Positions 1 through 64,000 of a DNA stretch of 64,000 bases are shown here, piece by piece. The notes below the pieces were generated by a model. The model saw nothing but the letters and a program-made list of their open reading frames with translations, did no database searches and had not been told where the DNA came from. Made by a program: the position numbers and the translations under genes. Every line of letters begins with the position of its first letter. Position 1 is the first letter of the stretch. This DNA comes from Candidatus Gastranaerophilales bacterium (GTDB lineage: Bacteria; Cyanobacteriota; Vampirovibrionia; Gastranaerophilales; Gastranaerophilaceae): positions 1 to 64,000 of the forward strand of contig CALVBU010000004.1 of assembly GCA_944325875.1 (NCBI GenBank), read 5' to 3'.

Positions 1-1263
1 GATTTCAATAAAATAGAATATGTAGAAGAAACCAATAGCGAACTATATGATTTGTTCGTAAAAGGACAAGGTTCATGTGGATCTGCAGCCCAAAACAAAG
101 GTTGGGGTTGTTATTTACACGTATTAACCCACTTATTAGACCAAGAATGGAACACTCCTGAAGATCCATATAATGAAGATAATTATCCAGGTAAAGCTGA
201 AACAACAACAGGTATTCCAGTTGATATTGATTATGGATATATTTCTGGTGCTGCAATTTCACGTACTCCAGATTTGATACCTGTATCAGAAGCAATTGTG
301 GATACAAGTAATCCAGAAAACACATACTATGCATCAGGTTTGATGGGTGCAGATTTACAACAAGGTGCATCATTAAAAGAACAATTATTAAGTGACTATT
401 ATTATGATGAAAACGGAGTAAAACAAAAGAAACTTTTAAAAGATAAAATTGTAGATATGTATTACATTCTTGAAGATCATGCTTCTGGAGGTAATACATT
501 AGGAACAACAGAACAAGAATTGTTGGATTTGTACGCATCTTTCCAAGAAGATATGAAATTAAAAGAAAAAGTGCCGAAGACCGTACCCGACGTAGAGGCA
601 TGGGAGAAAGCGCACAAAGAATGGGAAGAACAAGTAGCGAAAGAAATAGAAGAATTTAATAAAATAGATCCAATAATCACAGAACAAGTAATCGTATACA
701 CAGACAAAGACCAAGGTCAGTGGTATGTAAACTTGTGGCACAGAATGAATGGTCCAAGTGATGATAAAGTGGAATTAGATGGCATAGAAAACGGTGCACA
801 TCCGGAACATGAGAATGGCGAAGATGAGCCATTAGATGATGATGCAAAAACCCCAGAGACAGGCTTGACCGCGAATGGAAAGATCTTGTGGACAGTATTA
901 GAAGACGGATTAATGAATAGCCAAGAATGGTTGAAGTACGCATTAGAAAACGGTTATGTAACGTTAGAACGCGTAAATTACACAGAGCCAACCGAAGATG
1001 GCAGTGGCTTAGAGAATGCAACTTGGACATCAATAATCTATACCAATGCAGCAGATATAACAGAGCAAGAGAATGAGGCAGCAATAACAAGAGCAGAAGT
1101 AGAATACCAACAAACAGTTCGCGATATAGAAGCAAAAGACAAGCAGTATGATAATATCTTGAAACGTTTGGATACAGAACATAGTGCATTACAAACAGAA
1201 TACGATTCAATCAAGAGTGTAATAAGCAAAAACATTGAAAGAACTCTTAAAATGTATTCATAG
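1..1263 (+). CDS. Hypothetical protein, 5' end outside window
   Basis: The frame is open from base 1, so the N-terminus is missing and about 420 residues are visible. I do not recognise a family. The visible part starts with an ordinary globular-looking region containing GSCGSAAQNKGWGCYLH, continues into an acidic, Asp/Glu/Lys-rich middle, and ends in a helical, coiled-coil-like segment of about 80 residues with no C-terminal anchor. Codon use changes at about base 570. Upstream, codons mostly end in T or A as elsewhere in the window. Downstream, codons such as gcg, ccg, gta, aca and ata dominate, as in the first half of the pilin gene at 46188. That suggests a mosaic or recently acquired module. 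No signal peptide can be judged because the start is absent. Confidence 0.7.
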   Translation, partial: DFNKIEYVEETNSELYDLFVKGQGSCGSAAQNKGWGCYLHVLTHLLDQEWNTPEDPYNEDNYPGKAETTTGIPVDIDYGYISGAAISRTPDLIPVSEAIVDTSNPENTYYASGLMGADLQQGASLKEQLLSDYYYDENGVKQKKLLKDKIVDMYYILEDHASGGNTLGTTEQELLDLYASFQEDMKLKEKVPKTVPDVEAWEKAHKEWEEQVAKEIEEFNKIDPIITEQVIVYTDKDQGQWYVNLWHRMNGPSDDKVELDGIENGAHPEHENGEDEPLDDDAKTPETGLTANGKILWTVLEDGLMNSQEWLKYALENGYVTLERVNYTEPTEDGSGLENATWTSIIYTNAADITEQENEAAITRAEVEYQQTVRDIEAKDKQYDNILKRLDTEHSALQTEYDSIKSVISKNIERTLKMYS

Positions 1264-1363
1264 TTTTATGTAAATATTGTAAATAATTTTCAATATCACG
1301 CAATTTGAACTTTAAGCATTACTTTATATATATGTAAGGTAGTGTTAAAAAGGTTAATTAATA

Positions 1364-2014
1364 ATGTCTATTTCAACAGCATTATTAGAAGTATGTGTTC
1401 CAAGTAGTATATTCTGCTATAGAAACATCAAAAAAGTAGAAAATGGTGAACCTCAAAGAGGAACCGTTGCATTTGCGCAGGGTGCTAAAATTGTTCAAGC
1501 CTGTGCAAATTATAATGATGCTACCTCTAAAACTACGCAAAAGTATCTTGATGTCTTTAATGAATATGCAAAAAAATATAAACCTGTTGATTATGCAGGT
1601 AAGGTAGTTAAGTGGGCAACAAAGAATGTTAACCCTTTAATTTGTGCATCAAGTGCCATAAAAACCGCCACAGCAGAAGATAAGCTTGGTACAGGAATTA
1701 CAGAGGCCGGAGCTTTAGCTGGAATGTTTGCAGGTGAAGGTCTTATGAAACTTCATTTGGATAAAATTATTAATGCAGATAATGTTACTAAAGTTGCAAA
1801 AGTTACTGAAAAAGCTAGTTGGTTAAAGCCTGTATCTGAATTCTTAGCAAAATCAGGTAATAGTTCTAAACTGGCTGCAATATTAAAAGGCGTATTATTT
1901 GTGTGTGGTTCTATGGGCTCTTATTCTATTGGTCAAGAGTTAGCAGAAAAATATTCCGATAAAGTTAAAGCAAGTTTGGGTGTAAAAACTCCAAAAATCG
2001 ACCAAAAGGCTTAA
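1364..2014 (+). CDS. Hypothetical protein, 216 aa
   Basis: Unrecognised protein. It has a weakly hydrophobic stretch around residues 105-125 (glycine/alanine-rich, GALAGMFAGEG) and a clearer one around residues 172-192 (KGVLFVCGSMGSYSIG), with basic and helical segments between and at the C-terminus. It could be a membrane-associated protein. The ATG follows AAGG at a long distance (about 13 nt), so ribosome binding is weak, but no better start exists before the conserved-looking core. It ends 36 nt before the SpoIID gene, which has its own -10 box, so the two need not be cotranscribed. Confidence 0.6.
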   Translation: MSISTALLEVCVPSSIFCYRNIKKVENGEPQRGTVAFAQGAKIVQACANYNDATSKTTQKYLDVFNEYAKKYKPVDYAGKVVKWATKNVNPLICASSAIKTATAEDKLGTGITEAGALAGMFAGEGLMKLHLDKIINADNVTKVAKVTEKASWLKPVSEFLAKSGNSSKLAAILKGVLFVCGSMGSYSIGQELAEKYSDKVKASLGVKTPKIDQKA

Positions 2015-2035
2015 TCCTTTTTGTAAAAAATATGC

Positions 2036-2041
2036 TATAAT
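2036..2041 (+). promoter_or_regulatory. -10 box (TATAAT) of spoIID-like gene
   Basis: A perfect TATAAT ends 9 nt before the ATG at 2051, and no Shine-Dalgarno lies between them. The expected transcription start is within a few bases of the start codon, so the mRNA is probably leaderless. No convincing -35 box is visible. Confidence 0.5.
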
Positions 2042-2050
2042 CAATTTGTA

Positions 2051-2929
2051 ATGAGAAATTTTAGCCTTTTATCGTTAATATTTGTATTTATATTATTTAT
2101 TCAAAACCCTGCGCATGCAATAAAAATCGGGCTTCAGACAGGTGTCGATAGAATTGGTGTAGGATCATCTAATGCTACTTCTCTTATAGATGCAAATACT
2201 AATAAAACAGTTGTAAAAATTGATGCGATGAAGGGGTACGAGATAGTTCCTTACCGTAACACTATGGCTATTCGCCTTGATGGCAAATTTTATCAGATTT
2301 ATTCTGATAATGTTGTCTTAAAACCGGCTGAAGGTGGTTTTATAAGTGCTAAAAGTAAATGGTATAGAGGATATTTAATTATCCAAAATAAAAATAAAAA
2401 ATTAACCGTAATAAATGAAGTTGACTTAGAAGATTATCTAAAAGGTGTTGTTCCATCAGAAATGCCTTCTGGCTGGGAGTTTGAAGCTTTAAAGGCTCAG
2501 GCTATCGCAGCGAGAAGTTATGCTTTGGCAAATCTAGGTAAACGTGCATCTTTAGGCTACGATTTGAAAGATACTCCAGAAGATCAAGCTTATGGTGGTG
2601 CTTCTGCAGAGACGTCAAAAACTAATCGTGCCGTTGATGATACAAGTGGTTTGGTGTTAACTTATAACTACAAAGTCGTATCTGCTTTCTATTCTGCCTC
2701 TGCAGGCGGTCAGACTGTTACGGCAAAAGAAGCTTGGGGTAATGATGTTCCTTATATTCGCTCAGTACCATCGTTTGACGATAACGTTAAGAAAAATGGT
2801 CATGGTATTGGGATGTCACAACATGGTGCAAATAATTTAGCAAAACAAGGTTATAATGCTTATCAAATATTAAATTATTTTTATAAAAATGTGAAGTTTG
2901 CACGTGCTAATGGGACTTCAATTAACTAA
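2051..2929 (+). CDS. SpoIID/LytB domain protein
   Basis: This 292-aa protein has an N-terminal signal peptide (hydrophobic residues 4-23, then AHA) and the SpoIID/LytB core. The core shows DLEDYLKGVVPSEMPSGW, then EALKAQAIAARSYAL around residue 150, the YSASAGGQT motif, and the C-terminal GHGIGMSQHGA motif. In known members this fold binds or cleaves denuded peptidoglycan (SpoIID is a lytic transglycosylase) or enhances amidases (LytB). Export implies a role in the periplasm or at the cell wall. Since there is no sporulation context here, a housekeeping or division-related wall role is more likely than sporulation; that part is inference. Length and motif order are normal for the family. Confidence 0.9.
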   Translation: MRNFSLLSLIFVFILFIQNPAHAIKIGLQTGVDRIGVGSSNATSLIDANTNKTVVKIDAMKGYEIVPYRNTMAIRLDGKFYQIYSDNVVLKPAEGGFISAKSKWYRGYLIIQNKNKKLTVINEVDLEDYLKGVVPSEMPSGWEFEALKAQAIAARSYALANLGKRASLGYDLKDTPEDQAYGGASAETSKTNRAVDDTSGLVLTYNYKVVSAFYSASAGGQTVTAKEAWGNDVPYIRSVPSFDDNVKKNGHGIGMSQHGANNLAKQGYNAYQILNYFYKNVKFARANGTSIN

Positions 2930-3029
2930 TATAATCGCTTGTGCCTATCGTCACTGGGTTTTGTCTTTTTATTTTGCTTATAACCCTTGTGTAAAGGCAT
3001 ATTTTCAAAAAAAAATCGTGAAAACCCTC

Positions 3030-3057
3030 TTGTCAAAAACAAATAACGTGCTATAAT
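3030..3057 (+). promoter_or_regulatory. Promoter of HU gene
   Basis: TTGTCA at 3030-3035 and TATAAT at 3052-3057 are separated by 16 nt. The predicted transcript begins near 3064 and carries a 5' leader of about 70 nt before the HU start codon. Confidence 0.7.
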
Positions 3058-3133
3058 TAATCTGTCGAATATATAAGCATGCGGAGGAAATGGTTTCTCT
3101 ATTTACCGTTTGCTAAGGAAGAAGGAGGTTCAA

Positions 3134-3406
3134 ATGAACAAAGAAGAATTAGTAAAAGAAGTGTCTAAGAAAGCAAAAGTTTCTCAAAAAGCTACTGCTG
3201 ACGTAATCGCAGCTGTATTAGAAACAATTGAAAAAACAGTTTCAAAAGGTAAAAAAGTTACTTTGGTTGGTTTCGGTACATTTGAAGCTAGAAAAAGAGC
3301 TGCTAGAACTGGTCGCAACCCACAAACTGGTGCAGAATTGAAAATCGCTGCAAAAACAGTTCCTGCTTTCTCAGCTGGTAAAAAATTCAAAGAACTTGTA
3401 AAATAG
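3134..3406 (+). CDS. hup: DNA-binding protein HU
   Basis: This 90-aa protein is full length for HU/IHF. The N-terminal helices (MNKEELVKEVSKKAKVSQK), the GFGTFEARKRAARTGRNP beta-arm with the conserved Arg-Asn-Pro tip, and the closing VPAFSAGKKFKELVK are all present. It bends and compacts chromosomal DNA as a dimer. I chose the ATG at 3134 because it follows a strong GAAGGAGG. An upstream in-frame TTG would add eight residues not found in the family. It is monocistronic: it has its own promoter at 3030 and a terminator at 3429. Confidence 0.96.
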   Translation: MNKEELVKEVSKKAKVSQKATADVIAAVLETIEKTVSKGKKVTLVGFGTFEARKRAARTGRNPQTGAELKIAAKTVPAFSAGKKFKELVK

Positions 3407-3428
3407 TTCTAAAATAGATTCATAAAAG

Positions 3429-3457
3429 AGAGTCGGTGAATGCCGGCTCTTTTTTTG
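3429..3457 (+). terminator. Terminator of HU gene
   Basis: Stem AGAGTCGG / CCGGCTCT (one G-U pair) is followed by seven T. It lies 22 nt after the HU stop codon. Confidence 0.85.
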
Positions 3458-3587
3458 TTTGTATATTATGAAGATATGTAAAAGATATATAGTGTATATG
3501 TTACATAAATAAATTAAAGTGGAATAAGTAAAATATAACCATTTTCTTTATTTTCTCCTACACACTAACCTTTTACAAATTGAGATA

Positions 3588-3611
3588 AGCCGTCTATGGA
3601 CGGCTGTTTTT
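3588..3611 (+). terminator. Orphan terminator hairpin
   Basis: A perfect stem AGCCGTC / GACGGCT with a TATG loop is followed by GTTTTTAT. No ORF lies between it and the HU terminator 130 nt upstream. It either backs up HU termination or ends a small non-coding RNA. It lies just upstream of the promoter for leader copy 1. Confidence 0.65.
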
Positions 3612-3616
3612 ATGTC

Positions 3617-3645
3617 TTGATAAATATAAAAGAGTTTGTTACAAT
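3617..3645 (+). promoter_or_regulatory. Promoter of leader copy 1
   Basis: TTGATA at 3617-3622 and TACAAT at 3640-3645 have a 17-nt spacer. Transcription should start near 3652, about 30 nt before the upstream ORF. Confidence 0.65.
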
Positions 3646-3670
3646 AAACCTATATGAAACAGAAGAGCAT

Positions 3671-3874
3671 TAAAGGAGGATGTATGCAAAAAGTAGATAT
3701 AGATAGAATTTCGGGGGGGGGGGCTACCGACTAACAGTTAGGATAAGCATTTCCGACTTAGACCTCCGATTAAAAGAAATGAGCTGATAGTAAGCCGTGC
3801 CAATAGACACGGTGATTTGTCGTGCAAATTTTAGTACAAGACCAATTTATACATAATAAATACATGGAGGATAT
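3671..3874 (+). promoter_or_regulatory. Poly-G pilin leader element, copy 1
   Basis: This is one of three homologous leaders in the window. In order: strong ribosome site AAAGGAGGA; a 16-codon ORF (3684-3734) holding eleven consecutive G (3713-3723); a conserved CTACCGACTAACAG segment; ACTTAGACCTCCGAT with ACCTCCG at 3762-3768; a hairpin CCGTG (3795-3799) / CACGG (3808-3812) followed by GTGATTT; TGCAAA; and finally GGAGG at 3866-3870 serving the pilin gene. CCTCCG can pair with TGGAGG at the pilin ribosome site, or CCTCC with the G tract. The block patterns are shared with 29753-29953 and 45987-46187, while the spacers between them differ. I know of no named riboswitch or RNA family that matches. 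Confidence 0.75.
3684..3734 (+). CDS. Leader peptide uORF, copy 1 (16 aa)
   Basis: ATG follows AAAGGAGGA by 3 nt, and a second possible ATG 4 nt upstream leads quickly to a stop. The peptide is MQKVDIDRISGGGATD. The three glycine codons are GGG within the eleven-G tract. The other two leader copies encode 16-residue peptides with the same GGGAT[D/N] end. One extra G would open a different frame reading YRLTVRISISDLDLRLKE to a stop near 3787. Whether the peptide matters or only its translation does cannot be decided here. Confidence 0.55.
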   Translation: MQKVDIDRISGGGATD

Positions 3875-4555
3875 ATGAAAAAGAGAAATGCTTTTACATT
3901 AGCAGAAGTCCTAATAACATTAGGTATAATCGGTATAGTTGCAGCTATGACTTTACCTTCAATTTTGGCTAAGACAGAGAGACAAGAAACAGTTGCGAAA
4001 TTGAAAAAGGTATATAGTGTATTATCTCAAGGTATAAAACATTCTGAAGCGGATAATGGACTAATTTCAGAATGGCCTACGGGTCCTGATATAACTGATG
4101 TTAATGCATATTTTGATAAGTATTGGCGTCCTTATTATAAAAATCCTAAAATTTGTTCATGGGCTGTATCTTGTGGATATTCTAATAATAAGGCATGGAC
4201 GAATTTAAATGGACAAAGAATAGGTTGGGAGATTAAAACGTCAGAAACCCGAGTTTTGTTTATGTTATCTGATGGAACTTTAATATTTAATCCAAGGAAT
4301 ACTACGGATGCTAATGGAAATAAAGTATATGTAAATCTCTTTTATGTCGATTTAAATGGACCTAAGAATCCGAATATTATTGGGAAAGATGTTTTTATAT
4401 TTACTCTTTCTGATAAAAAACTTTTAAGACCATATGGATATGATAAAAAGTATGAAGATTTAGACTGCAGCAAACAAAGTTCAGGAAACTATAATGATTG
4501 TACAGTCAAAATTATTGCCGATGGATGGGCGATAAAAGACGATTACCCTTGGTAA
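3875..4555 (+). CDS. Pilin-like protein, class III-type N-terminus
   Basis: This 226-aa protein begins MKKRNAFTLAEVLITLG, a short basic leader followed by the FTLAEV signature and a hydrophobic helix to about residue 28. Processing by prepilin peptidase is expected after the basic leader, with N-methylation of Phe. The globular part has a conserved block seen in several paralogues here, VDLNGPKNPNIIGKDVF followed by an aromatic strand, which looks like a small Asp/Asn-rich (possibly metal-binding) loop. Cysteines at the C-terminal half may form disulfides. No assembly ATPase or secretin gene is nearby. Its start lies 5 nt after GGAGG and downstream of leader copy 1, so its translation is probably controlled by that element. 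Function (pilus, pseudopilus or secreted adhesin) is unknown. Confidence 0.85.
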   Translation: MKKRNAFTLAEVLITLGIIGIVAAMTLPSILAKTERQETVAKLKKVYSVLSQGIKHSEADNGLISEWPTGPDITDVNAYFDKYWRPYYKNPKICSWAVSCGYSNNKAWTNLNGQRIGWEIKTSETRVLFMLSDGTLIFNPRNTTDANGNKVYVNLFYVDLNGPKNPNIIGKDVFIFTLSDKKLLRPYGYDKKYEDLDCSKQSSGNYNDCTVKIIADGWAIKDDYPW

Positions 4556-4557
4556 CT

Positions 4558-4585
4558 AAAAAAGCGGTTTATACCGCTTTTTTTA
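4558..4585. terminator. Bidirectional terminator
   Basis: AAAAAAGCGG / CCGCTTTTTTT hairpin with a TTTATA loop lies between the convergent pilin and trpS genes and has an A tract on one side and a T tract on the other. Confidence 0.85.
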
Positions 4586-5584
4586 ATACATATTTACAAG
4601 TTCACGAACGTGAGTCAGAACTTTTTGAGCTTCAGCTCTTGCTCGTTTAGAACCGTCATTTAGAATATCTTTTACTTCATCAATGTGAGTTTCATAGTAA
4701 CGACGTTTTTCTCTAATAGGGGCAAATTTTTCGTTAATTAGAGCACCGAGTTGACGTTTACAGTCAGCGCAACCTCTTTCACCTTTTTCGCATTCCATAC
4801 GTATTTGCGCTATTTGATCTTCAGAACCAAAGATTTGCCAGTATTTGAATGCAACTTCACATTCATCAGGGTGACCTAAATCTGTTTTTCTAAGTCTGCT
4901 TCTGTCTGTTATTGCTGTCATGATTTTCTTGGCAGTAACTTCTTCGGCGTCGGAAATTTTTATATCGTTTTGGAAAGATTTACCCATTTTATTTCCATCA
5001 AGTCCACAGATTAATGAGCAGTGATTTAATATTGGTTGTGGTTCGTTGAAGAATTCTTCTTTATATACATTATTAAATCTTCTTGCGATATCTCTTGTAA
5101 TTTCAATATGGGCAACTTGGTCTATTCCTACAGGAACGTGAGTTGCATTCATCATCATAATATCAGCACTCATTAAAACCGGATATCCCATAAGTCCGTA
5201 ACTTATTTGAGAGTTTTGACCTTCTTTAGTTCTTAAAATTTTTGCCATATCTTTTAAGGTTGGGTCGCGTTCTACCCAGTTTTGAGGGGTTACCATACCT
5301 AAATATACGTTTAATTCTGCAATTTCAGGCACAAGTGATTGAACGTATATTGTTGAAATTTCAGGATCAATCCCTGATGCAAGCCAATCAATTGCAACGT
5401 CAATGACATCATTTTTAAGGTTTTCTGTTTTATCATATTTTGTTGTGAGAGCGTGCCAATCAGCTACGAAAAAGAAACTGTCATATTTGTGTTGCAATTC
5501 TACCCAATTTTGTATTACACCCAAATAGTGACCTAGATGTAATTTTCCTGTAGGGCGCATTCCTGAAACTATTCTTTCTCTCAT
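4583..5584 (-). CDS. trpS: Tryptophan--tRNA ligase
   Basis: This 333-aa class I synthetase charges tRNA-Trp. The HIGH-like motif is HLGHY at residues 17-21 in SGMRPTGKLHLGHYLG, and the KMSKS-like motif is GNKMGKS around residue 200. Length is normal for bacterial TrpRS. The ATG follows AGAGAGGAC by about 8 nt. It stands alone, with a terminator shared with the convergent pilin gene and no T-box or trp leader visible upstream. Confidence 0.96.
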   Translation of the reverse strand: MRERIVSGMRPTGKLHLGHYLGVIQNWVELQHKYDSFFFVADWHALTTKYDKTENLKNDVIDVAIDWLASGIDPEISTIYVQSLVPEIAELNVYLGMVTPQNWVERDPTLKDMAKILRTKEGQNSQISYGLMGYPVLMSADIMMMNATHVPVGIDQVAHIEITRDIARRFNNVYKEEFFNEPQPILNHCSLICGLDGNKMGKSFQNDIKISDAEEVTAKKIMTAITDRSRLRKTDLGHPDECEVAFKYWQIFGSEDQIAQIRMECEKGERGCADCKRQLGALINEKFAPIREKRRYYETHIDEVKDILNDGSKRARAEAQKVLTHVRELVNMY

Positions 5585-5662
5585 AACTTATTGTCCTCTC
5601 TAATTAATTATATGCCTTAAATTAACGCTGGCATTATTCATTATATTATAAAAAAACTTTTG

Positions 5663-5690
5663 TTGAATATTTGAAAAAAAATGTTATAAT
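5663..5690 (+). promoter_or_regulatory. Promoter giving a leaderless mRNA
   Basis: TTGAAT at 5663-5668 and TATAAT at 5685-5690 have a 16-nt spacer. The only ATG in frame follows the -10 box by 7 nt, so transcription should start at or next to the start codon. Confidence 0.7.
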
Positions 5691-5697
5691 AAATTTT

Positions 5698-6300
5698 ATG
5701 AAGAGATGGGTTTTAATAATATTAGCATTGCTTATAAGTTCAGTTTCACCGTCATTTGCGGCACAAGAGCCGGTAGTTGAGGATGTAAAACTGGATGTAA
5801 GAAGTTATGATGTAATTGAAGTTCCTGCAGGTACATTTATTCCTGTTGTAAGTGCTCAGGAAATTTCTACACAATATTGTCCTGTAGGTTATAAAGTTAG
5901 ATTTACAGCAACAAATGACTTATATATGCACGAGACTAATATTATTCCAGAAAATTCTGAATTCTACGGATATATCGAAGAAATGCATGAGCCTGTTATT
6001 GGAACTAACGCTTCTATGATAATTAAAATTAATAAGGTAATATTGCCTGATGGGTTTGAAATGCCAATTCGAGGGTATATCTATACTCCTAATAACAATC
6101 TAATCGGTGGCGGGATTTCAGAACCGGCATCTTGGGTGAAAATGCCACATTATCAGTCTAGATTTAAGAACAATATAACATTACAAATACGTCCTGGACG
6201 TGATAGAAAAATGGGTTCTCATACTACTATTACATCAGGAGAAAATAGAATTATCATTCTTTCAGACTCTGCTTGGATTACCCACACCTTAACAAATTGA
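5698..6300 (+). CDS. Exported protein with VirB10/TrbI-like beta domain
   Basis: This 200-aa protein has a signal peptide (MKRWVLIILALLISSVSPS then FAAQ). The mature part resembles the C-terminal beta-barrel domain of VirB10/TrbI: VPAGTFIPVV, then IIPENSEFYGYI, then a hydrophobic strand ending LPDGFEMPIRG. The resemblance is by pattern only. I chose the ATG at 5698 because the -10 box TATAAT lies inside the longer TTG-initiated frame. It is followed by a paralogous protein and then tonB-exbB-exbD-exbD, so a periplasmic or envelope role linked to that energised system is possible. No conjugation genes are present. Confidence 0.6.
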   Translation: MKRWVLIILALLISSVSPSFAAQEPVVEDVKLDVRSYDVIEVPAGTFIPVVSAQEISTQYCPVGYKVRFTATNDLYMHETNIIPENSEFYGYIEEMHEPVIGTNASMIIKINKVILPDGFEMPIRGYIYTPNNNLIGGGISEPASWVKMPHYQSRFKNNITLQIRPGRDRKMGSHTTITSGENRIIILSDSAWITHTLTN

Positions 6301-6324
6301 CAAATTCAAAAATAGACATAAAAT
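6297..6324 (+). promoter_or_regulatory. Promoter upstream of second VirB10-like gene
   Basis: A perfect TTGACA (6297-6302, overlapping the upstream stop codon) and TAAAAT (6319-6324) are 16 nt apart. The transcript would have a conventional leader with AAGGAAGGAAAA before the ATG at 6374. Confidence 0.65.
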
Positions 6325-6373
6325 GTTATTATCAAGTGATATGTGATTGTGTTTAAGGAAGGAAAATTAAATT

Positions 6374-7117
6374 ATGAAAAAAAATATGATTTTATTAATG
6401 GCAACACTACTTGTCTCTTGTGGTACGGTTTTTGCTGCCGGTAATTACAGTTATACGCAGAATATGACTGCTCCCTCATATCAACCAACATATTACGCAC
6501 AGCCAAAAATGACAGGTAATCAGACTCTTAAAGGTAGTGTTGTAACAGTTCCGGCTGGTCAGTCAATGCCTGCTGTTGTTACTATGCCATTGAATTCAGC
6601 TAATTTAACATTAGGTCAGACTGTAACTGTTGCATTAGGCTCAGATTTTTATTATAATAATAACTTGATAGCTCCTGCAGGAAGTTCTGTTACTGGAACA
6701 GTTTTAGAAGTTTCTAAAGCAAAACGCGGGAGTATGAACGGTAAATTAATGTTGAGATTTACCCAAATAGTTACCCCATACGGTATTCAAATTCCTATTT
6801 CAGCAATCGTTAAAACAAGTGATAATAGCGGAATGCTTATTGGTGGTACAAAAGTCGATGTCGCTAAAGATTATGCGAAAGACCTTACTGTAGGTGCAGG
6901 TGCAGGTGCGGTATCAGGAGTTGTGTTCGGAGCACTTGCCGGTGGAAATATTGGTAGAGGCGCAGCTTTAGGAACTGCAGTAGGTGCAGGCGGCGGACTT
7001 ATAAAATCAGTATGGGACAAAGGCGATGATGTCGAAATTCCTGCAAATTCAAATATAGAATTGGTACTTACCCAGCCAATTACTGTTAATCCGGCAATAT
7101 ATAATTCAAATTACTAG
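6374..7117 (+). CDS. Exported VirB10-like protein with glycine zipper
   Basis: This 247-aa protein has a signal peptide (MKKNMILLMATLLVSCGTVFA). Residues 55-155 repeat the pattern of the gene upstream: VPAGQSMPAVV, LIAPAGSSVTGTV, then a strand ending TPYGIQIPISAIV. Residues about 175-215 are a glycine zipper (GAGAGAVSGVVFGALAGG followed by a second glycine-rich run), a feature of proteins that insert into or associate with membranes, before a final beta segment. A cysteine at residue 16 lies inside the hydrophobic core but lacks a convincing lipobox. It is probably a duplicate of 5698 that gained the zipper. Function unknown; it neighbours the TonB operon. Confidence 0.6.
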   Translation: MKKNMILLMATLLVSCGTVFAAGNYSYTQNMTAPSYQPTYYAQPKMTGNQTLKGSVVTVPAGQSMPAVVTMPLNSANLTLGQTVTVALGSDFYYNNNLIAPAGSSVTGTVLEVSKAKRGSMNGKLMLRFTQIVTPYGIQIPISAIVKTSDNSGMLIGGTKVDVAKDYAKDLTVGAGAGAVSGVVFGALAGGNIGRGAALGTAVGAGGGLIKSVWDKGDDVEIPANSNIELVLTQPITVNPAIYNSNY

Positions 7118-7128
7118 CCGATTAACCG

Positions 7129-7164
7129 ATAATATTATTTTTAATTTTTGAATAATATTATTAT
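7129..7164. repeat. AT-rich inverted repeat
   Basis: Two copies of ATAATATTATT lie about 22 nt apart, each itself palindromic, between the glycine-zipper gene and tonB. They could act as a weak transcription barrier or as a protein-binding site. No T tract follows. Confidence 0.45.
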
Positions 7165-7199
7165 AGATTAGGGAAAAGAGTTGTAGATAGGTAAATAAA

Positions 7200-8438
7200 A
7201 TGTCAATCTTAGATAAATACAACAATAGCTTACTAGAGGATGAGGAGTCACAAGAAAACACGGGATATACTACTCCTGCGGTGCTTCGTGAAGATAAAGA
7301 GGGCTTAACCCTAAAGAAATCTTTTTGGATTTCAGTATTACTTCATCCGTCAGCTGTGGGTGTCGTATGGCTTATTACTTTGATTTTAATGCTATTAGGG
7401 TTTAATATGCATCTTTTTGATAAGCCAAAGCCTAAGATGAATGATATAGAATTTGTACTTGTAGACAAAGAAGATACGCCTATTAATAAAAATACTCCGT
7501 ATCGTGCTGATAGGAATTCTCGTGCAGGTGGGCACCATGACCCAACAAGAAAAGTTTCTATGCCGTCAACACCATCAGCTCCAGCAGCAAAACCAAGTAC
7601 TCCTGCTCCAGCGGCTAAATCAAAACCGGCTCAGGCTCCGAAACAAACACCAAAGCCTCAGCCTGTAAAAAAAGCGGAACCTGTAAAAAATCCTTTGCAA
7701 AATTTAATTCCAAAACAAATTGCAAAACCTACGCCAAAACCTCAGCCAACACAGGCTCCTACGGCGCCTAAGGCTGTTGCACCGGCAAAACCAAATCCGC
7801 CTACGGCAAGACCTTCTATAAAACCTCCAAATACTCCAAAACCTGTTGCTAAACCTTCATCAGCATTCCAAGTCCCTGTTCCAAAAGGCGGAACTGCGGG
7901 TGGACACTATGCTACTGGGCCTATAAGCGGTTCAGGCAAGCTTGCAAACGGTGGTTCAACTTCAGGAGGTTCAGGCAGTTCTTCTGCAGGACGTTATACT
8001 CCTGCTCCAGTTTTAGCTCCTACCGGAGGTGGTTCATCTTCAGGTTCAAAACTCGCTAAAGGTGGCGGTAGCGGCGGTGGTTCCTACGGAAACCCTGGTC
8101 CTGGTAATCCAAATGGCAGACCTGGAATCGATGCAATTCGTGAACCTGACTTTGGTCCATATATGAGAGAACTCCAACGTCGTATTAAGATGAATTGGAA
8201 CCCTCCTAAAGGAAATGAAAGTAAACGTGTTGTTCTGTTATTTAAAATTGCAAAAGATGGTAGACTACTTTCTTGCAGTGTATTTAAGTCATCAGGACTT
8301 CCGAGTGCAGATAGTGCTGCAATAAATGCAGTTAAACTGACTGCTCCATTCAAGCCTTTGCCGGCTGAGTTTAAAGGTCAAAGTATTGATATCCAATTCA
8401 CTTTTGACTATAACGTATTTGGAGCTTCAGGCTACTAA
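7200..8438 (+). CDS. tonB: TonB family energy transducer
   Basis: This 412-aa protein has a cytoplasmic N-terminus of about 40 residues, one membrane helix at about 42-68, and a long Pro/Ala/Lys-rich then Gly/Ser-rich periplasmic linker (about 120-305). The C-terminal TonB domain follows, with MRELQRRIKMNWNPPKG and VLLFKIAKDGRLLSC and a final beta strand. It transmits proton-motive energy from ExbB/ExbD to outer-membrane receptors or, in Tol-like systems, to the envelope. It is longer than typical TonB (about 240 aa) because of the linker and the N-terminal extension. It is the first gene of a tonB-exbB-exbD-exbD cluster. No TonB-dependent receptor is in the window, so the cargo is unknown. 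Confidence 0.9.
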   Translation: MSILDKYNNSLLEDEESQENTGYTTPAVLREDKEGLTLKKSFWISVLLHPSAVGVVWLITLILMLLGFNMHLFDKPKPKMNDIEFVLVDKEDTPINKNTPYRADRNSRAGGHHDPTRKVSMPSTPSAPAAKPSTPAPAAKSKPAQAPKQTPKPQPVKKAEPVKNPLQNLIPKQIAKPTPKPQPTQAPTAPKAVAPAKPNPPTARPSIKPPNTPKPVAKPSSAFQVPVPKGGTAGGHYATGPISGSGKLANGGSTSGGSGSSSAGRYTPAPVLAPTGGGSSSGSKLAKGGGSGGGSYGNPGPGNPNGRPGIDAIREPDFGPYMRELQRRIKMNWNPPKGNESKRVVLLFKIAKDGRLLSCSVFKSSGLPSADSAAINAVKLTAPFKPLPAEFKGQSIDIQFTFDYNVFGASGY

Positions 8439-8445
8439 CAGACTT

Positions 8446-8461
8446 TCCGCTAGTTAGCGGA
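8446..8461 (+). other. Intercistronic hairpin tonB-exbB
   Basis: TCCGCT AGTT AGCGGA forms a perfect 6-bp stem in the 69-nt gap between tonB and exbB. There is no T tract, so it is more likely an RNA-stability or processing hairpin than a terminator. Confidence 0.45.
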
Positions 8462-8507
8462 TAAAATTGAAATCAATGTAATTACAAAATAAAAGAGGAT
8501 TAAAATT

Positions 8508-9155
8508 ATGGAACTTTTATTACACTCAATCAAATTAGACTGGCCGGTATTATTACCGATTTTGGTCTGCTCTATCCTTGTTGTTATGGTTGTGTTAAAC
8601 AGAATTTCTGTTTACAAAAGAAACAAAAGAGATGTTGTTCTTTTTATACCAAAACTTCAAAAAGAATTAGCTAAAAACAATCTCCAAGGTGCACAAAATT
8701 TAGCAATCCAATGTGGAGGTGTTATTGGTGAAGTTACAGAGGAAGCAGTTAGAATTTTCTCTGAGCAAAAGAATGGTTTTTCAAGATCTTTCGATATAGC
8801 TGCAGCACTTGCTACAAGAAAGCTTGAAAGTCACTTAACAATTTTAGGTACAATTGGTGGTGTTGCTCCATTCTTAGGTTTGTTTGGTACAGTTGTTCGT
8901 ATCCTTTATACATTCCAAGATTTGGCTCAGCAAGGTAACCAATCTGCAGCTGTTGCTATGGGTATTGGTTCAGCATTGATTGCTACTGCTTTCGGTCTTG
9001 GCGTTGCGATTGTAGCTGTTGTGTTTTACAACTCTTTCCAATCTATCGTTAAACGTTATGAAGATGATTTCCAATTGATTAAATTGTTATTCTTAAGCTT
9101 TGTAGATTCAGAAACAGATAAATCAAGCAAAGCTTCAACTAACGCTTCAATGTAG
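8508..9155 (+). CDS. exbB: ExbB/TolQ/MotA family proton channel
   Basis: This 215-aa inner-membrane protein has helices at about 15-32, 120-142 and 158-182, with a cytoplasmic loop between the first two. The family signature lies around residues 118-165 (LGTIGGVAPFLGLFGTV, then AMGIGSALIATAFGLGVAI). With ExbD it forms the proton channel that drives TonB. SD AAGAGGA is 9 nt upstream. It sits between tonB and two exbD genes, so it is part of the same operon. Confidence 0.93.
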   Translation: MELLLHSIKLDWPVLLPILVCSILVVMVVLNRISVYKRNKRDVVLFIPKLQKELAKNNLQGAQNLAIQCGGVIGEVTEEAVRIFSEQKNGFSRSFDIAAALATRKLESHLTILGTIGGVAPFLGLFGTVVRILYTFQDLAQQGNQSAAVAMGIGSALIATAFGLGVAIVAVVFYNSFQSIVKRYEDDFQLIKLLFLSFVDSETDKSSKASTNASM

Positions 9156-9194
9156 TTAAAAACAAAAAACAATTCATTTTAAAGGAAAACAAAA

Positions 9195-9647
9195 ATGGCA
9201 ATGAGTTCTAAAAAAGGTAAAATGTTTACCGAAATAAATATCACACCGTTAACAGATATCTTCTTGGTATTGTTAATTATCATGATGGTTGTAGCTCCAA
9301 CTTTCCAATCTATGGATAATGCTATTTCCGTTCCTGAAATTAACAGCGGGATTTCTATTGAACAAAAAAATGCTACTGTATCAATTACCAAAGAAGGACT
9401 TATGTATATTAACGGTAGAGAAATCAGTCCTGAAGCATTGACTGATGAACTTGTTGCTTTGAAATCCTCTTTAGAAAAGCCTGAGGTTGTTGTAAAGGCT
9501 GATGAGCAAGTAAAAAGTTCCGAAATTATGAAAGTTATGAATGCGGCTCAGGATGCTGAATATAAAAAGCTTATAGTTGCAGGGGAGCCGCTTTCTAAAA
9601 AAGAACAAAAAGATTTACAAAAACAAAATGAAAGTCAGGGAGCATAA
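9195..9647 (+). CDS. exbD: ExbD/TolR family protein 1
   Basis: This 150-aa protein has a basic cytoplasmic N-terminus, then EINITPLTDIFLVLLIIMMV. The membrane Asp of TDIFLVLLII is the expected proton-carrying residue. A periplasmic beta/alpha domain with VVVKADEQVKSSEIMKVMN follows. The start is ATG at 9195; a second in-frame ATG two codons later is equally possible. A Lys/Gln-rich tail of about 20 residues extends past the usual end. It is followed after 2 nt by a second exbD gene. Confidence 0.93.
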   Translation: MAMSSKKGKMFTEINITPLTDIFLVLLIIMMVVAPTFQSMDNAISVPEINSGISIEQKNATVSITKEGLMYINGREISPEALTDELVALKSSLEKPEVVVKADEQVKSSEIMKVMNAAQDAEYKKLIVAGEPLSKKEQKDLQKQNESQGA

Positions 9648-9649
9648 AA

Positions 9650-10039
9650 ATGGCACGTGAACGCGATACTTTTAATGAAATTAATATTACACCATTGACA
9701 GATATTTTCCTTGTTCTTCTGATTATTATGATGGTTATTGCACCTTTATTAGATCAACAGGGGTTGAATTTGACAGTGCCTGAAAATGTTGCAGAAGAAC
9801 AGGTTCAAAAAGATACGAAAATTCTTACTGTGGATGTAACATCTGATAACAGATATTACATTGATGGTCAAGAAGTATCCGCTGATACATTGGAGCAAAC
9901 CTTAAAAGCTCAGGTAAAAGATTTTCCTGATGGTTTGATGATCCAAACCGACGGAAATTCTACTCACGGTGCTGTTGTTAAAGTTATGGATAGTGCCAGA
10001 AATTCAGGATTTACAAGTATTTCCGTTTCTGAAGTCTAA
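9650..10039 (+). CDS. exbD: ExbD/TolR family protein 2
   Basis: This 129-aa paralogue has FNEINITPLTDIFLVLLIIM with the same membrane Asp and a compact periplasmic domain ending GFTSISVSEV. It lacks the charged tail of ExbD1. Having two different ExbD subunits with one ExbB suggests a mixed ExbD pair or two alternative motors, as in some multi-ExbD systems. The stop codon overlaps the stop of the convergent 552-aa gene by 4 bases, so there is no room for a terminator between them. Confidence 0.92.
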   Translation: MARERDTFNEINITPLTDIFLVLLIIMMVIAPLLDQQGLNLTVPENVAEEQVQKDTKILTVDVTSDNRYYIDGQEVSADTLEQTLKAQVKDFPDGLMIQTDGNSTHGAVVKVMDSARNSGFTSISVSEV

Positions 10040-11694
10040 ATATCCATTCCGTATGGATTCATTCTTATCGGACTGCCGGTTTTATAATTTTTTGATACGT
10101 ATTCGTAAGCTTTATCCATATGTTTTTCGAACATATTTGCAAGTTTAGGATTAAATGTTTCCAAGCAAACATTTCTTAAAAGTCCGTATATTCCTTGAGC
10201 TTCGTTAGCATCAAGTACTTTAAATTGGTTTCTTTCAAATGGTAGGTCAGGGTCTTGAAATAACGATTCTTTGATAATTCTTTGAATAGATTTACACAAT
10301 AGTCTTGTTTCTTTATCAATTTTTGATAAATCCATTTTGGAAATTTCTCGATTTATATTTAACAAAGCTAAGAAGAATGTATTTGCCATTACTGTACTTT
10401 CATTTTCTTGACTGTCAACGAATTCTCTTGAATAACGACTTAAGTCGGCTTTCAAGTAGTTATTATTGCCTCCGTTCGGATCAAATTTCCCTATAAAATC
10501 ACTTTCTTTAAGTTCGTAGCCTTTAGTTTGTGCCCATTTTAGTATTTTATCTATATAACCTCTTGGAGCGACTCTTACATCATAGATGATACTTTGTTCT
10601 TCTTTAACTTTTTTCCAAGCGTAGGTCATATTTTTTGAAAATGATTTTCTTGCCCATTCATTTTCTGCCCAGAATTTTTTCAGTGCATGACTTTCTTCTT
10701 TTGTAAATGATAATGGGCTTTCAAGTTTTGATGTATCAAAAGTTTTTACACCTTGTTTTTTCATGAAAGTTGACATTGCGGCTTTGATTTTATCTGCACC
10801 AAAGATATACCATGCCTTTTTGGCAACTCTGCTTAAAATGGTAGCTCTTTCTGGATTATCTTCATAGAATTGTCTTTGGCGTTCTGAGATATTATATATT
10901 GCTTGAGGGTTTTCTTCGTAGTATTTTTTCAAACCTTCTGATATATGTTGTTTTTCTTCTGCAGTTCGTGGGTGGCGTCTTATATATACAGGTTCACCTG
11001 ATGTTTGTTGAGCTTTTCTATCAAGTGCTTCGAGTCTTTTTGCTGTCATTTCTTTTGTTAGACGCTCATTATATTCAGGGTCTGACAGTTTTAAAATTTT
11101 TCCATAAGTTTGGTCTGTAAAAGGTATTCGAAGTTTACGCATTGTATAGCTTATATCTTTGCCATTTGCATATTTTCTCAAATCGTTTATTGAGAAACCT
11201 TCGCCCCAGTATAGTTTTAGAAGTTGTAATGATAAGTCTTCATCTTTATCGAAGTATTCTAATTTTCCTTGCGCAACATCGGCTAAAAAACTTTCTTCTT
11301 GGTATGTAATTTGTGAAGATGGTATTACATCTTTAAATTCTGGAAATTTTGCTTTTGCGTCATCAAGTGTAAGACAATCTTTTAAACTTTCATAGAATTT
11401 TTTATGAATATTGATTAAAGTTTCTTTGGATTTATTTCCTTCTTCTAAAATAATTCCTGCCCATTCTCGAATTTGAGGGGGATATACGTTTGTTTTTTTC
11501 TGAGCAAGTTTATCTAAGTTCTTTATTGTACTCGCAAGATCAAGGCTATATCCGCCTGTAAATGCTAAATATTGTGCAGTGGTTGGAAGTGGAAGATGTT
11601 CTTGCGAATTATTTTCAATTTGGTATTCTTGTTTAGGGGTTTGTTTAATATTTGTGGGGTGTATATTTATAAGTGAAACCTTATTAATTTGCAT
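10036..11694 (-). CDS. Lineage protein, 552 aa, unknown function
   Basis: I do not recognise the whole protein. The N-terminus is short and polar with MQINKVSLINIHPTN, then LAFTGGYS at about residue 45-55, a pattern resembling the FxG/FT motifs in the proteins at 21341 and 25559. Residues about 235-300 are rich in Arg/Glu/Tyr repeats (RTAEEKQHISEGLKKYYE, then SERQRQFYEDNPERA) that recall nuclease-associated modular (NUMOD) helices, but no nuclease motif is visible. The remainder is helical. There is no signal peptide or membrane segment. Its Shine-Dalgarno GAAAGGA lies in the 3' arm of the fabZ-operon terminator hairpin. Confidence 0.65.
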   Translation of the reverse strand: MQINKVSLINIHPTNIKQTPKQEYQIENNSQEHLPLPTTAQYLAFTGGYSLDLASTIKNLDKLAQKKTNVYPPQIREWAGIILEEGNKSKETLINIHKKFYESLKDCLTLDDAKAKFPEFKDVIPSSQITYQEESFLADVAQGKLEYFDKDEDLSLQLLKLYWGEGFSINDLRKYANGKDISYTMRKLRIPFTDQTYGKILKLSDPEYNERLTKEMTAKRLEALDRKAQQTSGEPVYIRRHPRTAEEKQHISEGLKKYYEENPQAIYNISERQRQFYEDNPERATILSRVAKKAWYIFGADKIKAAMSTFMKKQGVKTFDTSKLESPLSFTKEESHALKKFWAENEWARKSFSKNMTYAWKKVKEEQSIIYDVRVAPRGYIDKILKWAQTKGYELKESDFIGKFDPNGGNNNYLKADLSRYSREFVDSQENESTVMANTFFLALLNINREISKMDLSKIDKETRLLCKSIQRIIKESLFQDPDLPFERNQFKVLDANEAQGIYGLLRNVCLETFNPKLANMFEKHMDKAYEYVSKNYKTGSPIRMNPYGMDI

Positions 11695-11738
11695 ATAAAA
11701 ATCCTTTCATTTTGTATAAAACAAATGAAAGGATTTTT
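11695..11738 (-). terminator. Terminator of lpx operon, overlapping next gene's SD
   Basis: There is a perfect 13-bp stem AATCCTTTCATTT / AAATGAAAGGATT. On the minus strand it follows fabZ by 24 nt and is followed by four T. The 3' arm includes GAAAGGA, which is 8 nt before the ATG of the 552-aa gene. Confidence 0.8.
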
Positions 11739-11761
11739 TTGCCATTGTATCTTAGAAAGAC

Positions 11762-12208
11762 TTATTTTAAAGCAAATGTCATATCAGCTTCTACGCAAAG
11801 TTTTCCGTCTACTAAACCTTTTCCGTGAGCTTTACAAATAGGACCTTTTACTTTTGTTAATTCAATTTCCATATCAAATCTATCGCCAGGTCTTACGATG
11901 TTTTTAAATCTTACGCCGTCAACTCCTGCATATAAAGTTAATTTCCCTTTGAATTCAGGCATTGTCATTAATACAGGTGCTGAACATTGAGCCATAGCTT
12001 CTAATTGCAATACTCCTGGCATAATTGGATTTCCAGGGAAGTGACCTTGGAAAAATTGCTCATTCATTGTCAAATTCTTATATCCTTTTGCATATTTTCC
12101 AGGTACACATTCTGTAATTCTATCAACAAGTAAAAATGGAAAACGGTGTGGAATCATTTCCATAATTTCCATTGTATCAAATTTTAGAATTTCTTGTTCT
12201 TCACTCAT
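11762..12208 (-). CDS. fabZ: 3-hydroxyacyl-ACP dehydratase FabZ
   Basis: This 148-aa hot-dog-fold enzyme dehydrates 3-hydroxyacyl-ACP in fatty-acid elongation. The catalytic His is in MIPHRFPFLLVDR, and the second motif is FFQGHFPGNPIMPGVLQLEA. I chose ATG at 12208 over the adjacent GTG because AAGGAGAG is better spaced for it. It is the last gene of rfaE2-lpxD-lpxC-fabZ, a common pairing because LpxC/LpxD and FabZ compete for hydroxyacyl-ACP. Confidence 0.96.
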   Translation of the reverse strand: MSEEQEILKFDTMEIMEMIPHRFPFLLVDRITECVPGKYAKGYKNLTMNEQFFQGHFPGNPIMPGVLQLEAMAQCSAPVLMTMPEFKGKLTLYAGVDGVRFKNIVRPGDRFDMEIELTKVKGPICKAHGKGLVDGKLCVEADMTFALK

Positions 12209-12218
12209 CACTCTCTCC

Positions 12219-13034
12219 TTATATTTTTATTAATTTATCTTTCAATATTTTTGCAGTTTTTACGTGAACTGCATGTCCTGCCTCTTTTGCTAAAATCTGG
12301 CATTTTAAATTTAATGGATTAACTCCGGTTAAGTATAAGTCCCCGATAAGGTCAAGCATTTTATGTTTTATCGGTTCATTTTCACTTCTTAACTGTGTTG
12401 TATATCCTTCATCTTGAAGGCCTACAGTGTTCTCTATTGTAACACCTTGGGCAAAACCTAACATTTGGAATTTTTTTAGATCTTTATAAAATCCAAATGT
12501 ACGAGCTTCAATAATTTCATCCTGATTTTTAGGATTATAGTTTACAAATTTTCTTACTAAATCTGGATGGTTATAGTTTACTGCATAAGATATGAATAAT
12601 TCGTCAGCAGGTAAAATTACAAGACTTGTTTTTCCGTTCAAATAATAAACAGGTTCAGATACGGTGTATTGCTGAGGCTTGTACATAAACGGCTTATCTA
12701 TTCCAGCTTTTTTAAACAGTTCAACCCATTGTTTTGAACTTCCGTCAAGAGCCGGAACTTCAGTTTCGTCCATACAAATATCAAGTGAATCTATTCCGCA
12801 AAATGCAAGTGCTGCTGTTAGGTGTTCTGTTAATATTGCTTGTGATTTTTTATTTCCTAACACCACACAGTGATCTGTAGATACAACATTGTCTACGTTT
12901 GCTTCAAATCCATCCTGTCCTTTTACAAAGTATCTTATTTTACCTGTATTTGAAGGGAAGAATTTAATCGTGCATGGCTTATTTTTCATTAAGCCATTTC
13001 CTGTAATTTCGGTTTCTTTTTTTAGTGTTACCAT
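12219..13034 (-). CDS. lpxC: UDP-3-O-acyl-GlcNAc deacetylase LpxC
   Basis: This 271-aa zinc amidase carries out the committed step of lipid A synthesis. Visible motifs are the first zinc histidine in ILTEHLTAALAFCGID, the second set in KHKMLDLIGDL, and the catalytic His in KEAGHAVHVKTAK near the C-terminus. A longer frame starts inside lpxD. I prefer the ATG at 13034, 4 nt after the lpxD stop and preceded by AAGGAAG, which gives the normal N-terminus. Length is slightly below the roughly 300 aa of E. coli LpxC. Its presence supports an LPS-containing outer membrane. Confidence 0.95.
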   Translation of the reverse strand: MVTLKKETEITGNGLMKNKPCTIKFFPSNTGKIRYFVKGQDGFEANVDNVVSTDHCVVLGNKKSQAILTEHLTAALAFCGIDSLDICMDETEVPALDGSSKQWVELFKKAGIDKPFMYKPQQYTVSEPVYYLNGKTSLVILPADELFISYAVNYNHPDLVRKFVNYNPKNQDEIIEARTFGFYKDLKKFQMLGFAQGVTIENTVGLQDEGYTTQLRSENEPIKHKMLDLIGDLYLTGVNPLNLKCQILAKEAGHAVHVKTAKILKDKLIKI

Positions 13035-13038
13035 TCGA

Positions 13039-14133
13039 TTAGTCTTCCTTATGAGCTTCTTCAAATGCATTTAGCATTGGTTCATATTTTCTGAATTTAG
13101 CAAAGATTTCCTGAGCATCTTTCATTGTCTTAAGTTGTTTAATGAATTCTTTTCTTGGAACAGCAGGGATACCTACAACGATTGATTTTTCAGGGAATGA
13201 TTTTGTAACACCTGCTTTTGCTGTAATAATTGTATCAGAGCCAATATTGATGTGGTCTGCCAAGCCTGCTTGACCTGCAATAACTACTCTATCTCCGATT
13301 ACGCAGCTGCCCGCAATACCTACTTGAGATACGATTAAACAACCTTTTCCAACTTTACAGTTGTGACCTATCATAACTAAGTCATCAATTTTTGTGTTAT
13401 CTCCGATTGTTGTATTTTCTATTGTACCTCTGTCAATTGTTGTGTTTGCGCCGATTTCAACATTGTTTCCAATAACAACAGAACCGATTGAAGGAATTTT
13501 AAAGATTACTTGTTTTATGTTTTCTTCTTTAATAGCACCATCTTTTCTTGCTTGTTCAATGTTATCAGGATTTTCGGTAACAAAGCTGAAGCCGTCTGCA
13601 CCTAAAGATACGCCGTGATGAAGAATTACGTCATCTCCGATTTGAACTCTGTCTCCAATGTTTACACCAGGGTGGAAGAAGCAGTTTTTACCAATTTTAG
13701 ATCCTCCGCCAACATAAGTATTTGCAAGAATTTTTGTATTATCGCCAATTACTGCATCTCTTGAAATTACAACGTTTGGCCCTATTTGAACATTTTGTCC
13801 GAGTTTCGCTGTTTCATGTACAGTTGCTGTTGGATGAATTCCTTGATTTACTTCAGGAGCAACGTAGAAAAGATTTAACAATTTCATCATTGCTAATCTT
13901 GGTCTTTCAACTTCAATAGTTGTTAGTCCGTCAATTTGTACTCCCAATGGAACAAGAGCAGCTTTTGCTTGTGATTTTGCAAGGTTTGCAATTTCATCTT
14001 CGCCTAATGCTAATGCAAGAGTGTTTTCATCAGCTAAAAGAGGCGGTGCAATTTGTGAAATTTTAACATCTGCTGATTTTGTCAACATACCGCCAACAAT
14101 TTGCGAAATTTCTTCTACTGAAAATGTTCTCAT
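13039..14133 (-). CDS. lpxD: UDP-3-O-acylglucosamine N-acyltransferase LpxD
   Basis: This 364-aa protein has an N-terminal uridine-binding domain and a left-handed beta helix with many hexapeptide repeats (IGDNTKI, IGKNC, VGKGC). The catalytic His is expected in [20 protein letters not shown]-terminal helix follows. It adds the second hydroxyacyl chain to UDP-3-O-acyl-GlcN. The ATG follows AAGGAG by 8 nt. It starts 10 nt after rfaE2 and runs into lpxC, so the four genes are a tight operon. Confidence 0.96.
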
Positions 14134-14143
14134 ATATTTCTCC

Positions 14144-14611
14144 TTATTTACTATTTTTCATTTTTTCTATAGTATTTGTTGTTGATTTACCTTCTACAAA
14201 GGTTATAAACTCTACTCTTGTGCCGTTTTTTATCATAATATCCGCTTCAGGAAGTGTCGCCATTGAATAATCGGCACCTTTTGTATAAACATCAGGCTTT
14301 ATTTCATCTAAAAGATTCCGAGGACTGTCTTCATCAAATAATACCACATAATCCACGCATCTCAAAGCGCTTAATATTTCAGCTCTGTCGTTTTCATTGT
14401 TTATAGGACGAGATGGCCCTTTTATTGATTTTACGGATTTGTCTGAATTTAATAAGACAATAGAATAATCTGCAAATGACTTTGTTTTTTGTAAATATCT
14501 AACGTGTCCTACGTGTAAAATATCAAAACATCCGTTTGTGCAGACAACAGTTTTTCCTTCGGAATGAAGTTTGTTTACTAAATCTTTTATTTCTTCTCTT
14601 TTGATTAACAT
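14144..14611 (-). CDS. rfaE2: Heptose-1-phosphate adenylyltransferase (RfaE2/HldE-C)
   Basis: This 155-aa nucleotidyltransferase has [18 protein letters not shown], the nucleotide-binding HVGH motif of the cytidylyltransferase fold, followed by [20 protein letters not shown] and [14 protein letters not shown]. It corresponds to the C-terminal half of E. coli HldE, which makes ADP-glycero-manno-heptose for the LPS core. The kinase half (RfaE1) is not in the window. The ATG at 14611 follows TTAAGG; a longer upstream frame adds 24 residues unlike the family. It heads the lpxD-lpxC-fabZ operon. Confidence 0.9.
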
Positions 14612-14698
14612 ATCCTTAACCCTTTGACAGTATAGAATTTCTTTTTCATACTGTCTTTGATAAGATAATTTTAGCAAAAACATATTATAAAAGCAATA

Positions 14699-14726
14699 AA
14701 AAAGCCCTTAAATAAAGGGTTTTTTA
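14699..14726 (-). terminator. Terminator of small-protein operon
   Basis: On the minus strand, AACCCTT / AAGGGCT with an A/T loop is followed by six T, about 60 nt after the 68-aa gene ends. Confidence 0.75.
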
Positions 14727-14781
14727 TACAAATATTCTAAAACTGTTTATTAAATATTTTTGGTAAAAATAATGTGTCAAA

Positions 14782-14988
14782 CTATATTATTTCATTTAAT
14801 TTTTCGCCTAAAATATCGCCAAGTTTGTATGTTTCAATTTGACTTTCAGTTTGATTAACATATTTCTTATACGCTTCAACACTATTTTTCATTTTTTCTC
14901 GTACAATTTCGTTTTGTATATCATCAAATCTTGTTGGGATATTTAGTTTTTTGTAATTTATATTTTCAAAAGCAATTCCTAAACTCAT
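14782..14988 (-). CDS. Small hypothetical protein, 68 aa
   Basis: Polar, helical protein with no signal peptide or membrane segment. It has a basic/acidic central helix and ends GEKLNEII. SD AAAGGAAAA lies 6 nt before the ATG. It is the last gene of a run of three small same-strand genes (15500 to 14782), each with its own ribosome site. Not recognised. Confidence 0.6.
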   Translation of the reverse strand: MSLGIAFENINYKKLNIPTRFDDIQNEIVREKMKNSVEAYKKYVNQTESQIETYKLGDILGEKLNEII

Positions 14989-15062
14989 ATAATTTTCCTT
15001 TTTTTATAAGAAGTTATATGAATTTAAAAATTGCTTAAAGTAGGGGTAAATGTATAGTTTTA

Positions 15063-15215
15063 TTAAGCTATTTGAAATGTTTGTTCTAACATTTCTATTG
15101 TAGATCTTGGAATTTCAAAATCCTCTGGATTTACTTTAACTCCATTTAATTCTGCAGTTTCATTTTTAATGTCTTTTTCTATAACTGAAACTTTTGTTTT
15201 TTTTTCTTCTTTCAT
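15063..15215 (-). CDS. Small hypothetical protein, 50 aa
   Basis: An ORF below usual size cut-offs, starting MKEEKKTKVS and ending STIEMLEQTFQIA. AAAGGAAAA stands 5 nt before the ATG, and the spacing from the small genes on both sides (60 and 74 nt) fits an operon. The N-terminal half is very basic and acidic; the C-terminal half is a likely amphipathic helix. No family recognised. The good ribosome site and the context are the evidence that it is real. Confidence 0.55.
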   Translation of the reverse strand: MKEEKKTKVSVIEKDIKNETAELNGVKVNPEDFEIPRSTIEMLEQTFQIA

Positions 15216-15275
15216 AATATTTTCCTTTATTTGGTCTGGTCTTGGGGTAATGTTTTATAAGTCTGGTAACCGTTC

Positions 15276-15500
15276 TTATTTTTTATTTATATTTTTGTAG
15301 TCATTTTCTAAGCTTGTTTGAATATTTAATTTTGAGTTATAAAAGGGTGTCCCTGGATGAAGCATATTGATAATTTGTGTTTCTTTAGAGTCTGTAAGTG
15401 GAAGCTCTTTTGGAAGTCCGCTTTTTGGTGACAATTTAGTTGCTTTAGAGACAACTCTATTGACAGTGTTAGCACTGCCTATTAGGGGTATTTTAACCAT
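15276..15500 (-). CDS. Small hypothetical protein, 74 aa
   Basis: The first gene of the three-small-gene run. It starts MVKIPLIGSANTVNRVVSK, is basic and serine/leucine-rich, and ends NDYKNINKK. SD GAGGAGAAAGG precedes the ATG closely, and a TATAAT at 15536-15541 (minus strand) lies just upstream. No signal peptide by usual rules; no family recognised. A structural or secreted-substrate role is possible but unproven. Confidence 0.6.
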   Translation of the reverse strand: MVKIPLIGSANTVNRVVSKATKLSPKSGLPKELPLTDSKETQIINMLHPGTPFYNSKLNIQTSLENDYKNINKK

Positions 15501-15553
15501 GCCTTTCTCCTCAATCAGATATATTTTGTATATGTATTATACATTAAAACATG

Positions 15554-15576
15554 CCATCTGGCTACAACCCAGATGG
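15554..15576 (-). terminator. Hairpin after asd
   Basis: CCATCTGG / CCAGATGG perfect 8-bp stem with a 7-nt loop lies 18 nt after asd. The T-rich tail on the minus strand is interrupted, so termination may be partial. Confidence 0.55.
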
Positions 15577-15593
15577 GTATATTTTAACTTTTT

Positions 15594-16610
15594 TTAATAT
15601 AATTCCATTTCTATAACTTTTTTACAGAGTCTTACGGTATTTAAAGCCGCACCAATTCTTAGATTATCAGCTACACACCATAATGATATTCCGTTATTGA
15701 AAGCAAGATTTTTTCTGATTCTGCCTACGAATACAGGGTCTACACCTGATGCATCACGTGTCGTAGGGTATTCAAAGTTTTCAGGATTATCAATAACTTT
15801 TATGCCAAAAGAGTTGTTCAAAATTTCACGTACTTCATCAGGTGAAATTGATTCTTCAAACTCAATATCAACAGCTTCAGAGTGGCCGTTATATACTGGG
15901 ACACGTGCTGCTGTACATGAAATTGGCAATTCTTCAGGTAAATGTAGAATTTTTTTAGTTTCATTAACAACTTTCATTTCTTCTTTTGTATATCCGTTTT
16001 CACAGAATACATCTATTTGCGGAATTACATTGAATGAAATTGGTTTTTTGAAACATACATTTTCAAATTCTTTATTATCAAGCGTAGCTTTTGTATTTGC
16101 AGTTAATTCGTTTATCGCAGCAAGTCCTGCACCTGATACTGCTTGATATGTAGAAACTATTAATCTTTTAATTTTAGCTTTTTCATGAAGAGGTTTTAAG
16201 ACAAGCATAAGCTGTGAAGTTGAGCAGTTAGGGTTTGCGATAATACCTTTATGTTTTCTCAAATCTTCATCGTTAACATATGCTATAACAAGAGGAACAT
16301 CTTTGTCCATTCTAAATGCACTTGAGTTGTCTATTAAAACTCCGCCTCTTTTAACAATTTCCGGTGCAAATTTTTGAGAGGTAGAGCCGCCTGCAGAAGC
16401 AAGTACAATATTAACACCATCAAAGCTTTCAGGTTTTGCTTCTTCTACGGTGTATTCTTTGCCTTGGAATTCAATTTTACTTCCAGCACTTTTTGCACTT
16501 GAAAGAAATTTAATTTCGTTAAATTCGATATTTAATTCGTCAACGATTTTTGTAATTTCTCTTCCAACAACACCTGTTGCGCCTAAAATTGCTATGTTTG
16601 GCTTTTTCAT
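15594..16610 (-). CDS. asd: Aspartate-semialdehyde dehydrogenase
   Basis: This 338-aa enzyme reduces aspartyl phosphate in the lysine/threonine/diaminopimelate pathway. N-terminal NADP-binding ILGATGVVGREI and the active-site Cys in NPNCSTSQ around residue 130 are present. The catalytic His region is TAARVPVYNGHSEAVD. Length is standard. It lies near dapB (17748), the next diaminopimelate step but one, although a pilin/XRE pair separates them. Confidence 0.96.
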   Translation of the reverse strand: MKKPNIAILGATGVVGREITKIVDELNIEFNEIKFLSSAKSAGSKIEFQGKEYTVEEAKPESFDGVNIVLASAGGSTSQKFAPEIVKRGGVLIDNSSAFRMDKDVPLVIAYVNDEDLRKHKGIIANPNCSTSQLMLVLKPLHEKAKIKRLIVSTYQAVSGAGLAAINELTANTKATLDNKEFENVCFKKPISFNVIPQIDVFCENGYTKEEMKVVNETKKILHLPEELPISCTAARVPVYNGHSEAVDIEFEESISPDEVREILNNSFGIKVIDNPENFEYPTTRDASGVDPVFVGRIRKNLAFNNGISLWCVADNLRIGAALNTVRLCKKVIEMELY

Positions 16611-16761
16611 AATCTCTCCTCAAAATAAATATTTTTCATATGTGTTTCTTAATTCTATCAAAGACAAAAATTTTGTTAAGTCTTATATGAATTTTTATTA
16701 CTAATATAGCTAATTTTTATGAGAATTTATTAAATTTATATTATAAAGACGCTTTTATTTA

Positions 16762-17478
16762 TTACCATAGATTGTCTTTATCAATTTCCCAACCATTTCT
16801 AATAATTTTTTCAAAGCAACATATACCGTTTCCGTTTTTTGAACAATCCTCTTTTATTTCATTATCATTTTTAATTTTGCATGCTGGTACAAACCCTTTA
16901 TTTGAAAATACAAAGACAAAAACATCTTTTCCTATAATATTAGGTTTTCCGTTGCCATTTATGTCAACATGTACTATTAAACTATCGCCCTGAGTATTCA
17001 CTCCAAATACCCTTTCAACATAATCATGGTCTCTTTCCAGATATCCGTCCATGTTTATAAAATACCCGTCAACTGTATCAAATGCAATAAATCCCGAACC
17101 GACACCACTAGCATTACTCGCTATTGCACCGTTCATATATTTTGTTCCTGAATTCCAACAACCTTTTGTATTATAGCATTCCTTATTGATTTTTATTTGA
17201 GGTTTAAGGTAATTGATGTACCAATCTTTTATCTTTGATGATTCGAAGGTTAAAGACGAATAATCCCCTTCTGGACAGGCTCTTAGCATTGCCTGAGAAA
17301 GTGTGGAATACATTTTCTTTAATTTATTTACTGCTATTATGTGGTTTATTTTGGCTGTAATTGAGGGTAGTGTCATTGCTGCGACTATGCCGATTATGCC
17401 AAGTGTAATTAGTACTTCTGCTATTGTAAATCCGTGTAATGTTATATATGTTTTATTTTTGTTTAATATATTAATCAT
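16762..17478 (-). CDS. Pilin-like protein, XRE-linked (module 1)
   Basis: This 238-aa protein has an unusually long prepilin leader (16 residues) before GFTIAEVLITLGIIGIVAA. The globular domain carries the VDINGNGKPNIIGKDVFVF block shared with other pilins here, then a Cys-rich end (NGNGICCFEKI). It starts with an ATG 6 nt after a perfect TATAAT with TTGACA 17 nt upstream and no ribosome site, so it should be translated from a leaderless mRNA. It lacks the poly-G leader. It is divergent from a small XRE regulator 53 bp away, the same arrangement as the pilin at 52282. Function is unknown. Confidence 0.82.
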   Translation of the reverse strand: MINILNKNKTYITLHGFTIAEVLITLGIIGIVAAMTLPSITAKINHIIAVNKLKKMYSTLSQAMLRACPEGDYSSLTFESSKIKDWYINYLKPQIKINKECYNTKGCWNSGTKYMNGAIASNASGVGSGFIAFDTVDGYFINMDGYLERDHDYVERVFGVNTQGDSLIVHVDINGNGKPNIIGKDVFVFVFSNKGFVPACKIKNDNEIKEDCSKNGNGICCFEKIIRNGWEIDKDNLW

Positions 17479-17484
17479 AATTTT

Positions 17485-17518
17485 ATTATATCTTATGGAG
17501 AAAAGTTTGTCAACTTTT
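17485..17518 (-). promoter_or_regulatory. Consensus promoter with palindromic operator, pilin/XRE module 1
   Basis: On the minus strand TTGACA (17508-17513) and TATAAT (17485-17490) are 17 nt apart, both perfect. AAAAGTT-TGTC-AACTTTT at 17501-17518 is a 7-4-7 palindrome covering the -35 box. In the other direction TAGAAT at 17519-17524 lies 7 nt before the XRE start. The XRE protein is the obvious candidate to bind here. Confidence 0.6.
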
Positions 17519-17531
17519 TAGAATATAGACT

Positions 17532-17747
17532 ATGACTAATGAGCGTTTAAAGACTTTAGGATTGAATATTAAGTTCGCCAGAATGAAAAAAGGAATATCT
17601 CAAGAGGAATTAGCAGAGCTTGTAGATACTTCAAGAATTACAATTAGTTTTATTGAGACAGCAAGACAAAACCCTACTATATTAAAAATAATAGATATAG
17701 CGAGGGTTTTAGATATTGATATAAACGAATTAATAAAAAATGTTTAA
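17532..17747 (+). CDS. XRE-family transcriptional regulator (module 1)
   Basis: This 71-aa protein is a single helix-turn-helix domain: GLNIKFARMKKGISQEELAE, recognition helix region DTSRITISFIETARQNPT, and a closing helix DINELIKNV. It is similar to the 72-aa regulator at 53068, which also sits divergent to a pilin gene. Its size fits a dedicated local repressor with no effector domain. The predicted mRNA starts within a few bases of the ATG. Its stop codon directly abuts the stop of convergent dapB. Confidence 0.88.
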   Translation: MTNERLKTLGLNIKFARMKKGISQEELAELVDTSRITISFIETARQNPTILKIIDIARVLDIDINELIKNV

Positions 17748-18497
17748 CTACATTATATTTTCAAGTCCGTAGATAAAGTCATTCTTTTCGTAAACATGTT
17801 TTACTGCGAGCATGACTCCTTGCATATAGCAAGCTCTGTCCATAGAATCATGTCTGATTGTCATTATTTGACCTGATGAGCCGAAGATTACTTCTTGTGA
17901 TGCGATGTACCCTGGCATTCTGACAGAATGTATATGAATATTTGAATAAGATTCTCCGCCTCTTGAGCCTTTTATGGTTTCGGTTTCAGGGCAGTTGTTT
18001 TTTGTGAAAGTTTCTTTTTCTTCTGACATCATAAGTGCAGTTTTTATTGCTGTACCGGATGGGGCATCTTTCTTTTGATTGTGGTGAAGTTCGATAATTT
18101 CAGCATTGTCAAAGTATTTAGAAGCCTGTTTTGCAAACATCATCATTAATACAGCTCCTGTAGAAAAGTTTGGAGCAATAAGGCAGCCTGTATTATTTTT
18201 TTCTGATAGAGCTTTTAGTTCTGCAATTTGATCATCTGATAGACCGGTTGTTCCAATTACTATTTTGATTCCGTTATTTAAGCAGTACTTTGCGTTTTCA
18301 AAAATTGATTTAGGCTGAGTAAAATCAACAAGTAATTCAAAATCAACAGCTTTGTGAGCTTCTTCTATAGATTTATAAGTGTCATCGCCAAGAAGATCAA
18401 TTTTTGCGGAAAGTTCAGTTTCAGGACAAGCTTCGACTGCCTTTATAACTTCTTTTCCCATTTTCCCCAATGCGCCGCATACTGCTACTTTTATCAT
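17748..18497 (-). CDS. dapB: 4-hydroxy-tetrahydrodipicolinate reductase
   Basis: This 249-aa NAD(P)H-dependent enzyme of lysine/meso-DAP synthesis has N-terminal CGALGKMGKEVI. The catalytic block is IIELHHNQKKDAPSGTA around residues 135-150, containing the His pair and Lys, and the C-terminal beta sheet is standard. SD AAGGAGATA precedes the ATG. No terminator is seen because it abuts the convergent XRE gene. Confidence 0.96.
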   Translation of the reverse strand: MIKVAVCGALGKMGKEVIKAVEACPETELSAKIDLLGDDTYKSIEEAHKAVDFELLVDFTQPKSIFENAKYCLNNGIKIVIGTTGLSDDQIAELKALSEKNNTGCLIAPNFSTGAVLMMMFAKQASKYFDNAEIIELHHNQKKDAPSGTAIKTALMMSEEKETFTKNNCPETETIKGSRGGESYSNIHIHSVRMPGYIASQEVIFGSSGQIMTIRHDSMDRACYMQGVMLAVKHVYEKNDFIYGLENIM

Positions 18498-18603
18498 AAT
18501 TATCTCCTTATTTTTCTTATTAATTTTAGTGACCTTATTTTATCAAAAAAAAATTTTCTATGCTATTATAAAAAAGTGATTAGTTTATAAGGAGAGATAA
18601 CAA

Positions 18604-18837
18604 ATGGCAGATGCAAAAATTTTAGCTACAATTGACAGAAGTGATACTGAACAATTACAGATTTCTGTAAGTGAATATAAAGGAAGAAGCTACTTGAATA
18701 TGAGAATATTCTACACTACAGATGATGGTGCATCTTGGCTTCCTACAAAAAAAGGTGTTACTTTCTCACCTGATCAATTAGATTTGTTATCAGATGCTAT
18801 TGAAGAAGCTAAAAAAGAGTTTATGTCTGAAGAATAG
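18604..18837 (+). CDS. PC4/YdbC-like ssDNA-binding protein
   Basis: This 77-aa protein has the PC4 coactivator-like fold: a four-strand sheet with LQISVSEYKGRSYLNMRIFY, then WLPTKKGVTFSPDQL and a final helix. Family members bind single-stranded DNA as dimers and affect transcription or repair. SD AAGGAGA is 9 nt upstream of the ATG. It precedes priA by about 180 nt; a shared role in DNA metabolism is possible but not shown. Confidence 0.82.
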   Translation: MADAKILATIDRSDTEQLQISVSEYKGRSYLNMRIFYTTDDGASWLPTKKGVTFSPDQLDLLSDAIEEAKKEFMSEE

Positions 18838-19019
18838 TCTTAAAATTCAATAGAATATAACTTAGGAATTTTGAAATTGCGCTATTGTAAAATGTTTATA
18901 AAATATTTAAATATTTGCATTAGCGCTTTATAAAATTTTTGCACTCAGGTGTCTGTATAAGAAAGTTGTGGCAGTTTTCTTTCTTGCTTTTGCATCTGTT
19001 TTGCATAAAGGAGAATGTG

Positions 19020-21227
19020 TTGAATAAATATGCTCTTGCACTTGTTAATATTAAAGGACTGGGGGTTAAGACTTTCAGTTATTTAATTCCCGATGATATG
19101 AAAGATAAAATTCAAATCGGGCAGGCAATTTTAGTACCTTTTGGAAGGCAAGGGCTTATAAATGCATTTTGTGTAGGGTTTTCAAATTATTTGCCTGAGG
19201 ATATCAAGGCAAAAAAAATCAGTAAGATTTTGGATGAAACCCCGTTGTTTTCTATTGATTATTTGAAATTACTTGAGTGGGTTGGGAATTATTATTGCTG
19301 TGATTTAGTTACCGTTTTAAACGCTGCAATACCGCTAAAACTTATTGAAAAGGTTTCTAAAACCGAACAGTCTGTTGAATTTGTATCCTTTGAAGGTGCT
19401 ACAAAAAGGCAGATAGAAGTGCTTCAAAAGTTAAAAGATAGCGGAAAAATGCCGCTTATTATGTTTGAAAAATATGCAAAAACAACAAGGCAAACGATTA
19501 AAAAGCTTGAAGCCTTGGGATGTCTAAAACTGTCTACTGAAGAAATTTATAGAAATCCTTTGGATATTTTGAGAATTGAGAATACTGAACCTTTATCAAC
19601 ATTAGAAGGTGAACAGTTGAGTGCTTATGATGGTATATCTAAAAAAATAAAAGAAAATCCATCTGCGCAAATGTTGCTTTATGGGGTTACTGCAAGTGGT
19701 AAGACGGAAGTCTATTTTAAGCTTATTGATGATACTATTAAAGCAGGGAAAAATGTTCTTTTCCTTGCGCCTGAAATAGCTCTTGCGTCCCAACTAACAA
19801 AACGTTTGGCTAAAAAATTCGGCACAAAAGATGTTGCAATATGGCATAGCAGTATTTCTGATGGGGAGCGTTATGATGTTTGGCAAAGGCTTTATAAAGA
19901 TGATATAAAAATTCTTGCAGGTGCAAGATCGGCAGTTTTTGCCCCTTTAAAAAATATTGGCCTTATCATTATTGATGAGGAGCATGAGGGAGCTTATAAA
20001 CAAACAAGTCCTGCTCCAAGATATGATGCGAAAGTTGTTGCGCAAAAACTGGCAGAATTCCATAACTGTCCGCTTTTGCTTGGTTCTGCTACTCCTGATA
20101 TTTCTGTGTATTACAGAGCAGTTAATTCAGGAAATCTTTTTGAGATGAAACACAGATATCGTAATGCTCCTATTGCTCCTGTTACTGTGATTAATATGCA
20201 AGAGCATTCAAAGGCTGCTTATCGCAGCGTTATATCAAAACCTTTGCAGACTGCGATTAATGAAACTTTGGAGAAAAAACAGCAGGTTATTTTGCTTATA
20301 AATCGTAGAGGGTTTTCAACATATACTCAATGTCAGGCTTGCGGGCATGTAATTGAGTGCCCGAATTGTGCAATTCCAATGATATGGCATTCAAAAGACC
20401 AACGGTTAAAATGTCATTATTGTAATCAGGTTGAACGTTTCCCCGATGTTTGTCCTGAATGCGGTTCTGATGCGTTGAAAAATAGCGGTACCGGTACTCA
20501 AAAGATTGAACAATATGTAAAAGAACTTTTTCCTGAGCATAACGTAGAACGTGTAGATAGTGATGTTATGGTCAGAAAAGGTGAACATATCAGACTTTTA
20601 GAAAGATTTCAAAAAGGCGATATTGATATTCTGGTAGGAACTCAAATGATTGCCAAAGGTCTTGATAATCCAAATGTTACTCTTGTCGGTGTAATTTCTG
20701 CTGATGCAAGTTTTAATTTACCTGACTTTAGAGCTTCTGAACGAGGTTTTCAACTCTTAACTCAGGTAGCAGGGCGTGCCGGTAGAGGGGAGTTTACAGG
20801 GCGGGTATTTTTCCAAACTTATAATCCTGATTATTATGCCCTTGCTAGTGCAAAATCACAGAATTATGGAGAGTTTTATTCAACAGAAATCGCAGCCAGA
20901 GAAGAATTTGACTATCCTCCTTTCAGTCAGATGATTAGGCTTATTATTAGTTCAATGAATAATTTCAGAGCTGAAAAATCAGCACAGGAAATTGCTCTAA
21001 GAATGTGTATGATGATTGAAAAGTACGGAATATCAGAAAGATTAGAAGTCTTAGGCCCTACTCCTTGTGTTATTGAACGTATAAACGGTTACTATCGATT
21101 CCAAATTATTATAAAAAATAAATTGGAAGAAAAAGGGCATAACTTTATATCAAGCTTCTTAAATAAAATAACTATGCCAAAAGATATTAAACTTGCAATT
21201 GATGTCGATCCATTGGATATTTTATAA
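19020..21227 (+). CDS. priA: Primosomal helicase PriA
   Basis: This 735-aa helicase restarts stalled replication forks. Visible parts are the N-terminal 3'-DNA-binding domain, Walker A GVTASGKTEVYF, DEEH in IIIDEEHEGAYKQ, zinc-binding pairs in CQACGHVIECPNC and CHYCNQVERFPDVCPECG, and motif V-VI QVAGRAGRG. I prefer the TTG at 19020 because AAAGGAG is 6 nt upstream. A GTG one codon earlier is possible, and the open frame extends 26 codons further without a ribosome site. Confidence 0.95.
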   Translation: MNKYALALVNIKGLGVKTFSYLIPDDMKDKIQIGQAILVPFGRQGLINAFCVGFSNYLPEDIKAKKISKILDETPLFSIDYLKLLEWVGNYYCCDLVTVLNAAIPLKLIEKVSKTEQSVEFVSFEGATKRQIEVLQKLKDSGKMPLIMFEKYAKTTRQTIKKLEALGCLKLSTEEIYRNPLDILRIENTEPLSTLEGEQLSAYDGISKKIKENPSAQMLLYGVTASGKTEVYFKLIDDTIKAGKNVLFLAPEIALASQLTKRLAKKFGTKDVAIWHSSISDGERYDVWQRLYKDDIKILAGARSAVFAPLKNIGLIIIDEEHEGAYKQTSPAPRYDAKVVAQKLAEFHNCPLLLGSATPDISVYYRAVNSGNLFEMKHRYRNAPIAPVTVINMQEHSKAAYRSVISKPLQTAINETLEKKQQVILLINRRGFSTYTQCQACGHVIECPNCAIPMIWHSKDQRLKCHYCNQVERFPDVCPECGSDALKNSGTGTQKIEQYVKELFPEHNVERVDSDVMVRKGEHIRLLERFQKGDIDILVGTQMIAKGLDNPNVTLVGVISADASFNLPDFRASERGFQLLTQVAGRAGRGEFTGRVFFQTYNPDYYALASAKSQNYGEFYSTEIAAREEFDYPPFSQMIRLIISSMNNFRAEKSAQEIALRMCMMIEKYGISERLEVLGPTPCVIERINGYYRFQIIIKNKLEEKGHNFISSFLNKITMPKDIKLAIDVDPLDIL

Positions 21228-21340
21228 TTTATATTAATATTTGTAAAATAAATTTTTGTATATATGTTTCTCTAACTTTGTTGTAGTAGCATGAATGAAA
21301 ATTTGTGCAAGTGTTTATATAAGCAAAAGGGGTATTAAGT

Positions 21341-22714
21341 ATGAAAGTTAGTCCTATTAATTCAAATTATGTTAGAGAAAGAAAATATCTAAGTCGTAAT
21401 CAAGAATCTAATGAAATCTTATTGAAGGATCGTTCATCTCATAATTTACCTATGCAAGAGGTGAGTTTTGGAAGTCTTTTAAGTTCATTTCAAAAGGTTG
21501 TAAAATCTCTCACTGGTTACGATGTCCTTGTACAAAAGGGGGTTAAAAATGGTGCTGTAAATAAAGCAGCTGAGATATTTGTTGATAAAATTGAACCTAA
21601 AATTTTGAAGGAAAATATTTTAACTAAATCTGGAAACATTAAAGGTTTTTATGAATATCGTAAAAGTAATGCTGGAATTAAAAACTTACGTAAGGTTGAA
21701 TTGAATCCTGATAATACAATTAAAACAATAACTACTTACGAATATGTCCCAAATTCAAAGTATAACGAGTTATCAAGAACATTCAATTTTGATGGACAAG
21801 GTAATTTACAATGGGAAACTAGATATAAATATGCCAAAGATTATTCTAGTAAGTATATTTCTGAAACTGAAGATTATGGTCCTGATGGTTCATTTTTACA
21901 TAGAACAATTTATGGTTGGAATGGTATAAAAAGAGATTATGATGCTAATGGTAATGTGTTGCGTGCGGTTAGAACAACTAGTTCTGAGGAGAATGATTAT
22001 CAAACGTTAATGGAAGTAATTGATTATAATCCGAATTCCCCATATTATGGAAAAGTTCAAGTTTTAGATAATGATTTTAATTTATTAGAGATTATTAAGT
22101 ATGAATCTCAAGGAGAATCCTCAATTGTAAAAGAATTCAAATATTATCCTAGTGGTAAGTTCAAAAGTGAAGCGGAATGTTATATTTCTGGTGGATTTAG
22201 TAGTGGAAAGCCATGGAATAAACGAGAAGTTTATGAAAGTGGAGCATTAAAATATATTGATAAACCGGGTGATCGTGGATATTACAGATATTATGAAAAT
22301 GGGAATTTAATGGAAGAACAATCTGTTACTTCGTATTATTCTGGAACTCATACTTACATTTCTAATATTGACAAAGTTAAGTATGCTCCTGATGGTAAGA
22401 CTGTAATTCTTCGTAGTTCATCTTGTCCAAACGATTCTTGGATACCTGATATTAATGAACGTGAACATACACTAGAATATTCCCCTGATGGAAAAACTGT
22501 AAAACAAATATATCATAAATTATTTGAAAAATATGGTAGTAAACATGAAGAATACACTGTAAAATTCAATGATGATGGAAGTATTTCTGAAATTTATATT
22601 GGCAAAAGTTTTTCACATAGCACACCTGATTTTAAATCTGGCGAAGATATAGCTTTGGCTCGTGAAAATATAAGAAATATTTATGATGAATATAAAAATG
22701 TAAATAATAAATAG
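21341..22714 (+). CDS. YwqK/MORN-like repeat protein, 457 aa
   Basis: The N-terminus is polar, MKVSPINSNYVRERKY, with VSFGSLLSSF near residue 47, a motif shared in style with the proteins at 10036 and 25559. Residues about 95-440 are a series of beta-rich repeats with turns such as FNFDGQGNL, YGPDGSFL, DANGNVL, YYPSGKF, YENGNLM, YAPDGKTV, YSPDGKTV and FNDDGSIS. They resemble MORN-variant/YwqK antitoxin-like repeats. No signal peptide or nuclease motif is present. It could be a secreted or contact-dependent protein, or only a structural repeat protein; function not assigned. SD AAAAGGGG is present. Its stop lies in the terminator hairpin shared with dxr. Confidence 0.7.
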   Translation: MKVSPINSNYVRERKYLSRNQESNEILLKDRSSHNLPMQEVSFGSLLSSFQKVVKSLTGYDVLVQKGVKNGAVNKAAEIFVDKIEPKILKENILTKSGNIKGFYEYRKSNAGIKNLRKVELNPDNTIKTITTYEYVPNSKYNELSRTFNFDGQGNLQWETRYKYAKDYSSKYISETEDYGPDGSFLHRTIYGWNGIKRDYDANGNVLRAVRTTSSEENDYQTLMEVIDYNPNSPYYGKVQVLDNDFNLLEIIKYESQGESSIVKEFKYYPSGKFKSEAECYISGGFSSGKPWNKREVYESGALKYIDKPGDRGYYRYYENGNLMEEQSVTSYYSGTHTYISNIDKVKYAPDGKTVILRSSSCPNDSWIPDINEREHTLEYSPDGKTVKQIYHKLFEKYGSKHEEYTVKFNDDGSISEIYIGKSFSHSTPDFKSGEDIALARENIRNIYDEYKNVNNK

Positions 22715-22740
22715 GGACTTTTTATAAAAGTCCCTTTATA
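22713..22740. terminator. Bidirectional terminator within gene ends
   Basis: AGGGACTTTT / AAAAGTCCCT perfect 10-bp stem with a TAT loop begins in the stop codon of the repeat protein and includes the last codons of convergent dxr. T tracts follow on both strands. Confidence 0.8.
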
Positions 22741-23819
22741 TAATTTTTTGTTTTTTCTCTAATGTTTTTATCGACTTCAAAAATTTCATCAATAGTCGGA
22801 TTTTGAATGACTTTATGCTCATCAAAAATCTTTTTGGTAATTTCGTAAATTTCATAGAGCTTAATTTTGCCATCCAAAAATGCAAATACAGCTTCTTCGT
22901 TTGCAGCATTTAGACATGCTGTCGCTGTTCCGCCTATTTTACCTGCTTTATAAGCAAGTTTAACTGTCGGGAATTTTTCATAATCAGGTTTTTCAAAATC
23001 CAATCTGGCAATTTCTGCAAAACTAAAGCTTTTTGATTTAATTCCCTCATATCTTTCAGGATAAGTGATTGCATATTGGATTGGAATATGCATGCTAGGA
23101 AGTCCTAATTGTGCTATTACACTGCCATCTTTATATTCAATAGCTGAATGCACGATACTTTGTGGATGAACTACTACATCAATATCATCATAGTCAAATC
23201 CAAAAAGATGATGCGCTTCTATGATTTCTAGACCTTTATTCATTAAAGTTGCGCTATCTACGGTAATTTTTCTGCCCATATTCCATCTAGGATGAGCTAG
23301 AGCTTCTTTTACTGTAGCATTTTTCATTTCTTCAACGGTTTTATGTAAGAATGGTCCGCCACTTGCAGTAATTATAAGTTTATCAACTTGGTTAATATCT
23401 TTTATGCACTGATGAATTGCACAATGTTCGCTATCTACGGGAATAATTTTCACTCCGTGTTTTTTAGCGGAAGCCATTACGATGTCACCTGCCATAACAA
23501 GTGTTTCTTTATTGGCAAGTGCTATGTCAATGCCGTTTTCGATAGCTTTTAATGTTGGTTTTAACCCGATTTTGCCAGAACAAGCAACAAGAATTATATC
23601 ATTTTCTTTATCATTGCAAATCCTATCCAGTCCTTCTTCTCCAAGAACTGTGTATTTTGGTTTAAACTTTTGAGCTTGTTTGTCTAAAAGTTCTTTATTA
23701 TGACCGCCAGCAAGAGCGATAATTTCAAATTTGTCTTGAAGTTTTTCGATTACTTCCAACGCTTGAGTTCCAATAGATCCGGTTGAACCTATAATACTTA
23801 TTTTTCTCTTCTTTTCCAT
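22722..23819 (-). CDS. dxr: 1-deoxy-D-xylulose 5-phosphate reductoisomerase
   Basis: This 365-aa enzyme makes methylerythritol phosphate in the DXP isoprenoid pathway. Motifs: NADPH-binding IIGSTGSIGTQALEV, metal and substrate region PVDSEHCAIHQ, and SGGPFLHKT with HPRWNMGRKITVDSATLMNKG. Length is a little short of the usual 390. The isoprenoid product pool also supplies UppS (39838). Confidence 0.96.
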   Translation of the reverse strand: MEKKRKISIIGSTGSIGTQALEVIEKLQDKFEIIALAGGHNKELLDKQAQKFKPKYTVLGEEGLDRICNDKENDIILVACSGKIGLKPTLKAIENGIDIALANKETLVMAGDIVMASAKKHGVKIIPVDSEHCAIHQCIKDINQVDKLIITASGGPFLHKTVEEMKNATVKEALAHPRWNMGRKITVDSATLMNKGLEIIEAHHLFGFDYDDIDVVVHPQSIVHSAIEYKDGSVIAQLGLPSMHIPIQYAITYPERYEGIKSKSFSFAEIARLDFEKPDYEKFPTVKLAYKAGKIGGTATACLNAANEEAVFAFLDGKIKLYEIYEITKKIFDEHKVIQNPTIDEIFEVDKNIREKTKNYIKGLL

Positions 23820-23870
23820 AAAATTATTATATTACAAAAAGATTATTTATGTGGAGTTTTAGATATACAA

Positions 23871-23908
23871 AAACAAAAGGCTCTATTTTTATAGAACCTT
23901 TTGTTTTT
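23871..23908 (-). terminator. Terminator of group B hydrogenase gene
   Basis: AACAAAAGG / CCTTTTGTT with an inner TCTA / TAGA stem forms a strong hairpin 17 nt after the hydrogenase gene, with T on both sides. Confidence 0.8.
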
Positions 23909-23924
23909 ATCTTATATGCGAAAC

Positions 23925-25397
23925 TTATTTTTCGGATTTTATTCCTTCTTTTAATGATTCGCTTTCGTTTACGTAATTTGTAACTTGTTTCAATGCAGGT
24001 TTGAAAGCGTTAACTGTTGCGTTTCCACCCAAACAGCCGCCTTGACAAGCCATTACTTCAATCAGGTTACCTAAATCGCACATACCGTTTTTAGCATATT
24101 TTTTCAAATCTCTGATTGATTGTTTTGTTAGTCCGTCAACTACTACAGGGTGAGCAGGAATTTCTTCTGGTAACAATGTTTGTACTGCTTTTGCAACTCC
24201 ACCTGTTACACAGTAGTTTCTAGCTTCTGCAGATGCTTCTGTTTTGAATTCACTTTCTCCACATTCAGCTACTTGGATATTTAATGCAATGAACCAAGCG
24301 CCTACTTCTTCGTAATTCAATACGTAGTCAACGTTTGGATTTTGAAGCGCTTCACGTCTTTTTGCAACACAAGGACTGAAGAATACGGTTACTGCTTCTG
24401 GATTTTCTTTTTTTACGATTTCAGCAGTATAGTACATTGGAGTTTTTGTATCAGAACGGAACGGTTTCATTTCAGGGATATGTTTATCAACAAGCTCGTT
24501 ATATCCTGCACAGCAAGATGTTGTCATAAATTCTGCGCCGTGTTCCAATCTTTCTACAAATTCAGCTGCTTCTGTTTTTGTTGTAACGTCTGCACCTTGT
24601 GCTACTTCATATACATCTGCAAATCCTAATTTTTGGATTGCTTCTTTTAATTGTTTTGGAGTACAAGGCAATTGTCCCATCATTGCAGGTGCAATCATTG
24701 CTATTACTTTTTTACCTGCTTTGATATTTTTCAATACATCAATAATTTGGCTCTTTTCATGAACTGCGCCGAATGGACATGCTGATACGCATTTTCCGCA
24801 TGAAATACATTTTGAAAAGTCAATTTGTGCGTGTCCATCTTCTCCTTTGGCAATTGCTCCAACAGGGCAAGCATTTTCACAAGGAACGATAATTTTTTGT
24901 ATTGCTTGATATGGACATACTTGAGCACACATTCCGCAATTTTTACATTTAGCAGGGTCGATTACTGACTTACCGTTTTGAATGCTTATTGCTCCAAATT
25001 TACAAGTGTTTACGCAAGGTCTTGCTACACATCCCTGACAAAGGTCTGTTACGTATATTCTTGAAGGTACACAACCTTTACAAGCTGTAGTTAATACGGT
25101 AAGAGGATTTTCTTCCGATTCTTTTCTTTCCATAGCTTCTTTTGCTAAATCTGATAACAATGTGCTATCATCAGTTTCTTCAATAGAAAATCCTAAACCG
25201 GCAACTGCTCTGTCTCTTAAAATTGCACGCTCTTTGTAGATACAACATCTGTATGGGACTTCGTGTCCTTTTGGACGCATATCGTATGGTATTAAACGTG
25301 TATTTTCTTCAAAGTTGTCACTAAGAAATGATTTTATTAATCTTACTAAAATCTCTCTTTTCAAGTGTGATGTTTGTTTTGGGGTGTTTATCGCCAT
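23925..25397 (-). CDS. [FeFe] hydrogenase, group B type
   Basis: This 490-aa soluble enzyme has an N-terminal Cys pair (residues 51-52), three or more [4Fe-4S] motifs between about 105 and 208 (CKNCGMCAQVCP, CISCGKCVSACP) and the H-cluster domain. H-cluster signatures: TTSCCAGY at 292-299 (CC keeps the proton-transfer and ligand Cys), SPCVAKR at 341-347, and MACQGGC at 449-455. The altered residue after TSCC (Ala instead of Pro) fits group B. It should evolve or oxidise H2 with ferredoxin. It has its own terminator. The sensory hydrogenase operon lies upstream on the same strand but is separated by an opposite-strand gene at 25559. Confidence 0.9.
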   Translation of the reverse strand: MAINTPKQTSHLKREILVRLIKSFLSDNFEENTRLIPYDMRPKGHEVPYRCCIYKERAILRDRAVAGLGFSIEETDDSTLLSDLAKEAMERKESEENPLTVLTTACKGCVPSRIYVTDLCQGCVARPCVNTCKFGAISIQNGKSVIDPAKCKNCGMCAQVCPYQAIQKIIVPCENACPVGAIAKGEDGHAQIDFSKCISCGKCVSACPFGAVHEKSQIIDVLKNIKAGKKVIAMIAPAMMGQLPCTPKQLKEAIQKLGFADVYEVAQGADVTTKTEAAEFVERLEHGAEFMTTSCCAGYNELVDKHIPEMKPFRSDTKTPMYYTAEIVKKENPEAVTVFFSPCVAKRREALQNPNVDYVLNYEEVGAWFIALNIQVAECGESEFKTEASAEARNYCVTGGVAKAVQTLLPEEIPAHPVVVDGLTKQSIRDLKKYAKNGMCDLGNLIEVMACQGGCLGGNATVNAFKPALKQVTNYVNESESLKEGIKSEK

Positions 25398-25558
25398 ATT
25401 CCTAACTTCCTTTTTTATTCTTTCACCAATACTCTAATTATCGCATAAACATGAAAATTTTCAAAAATTCAAGCTGATATACTATTTGTAAATTTTAATT
25501 AATTTTTGTCAAAAAAACAGGTTGAGAAGTTTTCAGCGTTTGGAGGTATCTTATATCT

Positions 25559-26080
25559 ATGATAAATACTAATTTTAAAAATAATCCGGTGAATTTTACC
25601 GCTAAGCTTGATATTTCGGAAATGAGAAATAATAAAAAGTTATGGACTGAAGTTGTTGATATTTTTGAAAATAAAACTAAAAAAACACCTTATGATTTTA
25701 TAGTAACTAATTCTGATAATCGACTTGATATATATGCTACTACTGAGTTAAGTGCTGATGATTACAGTGAACATTGCTGTACCCTTACTAAAAAAGCTAC
25801 AAAAACTCTTTTGAGTTTAGATGCTGATTCTATTGCTCAGAAATTTGTAAAACTTTTAAATATTTTTAAACATCAAGATAAAACGAAAGTAGATACTTTA
25901 GCATTTTTGGCAAAATTAGAAAAAGCTGATAAGTATCATACTTTGAACACTCCTCGATATGAAAATGATGATTCTATTTATGATAGAATTTTTTATCCCA
26001 TTTTTGATAAAATGAAAGATGACAGGATTGTTGCTGTTGAGGATGATTTTATTTTAAAAGATGCTGATTTTATAGATTAA
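25559..26080 (+). CDS. Hypothetical protein, 173 aa
   Basis: Not recognised. It begins MINTNFKNNPVNFTAKLD, again with a short N-terminal NFTA-type motif as in the proteins at 10036 and 21341, and continues as a mixed alpha/beta, Lys/Asp-rich soluble protein. GGAGG lies 12 nt before the ATG, a long spacing. It interrupts the hydrogenase region on the opposite strand and ends at a bidirectional terminator. Confidence 0.65.
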   Translation: MINTNFKNNPVNFTAKLDISEMRNNKKLWTEVVDIFENKTKKTPYDFIVTNSDNRLDIYATTELSADDYSEHCCTLTKKATKTLLSLDADSIAQKFVKLLNIFKHQDKTKVDTLAFLAKLEKADKYHTLNTPRYENDDSIYDRIFYPIFDKMKDDRIVAVEDDFILKDADFID

Positions 26081-26116
26081 AAAAAGACCTCTCTTTATAG
26101 GGAGGTCTTTTTTTAT
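26081..26116. terminator. Bidirectional terminator
   Basis: AAGACCTC / GAGGTCTT stem with flanking A and T tracts lies between the convergent 173-aa gene and the thioredoxin-like ferredoxin gene. Confidence 0.85.
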
Positions 26117-26129
26117 ATTTTTAATCCGA

Positions 26130-26393
26130 TTATTTAGCTGCTAGTTTTTCATCAATAGCTTTCAAAACTTTTTCCACAGTAGCTTCTTTAATTACGTCTT
26201 CATCGACTTTTACATAAGGAGCTTTTGAAAATTCCCAGTCAATAGAGCATAAACCTAAGCATGGAACTCCTGATACTTCAACTTTATCTCCGTATTTAGC
26301 AGGAACAGTTTCTATTAATTCCTGTAAATTTGCAGAGCCCATTACAAAACATGTTGTTCCTAAACAAACTTTAACACTAATTTTTTCACTCAT
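26130..26393 (-). CDS. Thioredoxin-like [2Fe-2S] protein (distal)
   Basis: This 87-aa protein has Cys at residues 9 and 14 (KVCLGTTCFVMG) and at 44 and 48 (VPCLGLCSID), the C-x4-C...C-x3-C pattern of the NuoE/HydC-type thioredoxin-like [2Fe-2S] ferredoxins. It would pass electrons to or from a hydrogenase. It is the last gene of the 29645-26130 operon, 87 nt after the phosphatase gene. Confidence 0.85.
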   Translation of the reverse strand: MSEKISVKVCLGTTCFVMGSANLQELIETVPAKYGDKVEVSGVPCLGLCSIDWEFSKAPYVKVDEDVIKEATVEKVLKAIDEKLAAK

Positions 26394-26480
26394 TTTATAC
26401 CCTTTCTGCTGACATCCGTCGGCTTTAATCTATAGTCCTATATTGTGAAATTTATTTTATCCTAACTCTTATCTTTTTTA

Positions 26481-27644
26481 TTACATATATTGTATGGTTA
26501 CTTTTTTGAAATATTTATCTTGTAATACGTTTGAGATTTTTTTAATAATATTTTTACGTATTTCAATTTCAATTGGCAAAGCCGGATCATAGTGTGCTTG
26601 ATTTAACTTTGCGCCAACCATAAAGTTTATGCAGTCACTATCTAAGAGAAATTTTACCAGTTTACCCGCTGCATTGTCAATATCTTGCGTTCCGTTTTCT
26701 AAATATTCTAAAGTTTTAGTAAGAGTTAAAATTCCTTCGGTTACAAGATCAACTCCCTCCATATATGAACAGGCCGGAAGTTTTCCAATACTTATTGTAG
26801 TATCCATGGTAATCGGTCTATTTAGTTCTCTTGAAATTAGGTTTGCAGTAGTGCCTCCAGCTATGGCTTTTTTACCTTTAAAATTTGCAAACATTTCTGC
26901 GTATTCCTTATCTTTTTGTTGGTGATAAGGAGGCCCTGTAAACACTAATGCTTCTCGTGGTTCTCTAAAGTATAGAACGCATGCAGATATATCATCTTTA
27001 GGTTTTCTGTCTGTTTCAATATTGCGAGCTTGGTTAACTAAATATTGTGAAAATTCCGAGCTTGAAATATCAGGATTTTCAGCAAGTTTATCTTTAGCTA
27101 AAACGATTAGACCTTCTCGTCTTAGTCCTAGTTTTAATCTACCGCCTCCTAGGCCTGCTTGGGTTACCCCATCTGAGCAAAAGATTAATCTGTCGCCGAG
27201 CTTTAGTTGAATTCGATAGATTTTCAATTTTCTATTTTTAAAAGTTTTTGATTGGATTGTCTCAAACTGAGGTTCCATTATTTCGTTATCTCTAATCCAC
27301 AGGAATTGCGGATTGCCTTCTTCTACAATTTTTGCGTGTCCGTCATCGTTTACGTCTATAGCTGAAAATGTTGAATAGCTTATCCTCCTTATTTTACATA
27401 CAGGAAGTGAATTCATTATAATTTCTGCTGCTTTGCGGATTGGAATTTGTTGGTTTTCAATAAATTGTAAAAGCATTGTAGCTGTCATACAGGACAATAT
27501 ATTTGCTTTAATTCCGCTACCAAGGCCATCTGATAATACAGCAATAAGGCGTGCTTCATCAGGATAACGTTTTGAAACAAAGTAGTCACCGTAGGCATTT
27601 TGGTTATATTTTTTCATTTGGCTGCAATCGATATCAATAAACAT
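26481..27644 (-). CDS. SpoIIE-family PP2C serine phosphatase
   Basis: This 387-aa protein has PP2C/SpoIIE motifs: the metal Asp in AVLSDGLGSG at about residues 36-45, EGNPQFLWI, GDRLIFCSDGVTQAGLGG and the final DDISACVLYF. A further domain of about 150 residues follows (AIAGGTTANLISRELNRP), of unknown role. Its ATG directly abuts the stop of the sensory hydrogenase gene, so translation is coupled. In known group C [FeFe] hydrogenase clusters such phosphatases are thought to relay a redox/H2 signal through a Ser/Thr phosphoprotein. The target is not visible here. Confidence 0.9.
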   Translation of the reverse strand: MFIDIDCSQMKKYNQNAYGDYFVSKRYPDEARLIAVLSDGLGSGIKANILSCMTATMLLQFIENQQIPIRKAAEIIMNSLPVCKIRRISYSTFSAIDVNDDGHAKIVEEGNPQFLWIRDNEIMEPQFETIQSKTFKNRKLKIYRIQLKLGDRLIFCSDGVTQAGLGGGRLKLGLRREGLIVLAKDKLAENPDISSSEFSQYLVNQARNIETDRKPKDDISACVLYFREPREALVFTGPPYHQQKDKEYAEMFANFKGKKAIAGGTTANLISRELNRPITMDTTISIGKLPACSYMEGVDLVTEGILTLTKTLEYLENGTQDIDNAAGKLVKFLLDSDCINFMVGAKLNQAHYDPALPIEIEIRKNIIKKISNVLQDKYFKKVTIQYM

Positions 27645-29369
27645 CTATTTTGCCTCATTTTCGTTTTCATCTTTGTCATCAAAATCGTTTGCAATTGAAC
27701 TTAGTAGGGTTTCGGTTTCTACCATATGTTCTCCAAGTAAGCAAGCAATTTCTTGTACTATTGAGATGTTTTTGGAGATAACTTCATGTGCTTTTTGAGA
27801 TATTTTTTCTCTATTTGTCTCAGACTGGGTTACATCCATAATTACTGCGCCTACAATTTCATTTTCTTCAATTGTAAATATACTTATGTCATATAGACGG
27901 TTTTTTACGGCGTAACGCTCTTTATGTAGGTCTTTTCCTGAATTTAATATCGTTTTGAATAAATCTGCAAAGTCTACAATTCTATCAATTGCAGCTCCTG
28001 CTAATCCTTCAGGCCTTGCCTTAAAGACATCATACATATCGCCTGTAAACATTTTCATAAAGCTGTCATTTGCTTCAATAATGTTCATATTGCTATCTAC
28101 CATTACAACTGCGGCTGGCATGCATCTTACAAGTGCTGCAGCCTTTCTCATTGCAATTTTTCGCATATATGATACGCACATAGAGGCTTCTGCATCTCCA
28201 TCCAATAGAGCTTTTGCCAAATCTCGACAAGTCGCGTAACCACAGCCGCCACAGTTTAATTCGTCATCAACTGAATGTTTACCTATTTTTTTCAATGTCT
28301 TTAGGATATCTTCAATGCTATGTGGTGTTGAGACAACTTTCTTTTCTGTAATATTGTATGGAACAACAACAGAAGGTGCTTTCGGGATTATTTCTCTATT
28401 TTTAACGTTATTTAATACGTTGGAAATAATTGATAACCCTGCTTTATTTGTTGATATGCAAGGCCCTCCAACGCATCCGCCTTCACAGGATAGGGCTTCT
28501 ACAAATACAACTTGATCTAAATTTTCAGGATTGAGGTTTTTTAGTGCATTTTCAAATGAATGTAATCCTGCAATATCAATTAATTGAACTTCTTTTTTAA
28601 TTCCAATTCTTTTTATTGTTTCATTCATCCCGCCGTCAATAGGGTATAATGAGCCTTCGTATGCTGTATTAGGTATAAATTTGTGGCTTGGATCTTCTGG
28701 AATAGCTGATTTCTCAGGAATTTGGTCATTCATCCATACCTTTAATTCTTCAAATGTTAGAGCAACGTCATATAGTCCGCTATCACGTGCTTCATTTTTT
28801 TTGCCAATACAAGGACCAATGAATACTATCGAGATATCTTCACCATATTTTTCTTTTAACATTTTAGCATGTGTCATTGCCGGTGAGCCTATTGGTGTTA
28901 TGTTATTTATAAACTCAGGGTGGTAATGTCTTATAAAATCTACTATAACCGGACAAGCACTTGATATGAATAGTCCTTTCTCAGCGGCATTAAGCATTTG
29001 GGCTGTTCTTATTGATACTTCTTGCGCTCCTAAAGCTGTCTCTGATACTCCTTTGAATCCAAGAGTTTTCAATAATCCTATCATTTTTTCAGGAGAATAT
29101 TCAAATACACCGCTCCAAGATGGTGCAAGTGATACGTAGACTTCTTTTTGAGCTAGTATTAAATTTTTAGCTTTATCTATATCTACTCTTACTCTTTTTG
29201 CGTTTGAAGGACAAGCCTTTACGCAATTCCCGCAAGCTATACATCTTTCCGGAATAACTGATGCGTGTCCGTTCTCTATTTTAATTGCTTTTACTGGACA
29301 TTCTCTTATGCAGCGATAACAGTCGTGACATTCATTTGATAATGTGTACACCGCATTTTGATTATTCAT
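27645..29369 (-). CDS. hydS: Sensory [FeFe] hydrogenase, group C, with PAS domain
   Basis: This 574-aa protein has two N-terminal [4Fe-4S] sites (CHDCYRCIRECP, CIACGNCVKACP) and an H-cluster domain. SSACP at 136-140 has Ala where catalytic enzymes have the proton-transfer Cys. GPCIGKK is at 185-191 and SCEGGC at 294-299. A further CGGCGYATCRDLA...C cluster lies at 373-398, a PAS-like domain at about 410-520, and a helical, acidic tail closes the protein. The Cys-to-Ala change and the PAS domain are typical of sensors such as HydS rather than bulk H2 catalysts. It is flanked by thioredoxin-like ferredoxins and by a SpoIIE phosphatase that abuts its stop. SD AAGGAG is present. Confidence 0.9.
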   Translation of the reverse strand: MNNQNAVYTLSNECHDCYRCIRECPVKAIKIENGHASVIPERCIACGNCVKACPSNAKRVRVDIDKAKNLILAQKEVYVSLAPSWSGVFEYSPEKMIGLLKTLGFKGVSETALGAQEVSIRTAQMLNAAEKGLFISSACPVIVDFIRHYHPEFINNITPIGSPAMTHAKMLKEKYGEDISIVFIGPCIGKKNEARDSGLYDVALTFEELKVWMNDQIPEKSAIPEDPSHKFIPNTAYEGSLYPIDGGMNETIKRIGIKKEVQLIDIAGLHSFENALKNLNPENLDQVVFVEALSCEGGCVGGPCISTNKAGLSIISNVLNNVKNREIIPKAPSVVVPYNITEKKVVSTPHSIEDILKTLKKIGKHSVDDELNCGGCGYATCRDLAKALLDGDAEASMCVSYMRKIAMRKAAALVRCMPAAVVMVDSNMNIIEANDSFMKMFTGDMYDVFKARPEGLAGAAIDRIVDFADLFKTILNSGKDLHKERYAVKNRLYDISIFTIEENEIVGAVIMDVTQSETNREKISQKAHEVISKNISIVQEIACLLGEHMVETETLLSSIANDFDDKDENENEAK

Positions 29370-29405
29370 TGAAAACTCCTTTTTTAATAAACACTATTTT
29401 TGATT

Positions 29406-29645
29406 TTATTTGTATGATGCTAATATTTCTTTTAATTTGTCTTCATCGACTTCGTGGTATTCTGTGCCGTTTATTACAATATTCGGACCTGTTGCACATT
29501 TCCCTTCACATCTTGCACCGGCAAGATCAATTTGAGCTTCAAGACCGTTTTCTTTAATATAATTTTCTATAAATTCTAAGTTTTGCGAATTACCTCTTGC
29601 AAAACAGGAACTGCCCATGCAAACGGTTATATTTAATTTGTTCAT
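29406..29645 (-). CDS. Thioredoxin-like [2Fe-2S] protein (proximal)
   Basis: This 79-aa protein has Cys at 9 and 14 (VCMGSSCFARG) and at 46 and 50 (ARCEGKCATG), as in NuoE/HydC-type [2Fe-2S] proteins. It is the first gene of the sensory hydrogenase operon, 36 nt before hydS, with SD AGAGGA. It is related to the distal gene at 26130 but not a close copy, so the two may serve different partners. Confidence 0.87.
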   Translation of the reverse strand: MNKLNITVCMGSSCFARGNSQNLEFIENYIKENGLEAQIDLAGARCEGKCATGPNIVINGTEYHEVDEDKLKEILASYK

Positions 29646-29712
29646 ACTATCCTCTTTATAACTATATTTTTATTTTAGCTTATATCCCGAAATTTATCAA
29701 GATTATTTATTA

Positions 29713-29741
29713 TTGAAAATTTTTAAAAAATCGTTTAAAAT
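29713..29741 (+). promoter_or_regulatory. Promoter of leader copy 2
   Basis: TTGAAA at 29713-29718 and TAAAAT at 29736-29741 with a 17-nt spacer, just before the SD of the upstream ORF. Confidence 0.6.
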
Positions 29742-29752
29742 AAAAATATAAA

Positions 29753-29953
29753 GTAAAGGAGGAATGTATGCAAAAAGCAAATATAGATAGAATTTCGGGG
29801 GGGGGGGCTACCAACTAACAGTTGAGAAAAGCATTTCCGACTTAGACCTCCGATCGAAAGAAAATGGCTGAAAAGTAAGCCGTGCCAAGTGACACGGTGA
29901 TTTTTGGTGCAAAAAAATGTTCAAATAGAAAATAGTATACAAACGGAGGATTT
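29753..29953 (+). promoter_or_regulatory. Poly-G pilin leader element, copy 2
   Basis: Same block order as at 3671: AAAGGAGG, 16-codon ORF with eleven G (29797-29807), CTACCAACTAACAG, ACCTCCG at 29846-29852, hairpin CCGTG (29880-29884) / CACGG (29893-29897), GTGATTT, TGCAAA, then CGGAGG at 29944-29949. CCTCCG is perfectly complementary to CGGAGG. The loop of the CCGTG hairpin differs from copy 1 (AAGTG versus AATAG), while both stem arms are unchanged, which suggests the stem is under selection. Confidence 0.75.
29768..29818 (+). CDS. Leader peptide uORF, copy 2 (16 aa)
   Basis: The peptide is MQKANIDRISGGGATN, with the same length and ending as in the other two leaders, from an ATG 5 nt after AAAGGAGG. 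It crosses an eleven-G tract. One extra G would give a second frame reading YQLTVEKSISDLDLRSKE. Confidence 0.55.
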   Translation: MQKANIDRISGGGATN

Positions 29954-30694
29954 ATGAAAAAGAGAAATGCTTTTACTTTAGCTGAAGTATTGATAACCTT
30001 AGGAATAATTGGAATAGTAGCGGCAATGACTTTACCAACTCTTGTGTCAAAATACAAGGAAAAACAAAGAGTTACACAACTTAAAAAAGCCTATTCTATA
30101 TTAAATCAGGCATTTACTATGGCTGTAAATGATTATGGTACTCCTGATAATTGGGGGCTTGTAGTAACCAATACCGGAGAAGTCGATGATGATGGTGAAC
30201 CTGTTTTAGATAATAGTGGTGCTATCAAGGCTATGAGTATCTTAAAAAAATATATAAAGCAAAAATCATTGGCTGAGGATGAAATAATAGGATATGTCAG
30301 TTCTCTTGATGGGAGGCAAGCATGGTGGCCTTGGAATGCTTCCGTTGATAAATATATTTTTATAGCTGATGGTACAATCCTTGCTCAAGGATGGATAAAT
30401 TCTGAGTCATGTGTAAATGGTGCTTGTGGAGACTTTTGGGTTGTATTTCCTTCTAGAAATATGAAAATAGGCGTAGATGTGTTTAGTTTTGAGTTTACAA
30501 CAAAAGGTTTTGTTCCCAATGGCATGCAAAATTCAAAATCTAAACCGTTCCAAAAATATTGTAGTACTATAGATGTTTCAGTCCGTCCTGATTTTCAGGG
30601 AAGAGGTTGTGCAGCATGGGTAATATATAATGAAAATATGGACTATTTGCATTGCAATGACCTTAGTTGGGATGGTAAGACTAAGTGTAAATAA
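29954..30694 (+). CDS. Pilin-like protein, leader-controlled (copy 2)
   Basis: This 246-aa protein starts MKKRNAFTLAEVLITLG and has the same N-terminal helix as the pilins at 3875 and 46188. The first 16 bases of the gene are identical in copies 1 and 2. The globular domain is Trp-rich (WWPWNASVDKYIFIADGT), contains a Cys pair (ESCVNGACGDFW), and has VDVFSFEFTTKGFVPNG, a version of the block found in its paralogues. SD CGGAGG is part of leader copy 2. It lies between the sensory hydrogenase operon and hydF but is transcribed in the opposite direction; a link to hydrogen metabolism is not implied. Confidence 0.84.
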   Translation: MKKRNAFTLAEVLITLGIIGIVAAMTLPTLVSKYKEKQRVTQLKKAYSILNQAFTMAVNDYGTPDNWGLVVTNTGEVDDDGEPVLDNSGAIKAMSILKKYIKQKSLAEDEIIGYVSSLDGRQAWWPWNASVDKYIFIADGTILAQGWINSESCVNGACGDFWVVFPSRNMKIGVDVFSFEFTTKGFVPNGMQNSKSKPFQKYCSTIDVSVRPDFQGRGCAAWVIYNENMDYLHCNDLSWDGKTKCK

Positions 30695-30702
30695 TATAAA
30701 AC

Positions 30703-31896
30703 CTATTCAAATATTTTAATTGCGCGTGGCAGGATTCCAAGACAATATGAAATTGTTATTCCGTAGTTTGTTATTGGAATTCCGGCTTCGTTTGCTTTTA
30801 GTATTCTTGATAGAATTTCTCTGCGATTTGTCATACAAGCTCCGCAGTGAATTATTAACTTATAATTACTGATATCAGGGAAATCGTGGCCTGCATAATT
30901 TTCTATGATTAAATTTTTTCCTGTTCTTTTCTTTAGCAGGTTTGGAATTTTTACTCGTCCGATATCATCTTCTATTGCATGGTGGGTACAGCTTTCTAAT
31001 ATTAGTACTTTATCACCATCTTTCAGGCTTTCTATAGCTTCTGCACCTTGTTTAAACGCGCTTAAATCACCTTTTAGTCGAGCAAAAAGTATTGAAAATG
31101 ATGTTAGCGGAATATTTTCAGGTACTATTTCTGATACTGTTTTGAAGGCTTGGGAATCTGTAATTACTAATGATGGTGGAGTTTTTAAGTTATCCAGTGC
31201 ATCTTTTAGCTCTGTTTCTTTAACAACGTAGCTCATACAATCACTATCGAGTAAGTCCCTTAATGTTTGTACCTGTGGAAGGATGATTCTACCTTTTGGG
31301 GCTTCTTTGTCGATCGGTATTACTAAAATTACAGTACTTTTGGCTGGAATTAAGTCCCCTGCAATTTTAGGTGTGTTTACAAAATCTTCTGGTAGAAGCT
31401 TTACTAATTTATCTTTGAATTTGTATATCAGATCTTTATCACTTAATGTGGATGTGATAATTATATTATCTGTTAATTCGGCTATTTCATTAAGTTTATT
31501 TGGTTCAATTTCTCGGATATCATTTTTGTTAATTACGATTAAGTATGGGATTTCTAGAGAATTAAATTCTTTTATTAAGTCTTTTTCGTAATTATCAATT
31601 CCATTGTAATCGCAGATTATTATACCGATATCAGTGCGGTTAATTATCTTTTTTGTTTTCTCAATGCGTTTTTCTCCCAGTGTCGTCTCATCATCAATTC
31701 CTGCTGTATCAAGAAAATTTACAGGCCCTATTGGTAGTAGTTCCATCGATTTTTCAACTACATCAGTTGTTGTTCCGGCAATGTCTGAGACAATTGATGT
31801 ATCTTGATTTGTAATTTTATTTAAGAATGCAGACTTGCCGACATTTGTTTTGCCGAAAATTCCGATATGTAAACGCATTGATTTTAGTGTTTTCAT
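30703..31896 (-). CDS. hydF: [FeFe] hydrogenase maturation GTPase HydF
   Basis: This 397-aa protein has a P-loop GIFGKTNVGKSAFLN at 12-26, switch region AGTTTDVV, DTAG and NKND. A dimerisation domain follows, then the iron-sulfur domain with ESCTHH and, about 45 residues on, HCGACMTNR. HydF is the scaffold that carries the two-iron subcluster to the hydrogenase. HydE and HydG, the radical SAM partners, are not in this window. I chose ATG at 31896 because the longer frame runs through the rpsO terminator. The gene serves both hydrogenases nearby. Confidence 0.94.
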   Translation of the reverse strand: MKTLKSMRLHIGIFGKTNVGKSAFLNKITNQDTSIVSDIAGTTTDVVEKSMELLPIGPVNFLDTAGIDDETTLGEKRIEKTKKIINRTDIGIIICDYNGIDNYEKDLIKEFNSLEIPYLIVINKNDIREIEPNKLNEIAELTDNIIITSTLSDKDLIYKFKDKLVKLLPEDFVNTPKIAGDLIPAKSTVILVIPIDKEAPKGRIILPQVQTLRDLLDSDCMSYVVKETELKDALDNLKTPPSLVITDSQAFKTVSEIVPENIPLTSFSILFARLKGDLSAFKQGAEAIESLKDGDKVLILESCTHHAIEDDIGRVKIPNLLKKRTGKNLIIENYAGHDFPDISNYKLIIHCGACMTNRREILSRILKANEAGIPITNYGITISYCLGILPRAIKIFE

Positions 31897-31920
31897 CGTT
31901 TTTACTCTCTTTTTCTTACT

Positions 31921-31950
31921 AAAAAAGGCACCCAAAATAGGGTGCCTAAA
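31921..31950 (-). terminator. Terminator of rpsO
   Basis: AGGCACCC / GGGTGCCT with six A/T on each side lies 17 nt after rpsO on the minus strand. Confidence 0.85.
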
Positions 31951-31966
31951 AATTCGTTTTTGAAAA

Positions 31967-32236
31967 TTAACCTCTGATACCAAGTTTTTTGATTAATTCT
32001 CTGTATCCATCAAGATCTCTTGACTTCATGTAAGAAAGTAATCTTTTTCTTCTACCTACCATCATTAAAAGACCTCTTTTTGTAGCGAAATCTTTTTGAT
32101 TAGATTTTAGGTGTTCTGTTAATTCAGAAATTTTTTGGCTTAATAATGCGATTTGAACTTCTACAGAACCAGTATCTTTTTCGTTAGCACCATATTCTTT
32201 AATGATGTCTTGTTTGTTTTTTAAGTTAATTGACAT
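31967..32236 (-). CDS. rpsO: 30S ribosomal protein S15
   Basis: This 89-aa protein has the S15 helices and signature: [15 protein letters not shown], then [19 protein letters not shown], and [19 protein letters not shown]. It binds 16S rRNA early in 30S assembly. I chose ATG at 32236 with AAAGGAAAA upstream. It is not followed by pnp, its usual partner; hydF follows the terminator instead. Confidence 0.97.
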
Positions 32237-32333
32237 ATTTTTTCCTTTACATTGTGTTGAGTGACTATTTGGCGTAAGCACTCTACAAGGCTTATGATAA
32301 TATATCAATAAAAAAAATCAACCGTTCTGTTAA

Positions 32334-32366
32334 AAACCCTTTACAAATACATTTTGTAAAGGGTTT
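32334..32366 (-). terminator. Terminator of 150-aa gene
   Basis: AAACCCTTTACAAA / TTTGTAAAGGGTTT, a perfect 14-bp stem, lies 8 nt after the gene at 32374 on the minus strand. Confidence 0.8.
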
Positions 32367-32373
32367 AAGTTAT

Positions 32374-32826
32374 TTATGCTAAAAATTGTGTTGCACTGTG
32401 TGTGTGATATAAAGCTGTTTTTAATGCTGCGTCATAATTGAATTCTGCTGTTGAGGATGCATTTTTTAATCTGTTTAATTTTGCTTCTTGTGTGAGTGAT
32501 AAGTCTGTATCTTGTGCATCCATTTTTGTTTTAAATGTCATGTATTCAGATTTTGCTTTGTTGGCGATTGGAGCTAATGCTTGGTAGTTTGCAATTAATT
32601 CTTCTGATTTTGCATTAAATGCTTCGTGACGTTTATTGAAGTATTCTCTAATTAAATCTGCAGGGTTTCTTGAAGATTTTAATTGAGATACATCAAAGTT
32701 ATGTATTGATGTTGTTTTTAATTGAGCAGCAATATAATTCTCATATGATTTATATTGACTCTTTAAGCTAGTATCCTTTTCAAATTCTGTACTGGTAAGT
32801 ACATTTGTGTTAATGCCGTCAACCAT
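32374..32826 (-). CDS. Hypothetical helical protein, 150 aa
   Basis: Not recognised. It is a soluble, helical protein with heptad-like regions (YFNKRHEAFNAKSEELI; EAKLNRLKNASSTAEF) and no Cys or signal peptide. It is monocistronic, with its own strong terminator. The ATG is preceded by AGGG 7-10 nt upstream. The gene is in normal codon use for the window. Confidence 0.65.
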   Translation of the reverse strand: MVDGINTNVLTSTEFEKDTSLKSQYKSYENYIAAQLKTTSIHNFDVSQLKSSRNPADLIREYFNKRHEAFNAKSEELIANYQALAPIANKAKSEYMTFKTKMDAQDTDLSLTQEAKLNRLKNASSTAEFNYDAALKTALYHTHSATQFLA

Positions 32827-32937
32827 ATACCAATCCCTTATGTTATTCCTTATGTATATATAAAGTATTTATTCCCAAAATAATTGCCTTTGTTTAGACT
32901 TATTATTACGAAATGTAAAGTTATGTTTTTTTCAATA

Positions 32938-32960
32938 AAAAAGGACGGTTTTACCGTCCT
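32938..32960 (-). terminator. Terminator of 96-aa gene
   Basis: AGGACGG / CCGTCCT stem with a TTTTA loop. On the minus strand a T-rich run follows. Confidence 0.7.
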
Positions 32961-33024
32961 GTATTTCTAATTCCTTTTCCTAGTTTCCTTATTATTTAAA
33001 ACCTTTTCCTTTTGCCTTTTCCTA

Positions 33025-33315
33025 TTAATTTGCAACGACTGTTGATACAAAATTTACGATATCTTTGAATGAATCTTTTACAAATTCTTTTGCTAATGTT
33101 GTAATTGGTCTATTTTCGACACATTCAAATACGTAATAAATTGGATCTCTTGAATTGTTGAAACGCATTCTTTTATCACGTTTATCAAGATAACAATAAT
33201 CTTCTATATTAAATCCGGCAGTTGATCTTTTATTACCCTTTCTTTTACGAGTTAATGATCCAAACTGACCGTTTCCGCTTGTTTCATTTTGTGTGCTGCC
33301 TGCCATTGGTAACAT
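33025..33315 (-). CDS. Hypothetical protein, 96 aa
   Basis: Not recognised. It has a polar, Gly/Asn/Lys-rich N-terminus (about 35 residues) and a C-terminal part with YYVFECVENRPITTLAK followed by an amphipathic helix. ATG at 33315 and ATG at 33306 are both possible, and neither has a strong ribosome site. A terminator follows. Confidence 0.5.
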   Translation of the reverse strand: MLPMAGSTQNETSGNGQFGSLTRKRKGNKRSTAGFNIEDYCYLDKRDKRMRFNNSRDPIYYVFECVENRPITTLAKEFVKDSFKDIVNFVSTVVAN

Positions 33316-33413
33316 CTCTTGTGCTCTCTTTCTTCTCTCTTATATCTTACATATATATAAAGGATATAAGGTGCAAAAAATTGCTTTTTGTTGTCTCGTT
33401 TTGTTAAGTTATG

Positions 33414-34844
33414 TTAACCTTCTTTTTTTAACGTAACTGTTTCATCTTCAGCGACAAGATTTTTACCTATAGCTTTTTCCAGTGCGGCTTTAGAAGAATT
33501 ATATTGATAAAGCGTTCCATAGTAATTCAACTGAGCTTCCTGATAGAGAATTTGAGCATCTTTAAGTTCTGTTGGACTAGCTTCACCAACTCTATAACGA
33601 CCATATGAGAGTTCATAGTTCTCTTTTGCTTGTTTTACCTGAAGCATTGCTACTGGAATTTGATTTTTCTTTTCTTCCAATGTAAGGAATGCATTTTGAA
33701 TTTCAAGATAGATAGTATTTTGTGTATTTTGAGCATTTGCTATCTCTTTATCATATAAGTAACGAGCTTCTTTGATTTCGTTTCTTATTAACATTCCGTT
33801 AACTGTCGGGAAGTTTAGGTATCCTCCAATGTTATAACCATAATTGGAAGTCCAACTTTTACCACCTATTTGGTATTGTCCTTCTACAGAAAGTGTTGGA
33901 AAATATGATTTTTTAACTAATTTTAGGGTTTGTTTTGCTCCTTCAACCTTGATTTCTGCAAGTTTTAGTTCAGGACGAGAGTCTCTTGCTATTTCTACTG
34001 CTTGATTTAGGGTTAAATCAACAGGATTATACATTAGTCTGTCTTGAACATTATATTCATCAATAAATGGTACTCCCATTACGTTATTTAGTTTTGCAAC
34101 GGCTAATTTGACTGCGTTATCTGCCTGTATAAGTTTTAGTTTGGCATTGCTCAAGTTGGCTTCAGCAATTGTGACATCGACTTTTGGGTTCATTCCTATT
34201 TCATAGAATGCTTTAGCTTGATCATAGAACATTTTAAATTTGTCTACAGTATCTTCAGCAACTCTACGGTTTTCAATTGCGTATTGAAGATTAAAGTAGG
34301 CATCTTTTGTCTGGTAAATTACATCGTTTATTATGCCTGTTAATGTGGTTTTATAACCTTCATAGTCTAATCTTTTTATTGTTGCTTGGTTTTGGGTAAC
34401 TCCAAAGTCATAAAGCATTTGTTGAAGAGTAATTTGCCCTAATACATAGTAATTAAATGTTAAGTTTTTGCCTAATGCATCTGACAATTGCAGTTGCTTA
34501 ATTTTAGTATAGCCGGTTTGCCAGCTTATTTGAGGAAAATAATTTGACCAAACTTGCTTTATTCTGGCATCTGAGGCCAAAATATCTTGAAAGGCTGCAT
34601 TAATTTGAGGGTTATTACCTAAAGCAAGTTCTATGCATCTATCAAGATTCATATCAATATTTTTTTGCACAGAACCTTCGATTACTATGCTTTCGGTTTC
34701 TGCATTAGATTTTGGCTTTTTAGGCAATACAGCATCTGCTGAAGGATATTCTTTTTTGTTAATGGTGTTTCCGATATCCTTTGCTTGAACTGCTGTTGTT
34801 AAAAGTAATATTAATAGTGTTATTGCAAATATTTTCTTATGCAT
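33414..34844 (-). CDS. TolC-family outer-membrane efflux protein
   Basis: This 476-aa protein has a signal peptide (MHKKIFAITLLILLLTTAVQA). Two repeats of the outer-membrane efflux fold follow, with long helices and the usual NPQINAAFQDILASDARI, later RYRVGEASPTELKDA, and Ala/Gln-rich coiled coils. It provides the exit duct of the RND pump. It starts 2 nt after the pump gene, so it is in the same operon. Confidence 0.92.
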   Translation of the reverse strand: MHKKIFAITLLILLLTTAVQAKDIGNTINKKEYPSADAVLPKKPKSNAETESIVIEGSVQKNIDMNLDRCIELALGNNPQINAAFQDILASDARIKQVWSNYFPQISWQTGYTKIKQLQLSDALGKNLTFNYYVLGQITLQQMLYDFGVTQNQATIKRLDYEGYKTTLTGIINDVIYQTKDAYFNLQYAIENRRVAEDTVDKFKMFYDQAKAFYEIGMNPKVDVTIAEANLSNAKLKLIQADNAVKLAVAKLNNVMGVPFIDEYNVQDRLMYNPVDLTLNQAVEIARDSRPELKLAEIKVEGAKQTLKLVKKSYFPTLSVEGQYQIGGKSWTSNYGYNIGGYLNFPTVNGMLIRNEIKEARYLYDKEIANAQNTQNTIYLEIQNAFLTLEEKKNQIPVAMLQVKQAKENYELSYGRYRVGEASPTELKDAQILYQEAQLNYYGTLYQYNSSKAALEKAIGKNLVAEDETVTLKKEG

Positions 34845-34846
34845 AT

Positions 34847-37800
34847 TTATTGCTTATTCCTTTTTTTTAAATGTTTAGCGGTAAATATTTTGAATTCTTC
34901 TATCATTACATAGAATGCCGGTACGAGGAATGTCCCGATGAATGCTACAGCCATCATTCCGCCAAATACTGTCATACCTACGGAATGTCTGCTTGCTGCA
35001 CCTGCACCTTCTGCAAATACTAATGGAAGTAATCCTAAGATAAATGCTATGTTTGTCATCATTACAGCTCTAAATCTTAATTTAGCAGCTTGTAATGCGG
35101 CTTCTTTAATTGGCATTCCTCCTTGATGTGCGTCTTTTGCAAACTCAATAATAAGAATTGCCTGCTTTGTACTCAAACCAATCAACATAACAAGACCGAT
35201 TTGAGCATATATATCAAGTGAATATCCTGCCACGTATTGGAAGAATAATGCACCGATTAATGCTACCGGAGATATTAGCAATACGGCTAAAGGCAGCATC
35301 CAGCTTTCATATAGTGCTACTAGGAACAAATATACGAATACAAGTGACATTGCTAAGATAGGTCCGATTTGACCGCTTGATTCTTGTTCTTGTAGCGCAC
35401 TTCCAGACCAAGTGTATCCCATATCTTTAGGTAATACTTCTTCTGAAATTTTTACCATTTCATTCATTGCCTGGCCTGAGCTTACACCGTTTCTTGCCAT
35501 ACCGTTAATTAAGATTGATGGATACATATTGAATCGAGTTAAGCTGTATGGGCCTACTATGTTGCTTATTTTTACAACTGATGATAATGGAACCATCTTT
35601 CCGTATTTATTTTTAACGAAGATTTTATCAATATCAGATGGCTTTTCTCTGTAATTTGCGTCAGCTTGCAAATATACACGATATACACGGCCGTATTTGT
35701 TGAAGTCGTTTACATAAGATTTACCAAAGTATCCTGCAAGTGCATTATACACTTCTGAAACTTCGACATCTTGTGCCATCGCCTTTGATGCATCTACGTC
35801 CAGCAATAATTGTGGTAAATTTGCGGTATAAGATGTGTATACCATTGAAAATGCCGGATTTTTGTTTGCAGCTTGGATAAGTTTCATAGCTTCATCGTAT
35901 AATTCTTGTGGAGTTCTGTTTCCTTTATCAAGAAGTTGGTATTCAAAACCTCCGAACATACCCAAACCTGAAATTGATGGTGGTGAAAATGATGCAATTG
36001 TTGCTGATGGATAATTAGAAAATTCTTTTTGAACTTTTGCTAGAATATTTTCCATTTGAAGTTCTTTAGATTTTCTTTTTGACCAATTATCAAGTTGAGA
36101 TACAATCAATGCGGTATTTTCACCTGAGAAACCTACAAGTGTAATTGTTTTATTTACACCTGGGATTTGTAATAATCTATTTTCAATTTCAGTTGCAACA
36201 ATATCTGTTCTTGACGCAGAAGATCCGTCAGGCAATTGTATTTGAGTAAAAATAGCTCCTTTATCTTCTGTTGGCAAAAATCCTGTTGGAATAAGTTTAA
36301 ATAATCCGATAATAAATCCTATTATAATTGCAAAAGTAGTTAATGTTTTTGCAGGAGAATCTATAAAGACTTTTGCGCCTTCAAGATATTTGTCTCTTAC
36401 GTTATTAAACCATTCATCGAATTTTTGAATAAATTTAAAATCGCTATGTTCACTGCCTGATTTTAGAATCATTGCACATAGAGCAGGTGCAAGAGTAAGA
36501 GCTACGACTGTTGACAAACCTATTGATGAAGCAATACATAGTGCAAATTGTCTAAACATTTGACCTGTAATTCCTGCCATAAATGATACAGGAACAAATA
36601 CTGCCATCAATACTAATGATGTTGCCAGTACTGCACCGAATACTTCTTTCATAGTGACTTCAGTGGCATCTTTTGGTGTTTTACCTTCCTGAATGTGACG
36701 TTGTGTATTTTCAAGTACAACAATAGCATCGTCTACTACCAGACCTACAGCAAGTACAAGAGCAAACAATATTAATAGGTTTATTGAAAAACCAAGTAAA
36801 TTCATGAATATAAATACACCGATAAGTGATACCGGAATTGCGCAGAATGGAATTAACGCAGCTCTTCCGCTTCCTAAGAATAAGTATGTAACGATACTTA
36901 CCAAAATAATTGCAAGTCCAATAGCATTTATTACTTCTTTGATTGATTCTCTTACGAATTCCGTTTCATCACGTTCAATTTTATATTCAATACCTTGTGG
37001 GAAGCCTTTACTTAATTCTTCCATTTTTTTACTTATTTTATTAGACAAATCAATAGCGTTTGCTTCCGGTAATTGTGCTACTGATATAATTGCAGATTGA
37101 CGTCCGCCAATTCTTGAAAAATAAGAGTAACTTTCTGCACCGAGTTCAACTGTTGCGATGTCTTTTAATCTTATTTGTGATCCGTCAGGTTTTGAACGCA
37201 CTATGATGTTTTCAAATTCTTCAGGAGATTCCAGACGTCCCTTGGTTCTTAGGGTAAGTTTAATCATCTGTTTATTTTTCATAGGTTCAACACCTAAGTC
37301 ACCGGCAGGGGCTTGAATGTTTTGTGCTTGAATTGCTGCATTTACTTCACTTACGGAAACTCCCAAGTTTGCCATTTTTGTTGCATCAAGCCATACTCTC
37401 ATTGAATAATCTGAAGAGCCGAATACTGAAACTTTACCTACACCTTTGATACGGGCCAATTCATCCTTAATATAAATTGATGCGTAGTTTGCGACATATA
37501 ATGCATCGTAGGTATTTGAAGGAGAGTTAATCGCAATCATCATAAGACCAGGTCCGCCAGTTGTTTTTCTTACTGTCAAACCGTATCTTTTTACTTCTTC
37601 CGGTAGACGTGGAGTTACCAGTTGCAGGTTGTTTTGTACGTTTACAACTGCCATATCAGGATCGGAACCGATATTGAAGTATAGGGTTAATTCATAAGAG
37701 CCGTTTCTTGATGTCGAAGACATATAAATCATATCTTCTACACCGTTTAATTGCGCTTCAATAGGGGCTGCGATTGTTGATTCGATTACGTCAGAACTCG

Positions 37801-37969
37801 CACCTGCGTAAGTTGCACTTACAACTACTTGAGGTGGGGTAATCGATGGGTATTCCTCTAATGGCAGCATATTTATCATAAGCATTCCTGCAAGTATGAT
37901 TACCAATGAAATTACTATTGCAAGTTTCGGACGTTTTATAAATATATTGCCTTGTTGTTGTTCTGACAT
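34847..37969 (-). CDS. RND multidrug efflux pump, HAE1/AcrB family
   Basis: This 1040-aa inner-membrane proton antiporter has the HAE1 layout: TM1 at about 14-33, a large periplasmic loop, TM2-6, a second loop and TM8-12. Family motifs include PLEEYPSITPPQVVVSATY at the start of the first loop and VLAVGLVVDDAIVVLENT in TM4 with the two proton-relay Asp residues. FRAVMMTNIAFILGLLPLVF lies near the end. Substrates cannot be predicted. It lies in an adaptor-pump-TolC operon with an operator-like palindrome upstream. Confidence 0.96.
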   Translation of the reverse strand: MSEQQQGNIFIKRPKLAIVISLVIILAGMLMINMLPLEEYPSITPPQVVVSATYAGASSDVIESTIAAPIEAQLNGVEDMIYMSSTSRNGSYELTLYFNIGSDPDMAVVNVQNNLQLVTPRLPEEVKRYGLTVRKTTGGPGLMMIAINSPSNTYDALYVANYASIYIKDELARIKGVGKVSVFGSSDYSMRVWLDATKMANLGVSVSEVNAAIQAQNIQAPAGDLGVEPMKNKQMIKLTLRTKGRLESPEEFENIIVRSKPDGSQIRLKDIATVELGAESYSYFSRIGGRQSAIISVAQLPEANAIDLSNKISKKMEELSKGFPQGIEYKIERDETEFVRESIKEVINAIGLAIILVSIVTYLFLGSGRAALIPFCAIPVSLIGVFIFMNLLGFSINLLILFALVLAVGLVVDDAIVVLENTQRHIQEGKTPKDATEVTMKEVFGAVLATSLVLMAVFVPVSFMAGITGQMFRQFALCIASSIGLSTVVALTLAPALCAMILKSGSEHSDFKFIQKFDEWFNNVRDKYLEGAKVFIDSPAKTLTTFAIIIGFIIGLFKLIPTGFLPTEDKGAIFTQIQLPDGSSASRTDIVATEIENRLLQIPGVNKTITLVGFSGENTALIVSQLDNWSKRKSKELQMENILAKVQKEFSNYPSATIASFSPPSISGLGMFGGFEYQLLDKGNRTPQELYDEAMKLIQAANKNPAFSMVYTSYTANLPQLLLDVDASKAMAQDVEVSEVYNALAGYFGKSYVNDFNKYGRVYRVYLQADANYREKPSDIDKIFVKNKYGKMVPLSSVVKISNIVGPYSLTRFNMYPSILINGMARNGVSSGQAMNEMVKISEEVLPKDMGYTWSGSALQEQESSGQIGPILAMSLVFVYLFLVALYESWMLPLAVLLISPVALIGALFFQYVAGYSLDIYAQIGLVMLIGLSTKQAILIIEFAKDAHQGGMPIKEAALQAAKLRFRAVMMTNIAFILGLLPLVFAEGAGAASRHSVGMTVFGGMMAVAFIGTFLVPAFYVMIEEFKIFTAKHLKKRNKQ

Positions 37970-38022
37970 TTTTTTCCCCTTTTTAGTCTGAATAATAAGC
38001 TTGCGCTTGTTGTAATTTTAAT

Positions 38023-39192
38023 TTATTTTTGAGTATCTGTAATATTTGTTTTCTTTTGTTTAGCCATTTCTTCTTTAGAAACTATTTTTACCGGTTTTCC
38101 TGGGGTAACTTTTTGGATACCGTCTGTAATTACTCTGTCTCCGGCTTTTAGACCTTTAGTTACAATCCAATTATCCCCTTTTTGTCCGTTAACTTTTATA
38201 TATGTAAGAACAGGTAAGTCATCCTCTCCTAGGATATAAACATATTTACCTTCCTGGTTTTCCAGTACGGCAATTTGTGGAACTATTGGAGTTTTAACAG
38301 GTTTATTAGCATAAAGTTTTACTGTAACAAATTCCCCGTGTAGTAATTGGTTATTTGGGTTTTGGAAAGTTGCTCTCATTGTTACAGTACCTGTTGATTG
38401 ATCAATTTTGTTATCGTGAAAATCTTGAGTACCTGTTAATGGATATTTTTGTCCGTTTGAAAAAATTAATTCAGCTTTTCTATTGGTATCATTAGATCCA
38501 TCAGCCTGTGAGAGCGATACAAAATCTTCTGAATCAATAGGGAAAGTTACATATATTGGATTTGTACTATTTATAGTTGTAAGCGCACCTGAAGCAGGGG
38601 TTACATAGTTACCTAAGGTAACAGCAATAATCCCAATTCTACCGTCAACAGGAGCTTTTACATTTGTATAACTAAGATTTCTCATACTATCGTTATATCT
38701 GGCTTGTGCAGATGAAAGTTGTGCTCTTAGTGCATCTCTTTGGGATAGCATACTATCATATTGTGATTTTGCAATGTAGTCTTTTTTTACAAGTTCTGCG
38801 GCTCTTGCAAGTTGTTTTTCCGCGTATTCTAATTGTGCTTTTGTATTTGCAACATCTGCTTTGGCAACGTTTGCAGCATTTACAAATTCTGTAGGTTCAA
38901 TTAAGAATAATGTTTGACCTGCTTTTACAAAATCGCCTTCTTTAAAATAGCTTTTTTGAAGATAGCCTGATATACGTGCTAATACGTTGACTTGATACTT
39001 AGAAGTAACACGCCCTGGTGCTTCAAAACTTCTTATGATATCAGCTTCCTGCACAGGGTCAACTGTAACAGAAGGAGCTGGTCTTTTTGATTGTTTTAAT
39101 CCTGTTTTGTAATTGTTATAGGCTGTTATTCCGTACCTTATTGCTATTGCAGCAATAACTACAGCAATAAATATTATTATATTTTTTTTCAT
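38023..39192 (-). CDS. RND periplasmic adaptor (membrane-fusion) protein
   Basis: This 389-aa protein has an N-terminal membrane anchor or signal (about residues 4-24), then a lipoyl half-motif (VNVLARISGYLQKSYFKEGD), a coiled-coil hairpin (AKADVANTKAQLEYAEKQL), the second lipoyl half and KAPVDGRIGII. A beta-barrel and a membrane-proximal domain ending GDRVITDGIQKVTPGKPVKI follow. It bridges pump and TolC. It is the first gene of the operon, with promoter at 39247-39276 and palindrome 39228-39243. Confidence 0.94.
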   Translation of the reverse strand: MKKNIIIFIAVVIAAIAIRYGITAYNNYKTGLKQSKRPAPSVTVDPVQEADIIRSFEAPGRVTSKYQVNVLARISGYLQKSYFKEGDFVKAGQTLFLIEPTEFVNAANVAKADVANTKAQLEYAEKQLARAAELVKKDYIAKSQYDSMLSQRDALRAQLSSAQARYNDSMRNLSYTNVKAPVDGRIGIIAVTLGNYVTPASGALTTINSTNPIYVTFPIDSEDFVSLSQADGSNDTNRKAELIFSNGQKYPLTGTQDFHDNKIDQSTGTVTMRATFQNPNNQLLHGEFVTVKLYANKPVKTPIVPQIAVLENQEGKYVYILGEDDLPVLTYIKVNGQKGDNWIVTKGLKAGDRVITDGIQKVTPGKPVKIVSKEEMAKQKKTNITDTQK

Positions 39193-39227
39193 TTGCTCTC
39201 CCCTGTGGTTAATGTATTTTTTTATTC

Positions 39228-39243
39228 TGTTGCATCTGCAACA
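39228..39243. promoter_or_regulatory. Operator-like palindrome of RND operon
   Basis: TGTTGCA-TC-TGCAACA is a perfect 7-2-7 palindrome placed at the predicted transcription start of the efflux operon, a usual position for TetR- or MarR-type repressors. No regulator gene is adjacent. Confidence 0.55.
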
Positions 39244-39246
39244 ATG

Positions 39247-39276
39247 ATTATATACTAAAAATAATTATGGGGTCAA
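39247..39276 (-). promoter_or_regulatory. Promoter of RND operon
   Basis: On the minus strand, TTGACC (39271-39276) and TATAAT (39247-39252) are 18 nt apart. The -35 box lies within the last codons of rdgB, so the efflux genes have their own promoter. Confidence 0.65.
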
Positions 39277-39828
39277 TAGCTCTATTAGTTTTCTCAAAGC
39301 CTTACCACGGTGGGATATTTCATTCTTTTCTTGCTCTGATAATTCGGCCATTGTCTGATTTTTTCCATCTACGAGAAATATAGGATCATATCCAAATCCG
39401 CCATTACCGGATTGTGATTTTGCAATTTCTCCTTTACAGATTCCTTTTGTAGTATGGAGAATTTTTCCATTTTCATCTACAAGTGTCATTGCACAAACAA
39501 ATTCCGCTTTTCTATTTTCAAAAGGTTCAAGTGCTTTTAGCAGTTTGTCAATTCTTGCTTGTGGGGTATCGGCATATCTTGCTGAATGTATTCCAGGTGC
39601 TCCATTTAGAGCTTCTACGCATAATCCTGAATCATCAGCAAGTGAAATCATTTTTGATACTCTTGCAGCTTCTTTTGCTTTTATAAGCGAATTTTCTTCA
39701 AAAGTTTGACCGTTTTCGATAGGATTAAATCCTTCCGCAGGTAGAATAAATTCAATATTTGTATCCCCTGCAATTTCTTTTATTTCCTTTAATTTATGTG
39801 GGTTTCCTGTTGCAAAAACGATTTTCAT
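39265..39828 (-). CDS. rdgB: XTP/dITP pyrophosphatase RdgB
   Basis: This 187-aa HAM1-family enzyme removes non-canonical purine triphosphates. FATGNPHKLKEIKEI at the start, SLADDSGLCVEALNGAPG around residues 68-85, FGYDPIFLV and ISHRGKALRKL are all present. It begins 9 nt after uppS and is probably cotranscribed with it. Confidence 0.95.
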   Translation of the reverse strand: MKIVFATGNPHKLKEIKEIAGDTNIEFILPAEGFNPIENGQTFEENSLIKAKEAARVSKMISLADDSGLCVEALNGAPGIHSARYADTPQARIDKLLKALEPFENRKAEFVCAMTLVDENGKILHTTKGICKGEIAKSQSGNGGFGYDPIFLVDGKNQTMAELSEQEKNEISHRGKALRKLIELLTP

Positions 39829-39837
39829 TGAAGTTAT

Positions 39838-40590
39838 CTATGCTCCGTATCTTCTTTGTCTTTGTTTAAATTCAATAACTGCCTCTGCAAGAGTTTGTTT
39901 ATCAAATTCAGGCCAGTATTTTTTAATTACTAAAAATTCTGAATAGGCGATTTGCCATAGCAAATAATTAGAAACTCTCATTTCTCCGCCGGTTCTGATT
40001 AGTAAATCAGGGTCAGGAATTTCTTTTGTATATAAATTTTTAGAAATAGTTTCTTCAGAAATATCTTCTAATTTAAGTTCTCCTGATTTCACTTTTTGAG
40101 AAATATTTTTTACAGCGTGAACGATTTCATCTCTTGAGCCGTAATTAAAAGCAATCTGTAAATGTACGCCTGTATTGTTTTTTGTAACATCAACTGCGTG
40201 AGAAAGAATTCCTTGCAATTTTGGACTTAATTTGGTTAAATCACCGATAAAGTTTATAACTACGCCATTTTCGTGCATTTCTTTAAGTTCATTTTTGATG
40301 GTTTCTCCAAGTAAATTCATCAAAAAGTCAACTTCTTCTTTTTTTCTGTTCCAGTTTTCTGTTGAAAAAGCATAGACTGTGAGGTATTTAATTCCAAAAT
40401 CATCGCAAGCTCTCATTGTTGCTTTAAGGGAATCTACACCTTTTTTATGTCCGAATGCTGATGGAAGATTTTTTTCTTTTGCCCATCTGCGATTTCCGTC
40501 CATAATTATTGCTATATGTTTTAAATCTGTTTCTTTTACGATGTCTATAATTTCTTGATCTTTAGATATTGTTTCCATATTTTCACCCAT
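39838..40590 (-). CDS. uppS: Isoprenyl transferase UppS
   Basis: This 250-aa cis-prenyltransferase makes undecaprenyl diphosphate for cell-wall and glycan carriers. IAIIMDGNRRWAKEKNLPS with the catalytic Asp, GHKKG, TVYAFSTENWNR and DLLIRTGGEMRVSNYLLWQ are clear. The ATG at 40590 lies 8 nt after TATAAT, so it may be leaderless; a second ATG at 40578 is possible. It is divergent from a glycosyltransferase-like gene, which may use the lipid carrier. Confidence 0.94.
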   Translation of the reverse strand: MGENMETISKDQEIIDIVKETDLKHIAIIMDGNRRWAKEKNLPSAFGHKKGVDSLKATMRACDDFGIKYLTVYAFSTENWNRKKEEVDFLMNLLGETIKNELKEMHENGVVINFIGDLTKLSPKLQGILSHAVDVTKNNTGVHLQIAFNYGSRDEIVHAVKNISQKVKSGELKLEDISEETISKNLYTKEIPDPDLLIRTGGEMRVSNYLLWQIAYSEFLVIKKYWPEFDKQTLAEAVIEFKQRQRRYGA

Positions 40591-40598
40591 TCCGTTTC

Positions 40599-40624
40599 AT
40601 TATATCATAAAAATATGATATAAT
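40599..40624. promoter_or_regulatory. Symmetric divergent promoter uppS / RgpF-like gene
   Basis: A 26-bp palindrome, with arms ATTATATCATA and TATGATATAAT around AAAA, carries a TATAAT at each end. The one at 40599-40604 reads toward uppS and the one at 40619-40624 toward the glycosyltransferase gene. Confidence 0.55.
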
Positions 40625-40641
40625 TATTTTCGGAGGCGTAA

Positions 40642-41586
40642 ATGAGAAGAGCTGCAGTTTTTGCTCATTATGATAAAGATAATTTAATAGATGAATATGT
40701 AATTTATTATATGAAAGCTCTTAAAGAACTTGTGCAGGAACTTGTTTTTGTCTCTTGTAATGAGTTGCCAGAAAATGAGAAAAATAAATTATCTGGGATT
40801 GCAGATTTTGTTATTTCTGAAGTTCATGATGAATATGATTTTGGTTCTTATAAACGAGGTTATTTGTATTTAAAATCTCATATTAATGAGTATGATGAAT
40901 TGATTTTTGCTAACGATAGCTGTTTTGGTCCGTTGTATAATCTAAAAGATGTTTTTGATGATATGGAAGTCCTCAATGATTGCGATTTTTGGGGAATTAC
41001 TAAAAATCGTTTTGGACTTAAACCTAATGGTGATAAAGGTTATAAGGCTATTGAAAGACCTCACTTACAAAGCTATTTTCTTGTATTTAATAAAAACGTA
41101 TTTACGTCAGATGTTTTTGACAAGTTTATGAATTCTATAAAGCATTATGATTGTAAAAATGAAATTGTAATTAATTGCGAAATCGGACTTTATGAAATCC
41201 TTACTAATGAGGGATTTTCTTCCCAAGCATATATTAGAAGTTTGTATAGATTTAATCATATTTTGATTTCTTTTTGGCGGTTGTTGATTGAAAAATATAA
41301 GATGCCTTTTGTTAAATGTAGTGTTCTTCGTTTGCAAAATAGAAACTTAACAACAATTGCAAATTGGCAGGTGTGTATTTCCAAGAATACAAAATATCCT
41401 ATTAATTTGATTTTGAATAATCAAAAGAGATTCTTTACAGATGATAAAAATATCAGATTTATTCCTGCGTGGTTAAAAATAATATATTTTTATTTTCTAG
41501 GTGTTCAGCCTGGAATTACTAAAAAATATCTTTCGAGATTGAATAGCTTTTTTATGAAAATGCATTTAAGGATTTTCACATTTTAA
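40642..41586 (+). CDS. RgpF-like (rhamnan synthesis F) glycosyltransferase
   Basis: This 314-aa soluble protein begins RRAAVFAHYDKDNLIDEYV and has the family block YDFGSYKRGYLYLKSHI, then FANDSCFGPLYNLKDVF, as in RgpF-type proteins of polysaccharide synthesis. The sugar and acceptor are not predictable. SD CGGAGG lies 7 nt before the ATG. The stop overlaps the 3' end of the convergent GT2 gene by 21 bases. Confidence 0.82.
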   Translation: MRRAAVFAHYDKDNLIDEYVIYYMKALKELVQELVFVSCNELPENEKNKLSGIADFVISEVHDEYDFGSYKRGYLYLKSHINEYDELIFANDSCFGPLYNLKDVFDDMEVLNDCDFWGITKNRFGLKPNGDKGYKAIERPHLQSYFLVFNKNVFTSDVFDKFMNSIKHYDCKNEIVINCEIGLYEILTNEGFSSQAYIRSLYRFNHILISFWRLLIEKYKMPFVKCSVLRLQNRNLTTIANWQVCISKNTKYPINLILNNQKRFFTDDKNIRFIPAWLKIIYFYFLGVQPGITKKYLSRLNSFFMKMHLRIFTF

Positions 41587-42417
41587 TTTTAAACCCAAAG
41601 CTTTTTTAATTCTTTGAGCAAGTGCAACTTTAATTTTTCCTATTCCACCTAAAAATATTACTATAATATATGGGATTAATTTTATGTTGCGTTCTTGTTT
41701 AAATATGTCGATTACAGCAAGTAAATTTACTGGATAGTAGTATAATTTATGACGTTTATAAATATAACTGTCTCTGTGGATTCTCCATATTGTCAATTTT
41801 TCTGGAATGTAGTAGAATTCATTTTTTCTTGCAAAATGCAATAAAATCCACCAGTCTAAAAGTTTGTCAGTTGGGGTATCAAAGCTGCATTCGCAAAGCT
41901 TTTCTTTGTTTATAAGTATGACTGAAAATGTAAGTACCTTATTGAAATACACCAAGTCTTTAAATAGGTTACAAGGATAAGTTTTTGATTTTAATGATAA
42001 AGCTGTTTGTTTAAATTTTTTCTCGACTTCGCAAATTCTTTCTTTATCGCCTATTAATTCAACATCGTTAAAAATAAGCCCAATATTAGGGTATTGCTTG
42101 ATTATAGCAACTTTTTTCTCAAGATAATCCGCTGTTATTGCATCATCACTTTCGAGGAAGACAATCCACTCTCCTGATGCAGCTTTTACCCCTTTTTCTA
42201 ATGATTTTTTTAAGCCTAAATTTGTTTCATTTTCAATTAGTTTTATCCGACTATCTTCTTTTTGATATTTTTTTATAATCTCTACCGAAGAATCGCTTGA
42301 AGCATCGTCTATGACTATCATTTCCCAATCTGTATAAGTTTGAGATAAGACAGAATTTATAGTATCTTTTAGATACTTTTCGTAATTATAGCTGGTTATG
42401 ACGATTGAGATAAGCAT
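41566..42417 (-). CDS. Family 2 glycosyltransferase
   Basis: This 283-aa GT-A enzyme has MLISIVITSYNYEKYLKD, MIVIDDASSDSS and VFLESDDAITADYLEKK (the DxD-like metal site). A C-terminal hydrophobic segment (LIPYIIVIFLGGIGKIK) suggests membrane contact. I chose the ATG at 42417 because TATAAT ends 6 nt before it and TTGAAT stands 17 nt further up, so the mRNA should be leaderless; the longer frame would include the promoter. It pairs with the convergent RgpF-like gene, suggesting surface-glycan synthesis. Confidence 0.88.
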   Translation of the reverse strand: MLISIVITSYNYEKYLKDTINSVLSQTYTDWEMIVIDDASSDSSVEIIKKYQKEDSRIKLIENETNLGLKKSLEKGVKAASGEWIVFLESDDAITADYLEKKVAIIKQYPNIGLIFNDVELIGDKERICEVEKKFKQTALSLKSKTYPCNLFKDLVYFNKVLTFSVILINKEKLCECSFDTPTDKLLDWWILLHFARKNEFYYIPEKLTIWRIHRDSYIYKRHKLYYYPVNLLAVIDIFKQERNIKLIPYIIVIFLGGIGKIKVALAQRIKKALGLKLKCENP

Positions 42418-42423
42418 GAATGC

Positions 42424-42452
42424 ATTATATAAAAAAAACACCTTCTATTCAA
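42424..42452 (-). promoter_or_regulatory. Promoter embedded in a terminator
   Basis: On the minus strand, TTGAAT (42447-42452) lies in the loop of the terminator of the upstream gene, the T tract forms the 17-nt spacer, and TATAAT is at 42424-42429. The glycosyltransferase ATG follows after 6 nt. Confidence 0.6.
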
Positions 42453-42466
42453 GAAGGTGTTTTTAT
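42431..42466 (-). terminator. Terminator of 351-aa gene
   Basis: AACACCTTCT / AGAAGGTGTT perfect 10-bp stem. On the minus strand it is followed by at least eight T and lies 29 nt after the gene. Confidence 0.85.
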
Positions 42467-42494
42467 ATATCATAGAAATTATGTTCTTTTGTTA

Positions 42495-43550
42495 TTATTT
42501 TGTTTCTTCGGTTTTAGCTTCAGCTTTAGGTTGTTTTTTATTTTGTGCTTCTGCTGTTGTGTTGTTTGCTTCAGCCTTTTTAGTTGATTTTTTCTTTGTT
42601 TTTTTAGTCTCAGCTTTTGTTTCAGCTTTAACTTCTGGATCTACTGCAGGTTTTGCTTTTGGTTGAGGACCTTTTACTAAAGCTTCACGTTCAGCTTTTG
42701 CGATTGAGTGGTCTACTGAATATGCATATCTTTGACAAGTTTCTTTATCTTTTGCCCATGCTGGCAATTTTTCAGGAATTTCTTTTGTTTCTGGTTTTGC
42801 ATAAAGTTTGATTGCTTCAAATTCTGCTTCATCTTTAATACCATTAGCTTTAAGAGCATTTAATCTTGCATCCTGAATGTGTTGAGCATTTGCAAGTCCT
42901 TTATTGCTTACTAATTTTTCAGGATCTTTAGCTCTTTCAAGATGAGTAAGACCTAACTCTTCTGGTTTTTTACCAGCTTTCAAACCGTCAAGAACTTTGT
43001 CTATATCGTAATCTTTGAATGCTGCTTGTGCGTCAGTTTTCATTTTTGCTAACTCTGTGTCACGAGCAGCTTGTGCAGCTTTAATTCCATCATCAGAATA
43101 CATTTGAGCAATTGTTTGGTTTTTAACAGTTCTTGTTGCGTCTTGACCATCTTTTACCCAGTAGCTGTTACCTGTGTATAGGTCTTTTACTTTAGATTTT
43201 TTGGTTTTACCTGTGATTTTGTCTGCAACTTTTGATGCTGCTTCAGAAACTTTTTCACCAGCTTTACCAAATAATTTGCCAAGTTCTTTTCTGTATACAA
43301 CACCTGCAACTACTGCTGCGGCTGCTGTTACTAATCCAATAACTTTAGCTGTTTTGTTTTCTTTTTTAATTTCGAAATCTTTACCAGCTTTGATGTTTTC
43401 TGCATTCTTTTTGATTTGCTTTTCAAATTGATCTTGACTTAAAACTTTTACTTTTCCTTTTGCAGTTGTAACCTTAATTTTACCTTCAGGTGTAGGTTGT
43501 ACGATGTTACCACCGATGTTTACTGCAGGGATTGCCATGTTTGAAGACAT
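42495..43550 (-). CDS. Hypothetical protein with one membrane segment, 351 aa
   Basis: The N-terminal 70 residues are soluble (MAIPAVNIGGNIVQPTPEG). A hydrophobic helix, VIGLVTAAAAVVAGVVYR, lies at about residues 72-90, then comes a Lys/Ala/Glu-rich helical region and a very basic tail (KKTKKKSTKKAEA) resembling histone-like tails. I chose ATG at 43550, with AGAGGTAG upstream; the longer frame has no ribosome site. Not recognised. It could be a membrane-anchored nucleoid- or wall-associated protein, but that is a guess. Confidence 0.65.
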   Translation of the reverse strand: MSSNMAIPAVNIGGNIVQPTPEGKIKVTTAKGKVKVLSQDQFEKQIKKNAENIKAGKDFEIKKENKTAKVIGLVTAAAAVVAGVVYRKELGKLFGKAGEKVSEAASKVADKITGKTKKSKVKDLYTGNSYWVKDGQDATRTVKNQTIAQMYSDDGIKAAQAARDTELAKMKTDAQAAFKDYDIDKVLDGLKAGKKPEELGLTHLERAKDPEKLVSNKGLANAQHIQDARLNALKANGIKDEAEFEAIKLYAKPETKEIPEKLPAWAKDKETCQRYAYSVDHSIAKAEREALVKGPQPKAKPAVDPEVKAETKAETKKTKKKSTKKAEANNTTAEAQNKKQPKAEAKTEETK

Positions 43551-43654
43551 AATTTCTACCTCTATTTTTTCTACATTTAACCTTTTATACATTCATGAAA
43601 ACACGTAAAAAAAGAAATGTGCTATTATTGTTGTAATAATTAACAAATGTTTAC

Positions 43655-43690
43655 AAAAAAGGTAACCATTGTGGGGTTACCTTTTTTTCT
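43655..43690 (-). terminator. Terminator of nrdJ
   Basis: AAAGGTAACC / GGTTACCTTT stem with A/T tracts on both sides lies 75 nt after nrdJ. Confidence 0.75.
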
Positions 43691-43764
43691 TCTCTCTCTC
43701 GGTATTTATCCGAAATAAGCCTGTGATTTCAAAGCTTTTGCCTATATTGGCAAATACTTTCTTT

Positions 43765-45738
43765 CTATGAACAACCAGAGTAACCGCAGTTAAGACAAAT
43801 GAAACATCCTTCTGCCATTTCAATAGTATTTCCGCATTCAGGGCATGTCACTGTTTTGATTTCTCCGGTTGGGTTATATTCTTCAACAGCTTCTTCTTTT
43901 GTTTCTTCTACCTTAGCTTCTTCTGATTTCTTTTTATCATCAAGATTCATAGGTTGGAATTGACGAGAATTGTTTCTGTATACGGTTATACCTTTAAGGT
44001 TGTTTTCATAAGCTAAGACGTAAGCTTCTTCGATATCTTTACGTGTAGCATTTTCTTCAAAGTTAACTGTTTTTGATACAGCATTATCTGTGTGAAGTTG
44101 GAATGCTGCTTGCATTTTTACGTGCCAATATGGTGATACGTCATGAGCTGTTACAAATATTTTCTTAACTTCTTCTGATACACTATCAACGTGAGCGATA
44201 GAACCTGTTACAGCAATTTGTTTCATCAATGATTCTGAATAGATACCATGTTTTACTGCATAATCCTTGAATATAGGATTGATTTCTAACATTTCGGTTC
44301 CATCCATAATTAATCTTGAGAATACAAGACCAAATAATGGTTCAACTCCGCCTGATGCTCCTGCTATCATTGAGATAGTTCCTGTTGGAGCAATACAAGT
44401 TGTAGTAGCATTTCTTATACCAAATTTTTCAATTTGAGAATCAAGTTCTTTCCACTGTTCATCTGAAATGATACCAGCAGACTTTCCTTTATATTTATTA
44501 TATAAGAAATTCTTACCGTCATATACGCTTCCTTTGAAGTTGTTAAATCTTCCGCGTTCTTTAGAAAGTTCTATAGATTCGCATTTAGATTCATAATCAA
44601 TAAATTCCATAACTTGAGCTGCTAATTTAGTACCTTCTGCTGATGAATAAGAGATACCCATTTTCATTAACATATCTGCCCAACCCATTACGCCAAGACC
44701 GATTTTTCTGTTATTTTGAACCATTTCAGAAATTTGAGGTAATGGATAGTTATTTACTGCAATTACGTTATCCAAGAATCTGATAGCTGTTCTTGTTGTT
44801 TCAGCAAGTAAGTTCCAGTTAACTTTACCATCTTCAACCATTTTGCCAAGGTTGATAGAACCTAAGTTACAAGCTTCATAAGCTAATAGAGGCACTTCAC
44901 CACAAGGGTTGGTTGATTCGATAGGACCTACTAATGGTGTTGGGTTATCTGAATTCATTTTATCAATAAATACAATACCTGGTTCACCGTTTCTCCAAGC
45001 TCCGTCAATGATTAAATCGAAGACTTTTTTAGCACTTAATTTGCCTGCAACTGTATTATTTTGCGGATTAATTAATTCATAATCTGTTCCGTTCTTATAA
45101 GCTTCCATAAATTTATCTGTAATAGCTACAGAGATATTGAAGTTATTAAGTTTGTTGTTATCTGATTTGCAGTTGATAAAGTCTAAAATATCAGGGTGGT
45201 CAACTCTTAGGATACCCATATTTGCACCACGTCTGGTTCCACCTTGTTTTACAGCTTCAGTTGCAGCATTGAATACTTCCATAAATGATACAGGGCCTGA
45301 AGATACACCCATAGTTGAACGAACTACGCTGTTTTTAGGTCTTAATCTAGAGAAAGAAAAACCGGTTCCTCCTCCTGATTTGTGAATAAGAGCTGTATTT
45401 TTAACAGTTTCAAAAATACCTTCAAGTGAATCTTCAACAGGAAGTACAAAACACGCTGCTAATTGACCAAGCTCACGTCCTGCATTCATTAATGTAGGAG
45501 AGTTTGGCATAAAGTAGCAATTTGTGATAGCTTTATAAAATCTTTCTGTTAACTTATCAACATCAGCTTGAGATTTACCAAATTTTAAATCTCCTTCTGC
45601 TATTGTTTTTGCAACACGTCTGAACATATCAGCCGGTGTTTCTGTGCAATTTCCTTCCTTATCCCTTTTTAAGTATCTTTTTTCAAGAACTTTTATCGCG
45701 TTTTCCGATAAATTTAATTTGTCTTCCACTAAGTTCAC
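43765..45738 (-). CDS. nrdJ: B12-dependent (class II) ribonucleotide reductase
   Basis: This 657-aa enzyme makes deoxyribonucleotides using adenosylcobalamin. Motifs: [34 protein letters not shown] (with the active-site Cys), [11 protein letters not shown] and [21 protein letters not shown] Cys-rich C-terminal tail ([23 protein letters not shown]) carries out re-reduction. A GTG start follows CGGAGG by 6 nt. There is no obvious cobalamin riboswitch upstream, and the enzyme is oxygen-independent, consistent with an anaerobe that imports or makes B12. It lacks an ATP-cone at the N-terminus. Confidence 0.94.
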
Positions 45739-45940
45739 ACTAACCTCCGCTTATAAATATTACAATAAAACCCATGTCTGGTAAAAAAAGCATGTTTTCA
45801 TTTTACAATCATACAACAATATTCAAAAGCATGGCAAGGAAAGATTGTAAATATTACAAATTGTTATTCTATTTTAAGTTTTATTGTCTTAGCAATGATT
45901 GATTAATTCTTTTATTTAGTAAATTAATTAGTCATTTGTG

Positions 45941-45969
45941 TTTCAAAAAGACTAAAAATATGTTATAAT
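45941..45969 (+). promoter_or_regulatory. Promoter of leader copy 3
   Basis: A perfect TATAAT at 45964-45969 with a weak TTTCAA 17 nt upstream. The rest of 45739-45940 is AT-rich and shows nothing definable. Confidence 0.5.
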
Positions 45970-45986
45970 AAAGTATGGATAATTAT

Positions 45987-46187
45987 GTAAGGAGGCAAAT
46001 ATGCAAAAGATAAGTATAGAGATGGTTCGGGGGGGGGGGGCTACCGACTAACAGATAAGTCAAGCATTCCTTACTTAGACCTCCGATTTGATGAAAAAGA
46101 GTTGAAGAATAAGCCGTGCCAAAAGACACGGTGATTTGTGATGCAAAATTTTTGAAAAACAGATAATAAAAATTAACGGAGGACTAA
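45987..46187 (+). promoter_or_regulatory. Poly-G pilin leader element, copy 3
   Basis: Blocks in the same order: AAGGAGG, 16-codon ORF with twelve G (46029-46040), CTACCGACTAACAG, ACCTCCG at 46079-46085, hairpin CCGTG (46114-46118) / CACGG (46127-46131), GTGATTT, TGCAAA, CGGAGG at 46177-46182. CCTCCG is perfectly complementary to CGGAGG. Although the sequence before the G tract differs from copies 1 and 2 and there is one more G, the ORF length and frame are unchanged. Confidence 0.75.
46001..46051 (+). CDS. Leader peptide uORF, copy 3 (16 aa)
   Basis: The peptide is MQKISIEMVRGGGATD. Residues 4-10 differ from the other copies, but the length and the GGGATD end are the same. It crosses a twelve-G tract starting within a CGG codon. 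Confidence 0.55.
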   Translation: MQKISIEMVRGGGATD

Positions 46188-47249
46188 ATGAAAAAGAGAA
46201 ACGCATTTACGTTAGCAGAAGTGCTAATAACATTAGGAGTAATCGGAATAGTCGCAGCGATAACACTACCTGTATTAAATCAGGCAGTAAACAAGAAAGT
46301 ACGAGCAGAACAGATACGAACAGTCAAGTACAAATTTACGAAAGCAACGGAAAAAATGGCTAGTTTAGGGTTAATAGGCCCGTATGATAGTACAGCAGCA
46401 TTTGTAGCAGAGTTACAGAAACATTTAAAAGTAGCAAAGGTATGCCCGTCAAGTAAACTAAGAGAATGTTGGCCTTATGATACGATAACATTACTTGACG
46501 GTAAAGAATATGAAGTAGAAAAACTCCAGACAGGTAAGCAGTTTCAAATGAAAAACAGTGATACCGCAGATTATAGCAGTCCTAATGTAGGTATAATAAC
46601 AGCAGACGGAACGCCAATGATACTAAGTTACAATACCAAATGTGAAGCGTTAGACCCTGTAAAAACTTATGGTTGGGGTACAGAGGATAACAAACCAGTA
46701 TCAAATGCAACATCAAACTGTGTCGCAGCAGTGTTTGAAATAAACGGAAGTAAGAAACCAAATAAACAAAACGAGGATGTAGCATTATTCAATGCAAATG
46801 GTCTGGGGAATGCTTGTGCTGTTGAAGTTAATGATAAGTGTTATTCTTCCATTTTTACTCCAACTCCTTTAACAAAAGCTGAGTGTGAAGAGTTCAAAGG
46901 TGATTTGGGTATTTCCAGTTGTAAGGATAATAATGACTATTGGGCTGGAGCGGTAAAACAATGTGGTGGGGTTAATAAAATTCCTACTTCTGGGGAGCTT
47001 GCTAAAATTGCAAGTGCGATATATGTTGGGAATCCTTCAATATCATCAACTCAAACTGTTAATTCCCTAACTTATAAATCAGGTACAGCTTCTGCTTTTG
47101 GTTTGCCAGAACCTACTTTTAAGTTATGGTCTAATTATGCAAATAGCTCTACTGGTGCATATTATAGAAGTTTTGAATCCTCAAGCTCTCTTTGGTATAG
47201 TGCATTTCGTGTAAATTACGCAGTTCAAGCTATATGTATAGTAGATTAG
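46188..47249 (+). CDS. Pilin-like protein with DGR-type variable C-terminus
   Basis: This 353-aa protein starts MKKRNAFTLAEVLITLG, then a helix, then a pilin-like globular part with EINGSKKPNKQNEDVALF at about 185-202. The C-terminal ~140 residues form a different domain with CSSIFTPTPLTKAECEEF, then FKLWSNYANSSTGAYY, WYSAFRVNY and the final AVQAICIVD. That pattern (LWS...S..A.Y...Y..AV.A) is what I know from formylglycine-enzyme/C-type-lectin-like variable proteins diversified by reverse transcriptase. Codon use changes sharply at about 46800, at the domain border. The protein is the largest pilin here. SD CGGAGG is in leader copy 3. Confidence 0.82.
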   Translation: MKKRNAFTLAEVLITLGVIGIVAAITLPVLNQAVNKKVRAEQIRTVKYKFTKATEKMASLGLIGPYDSTAAFVAELQKHLKVAKVCPSSKLRECWPYDTITLLDGKEYEVEKLQTGKQFQMKNSDTADYSSPNVGIITADGTPMILSYNTKCEALDPVKTYGWGTEDNKPVSNATSNCVAAVFEINGSKKPNKQNEDVALFNANGLGNACAVEVNDKCYSSIFTPTPLTKAECEEFKGDLGISSCKDNNDYWAGAVKQCGGVNKIPTSGELAKIASAIYVGNPSISSTQTVNSLTYKSGTASAFGLPEPTFKLWSNYANSSTGAYYRSFESSSSLWYSAFRVNYAVQAICIVD

Positions 47250-47333
47250 TGGTTTAAGATTTTTTATTTAATATGAAGTTTTTGTTTGGTGCAAAAATGA
47301 GGCACTTCATTTATAATGACTTGTTCTTTGGTA

Positions 47334-47362
47334 TTGCTTCTAATATTAATTAATGTTATAAT
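47334..47362 (+). promoter_or_regulatory. Promoter of pilin at 47389
   Basis: TTGCTT at 47334-47339 and TATAAT at 47357-47362 with a 17-nt spacer. It yields a conventional leader with TTGGAGGA before the ATG. Confidence 0.6.
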
Positions 47363-47388
47363 AATTATATATAAGTTTGGAGGATTGA

Positions 47389-48003
47389 ATGCGTATTAAA
47401 CTTGGCTATACATTGGCAGAAACTCTTGTTACTTTACTAATTATCGGTATCATTGCAGCGGCAACATTACCTTCATTGCAAAAAACTACTGGTAATAAGT
47501 TTGAGACTATGAGGATTAAATGTGCTTATATTTTAGAGCAGACTATTGATCAAATGCTTGATGATGATACTTTGTATCCGCAAAGTAACAGTGAAGCTTC
47601 TATAGGATTGGCTAAGACTACTGCTGTAAGAGTTGCAGGAGTTACTTACCAAGGTAATACGAAATTCTGTGAAATTTTTGCAAGCAAGCTTAAGAAAGGT
47701 CCGCATTCTACTGTAGATTGTTCTAACTCTAATAAAAAAACATTTACATCAGCAGATGGTGTAGATTGGTATTTACCAATTTCTAATTTTAGTGATAAAG
47801 TTTTAATTCATTTTGATGTAAACGGTCAGGATGAAGATCCAAATTGCGCTTCCCATGGAAATGAAGATTCTTGTCCAAAACCGGATTTGTTTTCTTATTA
47901 TTTAACACCTCTAGGAAAACTTTATCCTGCAACAAACTGTGGTTTTAGCTATAGATCTAACGGGCAAATTAATGTTAGTTGTACAGGAAATGATGCTTTT
48001 TAA
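47389..48003 (+). CDS. Pilin-like protein, 204 aa
   Basis: Starts MRIKLGYTLAETLVTLLIIG, a variant of the prepilin N-terminus with Tyr at the +1 position and Glu at +5. The globular domain has Cys-rich loops (ASHGNEDSCPKPDLFSYYL) and a diverged HFDVNGQDEDPN block. It has no poly-G leader and no divergent XRE gene; it follows the variable pilin by 139 nt with its own promoter. Role unknown. Confidence 0.8.
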   Translation: MRIKLGYTLAETLVTLLIIGIIAAATLPSLQKTTGNKFETMRIKCAYILEQTIDQMLDDDTLYPQSNSEASIGLAKTTAVRVAGVTYQGNTKFCEIFASKLKKGPHSTVDCSNSNKKTFTSADGVDWYLPISNFSDKVLIHFDVNGQDEDPNCASHGNEDSCPKPDLFSYYLTPLGKLYPATNCGFSYRSNGQINVSCTGNDAF

Positions 48004-48049
48004 TTAAACTTTTATTAATTTGACTAACCCAATAAGATAATATTTCTAT

Positions 48050-48082
48050 GTTTGGTATATAATGTTTACTGAGGTACCAAAC
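48050..48082. promoter_or_regulatory. Inverted repeat at symporter start
   Basis: GTTTGGTA and TACCAAAC are perfect inverted 8-mers separated by 17 nt. They flank TATAAT (48058-48063) and GAGG, and end immediately before a TTG at 48083. They could be an operator or a stem that controls the ribosome site. Confidence 0.5.
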
Positions 48083-49411
48083 TTGAAACATTCAAAACTT
48101 ACAGCCCTGATATTTATAGCATTAATTTTAGGCGTAATCGTTGGACACTTTGCTCCTGATTTCGCTGTAAAAATGCGCCCGTTCGCTACTATATTCTTGC
48201 GAATGGTTAAAATGATTATTGCCCCTTTATTGTTTGCAACTCTTGTAGTTGGAATTTCCGGACATGATGATGCGAAAAGTCTTGGAAAAATCGGGCTTAA
48301 AACAATTATTTATTTTGAAATTGTAACTACTCTTGCATTGATAATTGGTTTGACAATGGCGAATATTTTCAAACCTGGTGTTGGATTTGTTAATGGGTCA
48401 TCTCCACATGCTATTCATATGCAAGAAGTTGGTTTGATGGCAGCAACACAGGCTCATACATCAATCAGTCAAATGGTAACGGATATATTCCCAACAAGTA
48501 TTGTTGATGCGATGGCACAAGGTAACTTATTGCAGATTGTTGTCTTTTCAATATTCTTTGCTTTAGCAATATGCGCTGTTGGTAAAAAAGCTCAGCCTGT
48601 ATTAGATGTTTTAAACTCTGTTTCCCAAATAATGTTTAAATTTACAGAGTATGTTATGTACTTTGCTCCGTTAGGGATTTTCGGTGCAATAGCAGCAACT
48701 GTTGGGGCTAACGGATTAAACGTTCTAAAAAGTTATTTTAAAGTAATTGGTGCATTATATGCTGCTTTAGCAGTTTTTGTTTTGTTAGTTTTAATTATCG
48801 CTTGCAAAATTGTTAAAATTTCTTTCAGAAATCTGTTAAGAGCTTTGCAGGAACCGGCTTTGTTAGCTTTCACAACAGCAAGTTCAGAAGCTGCGTTTCC
48901 TAAAGCAATGGAAATTATGGAAAGATTTGGTGTTCCGAAGAAAATTGTCGGATTTGTAATGCCTACAGGTTATACTTTTAATCTTGATGGTAGTACCTTA
49001 TATCTTGCAATGGGTGTTATTTTTTCATCTCAAATTGTTGGAATTAACCTTGATTTAAATCAGCAAATAATTATAATGTTAGCATTAATGCTTACAAGCA
49101 AAGGTGTAGCAGGTGTTCCGAGAGTATCTTTGATTGTACTTGCCGGAACTTTAGCAAGTTTCAATATTCCTATTCTTGGGGTTGCTATTTTATTAGGTAT
49201 TGACCAAATTTTGGATATGGGCAGAACAACCGTAAACCTTATTGGAAATTGTGTTGCCACTGTTGTTATTGCTCGTTGGGAAAAAGAATTTGATTACGAT
49301 AAAATGAAAGAATTTGTACGCCAATCAAAAGAAGAAAGTATTGGCGCAGATATTGAAAAATTTAAAAATGAACTTAGTCACAAAAAATCAGTTGAAATAA
49401 AAGAAGGATAA
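48062..49411 (+). CDS. Dicarboxylate/amino acid:cation symporter
   Basis: This 449-aa membrane carrier of the DAACS (GltP/DctA) family has about eight helices, re-entrant loop serines in LLAFTTASSEAAFPKAM, and VMPTGYTFNLDGSTLY in TM7. The C-terminal VPRVSLIVLAGTLASF and DQILDMGRTTVNLIGNCVATV hold substrate residues. It takes up glutamate, aspartate or C4-dicarboxylates with Na+ or H+. The ATG at 48062 overlaps the -10 box, so TTG at 48083, with GAGGT upstream, may be the true start. ileS follows after 5 nt. Confidence 0.92.
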   Translation: MFTEVPNLKHSKLTALIFIALILGVIVGHFAPDFAVKMRPFATIFLRMVKMIIAPLLFATLVVGISGHDDAKSLGKIGLKTIIYFEIVTTLALIIGLTMANIFKPGVGFVNGSSPHAIHMQEVGLMAATQAHTSISQMVTDIFPTSIVDAMAQGNLLQIVVFSIFFALAICAVGKKAQPVLDVLNSVSQIMFKFTEYVMYFAPLGIFGAIAATVGANGLNVLKSYFKVIGALYAALAVFVLLVLIIACKIVKISFRNLLRALQEPALLAFTTASSEAAFPKAMEIMERFGVPKKIVGFVMPTGYTFNLDGSTLYLAMGVIFSSQIVGINLDLNQQIIIMLALMLTSKGVAGVPRVSLIVLAGTLASFNIPILGVAILLGIDQILDMGRTTVNLIGNCVATVVIARWEKEFDYDKMKEFVRQSKEESIGADIEKFKNELSHKKSVEIKEG

Positions 49412-49416
49412 AGAAG

Positions 49417-52233
49417 ATGAGTAACGAAACCGGTACAAAAGTTGAATTTAAAGATACTCTTAACTTGCCTCAGACCAGCCTCGCAATGAGAGCTAATGCG
49501 GCAGTTCGTGAACTTGAAATACAAAAGTTCTGGGAAGAAAACAATATTTATGAAAAAATTATTGCTCAACGTGATAAAGCTAATAAATTCATTTTGCATG
49601 ACGGGCCTCCTTATTTGAGTTCTGAAAAAATTCACGTTGGTACGGCTTTGAATAAAATTCTTAAAGATATTCTTTTAAAATATAAAGCTCAAGCAGGCTT
49701 TTATACTCCTTATGTTCCTGGATATGACGGTCATGGGTTGCCTATTGAAAATAAAGTTGTTAAAAATATAAAAGGCGGTAGAAGTGCACTTACTCCTTAT
49801 GAATTACGCCAAAAATGCCGTGAATTCGCTCATAACAGTTTGAAAGGTCAGGAAAGTGAATTTAAACGTCTTGGTGTTTTGGGGGACTGGGAACATCCTT
49901 ATTTAACAATTAATCCTGAATATGAAGCTGAACAGGTTAGAGTGTTTGGTGAAATGTATAAAAAAGGTTATATTGAAAAAGGGTTGAAACCTGTTTACTG
50001 GTGCGCATCTTGTGAGACAGCTCTTGCAGAAGCTGAAGTTGAATATGCCGATCATACCTCTACTTCAATTTACGTAAGATTTAAATTCTTTGAAGAAGAT
50101 AAGAAAAAAGCTTTTGCCGCTGGAGGTTTTGACAGCGATAAAGATTTATATGCTGTTATTTGGACAACAACTCCTTGGACAATTCCTTCAAATATGGCAA
50201 TCAGTATGCACCCTAAATTTGAATATACATTCTTTGAATATAATGGCGATGTATATGTTGCCGCTCAAGGTCTGTTAGGTGCTTTCTTAGCAGATGTTGG
50301 ATGGGAAGAAAAAGATATTAAAGTTCTTGGTTCTTGCGTTGGTGCGGATTTAGAACTTTTAAATACTAAACATCCGCTAGTTAACAGAAAATCTCCAATA
50401 ATTTTAGGTGAGCACGTAACATTGGATGCTGGTACAGGTTCTGTTCATACAGCTCCTGGTCACGGTCTTGAGGACTATGAAGTTGGTTGCAAATATGGAA
50501 TTGAAGTATTTTCACCACTTGATAGCAGAGGTGTTTGGACAGATGCTGTAAATGATAAAGATTTGGAAGGTGTTCCTTATTATAAAGGTAATGCTATTGT
50601 TATTGAAAAACTTCAAAATTGTGGAGCTTTGCTAGCTCAACAAGATATTAATCACAGTTATCCTCATTGTTGGAGATGTAAAAACCCTGTTATCTACAGA
50701 GCTACACCACAATGGTTTGTTAAAGTTGATAAATTCAGAGATGAAACTCTAAAAGCTATCAAAGACGTAAAATGGATTCCAGCAAGTGGTGAAGCCAGAA
50801 TTTCAAACATGGTTGCTGGTCGTACAGATTGGTGTATTTCTCGCCAAAGAGCTTGGGGTGTTCCAATTCCTGTATTCTATTGTGAGGATTGTGGCGAAGT
50901 TATCGTAACTGATGAAACCGTTGAAAATGTTGCTAAAATCTTTGAAAAAGAAAGCTCTGATGCTTGGGTAAAATATTCTGCAGAAGAATTATTACCAAGC
51001 GGTTTCAAATGTCCTAAGTGCGGTAAAACTCATTTTAGAAAAGAAAATGACATTATGGATGTTTGGTTCGATTCAGGTATTTCTTGGAGAGCTGTTGTTG
51101 AAAAACGAGCTGATGTTCTAGAACATACTCCTGTAGAAATGTATCTTGAAGGATCTGACCAACATAGAGGCTGGTTCCAGTCTTCATTGTTAACTTCTAT
51201 CGCAACTCAAGGTAAGGCTCCTTATAAATCAGTTCTTACTCACGGGTTTGTTTTCGGTGAAGATGGTAGAAAAATGTCAAAATCTTTAGGTAATTATATT
51301 AGACCTGATGAAATTATCAAAACTTATGGTGCTGATATTTTAAGATTATGGGCAGCTTCTGTTGATTATCGTAATGATACAAAAATCGGTAATAATATTA
51401 TTAAACAGCTTGCTGAAATCTTTAAGAAAACAAGAAATACTTCAAGATTCTTGGTAGGTAATTTGTTTGATTTTGATCCTGAAAAAGATTATGTAAATTA
51501 CGAAGATTTAAAAGAACTTGATAAATTTGCTTTGCATAAACTTAATCAGTTGATTGCTAGTGTAACTGAAGCTTTTGATCATTATGAATTCTATAAATAT
51601 TTCCAACAGTTACAAAATTTTGCGGCAGTTGATTTGAGTTCATTCTATTTAGACATTGTAAAAGACAGATTATATACTGCTGGTAAAAAATCACTTTCTC
51701 GTCGTGCTTGCCAGACTGTTCTTTATGAAATCTTGCAGACACTTGTTAGAATGCTTGTACCGGTTATGCCTCATCAGGCTGAAGATATTTGGATGAGTGT
51801 TCCTGAATGTCAAAAAGGCGGACTTGAAAGTATTCTTCTTTCTGATTGGCCAAAAGTTAGAAGCGAATGGCACAATGATAAGTTAGAAGAAGATTTCTCA
51901 AAAATCTTGAAGGCAAGAGAAGTTGTAAGCCGTGCTATTGAGCCGTTAAGAGCAGATAAAAAAGTTGGAAGCTCACTTGAGGTTGCGGTGTATGTAAGTG
52001 TAAAAGATAATGAAGTTCTAAAACGTGATGAAGATGAACTTTGCAATATCTTTATTACATCTCAAGCTTATGTTGTTGATGAAAAACCTGAGGGTGTGCT
52101 TAACGAATATAAGGAAGATGATTACACAGTATGGGTAACAAAGGCAGAAGGCGAAAAATGTTCTCGCTGCTGGAAATATAGAAAACTTAATTCCGATGGT
52201 ATTTGTGAAGAATGTCTTGAGGCAATTAAGTAG
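49417..52233 (+). CDS. ileS: Isoleucine--tRNA ligase
   Basis: This 938-aa class I synthetase shows the usual order: the HIGH region is PPYLSSEKIHVGTALNKILKD, with HVGT at 73-76, then an editing domain, WFDSGISWRAVVEKR, GRKMSKSLGNYIRP around residue 618, an anticodon-binding domain, and a C-terminal zinc knuckle CSRCWKYRKLNSDGICEEC. Length is normal. The second His of HIGH is Thr. It is probably cotranscribed with the symporter upstream and ends at a terminator shared with the convergent pilin. Confidence 0.96.
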   Translation: MSNETGTKVEFKDTLNLPQTSLAMRANAAVRELEIQKFWEENNIYEKIIAQRDKANKFILHDGPPYLSSEKIHVGTALNKILKDILLKYKAQAGFYTPYVPGYDGHGLPIENKVVKNIKGGRSALTPYELRQKCREFAHNSLKGQESEFKRLGVLGDWEHPYLTINPEYEAEQVRVFGEMYKKGYIEKGLKPVYWCASCETALAEAEVEYADHTSTSIYVRFKFFEEDKKKAFAAGGFDSDKDLYAVIWTTTPWTIPSNMAISMHPKFEYTFFEYNGDVYVAAQGLLGAFLADVGWEEKDIKVLGSCVGADLELLNTKHPLVNRKSPIILGEHVTLDAGTGSVHTAPGHGLEDYEVGCKYGIEVFSPLDSRGVWTDAVNDKDLEGVPYYKGNAIVIEKLQNCGALLAQQDINHSYPHCWRCKNPVIYRATPQWFVKVDKFRDETLKAIKDVKWIPASGEARISNMVAGRTDWCISRQRAWGVPIPVFYCEDCGEVIVTDETVENVAKIFEKESSDAWVKYSAEELLPSGFKCPKCGKTHFRKENDIMDVWFDSGISWRAVVEKRADVLEHTPVEMYLEGSDQHRGWFQSSLLTSIATQGKAPYKSVLTHGFVFGEDGRKMSKSLGNYIRPDEIIKTYGADILRLWAASVDYRNDTKIGNNIIKQLAEIFKKTRNTSRFLVGNLFDFDPEKDYVNYEDLKELDKFALHKLNQLIASVTEAFDHYEFYKYFQQLQNFAAVDLSSFYLDIVKDRLYTAGKKSLSRRACQTVLYEILQTLVRMLVPVMPHQAEDIWMSVPECQKGGLESILLSDWPKVRSEWHNDKLEEDFSKILKAREVVSRAIEPLRADKKVGSSLEVAVYVSVKDNEVLKRDEDELCNIFITSQAYVVDEKPEGVLNEYKEDDYTVWVTKAEGEKCSRCWKYRKLNSDGICEECLEAIK

Positions 52234-52247
52234 TAATATATATGATA

Positions 52248-52284
52248 AGAAACACCTTCCAAGCATTATGGAAGGTGTTTTTTA
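52248..52284. terminator. Bidirectional terminator
   Basis: AACACCTTCC / GGAAGGTGTT perfect 10-bp stem followed by six T lies between convergent ileS and the pilin at 52282. Confidence 0.85.
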
Positions 52285-52962
52285 ATATTTTATTGTTCTC
52301 GGGTAATTTTTAGGTATTTTCCACCCGTTTCTTCTTATTAATTCTGTACAATACGCTCCGTTTCCGGAATTAGGATTGCATCCGTATGATGTATTTGTAA
52401 ATAAAGTTTCTTCTTTTTCATCCCATTCTGCAATAAATGGTAACATACCTTTTTTGTAATGTAGTTTATTGTTTGTTCCTGTCCCAGCTGCATTAAATCG
52501 GAATGCAAATGCATTACTTCCCCAAATTCTATTTTTAATACTTTTTGCATAATTATTCGGATAAAAGAATATATCACTGTTTTGTGCATAAGCAAATGAA
52601 AAGGCACTTCCATCTGCTAATAAATAATAATAATAGTTATTTATTTTTTTTGCTGTCGTGATTTTTATATAGGGACTAAGATATTTTTCAAATACAGCTT
52701 TACTTTGTTCTGCTTTAGGGATTAAATTATTTTCATTATCATATTGGACACCTTGCCAGTAATCGCTCCATGTTTCTGGGGGACCATATTTTAAGCTTGC
52801 AGATATTATTGCTTGATTCATTATTGAATAAAACTTTGCAAGGCGTGTTTCTGTAATTTTATTATAATATGATTGCAATAATGTAGGGATTGTCATCGCT
52901 GCCACTACGCCGATTATTCCTAAAGTTATTAAAACTTCTGCTAATGTAAATCCTCTTTTCAT
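52282..52962 (-). CDS. Pilin-like protein, XRE-linked (module 2)
   Basis: This 226-aa protein starts MKRGFTLAEVLITLGIIGV, a very short prepilin leader. The globular domain is Tyr/Asn-rich, with FRFNAAGTGTNNKLHYKKG and two Cys near the end (YGCNPNSGNGAYCTELI). The promoter TTGACA-N17-TATAAT is perfect and the ATG follows 6 nt later, exactly as for the pilin at 16762, so it should be leaderless. It is divergent from a 72-aa XRE regulator. There is no poly-G leader. Confidence 0.83.
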   Translation of the reverse strand: MKRGFTLAEVLITLGIIGVVAAMTIPTLLQSYYNKITETRLAKFYSIMNQAIISASLKYGPPETWSDYWQGVQYDNENNLIPKAEQSKAVFEKYLSPYIKITTAKKINNYYYYLLADGSAFSFAYAQNSDIFFYPNNYAKSIKNRIWGSNAFAFRFNAAGTGTNNKLHYKKGMLPFIAEWDEKEETLFTNTSYGCNPNSGNGAYCTELIRRNGWKIPKNYPRTIKY

Positions 52963-52968
52963 ATTTTC

Positions 52969-53019
52969 ATTATACCATCTGATCTTATTTTTGTCAATAT
53001 TATAATACTACTTTAGTAT
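52969..53019 (-). promoter_or_regulatory. Consensus promoter and palindrome, pilin/XRE module 2
   Basis: On the minus strand, TTGACA (52992-52997) and TATAAT (52969-52974) are 17 nt apart. ATACTA-CTT-TAGTAT at 53005-53019 is a 6-3-6 palindrome just upstream of the -35 box. For the XRE gene, TATAAT at 53059-53064 lies only 3 nt before its ATG, so its exact start is uncertain. Confidence 0.6.
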
Positions 53020-53067
53020 AATTTAAATAATGTTTATAGGGTATCAAAATACTTATATTATAATCTT

Positions 53068-53286
53068 ATGTGCGAAGGTAAGATATTAAAAGTTTTTGGA
53101 TTTAATATGAAAGTTCAGCGAATGAAAAAAGGCTTGACTCAATTTCAGCTTGCAGAAATTTTAAATGTGCATGAAAAACATATATGCAAAATTGAGACAG
53201 GAAAGCAGAATGTCACTTTAAAAACGCTTGAAAGAATTGCAAATGCACTTGATGTTGATCCTAATGTTTTGCTTGTAAATAAGTAA
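53068..53286 (+). CDS. XRE-family transcriptional regulator (module 2)
   Basis: This 72-aa single helix-turn-helix protein has GFNMKVQRMKKGLTQFQLAE, VHEKHICKIETGKQNVTLKT and a final helix DVDPNVLLVNK. It resembles the regulator at 17532 in size, motif layout and position relative to a pilin gene. A later ATG at 53107 is possible if the -10 box at 53059 is used. It most likely represses the pilin and itself. Confidence 0.87.
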   Translation: MCEGKILKVFGFNMKVQRMKKGLTQFQLAEILNVHEKHICKIETGKQNVTLKTLERIANALDVDPNVLLVNK

Positions 53287-53315
53287 AAAATAGTAATTTT
53301 GCTCTAATTAAAACT

Positions 53316-54701
53316 CTAGAATATTTTATAAGGATTTAATATGTTATTAGGATCAAGGGTCTTTTTGATTTGTCGCATATAATCCAGAGCCACGTTATTA
53401 ATTACTTTATGGATATAATTTCTTTTTTCAGCACCGATTCCGTGTTCGCCGGATAAAATTCCATCAAGTTGTGCTGTTAGATCATACATCTCGGATTTTG
53501 CAAGCTTAAATCTGCGATATTCATCTTCATCTCGATAATCTATTGGAATTTGCGGATGTACACTTCCATCTCCCACATGACCTACCATGCATACGGTTAA
53601 TTTATATTTTTGACAAATTTCATTGATTCCTTTGACAAGCTTTGCAAGATTTTTTCTTGGTACAATTACATCATCTGTCGTAACATTAGGTTTCAGTTTT
53701 GCACAGGCTCCCATTGAAGAACGTCTTGCTGTCCAAATTTTTTCGTATTCTTCTTCATTTGTAGAGTATTGAATTGCACTCGCGTTGCAGTTTTCCAATA
53801 TTGATACGATGATGTTTTGCTGGTATTCAATTGCACTTTTAAATCCGTCTACTTCAATTATCAATGCAGCTTCTTTGTCGCATAAAAGTCCTGCAGGATA
53901 AAATTTTTCAACTGTCTGGATAGCATTTTTGTCCATAAAATCTAGAGTCGCAGGGTATATTCGCTGTTCTATAATTGAATTTACCGCATTAACTGAGTCT
54001 TCTATTGTATCAAAGTATGCCATTAAAACTTTTTTTGTTTCAGGTTTAGGAATTAATTTTAGCGTTGCCTCAACTACAATTCCTAAAGTCCCTTCAGAAC
54101 CTACAAACAAACTATTTAGGTTATAACCTGTAGCATTTTTGATTGTGCTTGAGCCTGTTCGTAAAATTTCGCCTTTTGCAGTTACTACTTTTAGGTCAAT
54201 AACGTAATCTTTTGTAGAGCCGTATTTAAAAGTTTTAGCGCCTCCGCTTGATTGTGCTATACTTCCGCCTATTGTGGATACTGCTAGGTTTGAAGGATCA
54301 GGAGGATAGAAAAGTCCGATTTTATCAGCTTCTTTTTGTAGATCACCGACAATTACTCCGGGTTGGACTGTTGCGGTCATATTTTCTCTGCTGATTTCAA
54401 TGATTTTATTCATTTTAGAAAAATTAAGAACAATTCCTCCATGGTCTGTTCTGCAGGCTCCAACTACATTTGTGCCTGCACCTCTACAGATTATTGGGGT
54501 TTTGTATTTATTTGCAAGAGCTACAACTTTTTGTACTTGCTCTATTGTTTGTACAAAAACTACAGCATCTGGGAGGTGTGAGATTTTTTTTGCATTTGTT
54601 GCATCCTGTGCATAAACATATCTTTCCTCAATTGTTGATAATACGTTATCTGAATTGAGGTTATGTTTTAAGTCTTTTATTAATTTGTTATTCGTCAACA
54701 T
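53316..54701 (-). CDS. glcD: FAD-binding oxidase, GlcD-like
   Basis: This 461-aa flavoprotein has a PCMH-type FAD domain (PIICRGAGTNVVGACRTDHGG, then DPSNLAVSTIGGSIAQSSGG) and a C-terminal substrate domain with MVGHVGDGSVHPQIPID and SGEHGIGAEKRNYI. It resembles the D subunit of glycolate oxidase and D-lactate dehydrogenases. The iron-sulfur (GlcF) and GlcE partners are absent. Its start overlaps the giant gene's end by 14 nt, which implies coupled translation. Confidence 0.9.
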   Translation of the reverse strand: MLTNNKLIKDLKHNLNSDNVLSTIEERYVYAQDATNAKKISHLPDAVVFVQTIEQVQKVVALANKYKTPIICRGAGTNVVGACRTDHGGIVLNFSKMNKIIEISRENMTATVQPGVIVGDLQKEADKIGLFYPPDPSNLAVSTIGGSIAQSSGGAKTFKYGSTKDYVIDLKVVTAKGEILRTGSSTIKNATGYNLNSLFVGSEGTLGIVVEATLKLIPKPETKKVLMAYFDTIEDSVNAVNSIIEQRIYPATLDFMDKNAIQTVEKFYPAGLLCDKEAALIIEVDGFKSAIEYQQNIIVSILENCNASAIQYSTNEEEYEKIWTARRSSMGACAKLKPNVTTDDVIVPRKNLAKLVKGINEICQKYKLTVCMVGHVGDGSVHPQIPIDYRDEDEYRRFKLAKSEMYDLTAQLDGILSGEHGIGAEKRNYIHKVINNVALDYMRQIKKTLDPNNILNPYKIF

Positions 54702-57700
54702 ATGATGTTAGTTTTTCTATATTGCTGCTTAATTTCGCTAATTGTGTTTCTATATTATCGATTTTATTTTGAACGGTGTCGGCCTCACGTTCTTCTAACA
54801 TTGTAATCGCTTTTTCTAATTTTTTCTCTAATCTGTCTATTCTTGATTGCTGTTCTTCAAATTTATCTTCAATAGTTTTTAAGAGTTCTTGTTTTTCAGG
54901 TAAATTTGCTTTTAATTCATCAAGTGCATTTTGTAAAGTAGCGGTTTTTGCTGTTTTATCATAAATACTATTTACGATATCAGTTGTACCGTCCATCCAC
55001 TCGCCAAGATACATCATTACATTTTCTAGGACTTTGCTTGAACTCATTGTTGCATTGACTTTTTTGTCAATGTTTACAAGTTGTGCCTCTAAATTCTTTG
55101 AATTTATTATATCAAGTTGTTCTTGCAGATAATCGGTTTTTCTGTTGAATTCATCCATGCTGTCACAAATTATGCGATATGATTCATCAGAATTTAGTAG
55201 AAGTTTATTAGTTCTTGCACTAATGCTCAAGATGTCTTCATTTAGTTTACCCAAACCGCCTTTTGTTTCATCATTTTGTTCTGTTGTAAATGTTGAACGC
55301 AAATCTTCAATCGATTTTGCTATTCTATTGATATTTGATGAAATTACTCCGACTTCATCCGCGGTATTTGATGATGAAATTTCATTCAGGGTAAGTCGAA
55401 GTTTAGCAATATCGCTTTCGACATCTTGAAGTGTATATGAATATAAATCCATATCACTATCGCTGTTGCTGCTTGCAATTTTCTTTAATTGTTTTTTTAC
55501 ATCTTGCAAGGTTTCGTTTATCACGTTTGTTTTTGCTTCTACAAAATCTTTAATCTCTTCTGTTTCTTCAACAAAGGTAATTTGATCTGATACAGTAAGT
55601 ATTGATGACATTATGGCATCTTTAATATCTTGTGTGTTTTTTTCAAGATCAATTTTGTTAATTTCTTGTTGTAAATTTTGAAGGTATTTGTCTATTTCTT
55701 CAGCTTTTTTATCTTTATCTATTGATTCGAAAAATTTTCTTTGTTCATATATCAGATCTTTTACATCTGTTATTTCGTCTCTTAAATCTGAATCATCTGT
55801 CATAGCAAGTACATCTATTTTGCTATGTAATGCTTCTAACATTTCAGATATTTTTTTATCTGTTTCAGATGTCTTATCCAGTTTTTCTGAAATTTCGAAG
55901 ATATCTTCTTTCATTTCAGAATCATCATTTAGTGCTAGGATATCTACTTTGCTGTGAAGACCTTCAAGCATTTCTGATATTTTTGTACTGTTTTCTGAGT
56001 TTTTATTTATTTTTTCAGAAATTTCTGAAATTTCATCTTTTATGTCAGAATCATCATTTAATGCAATAATATCAACTTTGCTGTGTAATTCTTTTAATGA
56101 ATCGGCAAGTTTGGCAAAATTGCTTGATGAGTCTGTGTCATTAAATTTAGCTTCAACAGTTTGTTGTAAGTCTTGTAATGCAACTTTTATCAAGTTTGCA
56201 AATTTATTTAATTGTTCGTCTTCATCTGGTCTATTTGCTGTAATATCTAGTTGAATTTCTGTTAGTTTTGAATTTACATTTTTTTCAATGTTAGATATTG
56301 ATGATTGCAGTTTTTCATTTTTGGTTTCAATGCCAGATTTAAATTCTTCAATTTGATTTGCAATATCTACATTAAGATTTTCAAGTGTTATTGTTAAATC
56401 TTCATTATTAAGCATTACGGCTAAAAAGTCTTTTAATTCTGAACTTCCAGCTTTTACTTTTTCATCAATCGTTTTCTGAAGTTCTTCTAAGATATTAAGT
56501 AATGAATGCTCTAATTCCTTATTATTTTCTGATAGTTTTTTATCAAGATTAGCCGCATAAGTTTGCCATTCAGTTAAGAATTTGTCACCTTTTTCTAAGT
56601 ATGAACGGACATTCAAATCTAAACCTGCAATTGTGGAGTTAATTAATTCAAGATTATTTTTAGAAAAATCATCTATACATTCTTGTAATGACGAACATCT
56701 TGAAACAACATCTTTATAAGTGTTTTCAATATGTACGTATGTATCATGATTTTCTATTAAGTTTTTATTTAATTCTTGAAGCAAATTTAGGTATGATACT
56801 TCTATTTGGTTTTTTAGTTCTGTAATAATTTCATTAAAGTCAAAGCTTGTGAAATCTAAAATTGCAGACTTTAATGGTTCAAATTCTTTTATTATGTTTT
56901 CAGTTTTTGATTGATAAATATCACTAATATCAGTATTTAGTAATTCAATTTCTTGTTTGATATCAGCTAATTTATTTGTAATTATATTGTTTATGCCTTC
57001 GTAGTTTTCTGATTGTTCGCCTTTAATTTCATTAAGAGTCATTGTTAAATATTCAAGACCTTTATCTACAAAGACAATATTTTCTTTTACAACTTCTTTT
57101 AAATCGGATTTGATATCCTCTTTATTGTCAGCTAAATCTGAAGCAAGTGTATCTATTTTATTAATAATAGATTCTATATTTTCTTCAAGGAAGCTTTTTT
57201 GATCAGTATTTAAATATGTAATTTTATCTTGAATTTCATTTAAATTAGTTTTGATATCTACTAATTCTGAGGCAGAATCTAAAAGTTTTGAATTAGTTTC
57301 TTCTGAAATTAATTCTACATTACTTATATATTCACCTAATTTGGTTTGTAGTTGTGTAAGATTTTGTTCGTAGATATCAGAGCTTTCATAAAGTTTTGAT
57401 TCAATGATAAATAGTTTTTCTGTTAATTTATCACTGGCTTCTGTGTTCAAATCAGCCATTGCAAGCTTGATCGCTGATATGTGATTTTTTATGTCTTCTA
57501 TTCTTTCAAAAATATCTTCGCGATTTTTTGCGATGTGAATAACTGAATTTGAAACATCTCCTTGAGTTTTTTCAATTTCGTCAGAGATATAATTTAGTAA
57601 TGTTTTTATTTCTGTTGCGTTATTTTTTTGCTCTGCATCTTGAGATGATAAGTCATCAAGTTTGCTTGCGAAAGCGCTGCCTAATTCATTGATTCTTTCT

Positions 57701-60618
57701 GAAAAATTAATTGAATTGTTGTTTAATTCGTATAATGCTGATTTAATGTTTGCAATTTCTATAGGAATATTTTCATCAGGTTTTGGAATTTCTATTTCTG
57801 AAATTTGGTTTTGAGTTTTTGAAATTTCTTCCGAAACATTGTTCAAAATGGTTTTTAATTCTGCAGAGTTTTCATTTTGTACATTTGAGATGTTTTCTAC
57901 TTTTTCATCAAAAGATGTTCCAATGTCATTAATTTTATCTGAAAGACTAATCGAACTTTGAGTAAGTGCACTTACTGATGATTGTACTTCTGCAAGACCG
58001 AGTGATAGATAAGTATCAGGTTTCGGAATATCAATATTTGCAATTTGTTCTTGAGTTTTTGAAATTTCTTCTGAAACATTGTTCAAAATATTTTTTAATT
58101 CTACAGAATTTTCATTTTGTTCATTCGAAAAGTTTTCTATTTTTTCGTCAAAAGATGTTCCAATATCGTTAATTTTATCAGAAAGGCTAATTGAACTTTG
58201 AGTAAGTGCGCCTACTGATGATTTTACTTCTGCAAGATTAAGTGATAAATATGTATCAGGTTTTGGAATATCAATATTTGCAATTTGTGCTTGAGTTTTT
58301 TGAATATCGTCTGAAATATTTTTAAGTTCACTTTTTATTTCATCGGTATAAACTTTTTGTTCATTATTTAGTTGTGAAATTTCGTTTAATCTTTCATTAA
58401 AAGAAGTCTCAATTTCACTAATTTTAGTTGATAGATTAGATGATGATTGAGCTATATTTGCTCTCAAACATTCAAGTATTGTTTTTAGTTCATTGATATT
58501 ATTATTAACACTTGCAGCGGCACTGTCTTTTGCTTGTTCTATTTCTGTAATTTTACCTGAAATTTCTTTTGCTAGATTATCTTCCATTGTAAATAACTTA
58601 GATGTAATAGAATCTAGTCTTAGTGTTAGAATATTTTTTACATCTGCAATATTTTCAGAACTTTTTGAGATGTTTTCTGCAAAATTAGCACCTATGTCAT
58701 CAAGTTTTAATGATGTATTTGCAATATATTCTTTGATGTCAGTTATTTCTGAAAGTGAATTGTTTAAATTCAGAGAGGAATCTGATACAAGTTTTTCTAA
58801 ATTATTTAGGTAGTTTTGAATTTCTGTAATTTTATTTTCTATAATTTGTTTTAGACTATCAGAAGTTAAAAGATTGTTATCTGACATCTCAGTAATTTTG
58901 TATAAAATATTTTCAATGTTTGTTTGAGTTTTTGATACGCTAAAAGTTTCTCCTGACCCTTTAGAAAGGCTAGCTCCCATGTACTCGAGAATTGATTTTA
59001 TTTCATTGAAATTTGTATCTACAGACGAACCAATATCAGTTTTTAGTTGTTCAATTGTTGAGATATTATTATTTATGCCTTTTACAATATTGTCTTCCAT
59101 TGTATAAAGCTTTGAGTTAACTGTAGCGATATTATTAGATACAAAATCTTTTAGATCATCAATTTTTTTTGATTCAAGACCTAATTCAGTTATGAGTTTT
59201 GAATAAATTTCATCTAATTTAATCGTAGTTGTTTCAACCGATTTTTTAACGTTCGTAATCTCAGTTACGGAATTACCTACATAGATATTGCTTGATGAAA
59301 GAATATCTTCCAAGGTTTTTAAATAATTATATAATTCTTGTATTTTAGTATTTAAAAATACTTTGTAGCTTTCTTCATTGAAATTGATTGTATTAGAAAG
59401 GGTGTCTATATCTTTTGATAAGATATCTAATTCTTGTAATTTTTTGTTAAATATATCAGACGTTAAGTTCTCATGATGAGCTTGCATTTCTTGAGAAAAT
59501 GATGCAAACAAGTCCTTTATGGATGTTAAATAATTTGTTAAATTAGCTGCAAGATTTTCTTTAAAGTCTGTTATATTGTCGTTTGTATTTTGTACATTTT
59601 TGTTTACATCAGCAAAATTACTACTTAAATTTAATTTCAAATCAGTTAAATTTGTATTGTTTTTGCTGTTGATATCTTCAGCGATATTTACAAGGTTTGT
59701 ATTTAATTCAGATATGTTTTCATTTGTGTTTTGAATATTTTTTTGTACGTCAACAAAACTAATGTTTAAATCATTTTTTAAATTAGCAAAATTTGTCTCA
59801 TTTTTATTAATGTTTTCGGCTATATTTGTAAGATTTACATTAAATTGAGATAGATTATCATTTGTAACTTGAATATTTTTATTTATGTCGACAAAATTAC
59901 TATCCAAATTAGATTTTATATCAGTCAAATTTGCATCATTTTTATTTATATTTTCAATTATATTTGTAAAGTTTGTGTTAAATTTTGAGATGTTATCATT
60001 GGTGTATTGAAAATTTTTATCAATATTTGTAAAACTATTATCCAAATTAGATTTCAAAGTGTTGATATTATTATCGTTCTTGTTAATATTCTCGATAATG
60101 GCACCTAAATTATTGCTGGAATTTTGTTGTAATTCATTACGAATTTCAGTCATTTTATTCCCGAGAATATTAATATCATCTCTAATTGAATCAAGATTTT
60201 TATTGCTTTCCACAGAGCTCTTTAGGTTTTCTATGCGAGCATATAATGCACCTATTCCTTGTGCAACTTGATTAAAATCTTGTTTGATAGTATCGCTCAA
60301 ATCATTGTGTACGCGTGAAAGATTTGAAGTTAATGTATTTTCTACTCTATCAAATTTAGAATTGTCCTCTTGTGGGAATAGATCTTTAAGAATAGCTGAT
60401 TTTTCAATAATTCCTGTAATTTCTTTTTGAATAGTTTCAAAAATGTTTTGTTTTTCAAAGTCAAAATTCATCATCCCATCATTAAAGCTTTTTTCTAAAG
60501 CTTTAACCTGATTTAACAATGCATCAATTGATTGTTTGTCATTATGGGTTGCCATATAATCAATTTTTGTGTTTATTTCGTTTAATATTTTATTTAAATC
60601 TTCAGCATTCTGCGACAT
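54688..60618 (-). CDS. Giant coiled-coil protein, 1976 aa
   Basis: No signal peptide, no membrane segment and no known domain; almost entirely helical, Asn/Ser/Glu/Lys-rich. Three separate tandem repeats are visible. Four copies of about 46 aa lie at residues 176-360 (ENINKN...). About three copies of 80 aa follow in the middle (IDIPKPDTYLSL..., the first two nearly identical at DNA level). Two and a half copies of 43 aa come later (LHSKVDILALNDDS...). It ends in a short charged helix. A cytoskeletal, tethering or large structural role is possible; none is shown. It is followed by glcD with a 14-nt overlap. The ribosome site is weak (AAAGTAG). Confidence 0.8.
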   Translation of the reverse strand: MSQNAEDLNKILNEINTKIDYMATHNDKQSIDALLNQVKALEKSFNDGMMNFDFEKQNIFETIQKEITGIIEKSAILKDLFPQEDNSKFDRVENTLTSNLSRVHNDLSDTIKQDFNQVAQGIGALYARIENLKSSVESNKNLDSIRDDINILGNKMTEIRNELQQNSSNNLGAIIENINKNDNNINTLKSNLDNSFTNIDKNFQYTNDNISKFNTNFTNIIENINKNDANLTDIKSNLDSNFVDINKNIQVTNDNLSQFNVNLTNIAENINKNETNFANLKNDLNISFVDVQKNIQNTNENISELNTNLVNIAEDINSKNNTNLTDLKLNLSSNFADVNKNVQNTNDNITDFKENLAANLTNYLTSIKDLFASFSQEMQAHHENLTSDIFNKKLQELDILSKDIDTLSNTINFNEESYKVFLNTKIQELYNYLKTLEDILSSSNIYVGNSVTEITNVKKSVETTTIKLDEIYSKLITELGLESKKIDDLKDFVSNNIATVNSKLYTMEDNIVKGINNNISTIEQLKTDIGSSVDTNFNEIKSILEYMGASLSKGSGETFSVSKTQTNIENILYKITEMSDNNLLTSDSLKQIIENKITEIQNYLNNLEKLVSDSSLNLNNSLSEITDIKEYIANTSLKLDDIGANFAENISKSSENIADVKNILTLRLDSITSKLFTMEDNLAKEISGKITEIEQAKDSAAASVNNNINELKTILECLRANIAQSSSNLSTKISEIETSFNERLNEISQLNNEQKVYTDEIKSELKNISDDIQKTQAQIANIDIPKPDTYLSLNLAEVKSSVGALTQSSISLSDKINDIGTSFDEKIENFSNEQNENSVELKNILNNVSEEISKTQEQIANIDIPKPDTYLSLGLAEVQSSVSALTQSSISLSDKINDIGTSFDEKVENISNVQNENSAELKTILNNVSEEISKTQNQISEIEIPKPDENIPIEIANIKSALYELNNNSINFSERINELGSAFASKLDDLSSQDAEQKNNATEIKTLLNYISDEIEKTQGDVSNSVIHIAKNREDIFERIEDIKNHISAIKLAMADLNTEASDKLTEKLFIIESKLYESSDIYEQNLTQLQTKLGEYISNVELISEETNSKLLDSASELVDIKTNLNEIQDKITYLNTDQKSFLEENIESIINKIDTLASDLADNKEDIKSDLKEVVKENIVFVDKGLEYLTMTLNEIKGEQSENYEGINNIITNKLADIKQEIELLNTDISDIYQSKTENIIKEFEPLKSAILDFTSFDFNEIITELKNQIEVSYLNLLQELNKNLIENHDTYVHIENTYKDVVSRCSSLQECIDDFSKNNLELINSTIAGLDLNVRSYLEKGDKFLTEWQTYAANLDKKLSENNKELEHSLLNILEELQKTIDEKVKAGSSELKDFLAVMLNNEDLTITLENLNVDIANQIEEFKSGIETKNEKLQSSISNIEKNVNSKLTEIQLDITANRPDEDEQLNKFANLIKVALQDLQQTVEAKFNDTDSSSNFAKLADSLKELHSKVDIIALNDDSDIKDEISEISEKINKNSENSTKISEMLEGLHSKVDILALNDDSEMKEDIFEISEKLDKTSETDKKISEMLEALHSKIDVLAMTDDSDLRDEITDVKDLIYEQRKFFESIDKDKKAEEIDKYLQNLQQEINKIDLEKNTQDIKDAIMSSILTVSDQITFVEETEEIKDFVEAKTNVINETLQDVKKQLKKIASSNSDSDMDLYSYTLQDVESDIAKLRLTLNEISSSNTADEVGVISSNINRIAKSIEDLRSTFTTEQNDETKGGLGKLNEDILSISARTNKLLLNSDESYRIICDSMDEFNRKTDYLQEQLDIINSKNLEAQLVNIDKKVNATMSSSKVLENVMMYLGEWMDGTTDIVNSIYDKTAKTATLQNALDELKANLPEKQELLKTIEDKFEEQQSRIDRLEKKLEKAITMLEEREADTVQNKIDNIETQLAKLSSNIEKLTSYVDE
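55790..56090 (-). repeat. Tandem repeat, about 129 bp unit, in giant gene
   Basis: Two full copies and a partial third of a 43-codon unit containing LHSK[VI]D[IV][IL]A. The copies differ at many positions, so this is an old duplication. Confidence 0.65.
57540..58262 (-). repeat. Tandem repeat, 240 bp unit, in giant gene
   Basis: Two adjacent 80-codon units are almost identical in DNA (IDIPKPDTYLSL), and a third, adjacent one is diverged (IEIPKPDENIPI). The near-identical pair suggests recent duplication or ongoing homogenisation. Confidence 0.7.
59539..60093 (-). repeat. Tandem repeat, 138 bp unit, in giant gene
   Basis: Four copies of a 46-codon unit containing ENINKN, LKSNL and KN[FIV]Q.TN[DE]N[IL]S, at residues 176-360. 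Confidence 0.7.
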
Positions 60619-60789
60619 TAATTTCTACTTTCTTTTTCAATACACATACACCTATTGATATTTTACCAAAGTAATAGTATTAGCGCAAAATATTAACTAA
60701 ATTTATTACAATTGTAAAGATAAAACAGTTTTTTTTTATTGAAGTGATATAATATTTGCTAGGCATGGTGAAAGGAAAAGTGTAATAAT

Positions 60790-61002
60790 ATGAGTCATAT
60801 AGTTATAGATTCAGATAAATGTAAAGCTTGTTATCTTTGCATAGATGAATGCCCTAAAAAGCTTATAAAAGTTAGTGATAAGACTAATAAACTTGGCGAT
60901 CATCTTGTTGAGTTTTGCGATCCAGAAAAGAAATGTATAGGTTGCGCGATGTGTGCAACACGTTGTCCAGATTTAGCAATTACGGAAGTATACAGAGGTT
61001 AA
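60790..61002 (+). CDS. 2-oxoacid:ferredoxin oxidoreductase, delta (ferredoxin) subunit
   Basis: This 70-aa protein has two [4Fe-4S] motifs, CKACYLCIDECP and CIGCAMCATRCP. As the delta subunit it takes electrons from the catalytic subunits. It is the first of four genes in the order delta, alpha, beta, gamma, all within 10 nt of each other. GTGAAAGGAAA precedes the ATG. Confidence 0.9.
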   Translation: MSHIVIDSDKCKACYLCIDECPKKLIKVSDKTNKLGDHLVEFCDPEKKCIGCAMCATRCPDLAITEVYRG

Positions 61003-61006
61003 TAAA

Positions 61007-62083
61007 ATGGCAGAATGTATGATAAAGTCTAATAAAAAAGTTTTAATGAAAGGTAACTACGCGATTGCTAATGCTGCGATTTTAGCAGGATGCGAATGCT
61101 ATTTCGGTTATCCGATTACTCCGCAAAGTGAGATTGGGGAATTTATGAGTGGCAAGATGCAGGAATTAAAACGAGCTTATGTTTCTGCAGAAAGTGAGTT
61201 AGCTGCTATTAATATGGTAATTGGAGCTTGCTCTACAGGTGCAAAAGCTATGACCTCATCATCTTCTTGTGCCGTAGCTTTAATGCAGGAAGCACTCTCT
61301 TATGCTACATCAGATCAATTGCCGGTAGTATTAATAAGCGTAATGCGAGGTGGTCCTGGTTTGGGTAATATTTATCCATCTCAGGGTGATTATAATCAAG
61401 CAACTGTTGGTGGCGGAAATGGCGATTATAAATTGATAGTTCTTGCTCCATCTACGGTTCAAGAATGTGTGGATTTAACATATAAAGCTTTCTATTTAGC
61501 TCATAAATACAGAAATCCTACCGTACTTTTAGCAGACGGTTTGCTTGGTCAAATGATGGAACCTGTTGAATTTGGGGAATATCCTTATCCTGAAATTGAT
61601 AATTCAGATTGGGCTTTGACTGGAGCAAAAGGACGTTCTGGCAGAATAATTCGTTCTTATGCGCCTTTAGCTGAAAATCAATGCAAATTCTTAGATAAAT
61701 TATTTGAAAAATATAAACAAATTGAAGAAAATGAAACTGAGTGGGAAGAATTCCAAACTGAAGATGCAGAATTGGTAATAACTTGTTTTGGTAGTCCTGC
61801 AAGAAATATAAAATCTGCAATCAAAGCTTGCCGTAAGGAGGGTATAAAAGTTGGTATGCTAAGACCAATTACCTTGTATCCATTCCCAACAAAGAGAATA
61901 GCAGAATTAGCTTCAAGTGCGCGTATGTTCTTAGATATTGAAGTAAATATGGGACAAATGCTTAAGGATGTAAAATTGGCGGTGAATGGTAAAGTTCCTG
62001 TAGAATTTTATAACAGACCGGTTGGAAATCCTCCTGAAGTTGATGATATAATCAGTGAAATTAAAAAATTAATAAAGGAATAA
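61007..62083 (+). CDS. 2-oxoacid:ferredoxin oxidoreductase, alpha subunit
   Basis: This 358-aa subunit has MKGNYAIANAAILAGCECYF, then GYPITPQSEI, ESELAAINMVIGA and TSSSSCAVALMQEALSY, typical of the alpha subunits of KOR/VOR-type enzymes. These use TPP and CoA to turn a 2-oxoacid into acyl-CoA and reduced ferredoxin. The closest style is VorB/KorA; 2-oxoglutarate and branched-chain oxoacids cannot be told apart by eye. The reduced ferredoxin could feed the hydrogenases. Confidence 0.9.
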   Translation: MAECMIKSNKKVLMKGNYAIANAAILAGCECYFGYPITPQSEIGEFMSGKMQELKRAYVSAESELAAINMVIGACSTGAKAMTSSSSCAVALMQEALSYATSDQLPVVLISVMRGGPGLGNIYPSQGDYNQATVGGGNGDYKLIVLAPSTVQECVDLTYKAFYLAHKYRNPTVLLADGLLGQMMEPVEFGEYPYPEIDNSDWALTGAKGRSGRIIRSYAPLAENQCKFLDKLFEKYKQIEENETEWEEFQTEDAELVITCFGSPARNIKSAIKACRKEGIKVGMLRPITLYPFPTKRIAELASSARMFLDIEVNMGQMLKDVKLAVNGKVPVEFYNRPVGNPPEVDDIISEIKKLIKE

Positions 62084-62084
62084 A

Positions 62085-62849
62085 ATGACAACACTTACAC
62101 AGACTTTTAAAATAGCAGATTCATTAAGAGAAGGTACAAAATATTCATTTTGTCCCGGATGCGATCATGGCGTAGCCATAAGACTTATTGCCGAATGTTT
62201 AGATGAATATAATTTAAAAGAAAAAGCAATACTTACAGCATCAATTGGTTGTTCAGTTACTGCTTATGATTTTTTAGATGTTGATTCAATTGAAGCACCT
62301 CATGGTAGAGCTTTAGCTGAGGCTACCGGAGTAAAAAGAGCTCGTCCTGATAAATTTGTATTTACATATCAAGGTGATGGTGATTTTGCTTCAATTGGTC
62401 TTGCTGAAAGCTTACATGCGGCATTAAGGGGTGAAAACCTTACTGCTATATGTATTAATAATACAACTTACGGTATGACAGGAGGACAGTTAGGCCCTAC
62501 AACTCTATTAGGTCAAGTAACTACTACTTCTCCAACCGGAAGAAATTTAGAATATTACGGATATCCGATTAAGATTGCAGAACACGTTGCACTTTGTGAT
62601 GGGACTGCATACTCAGCTAGGGTATCTCTTGATACAGTACCAAATATTCGTAAAGCTAAACAAGCGATCAAAAAAGCTTTTGAAGCTCAATTAAATGGAT
62701 TGGGTTTTGGATTTGTTGAAATTCTTTCGACTTGTCCTACCAACTGGAAAATGACACCGCAACAAGCTCATGTTAGAGTAAGAGAACAGATGATGGAAGT
62801 TTTTAAACCTGGTGTCTATAAAGATATAACAGAACATAAAGAGAATTAA
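62085..62849 (+). CDS. 2-oxoacid:ferredoxin oxidoreductase, beta subunit
   Basis: This 254-aa TPP-binding subunit has FCPGCDHGVAIRLIAE, IGCSVTAYDFLDVDS, HGRALAEATGVKRARPD, and the TPP/Mg motif GDGDFASIGLAE with NNTTYGMTGGQ. Its start lies within 2 nt of the alpha-subunit stop. Confidence 0.93.
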   Translation: MTTLTQTFKIADSLREGTKYSFCPGCDHGVAIRLIAECLDEYNLKEKAILTASIGCSVTAYDFLDVDSIEAPHGRALAEATGVKRARPDKFVFTYQGDGDFASIGLAESLHAALRGENLTAICINNTTYGMTGGQLGPTTLLGQVTTTSPTGRNLEYYGYPIKIAEHVALCDGTAYSARVSLDTVPNIRKAKQAIKKAFEAQLNGLGFGFVEILSTCPTNWKMTPQQAHVRVREQMMEVFKPGVYKDITEHKEN

Positions 62850-62857
62850 GGAAATAG

Positions 62858-63409
62858 GTGATGGAAAAGAATTTTGTAATTGCCGGTTTTGGCGGACAAG
62901 GCGTTTTGCTAGCAGGAGAAGTCCTTGCAAATGCATTTATGATTGATGGACAACAAGTTACTTGGTATCCTTGTTATGGTGCGGAGATGCGTGGCGGAAC
63001 CGTAAATTGTGAAATAGTTATGAATACTGAAGAAGAAGTTAGTGCTGTAAATAAAAAAGAAGCTGATTTTGTTATTGCATTAAATCAGGCATCTGTTGAA
63101 AGATTCGTTTCCAAAATTAAAAAAGGCGGTTGGATGATTGCTAATTCTTCTTTGGCAAAAGAAATTAAAACAAGAACTGACATAAATTATCTTTTTGCCC
63201 CAATTACAAAATTGGCAGAAAATGTTGGTAATATTAAAATGACTAATATATTAGCATTAGGTATTCTTGCAAAGGTTAGTAAGCTTGTTTCAGTTGAAAC
63301 TCTTTCTGAAGCCCTAGACAATGTAATTCCAGCTCATAGAAAGAATTTATTGCCGCTTAACTTAAAGGCATTAAAAATAGGCTATGAGTATGATTTATTG
63401 CCTGTATAA
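62858..63409 (+). CDS. 2-oxoacid:ferredoxin oxidoreductase, gamma subunit
   Basis: This 183-aa subunit begins FVIAGFGGQGVLLAGEVLA and includes YGAEMRGGTVNCEIV, the gamma signature of POR/KOR enzymes. It completes the operon, 8 nt after the beta subunit. A following ORF is separate, with no obvious terminator between. Confidence 0.92.
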   Translation: MMEKNFVIAGFGGQGVLLAGEVLANAFMIDGQQVTWYPCYGAEMRGGTVNCEIVMNTEEEVSAVNKKEADFVIALNQASVERFVSKIKKGGWMIANSSLAKEIKTRTDINYLFAPITKLAENVGNIKMTNILALGILAKVSKLVSVETLSEALDNVIPAHRKNLLPLNLKALKIGYEYDLLPV

Positions 63410-63582
63410 TTCAAAATCACCTAAAGAAATGATTTAAAAGTTTGGATTTATGATTATTCTTATAATGTAAAACGGATTGAGCGTTAAAAGAGTAGTTTTT
63501 TACTTTTAAAGTTACTTGAGTTAAAAGCTTATTTCCGCAAAAGGATTTATTAACCGAATATATTTAAAGAGGTTTTTTTAAC

Positions 63583-63819
63583 GTGAAGAAAGAACTAATC
63601 AAATCAATAAAAGAGAAAGAAGAACAACTTTTAAAATTAAAAGAACACGTTGATAAAAGTGTTATCTGCTCCGAACTTTATAATAAGGTGGTTTTAGAAA
63701 AAGCTATATTAAAAAAACAATTAGATGATTTAGAAAGAAATAAATTTGCTGACAAGGTCCGCTATTTATTCCCTCGTAAAAAGACGCGTATATGCGATTA
63801 TTTTAAAAGCAAATCATAA
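63583..63819 (+). CDS. Small coiled-coil protein, 78 aa
   Basis: Starts with GTG (SD AAAGAGG 10 nt upstream). It is strongly helical and basic, with heptads (KEKEEQLLKLKEHVDKS), two Cys, and an Arg/Lys-rich tail ending DYFKSKS. Not recognised; it may bind nucleic acid. The 173-nt gap before it holds no other clear feature. Confidence 0.55.
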   Translation: MKKELIKSIKEKEEQLLKLKEHVDKSVICSELYNKVVLEKAILKKQLDDLERNKFADKVRYLFPRKKTRICDYFKSKS

Positions 63820-63861
63820 TTATAGGTAGTTTTATCCATATTTTTGATATTATTCTACTCC

Positions 63862-63890
63862 TTGGTAAAAAAACATGTTCATGTTACAAT
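63862..63890 (+). promoter_or_regulatory. Promoter of ppdK with palindrome
   Basis: TTGGTA (63862-63867) and TACAAT (63885-63890) with a 17-nt spacer. The spacer contains ACATG-TT-CATGT, a 5-2-5 palindrome that may be an operator. Confidence 0.5.
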
Positions 63891-63947
63891 CTCCTTATAG
63901 ATGAATGATTATTTATTTAATTCTGTAAGAAAAGGAGAAAGAAAACT

Positions 63948-64000
63948 ATGACAGAAAAACGCGTTTGGTTGTTCAGAGAAGGTAACGCCGATATGCGCAA
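63948..64000 (+). CDS. ppdK: Pyruvate, phosphate dikinase, N-terminus (partial)
   Basis: The first 17 codons are visible (MTEKRVWLFREGNADMR) and match the start of PPDK (WxF.EGNADM). AAAGGAGA precedes the ATG. The rest is outside the window. Confidence 0.75.
   Translation, partial: MTEKRVWLFREGNADMR

Follow-up and report, generated by a model that had tools for sequence, protein, structure and literature searches.

A multi-copy G-tract leader upstream of prepilin genes in a Gastranaerophilales bacterium: a candidate phase-variable switch acting through the pilin Shine-Dalgarno sequence

The leader and its copies in the window

The window is a stretch of 64,000 nucleotides from a Candidatus Gastranaerophilales bacterium (contig CALVBU010000004.1, positions 1 to 64,000 of the forward strand; assembly GCA_944325875.1), whose genome comprises 2.2 Mb in 41 contigs. 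Three genes in the window, all three with the N-terminal methylation motif of prepilins (PF07963) above cut-off, are preceded by related leaders that extend from the Shine-Dalgarno sequence (SD) of a short upstream open reading frame (ORF) to the pilin ATG: 3672 to 3875 (copy 1), 29755 to 29954 (copy 2) and 45988 to 46188 (copy 3; Table 1). The original prediction had placed these copies at 3671, 29753 and 45987 and had given the order of their conserved blocks; the sequence bears out both.

The leader begins with the SD of the upstream ORF, followed by an ATG and about ten codons, a pure G tract, and CTACC-RACTAACAG, which contains an in-frame TAA. Past the tract lie a block, AAGCATTT, at +22 to +29 and the anti-SD motif CCTCCG, always at +40 to +45. 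The 3' part consists of a GCCGTG..CACGGT hairpin (at about +71), a linker, the pilin SD CGGAGG and the pilin ATG (at about +145). A TATAAT-like box lies upstream of the leaders (mean best match 5.76 of 6, against 4.89 in shuffles; 38 leaders), and the upstream ORF, which has its SD in 36 of the 38, is presumably translated.

The G tract is 11 nt long in copies 1 and 2 and 12 nt long in copy 3. The longer tract might suggest that copy 3 is an ON allele, a reading that is ruled out by the loss of one base directly 5' of its tract: the loss restores the OFF frame, so that the G12 peptide ends in ...GGGATD*, as do the G11 peptides of copies 1 and 2. All three copies in the window are thus OFF.

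Table 1. Features of the three leader copies and their prepilin genes in the window
Feature	Position	Strand	Basis
Copy 1 promoter-like site TTGATA-17-TACAAT, TG before second hexamer	3617..3645	+	consensus scan
Copy 1 upstream ORF SD AAAGGAGG	3672..3679	+	sequence
Copy 1 upstream ORF, present OFF frame, MQKVDIDRISGGGATD*	3684..3734	+	translation
Copy 1 G tract, 11 nt	3713..3723	+	sequence
Copy 1 AAGCATTT block, predicted partner pilin codons 3885-3893	3745..3752	+	inverted repeat and fold
Copy 1 anti-SD CCTCCG, predicted partner pilin SD	3763..3768	+	fold and co-evolution
Copy 1 hairpin GCCGTG..CACGGT, weakly terminator-like	3794..3813	+	leader alignment, terminator consensus
Copy 1 pilin SD TGGAGG	3865..3870	+	sequence and fold
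Prepilin gene 1, 226 aa	3875..4555	+	Pfam N_methyl
Copy 2 upstream ORF SD	29755..29762	+	sequence
Copy 2 upstream ORF, present OFF frame, MQKANIDRISGGGATN*	29768..29818	+	translation
Copy 2 G tract, 11 nt	29797..29807	+	sequence
Copy 2 masking arm AAAAGCATTTC ... CCTCCG, predicted partners pilin codons 29964-29974 and SD 29944-29949	29827..29852	+	11-nt perfect inverted repeat and fold
Copy 2 hairpin	29879..29898	+	leader alignment
Copy 2 pilin SD CGGAGG	29944..29949	+	sequence and fold
Prepilin gene 2, 246 aa	29954..30694	+	Pfam N_methyl
Copy 3 promoter-like site TTCAAA-16-TATAAT, TG before second hexamer	45942..45969	+	consensus scan
Copy 3 upstream ORF SD	45988..45995	+	sequence
Copy 3 upstream ORF, present OFF frame, MQKISIEMVRGGGATD*	46001..46051	+	translation
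Copy 3 G tract, 12 nt, one base lost just 5'	46029..46040	+	sequence
Copy 3 masking arm AAGCATT ... CCTCCG, predicted partner pilin SD region	46062..46085	+	inverted repeat TTAGACCTCCG/CGGAGGACTAA and fold
Copy 3 hairpin	46113..46132	+	terminator consensus, leader alignment
Copy 3 pilin SD CGGAGG	46177..46182	+	sequence and fold
Prepilin gene 3, 353 aa	46188..47249	+	Pfam N_methyl

Recurrence of the leader across genomes

A search of the source genome with the core pattern of the leader gave 36 matches, each upstream of a distinct prepilin gene, and none with the reversed-pattern controls; the recurrence of the leader is not due to chance. Three diverged copies (L045, L050 and L066) bring the total to 39 leaders, 38 of them distinct, since one leader exactly duplicates another. 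With a covariance model built on the leader, matches were found in 11 of 13 genomes of the same genus, including 74 in the genome of a sister species, and in 24 of 191 genomes of the family, where the distant matches are mostly of a simpler form in which the tract is joined directly to the pilin gene. The expectation that further copies would be found upstream of pilin-like genes was thus amply realized. No leader was found in viral contigs. Two copies depart from the usual form. At L022 (G000:C10:22983-23123) the leader-bearing prepilin frame is only 56 aa long and is followed by a 168-aa ORF resembling the remainder of a pilin, which is likely to be a frameshifted gene or an assembly error. 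L127 (G006:C3:108028-108148) has a G18 tract and an AT-rich insert between the tract and CTGCCAACTAACAG, and is probably a decayed switch.

The leaders share 84% identity with one another and pilin residues 1-28 share 90%, whereas beyond residue 30 the identity of the pilins falls to 32%. Simple duplication of whole loci, the outcome that would have spoken against a functional leader, is ruled out by this difference, which indicates that the leader is conserved in its own right or has spread as a cassette. The same gradient of identity, together with the exact duplicate leader, would be expected if the leader and the conserved pilin start formed a gene-conversion cassette for antigenic variation, with the G tract as a DNA signal; the guanine quadruplex of Neisseria pilE is the comparison case for such a signal. 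This explanation is barely credible: it predicts neither the frame structure, nor the OFF bias, nor the co-evolution of arm and SD described below, and promoter-like boxes and SDs stand before nearly all copies, so that silent donors are not evident.

Reading frames of the upstream ORF

The upstream ORF of each distinct leader was translated with the tract in all three length classes. In the usual G11 class it ends 11 nt past the tract, 5' of the anti-SD arm (at +14 in the exceptional L050), and in the next class at +18 in most copies. The third class is open through the anti-SD arm in 37 of the 38 distinct leaders and ends at +61 to +118, mostly at +61 to +64, ahead of the hairpin, and in some copies at +94 to +118. 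L050 has no read-through in the expected class, and another class fuses its upstream ORF to the pilin. Because a single open frame of more than 45 nt is common by chance, weight is put here on the repetition of the frame pattern, on the direct fusions and on co-evolution. At present 34 of the 39 copies are OFF, four are in the read-through class (C11:6641, C14:6753, C16:35723 and C4:138465) and one, on C25, is in the +18 class.

The tract is G11 in 33 of the 39 leaders here and in 32 of 34 in the sister species. A freely drifting tract would be expected to vary more than this, except where 11 nt is its mutational equilibrium or where selection favours OFF. Tract lengths in Campylobacter are biased toward G9-G10 (PMC8355987), and by analogy a mutational equilibrium combined with selection for OFF may account for the uniformity of G11.

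G tracts in the genome and direct fusions to pilin genes

The genome contains exactly 48 G tracts of at least 9 nt, all of them at the starts of surface genes: 46 lie upstream of, or within the start of, prepilin genes and two at glycan genes. Five prepilin genes and the two glycan genes carry the tract in their own 5' coding part, one base off the length that fuses the start codon to the protein, and all seven are OFF at present. Family-wide, 54 direct tract::pilin genes have a single fusing class, of which six are ON and 48 OFF; their tracts are 9-14 nt long and the ON length is 8-13 nt, depending on the locus. An order-wide search for G9 or longer within 30 nt of codons for FTLAEVLIT found the pattern in 53 of 383 genomes, all of one family, and the reversed control gave none. 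The two tracts outside prepilin genes, L255 (G000:C3:111733) and L259 (G000:C14:26682), belong to a Stealth-type gene and an RgpF-like glycan gene. In G053 (genus g3) and G344 (genus g8) there are 72 and 39 overlapping matches to the direct pattern, and these genomes are good candidates for a population study.

Tract length differs between close relatives. The tandem pilin genes of L256 (G005:C42, tracts at 15312 and 16183) have G12 and G10, both OFF, although the 70 nt preceding the tract and the 45 nt following it are identical. Among 16 orthologue pairs from this species and its sister, two differ by one G. Switching would take place within populations. The differences in length bear on the idea that the tract is fixed at G11, with programmed frameshifting or polymerase slippage providing a constant low expression of every pilin without heritable states. 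The marked uniformity of G11 in the two species is what this idea predicts. It is nevertheless quite unlikely, as read-through alleles are present in the DNA (4 of 39), lengths differ between tandem duplicates and between orthologues, and the direct form varies in both tract and ON length from locus to locus, as drifting tracts do.

The leaders of L050, L128, L139 and L148 combine the two forms: one tract class continues in frame into the pilin itself, and this points to a possible evolutionary path from one form to the other. Several features by which contingency loci are recognized are found together at the tract-bearing loci of the leader and direct forms, namely a repeat within an ORF, one expressing class, length differences between related sequences and a concentration at surface genes.

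The direct fusions also bear on a role of the tract as an RNA target. In the leader of Helicobacter pylori tlpB an untranslated G repeat is bound by the trans-acting small RNA RepG, giving a graded output (PMC8295292). The tlpB system resembles the present one in that a length-variable G repeat in a leader controls the translation of a surface-related gene, and a pure G repeat in the leader of a pilin mRNA could be a small-RNA target in the same way, with the reading frame incidental. The repeat here differs from that of tlpB in lying within an ORF and in acting, as proposed, by frame. A small-RNA target is very improbable, given that nearly every copy has the tract inside a small ORF that possesses an SD and that a frame change in related loci fuses the tract to the pilin; the strict three-frame pattern would be left unexplained.

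Predicted masking of the pilin SD by the anti-SD arm

Fold predictions pair the arm with the pilin SD and the start of the pilin gene. With the sequence covered to +21, as by a ribosome terminating at +11, the mean predicted probability that the pilin SD is unpaired is 0.0035; with the sequence covered to +76, as after read-through, it is 0.64. Shuffling of the arm raises the predicted OFF-state opening of the SD from 0.04 to 0.35 (p=3e-13; 49 dissimilar leaders from several genomes). Cognate arm:SD duplexes are stronger than swapped ones (p below 5e-5; 52 dissimilar leaders). When the swap test is made by genome, the signal is found in 13 diverged leaders of other genomes (p=5e-5). In the two main genomes arm:SD co-evolution is not significant, because the SD part hardly varies; a weak co-evolution is seen there only between the arm and the pilin codons (p about 0.02 over all copies). 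Cognate pairs include TTTACCTCC with GGAGGTAAA (L128), CTCCAAA with TTTGGAG (L138) and AAAACCTCC with GGAGGTTTT (L154), and unrelated leaders, for instance L149 and L238, are also among the cases; the arm of L149 is unrelated in sequence and yet pairs across its own pilin SD. The pilin SD is probably masked in vivo as well. The importance that the original prediction gave to its anti-SD block is upheld, but the block forms only part of the complementarity, as AAGCATTT and CCTCCG pair colinearly with pilin codons and SD.

The compensatory changes that had been expected in the CCGTG/CACGG stem gave little signal: the hairpin is nearly invariant and its covariation weak, and the informative covariation is that of the anti-SD arm with the pilin SD. 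The hairpin is among the most conserved parts of the aligned leaders and has no firm role in a switch acting on translation. Its conservation would be accounted for if the same frame switch acted mainly on transcription, with termination at the hairpin or polarity of untranslated RNA in the OFF state and read-through ribosomes preventing both. In copies 1 and 3 the hairpin fits a loose consensus for terminators, and the read-through frame enters it in those copies that stop at +94 to +118. Set against this are a poor T run (GATTTGTCG, GATTTGTGA) and the usual end of read-through at +61 to +64, before the hairpin is reached, and the arm:SD co-evolution would have no explanation; an action mainly on transcription is therefore considered unlikely.

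An upstream ORF with its own SD, followed by a downstream SD that is predicted to be masked by an anti-SD arm, is the layout of a translational attenuator. It would also suit a leader-peptide attenuator in which slowing of the ribosome on GGG codons senses the supply of glycine or tRNA and sets the fold. No stall signal was identified on the leader peptide, and stalling on glycine codons is disfavoured because the tracts consist of G only, with no synonymous glycine codon in any aligned copy, and because the arm, at +22, lies beyond the reach of a ribosome that pauses within the tract. With direct tract::pilin fusions that have no attenuator, sensing of this kind is extremely improbable. Nothing points to a ligand-binding riboswitch. 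The view that the leader belongs to no known riboswitch or RNA family agrees with a search of the window against Rfam 15, which gave 0 matches at or above the gathering score.

A model for the switch

The leader is best explained as a system of slipped-strand phase variation that acts through an SD-masking translational switch, to which we assign a probability of about 0.75. This reading is drawn from sequence: from the anatomy of the leader, its frames and conservation, the arm:SD co-evolution of diverged leaders and the tract-length differences between close copies. The pure G tract in the short upstream ORF would gain or lose bases by slipped-strand mispairing, and the pilin SD and start region would be masked by long-range pairing with the arm 22-45 nt past the tract. 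The upstream ORF of the OFF class ends at +11, so that the ribosome would terminate short of the arm and the pilin SD would stay masked. A one-base change would bring ribosomes in frame through the arm, usually to +61 to +100, where they would displace the arm from its partner and make the pilin SD available for new initiation. Since read-through usually stops some 80 nt ahead of the pilin AUG, re-initiation is less likely than unmasking. In related loci the tract has a simpler use, with one frame fusing the start codon straight to the pilin. The simplest reading is that all of these are contingency loci, the direct form being the familiar one and the leader form a variant whose tract is housed in a small ORF of its own and in which a lock in cis on the pilin SD opens upon read-through. 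The proposal that the leader is a cis-regulator for surface proteins stands, as a leader without an Rfam match; the frame-shifting role of the G tract had been missed.

Comparison with known systems

Gonococcal pilC is a contingency locus of the poly-G/C type. In the poly-G/C loci of Campylobacter, as here, a G tract lies near the starts of surface genes, a one-base change shifts the frame, the loci are many per genome and tract lengths are near 9-12 (PMC8355987). Loci of this type differ from the leader form, in which the tract is in a separate small ORF, the pilin is intact in every state and control is exerted through a predicted RNA lock on the pilin SD. Erm-type attenuators also have an upstream ORF and an anti-SD arm that masks the SD of the next gene, and the position of the ribosome decides the outcome; their input is a drug-stalled ribosome, whereas the input proposed here is a heritable tract length. 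In lex2A/lex2B of Haemophilus influenzae changes in a repeat shift the frame of an upstream ORF and so influence how the following gene is expressed. The lex2A/lex2B repeats are tetranucleotides in one operon, in contrast to the G tract and many copies of the pilin leaders, and we know of no SD-masking arm or multi-copy cassette in that system. In Mycobacterium tuberculosis espR a one-base change in a homopolymer alters translation through the structure of the 5' UTR (PMC11898584); this is a single locus with 7G at the transcript start and without a cassette, and it is not known to involve upstream ORF logic. In the open-access literature searched, no report was found of phase variation in the Gastranaerophilales lineage or of an upstream ORF that carries such a tract and is linked to an SD lock. 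The parts are of known kinds, and it is their combination for which no report was found.

Implications for the prepilin repertoire

The genome has about 115 prepilin-like genes. Among them, 79 lack the standard leader, and 69 of the 79 are preceded by a divergent ORF of at least 55 aa whose start lies no more than 260 nt upstream; pilins of this kind in the window are at 52282-52962(-) and 16762-17478(-). The divergent ORFs mostly resemble small HTH proteins of the Cro/XRE type, and five of six tested match Pfam HTH families. The pilin repertoire thus seems to be controlled gene by gene, by a G-tract switch or by a dedicated regulator.

A hypermutable homopolymer in a tiny upstream ORF probably sets, in a heritable manner, how far ribosomes travel and hence whether an anti-SD lock on a separate gene is opened; placed as a cassette before dozens of divergent pilins, it would give each lineage a random pilin display. 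If true, this would offer a simple route to the phase variation of a separate, intact gene, which could be searched for in other phyla. It would also predict that a large phase-variable surface repertoire escapes annotation, since an OFF gene passes for an ordinary, intact gene preceded by an unusual leader. And it would account for the way in which a gut bacterium related to non-photosynthetic cyanobacteria can keep more than 100 prepilin genes and express only some of them at a time.
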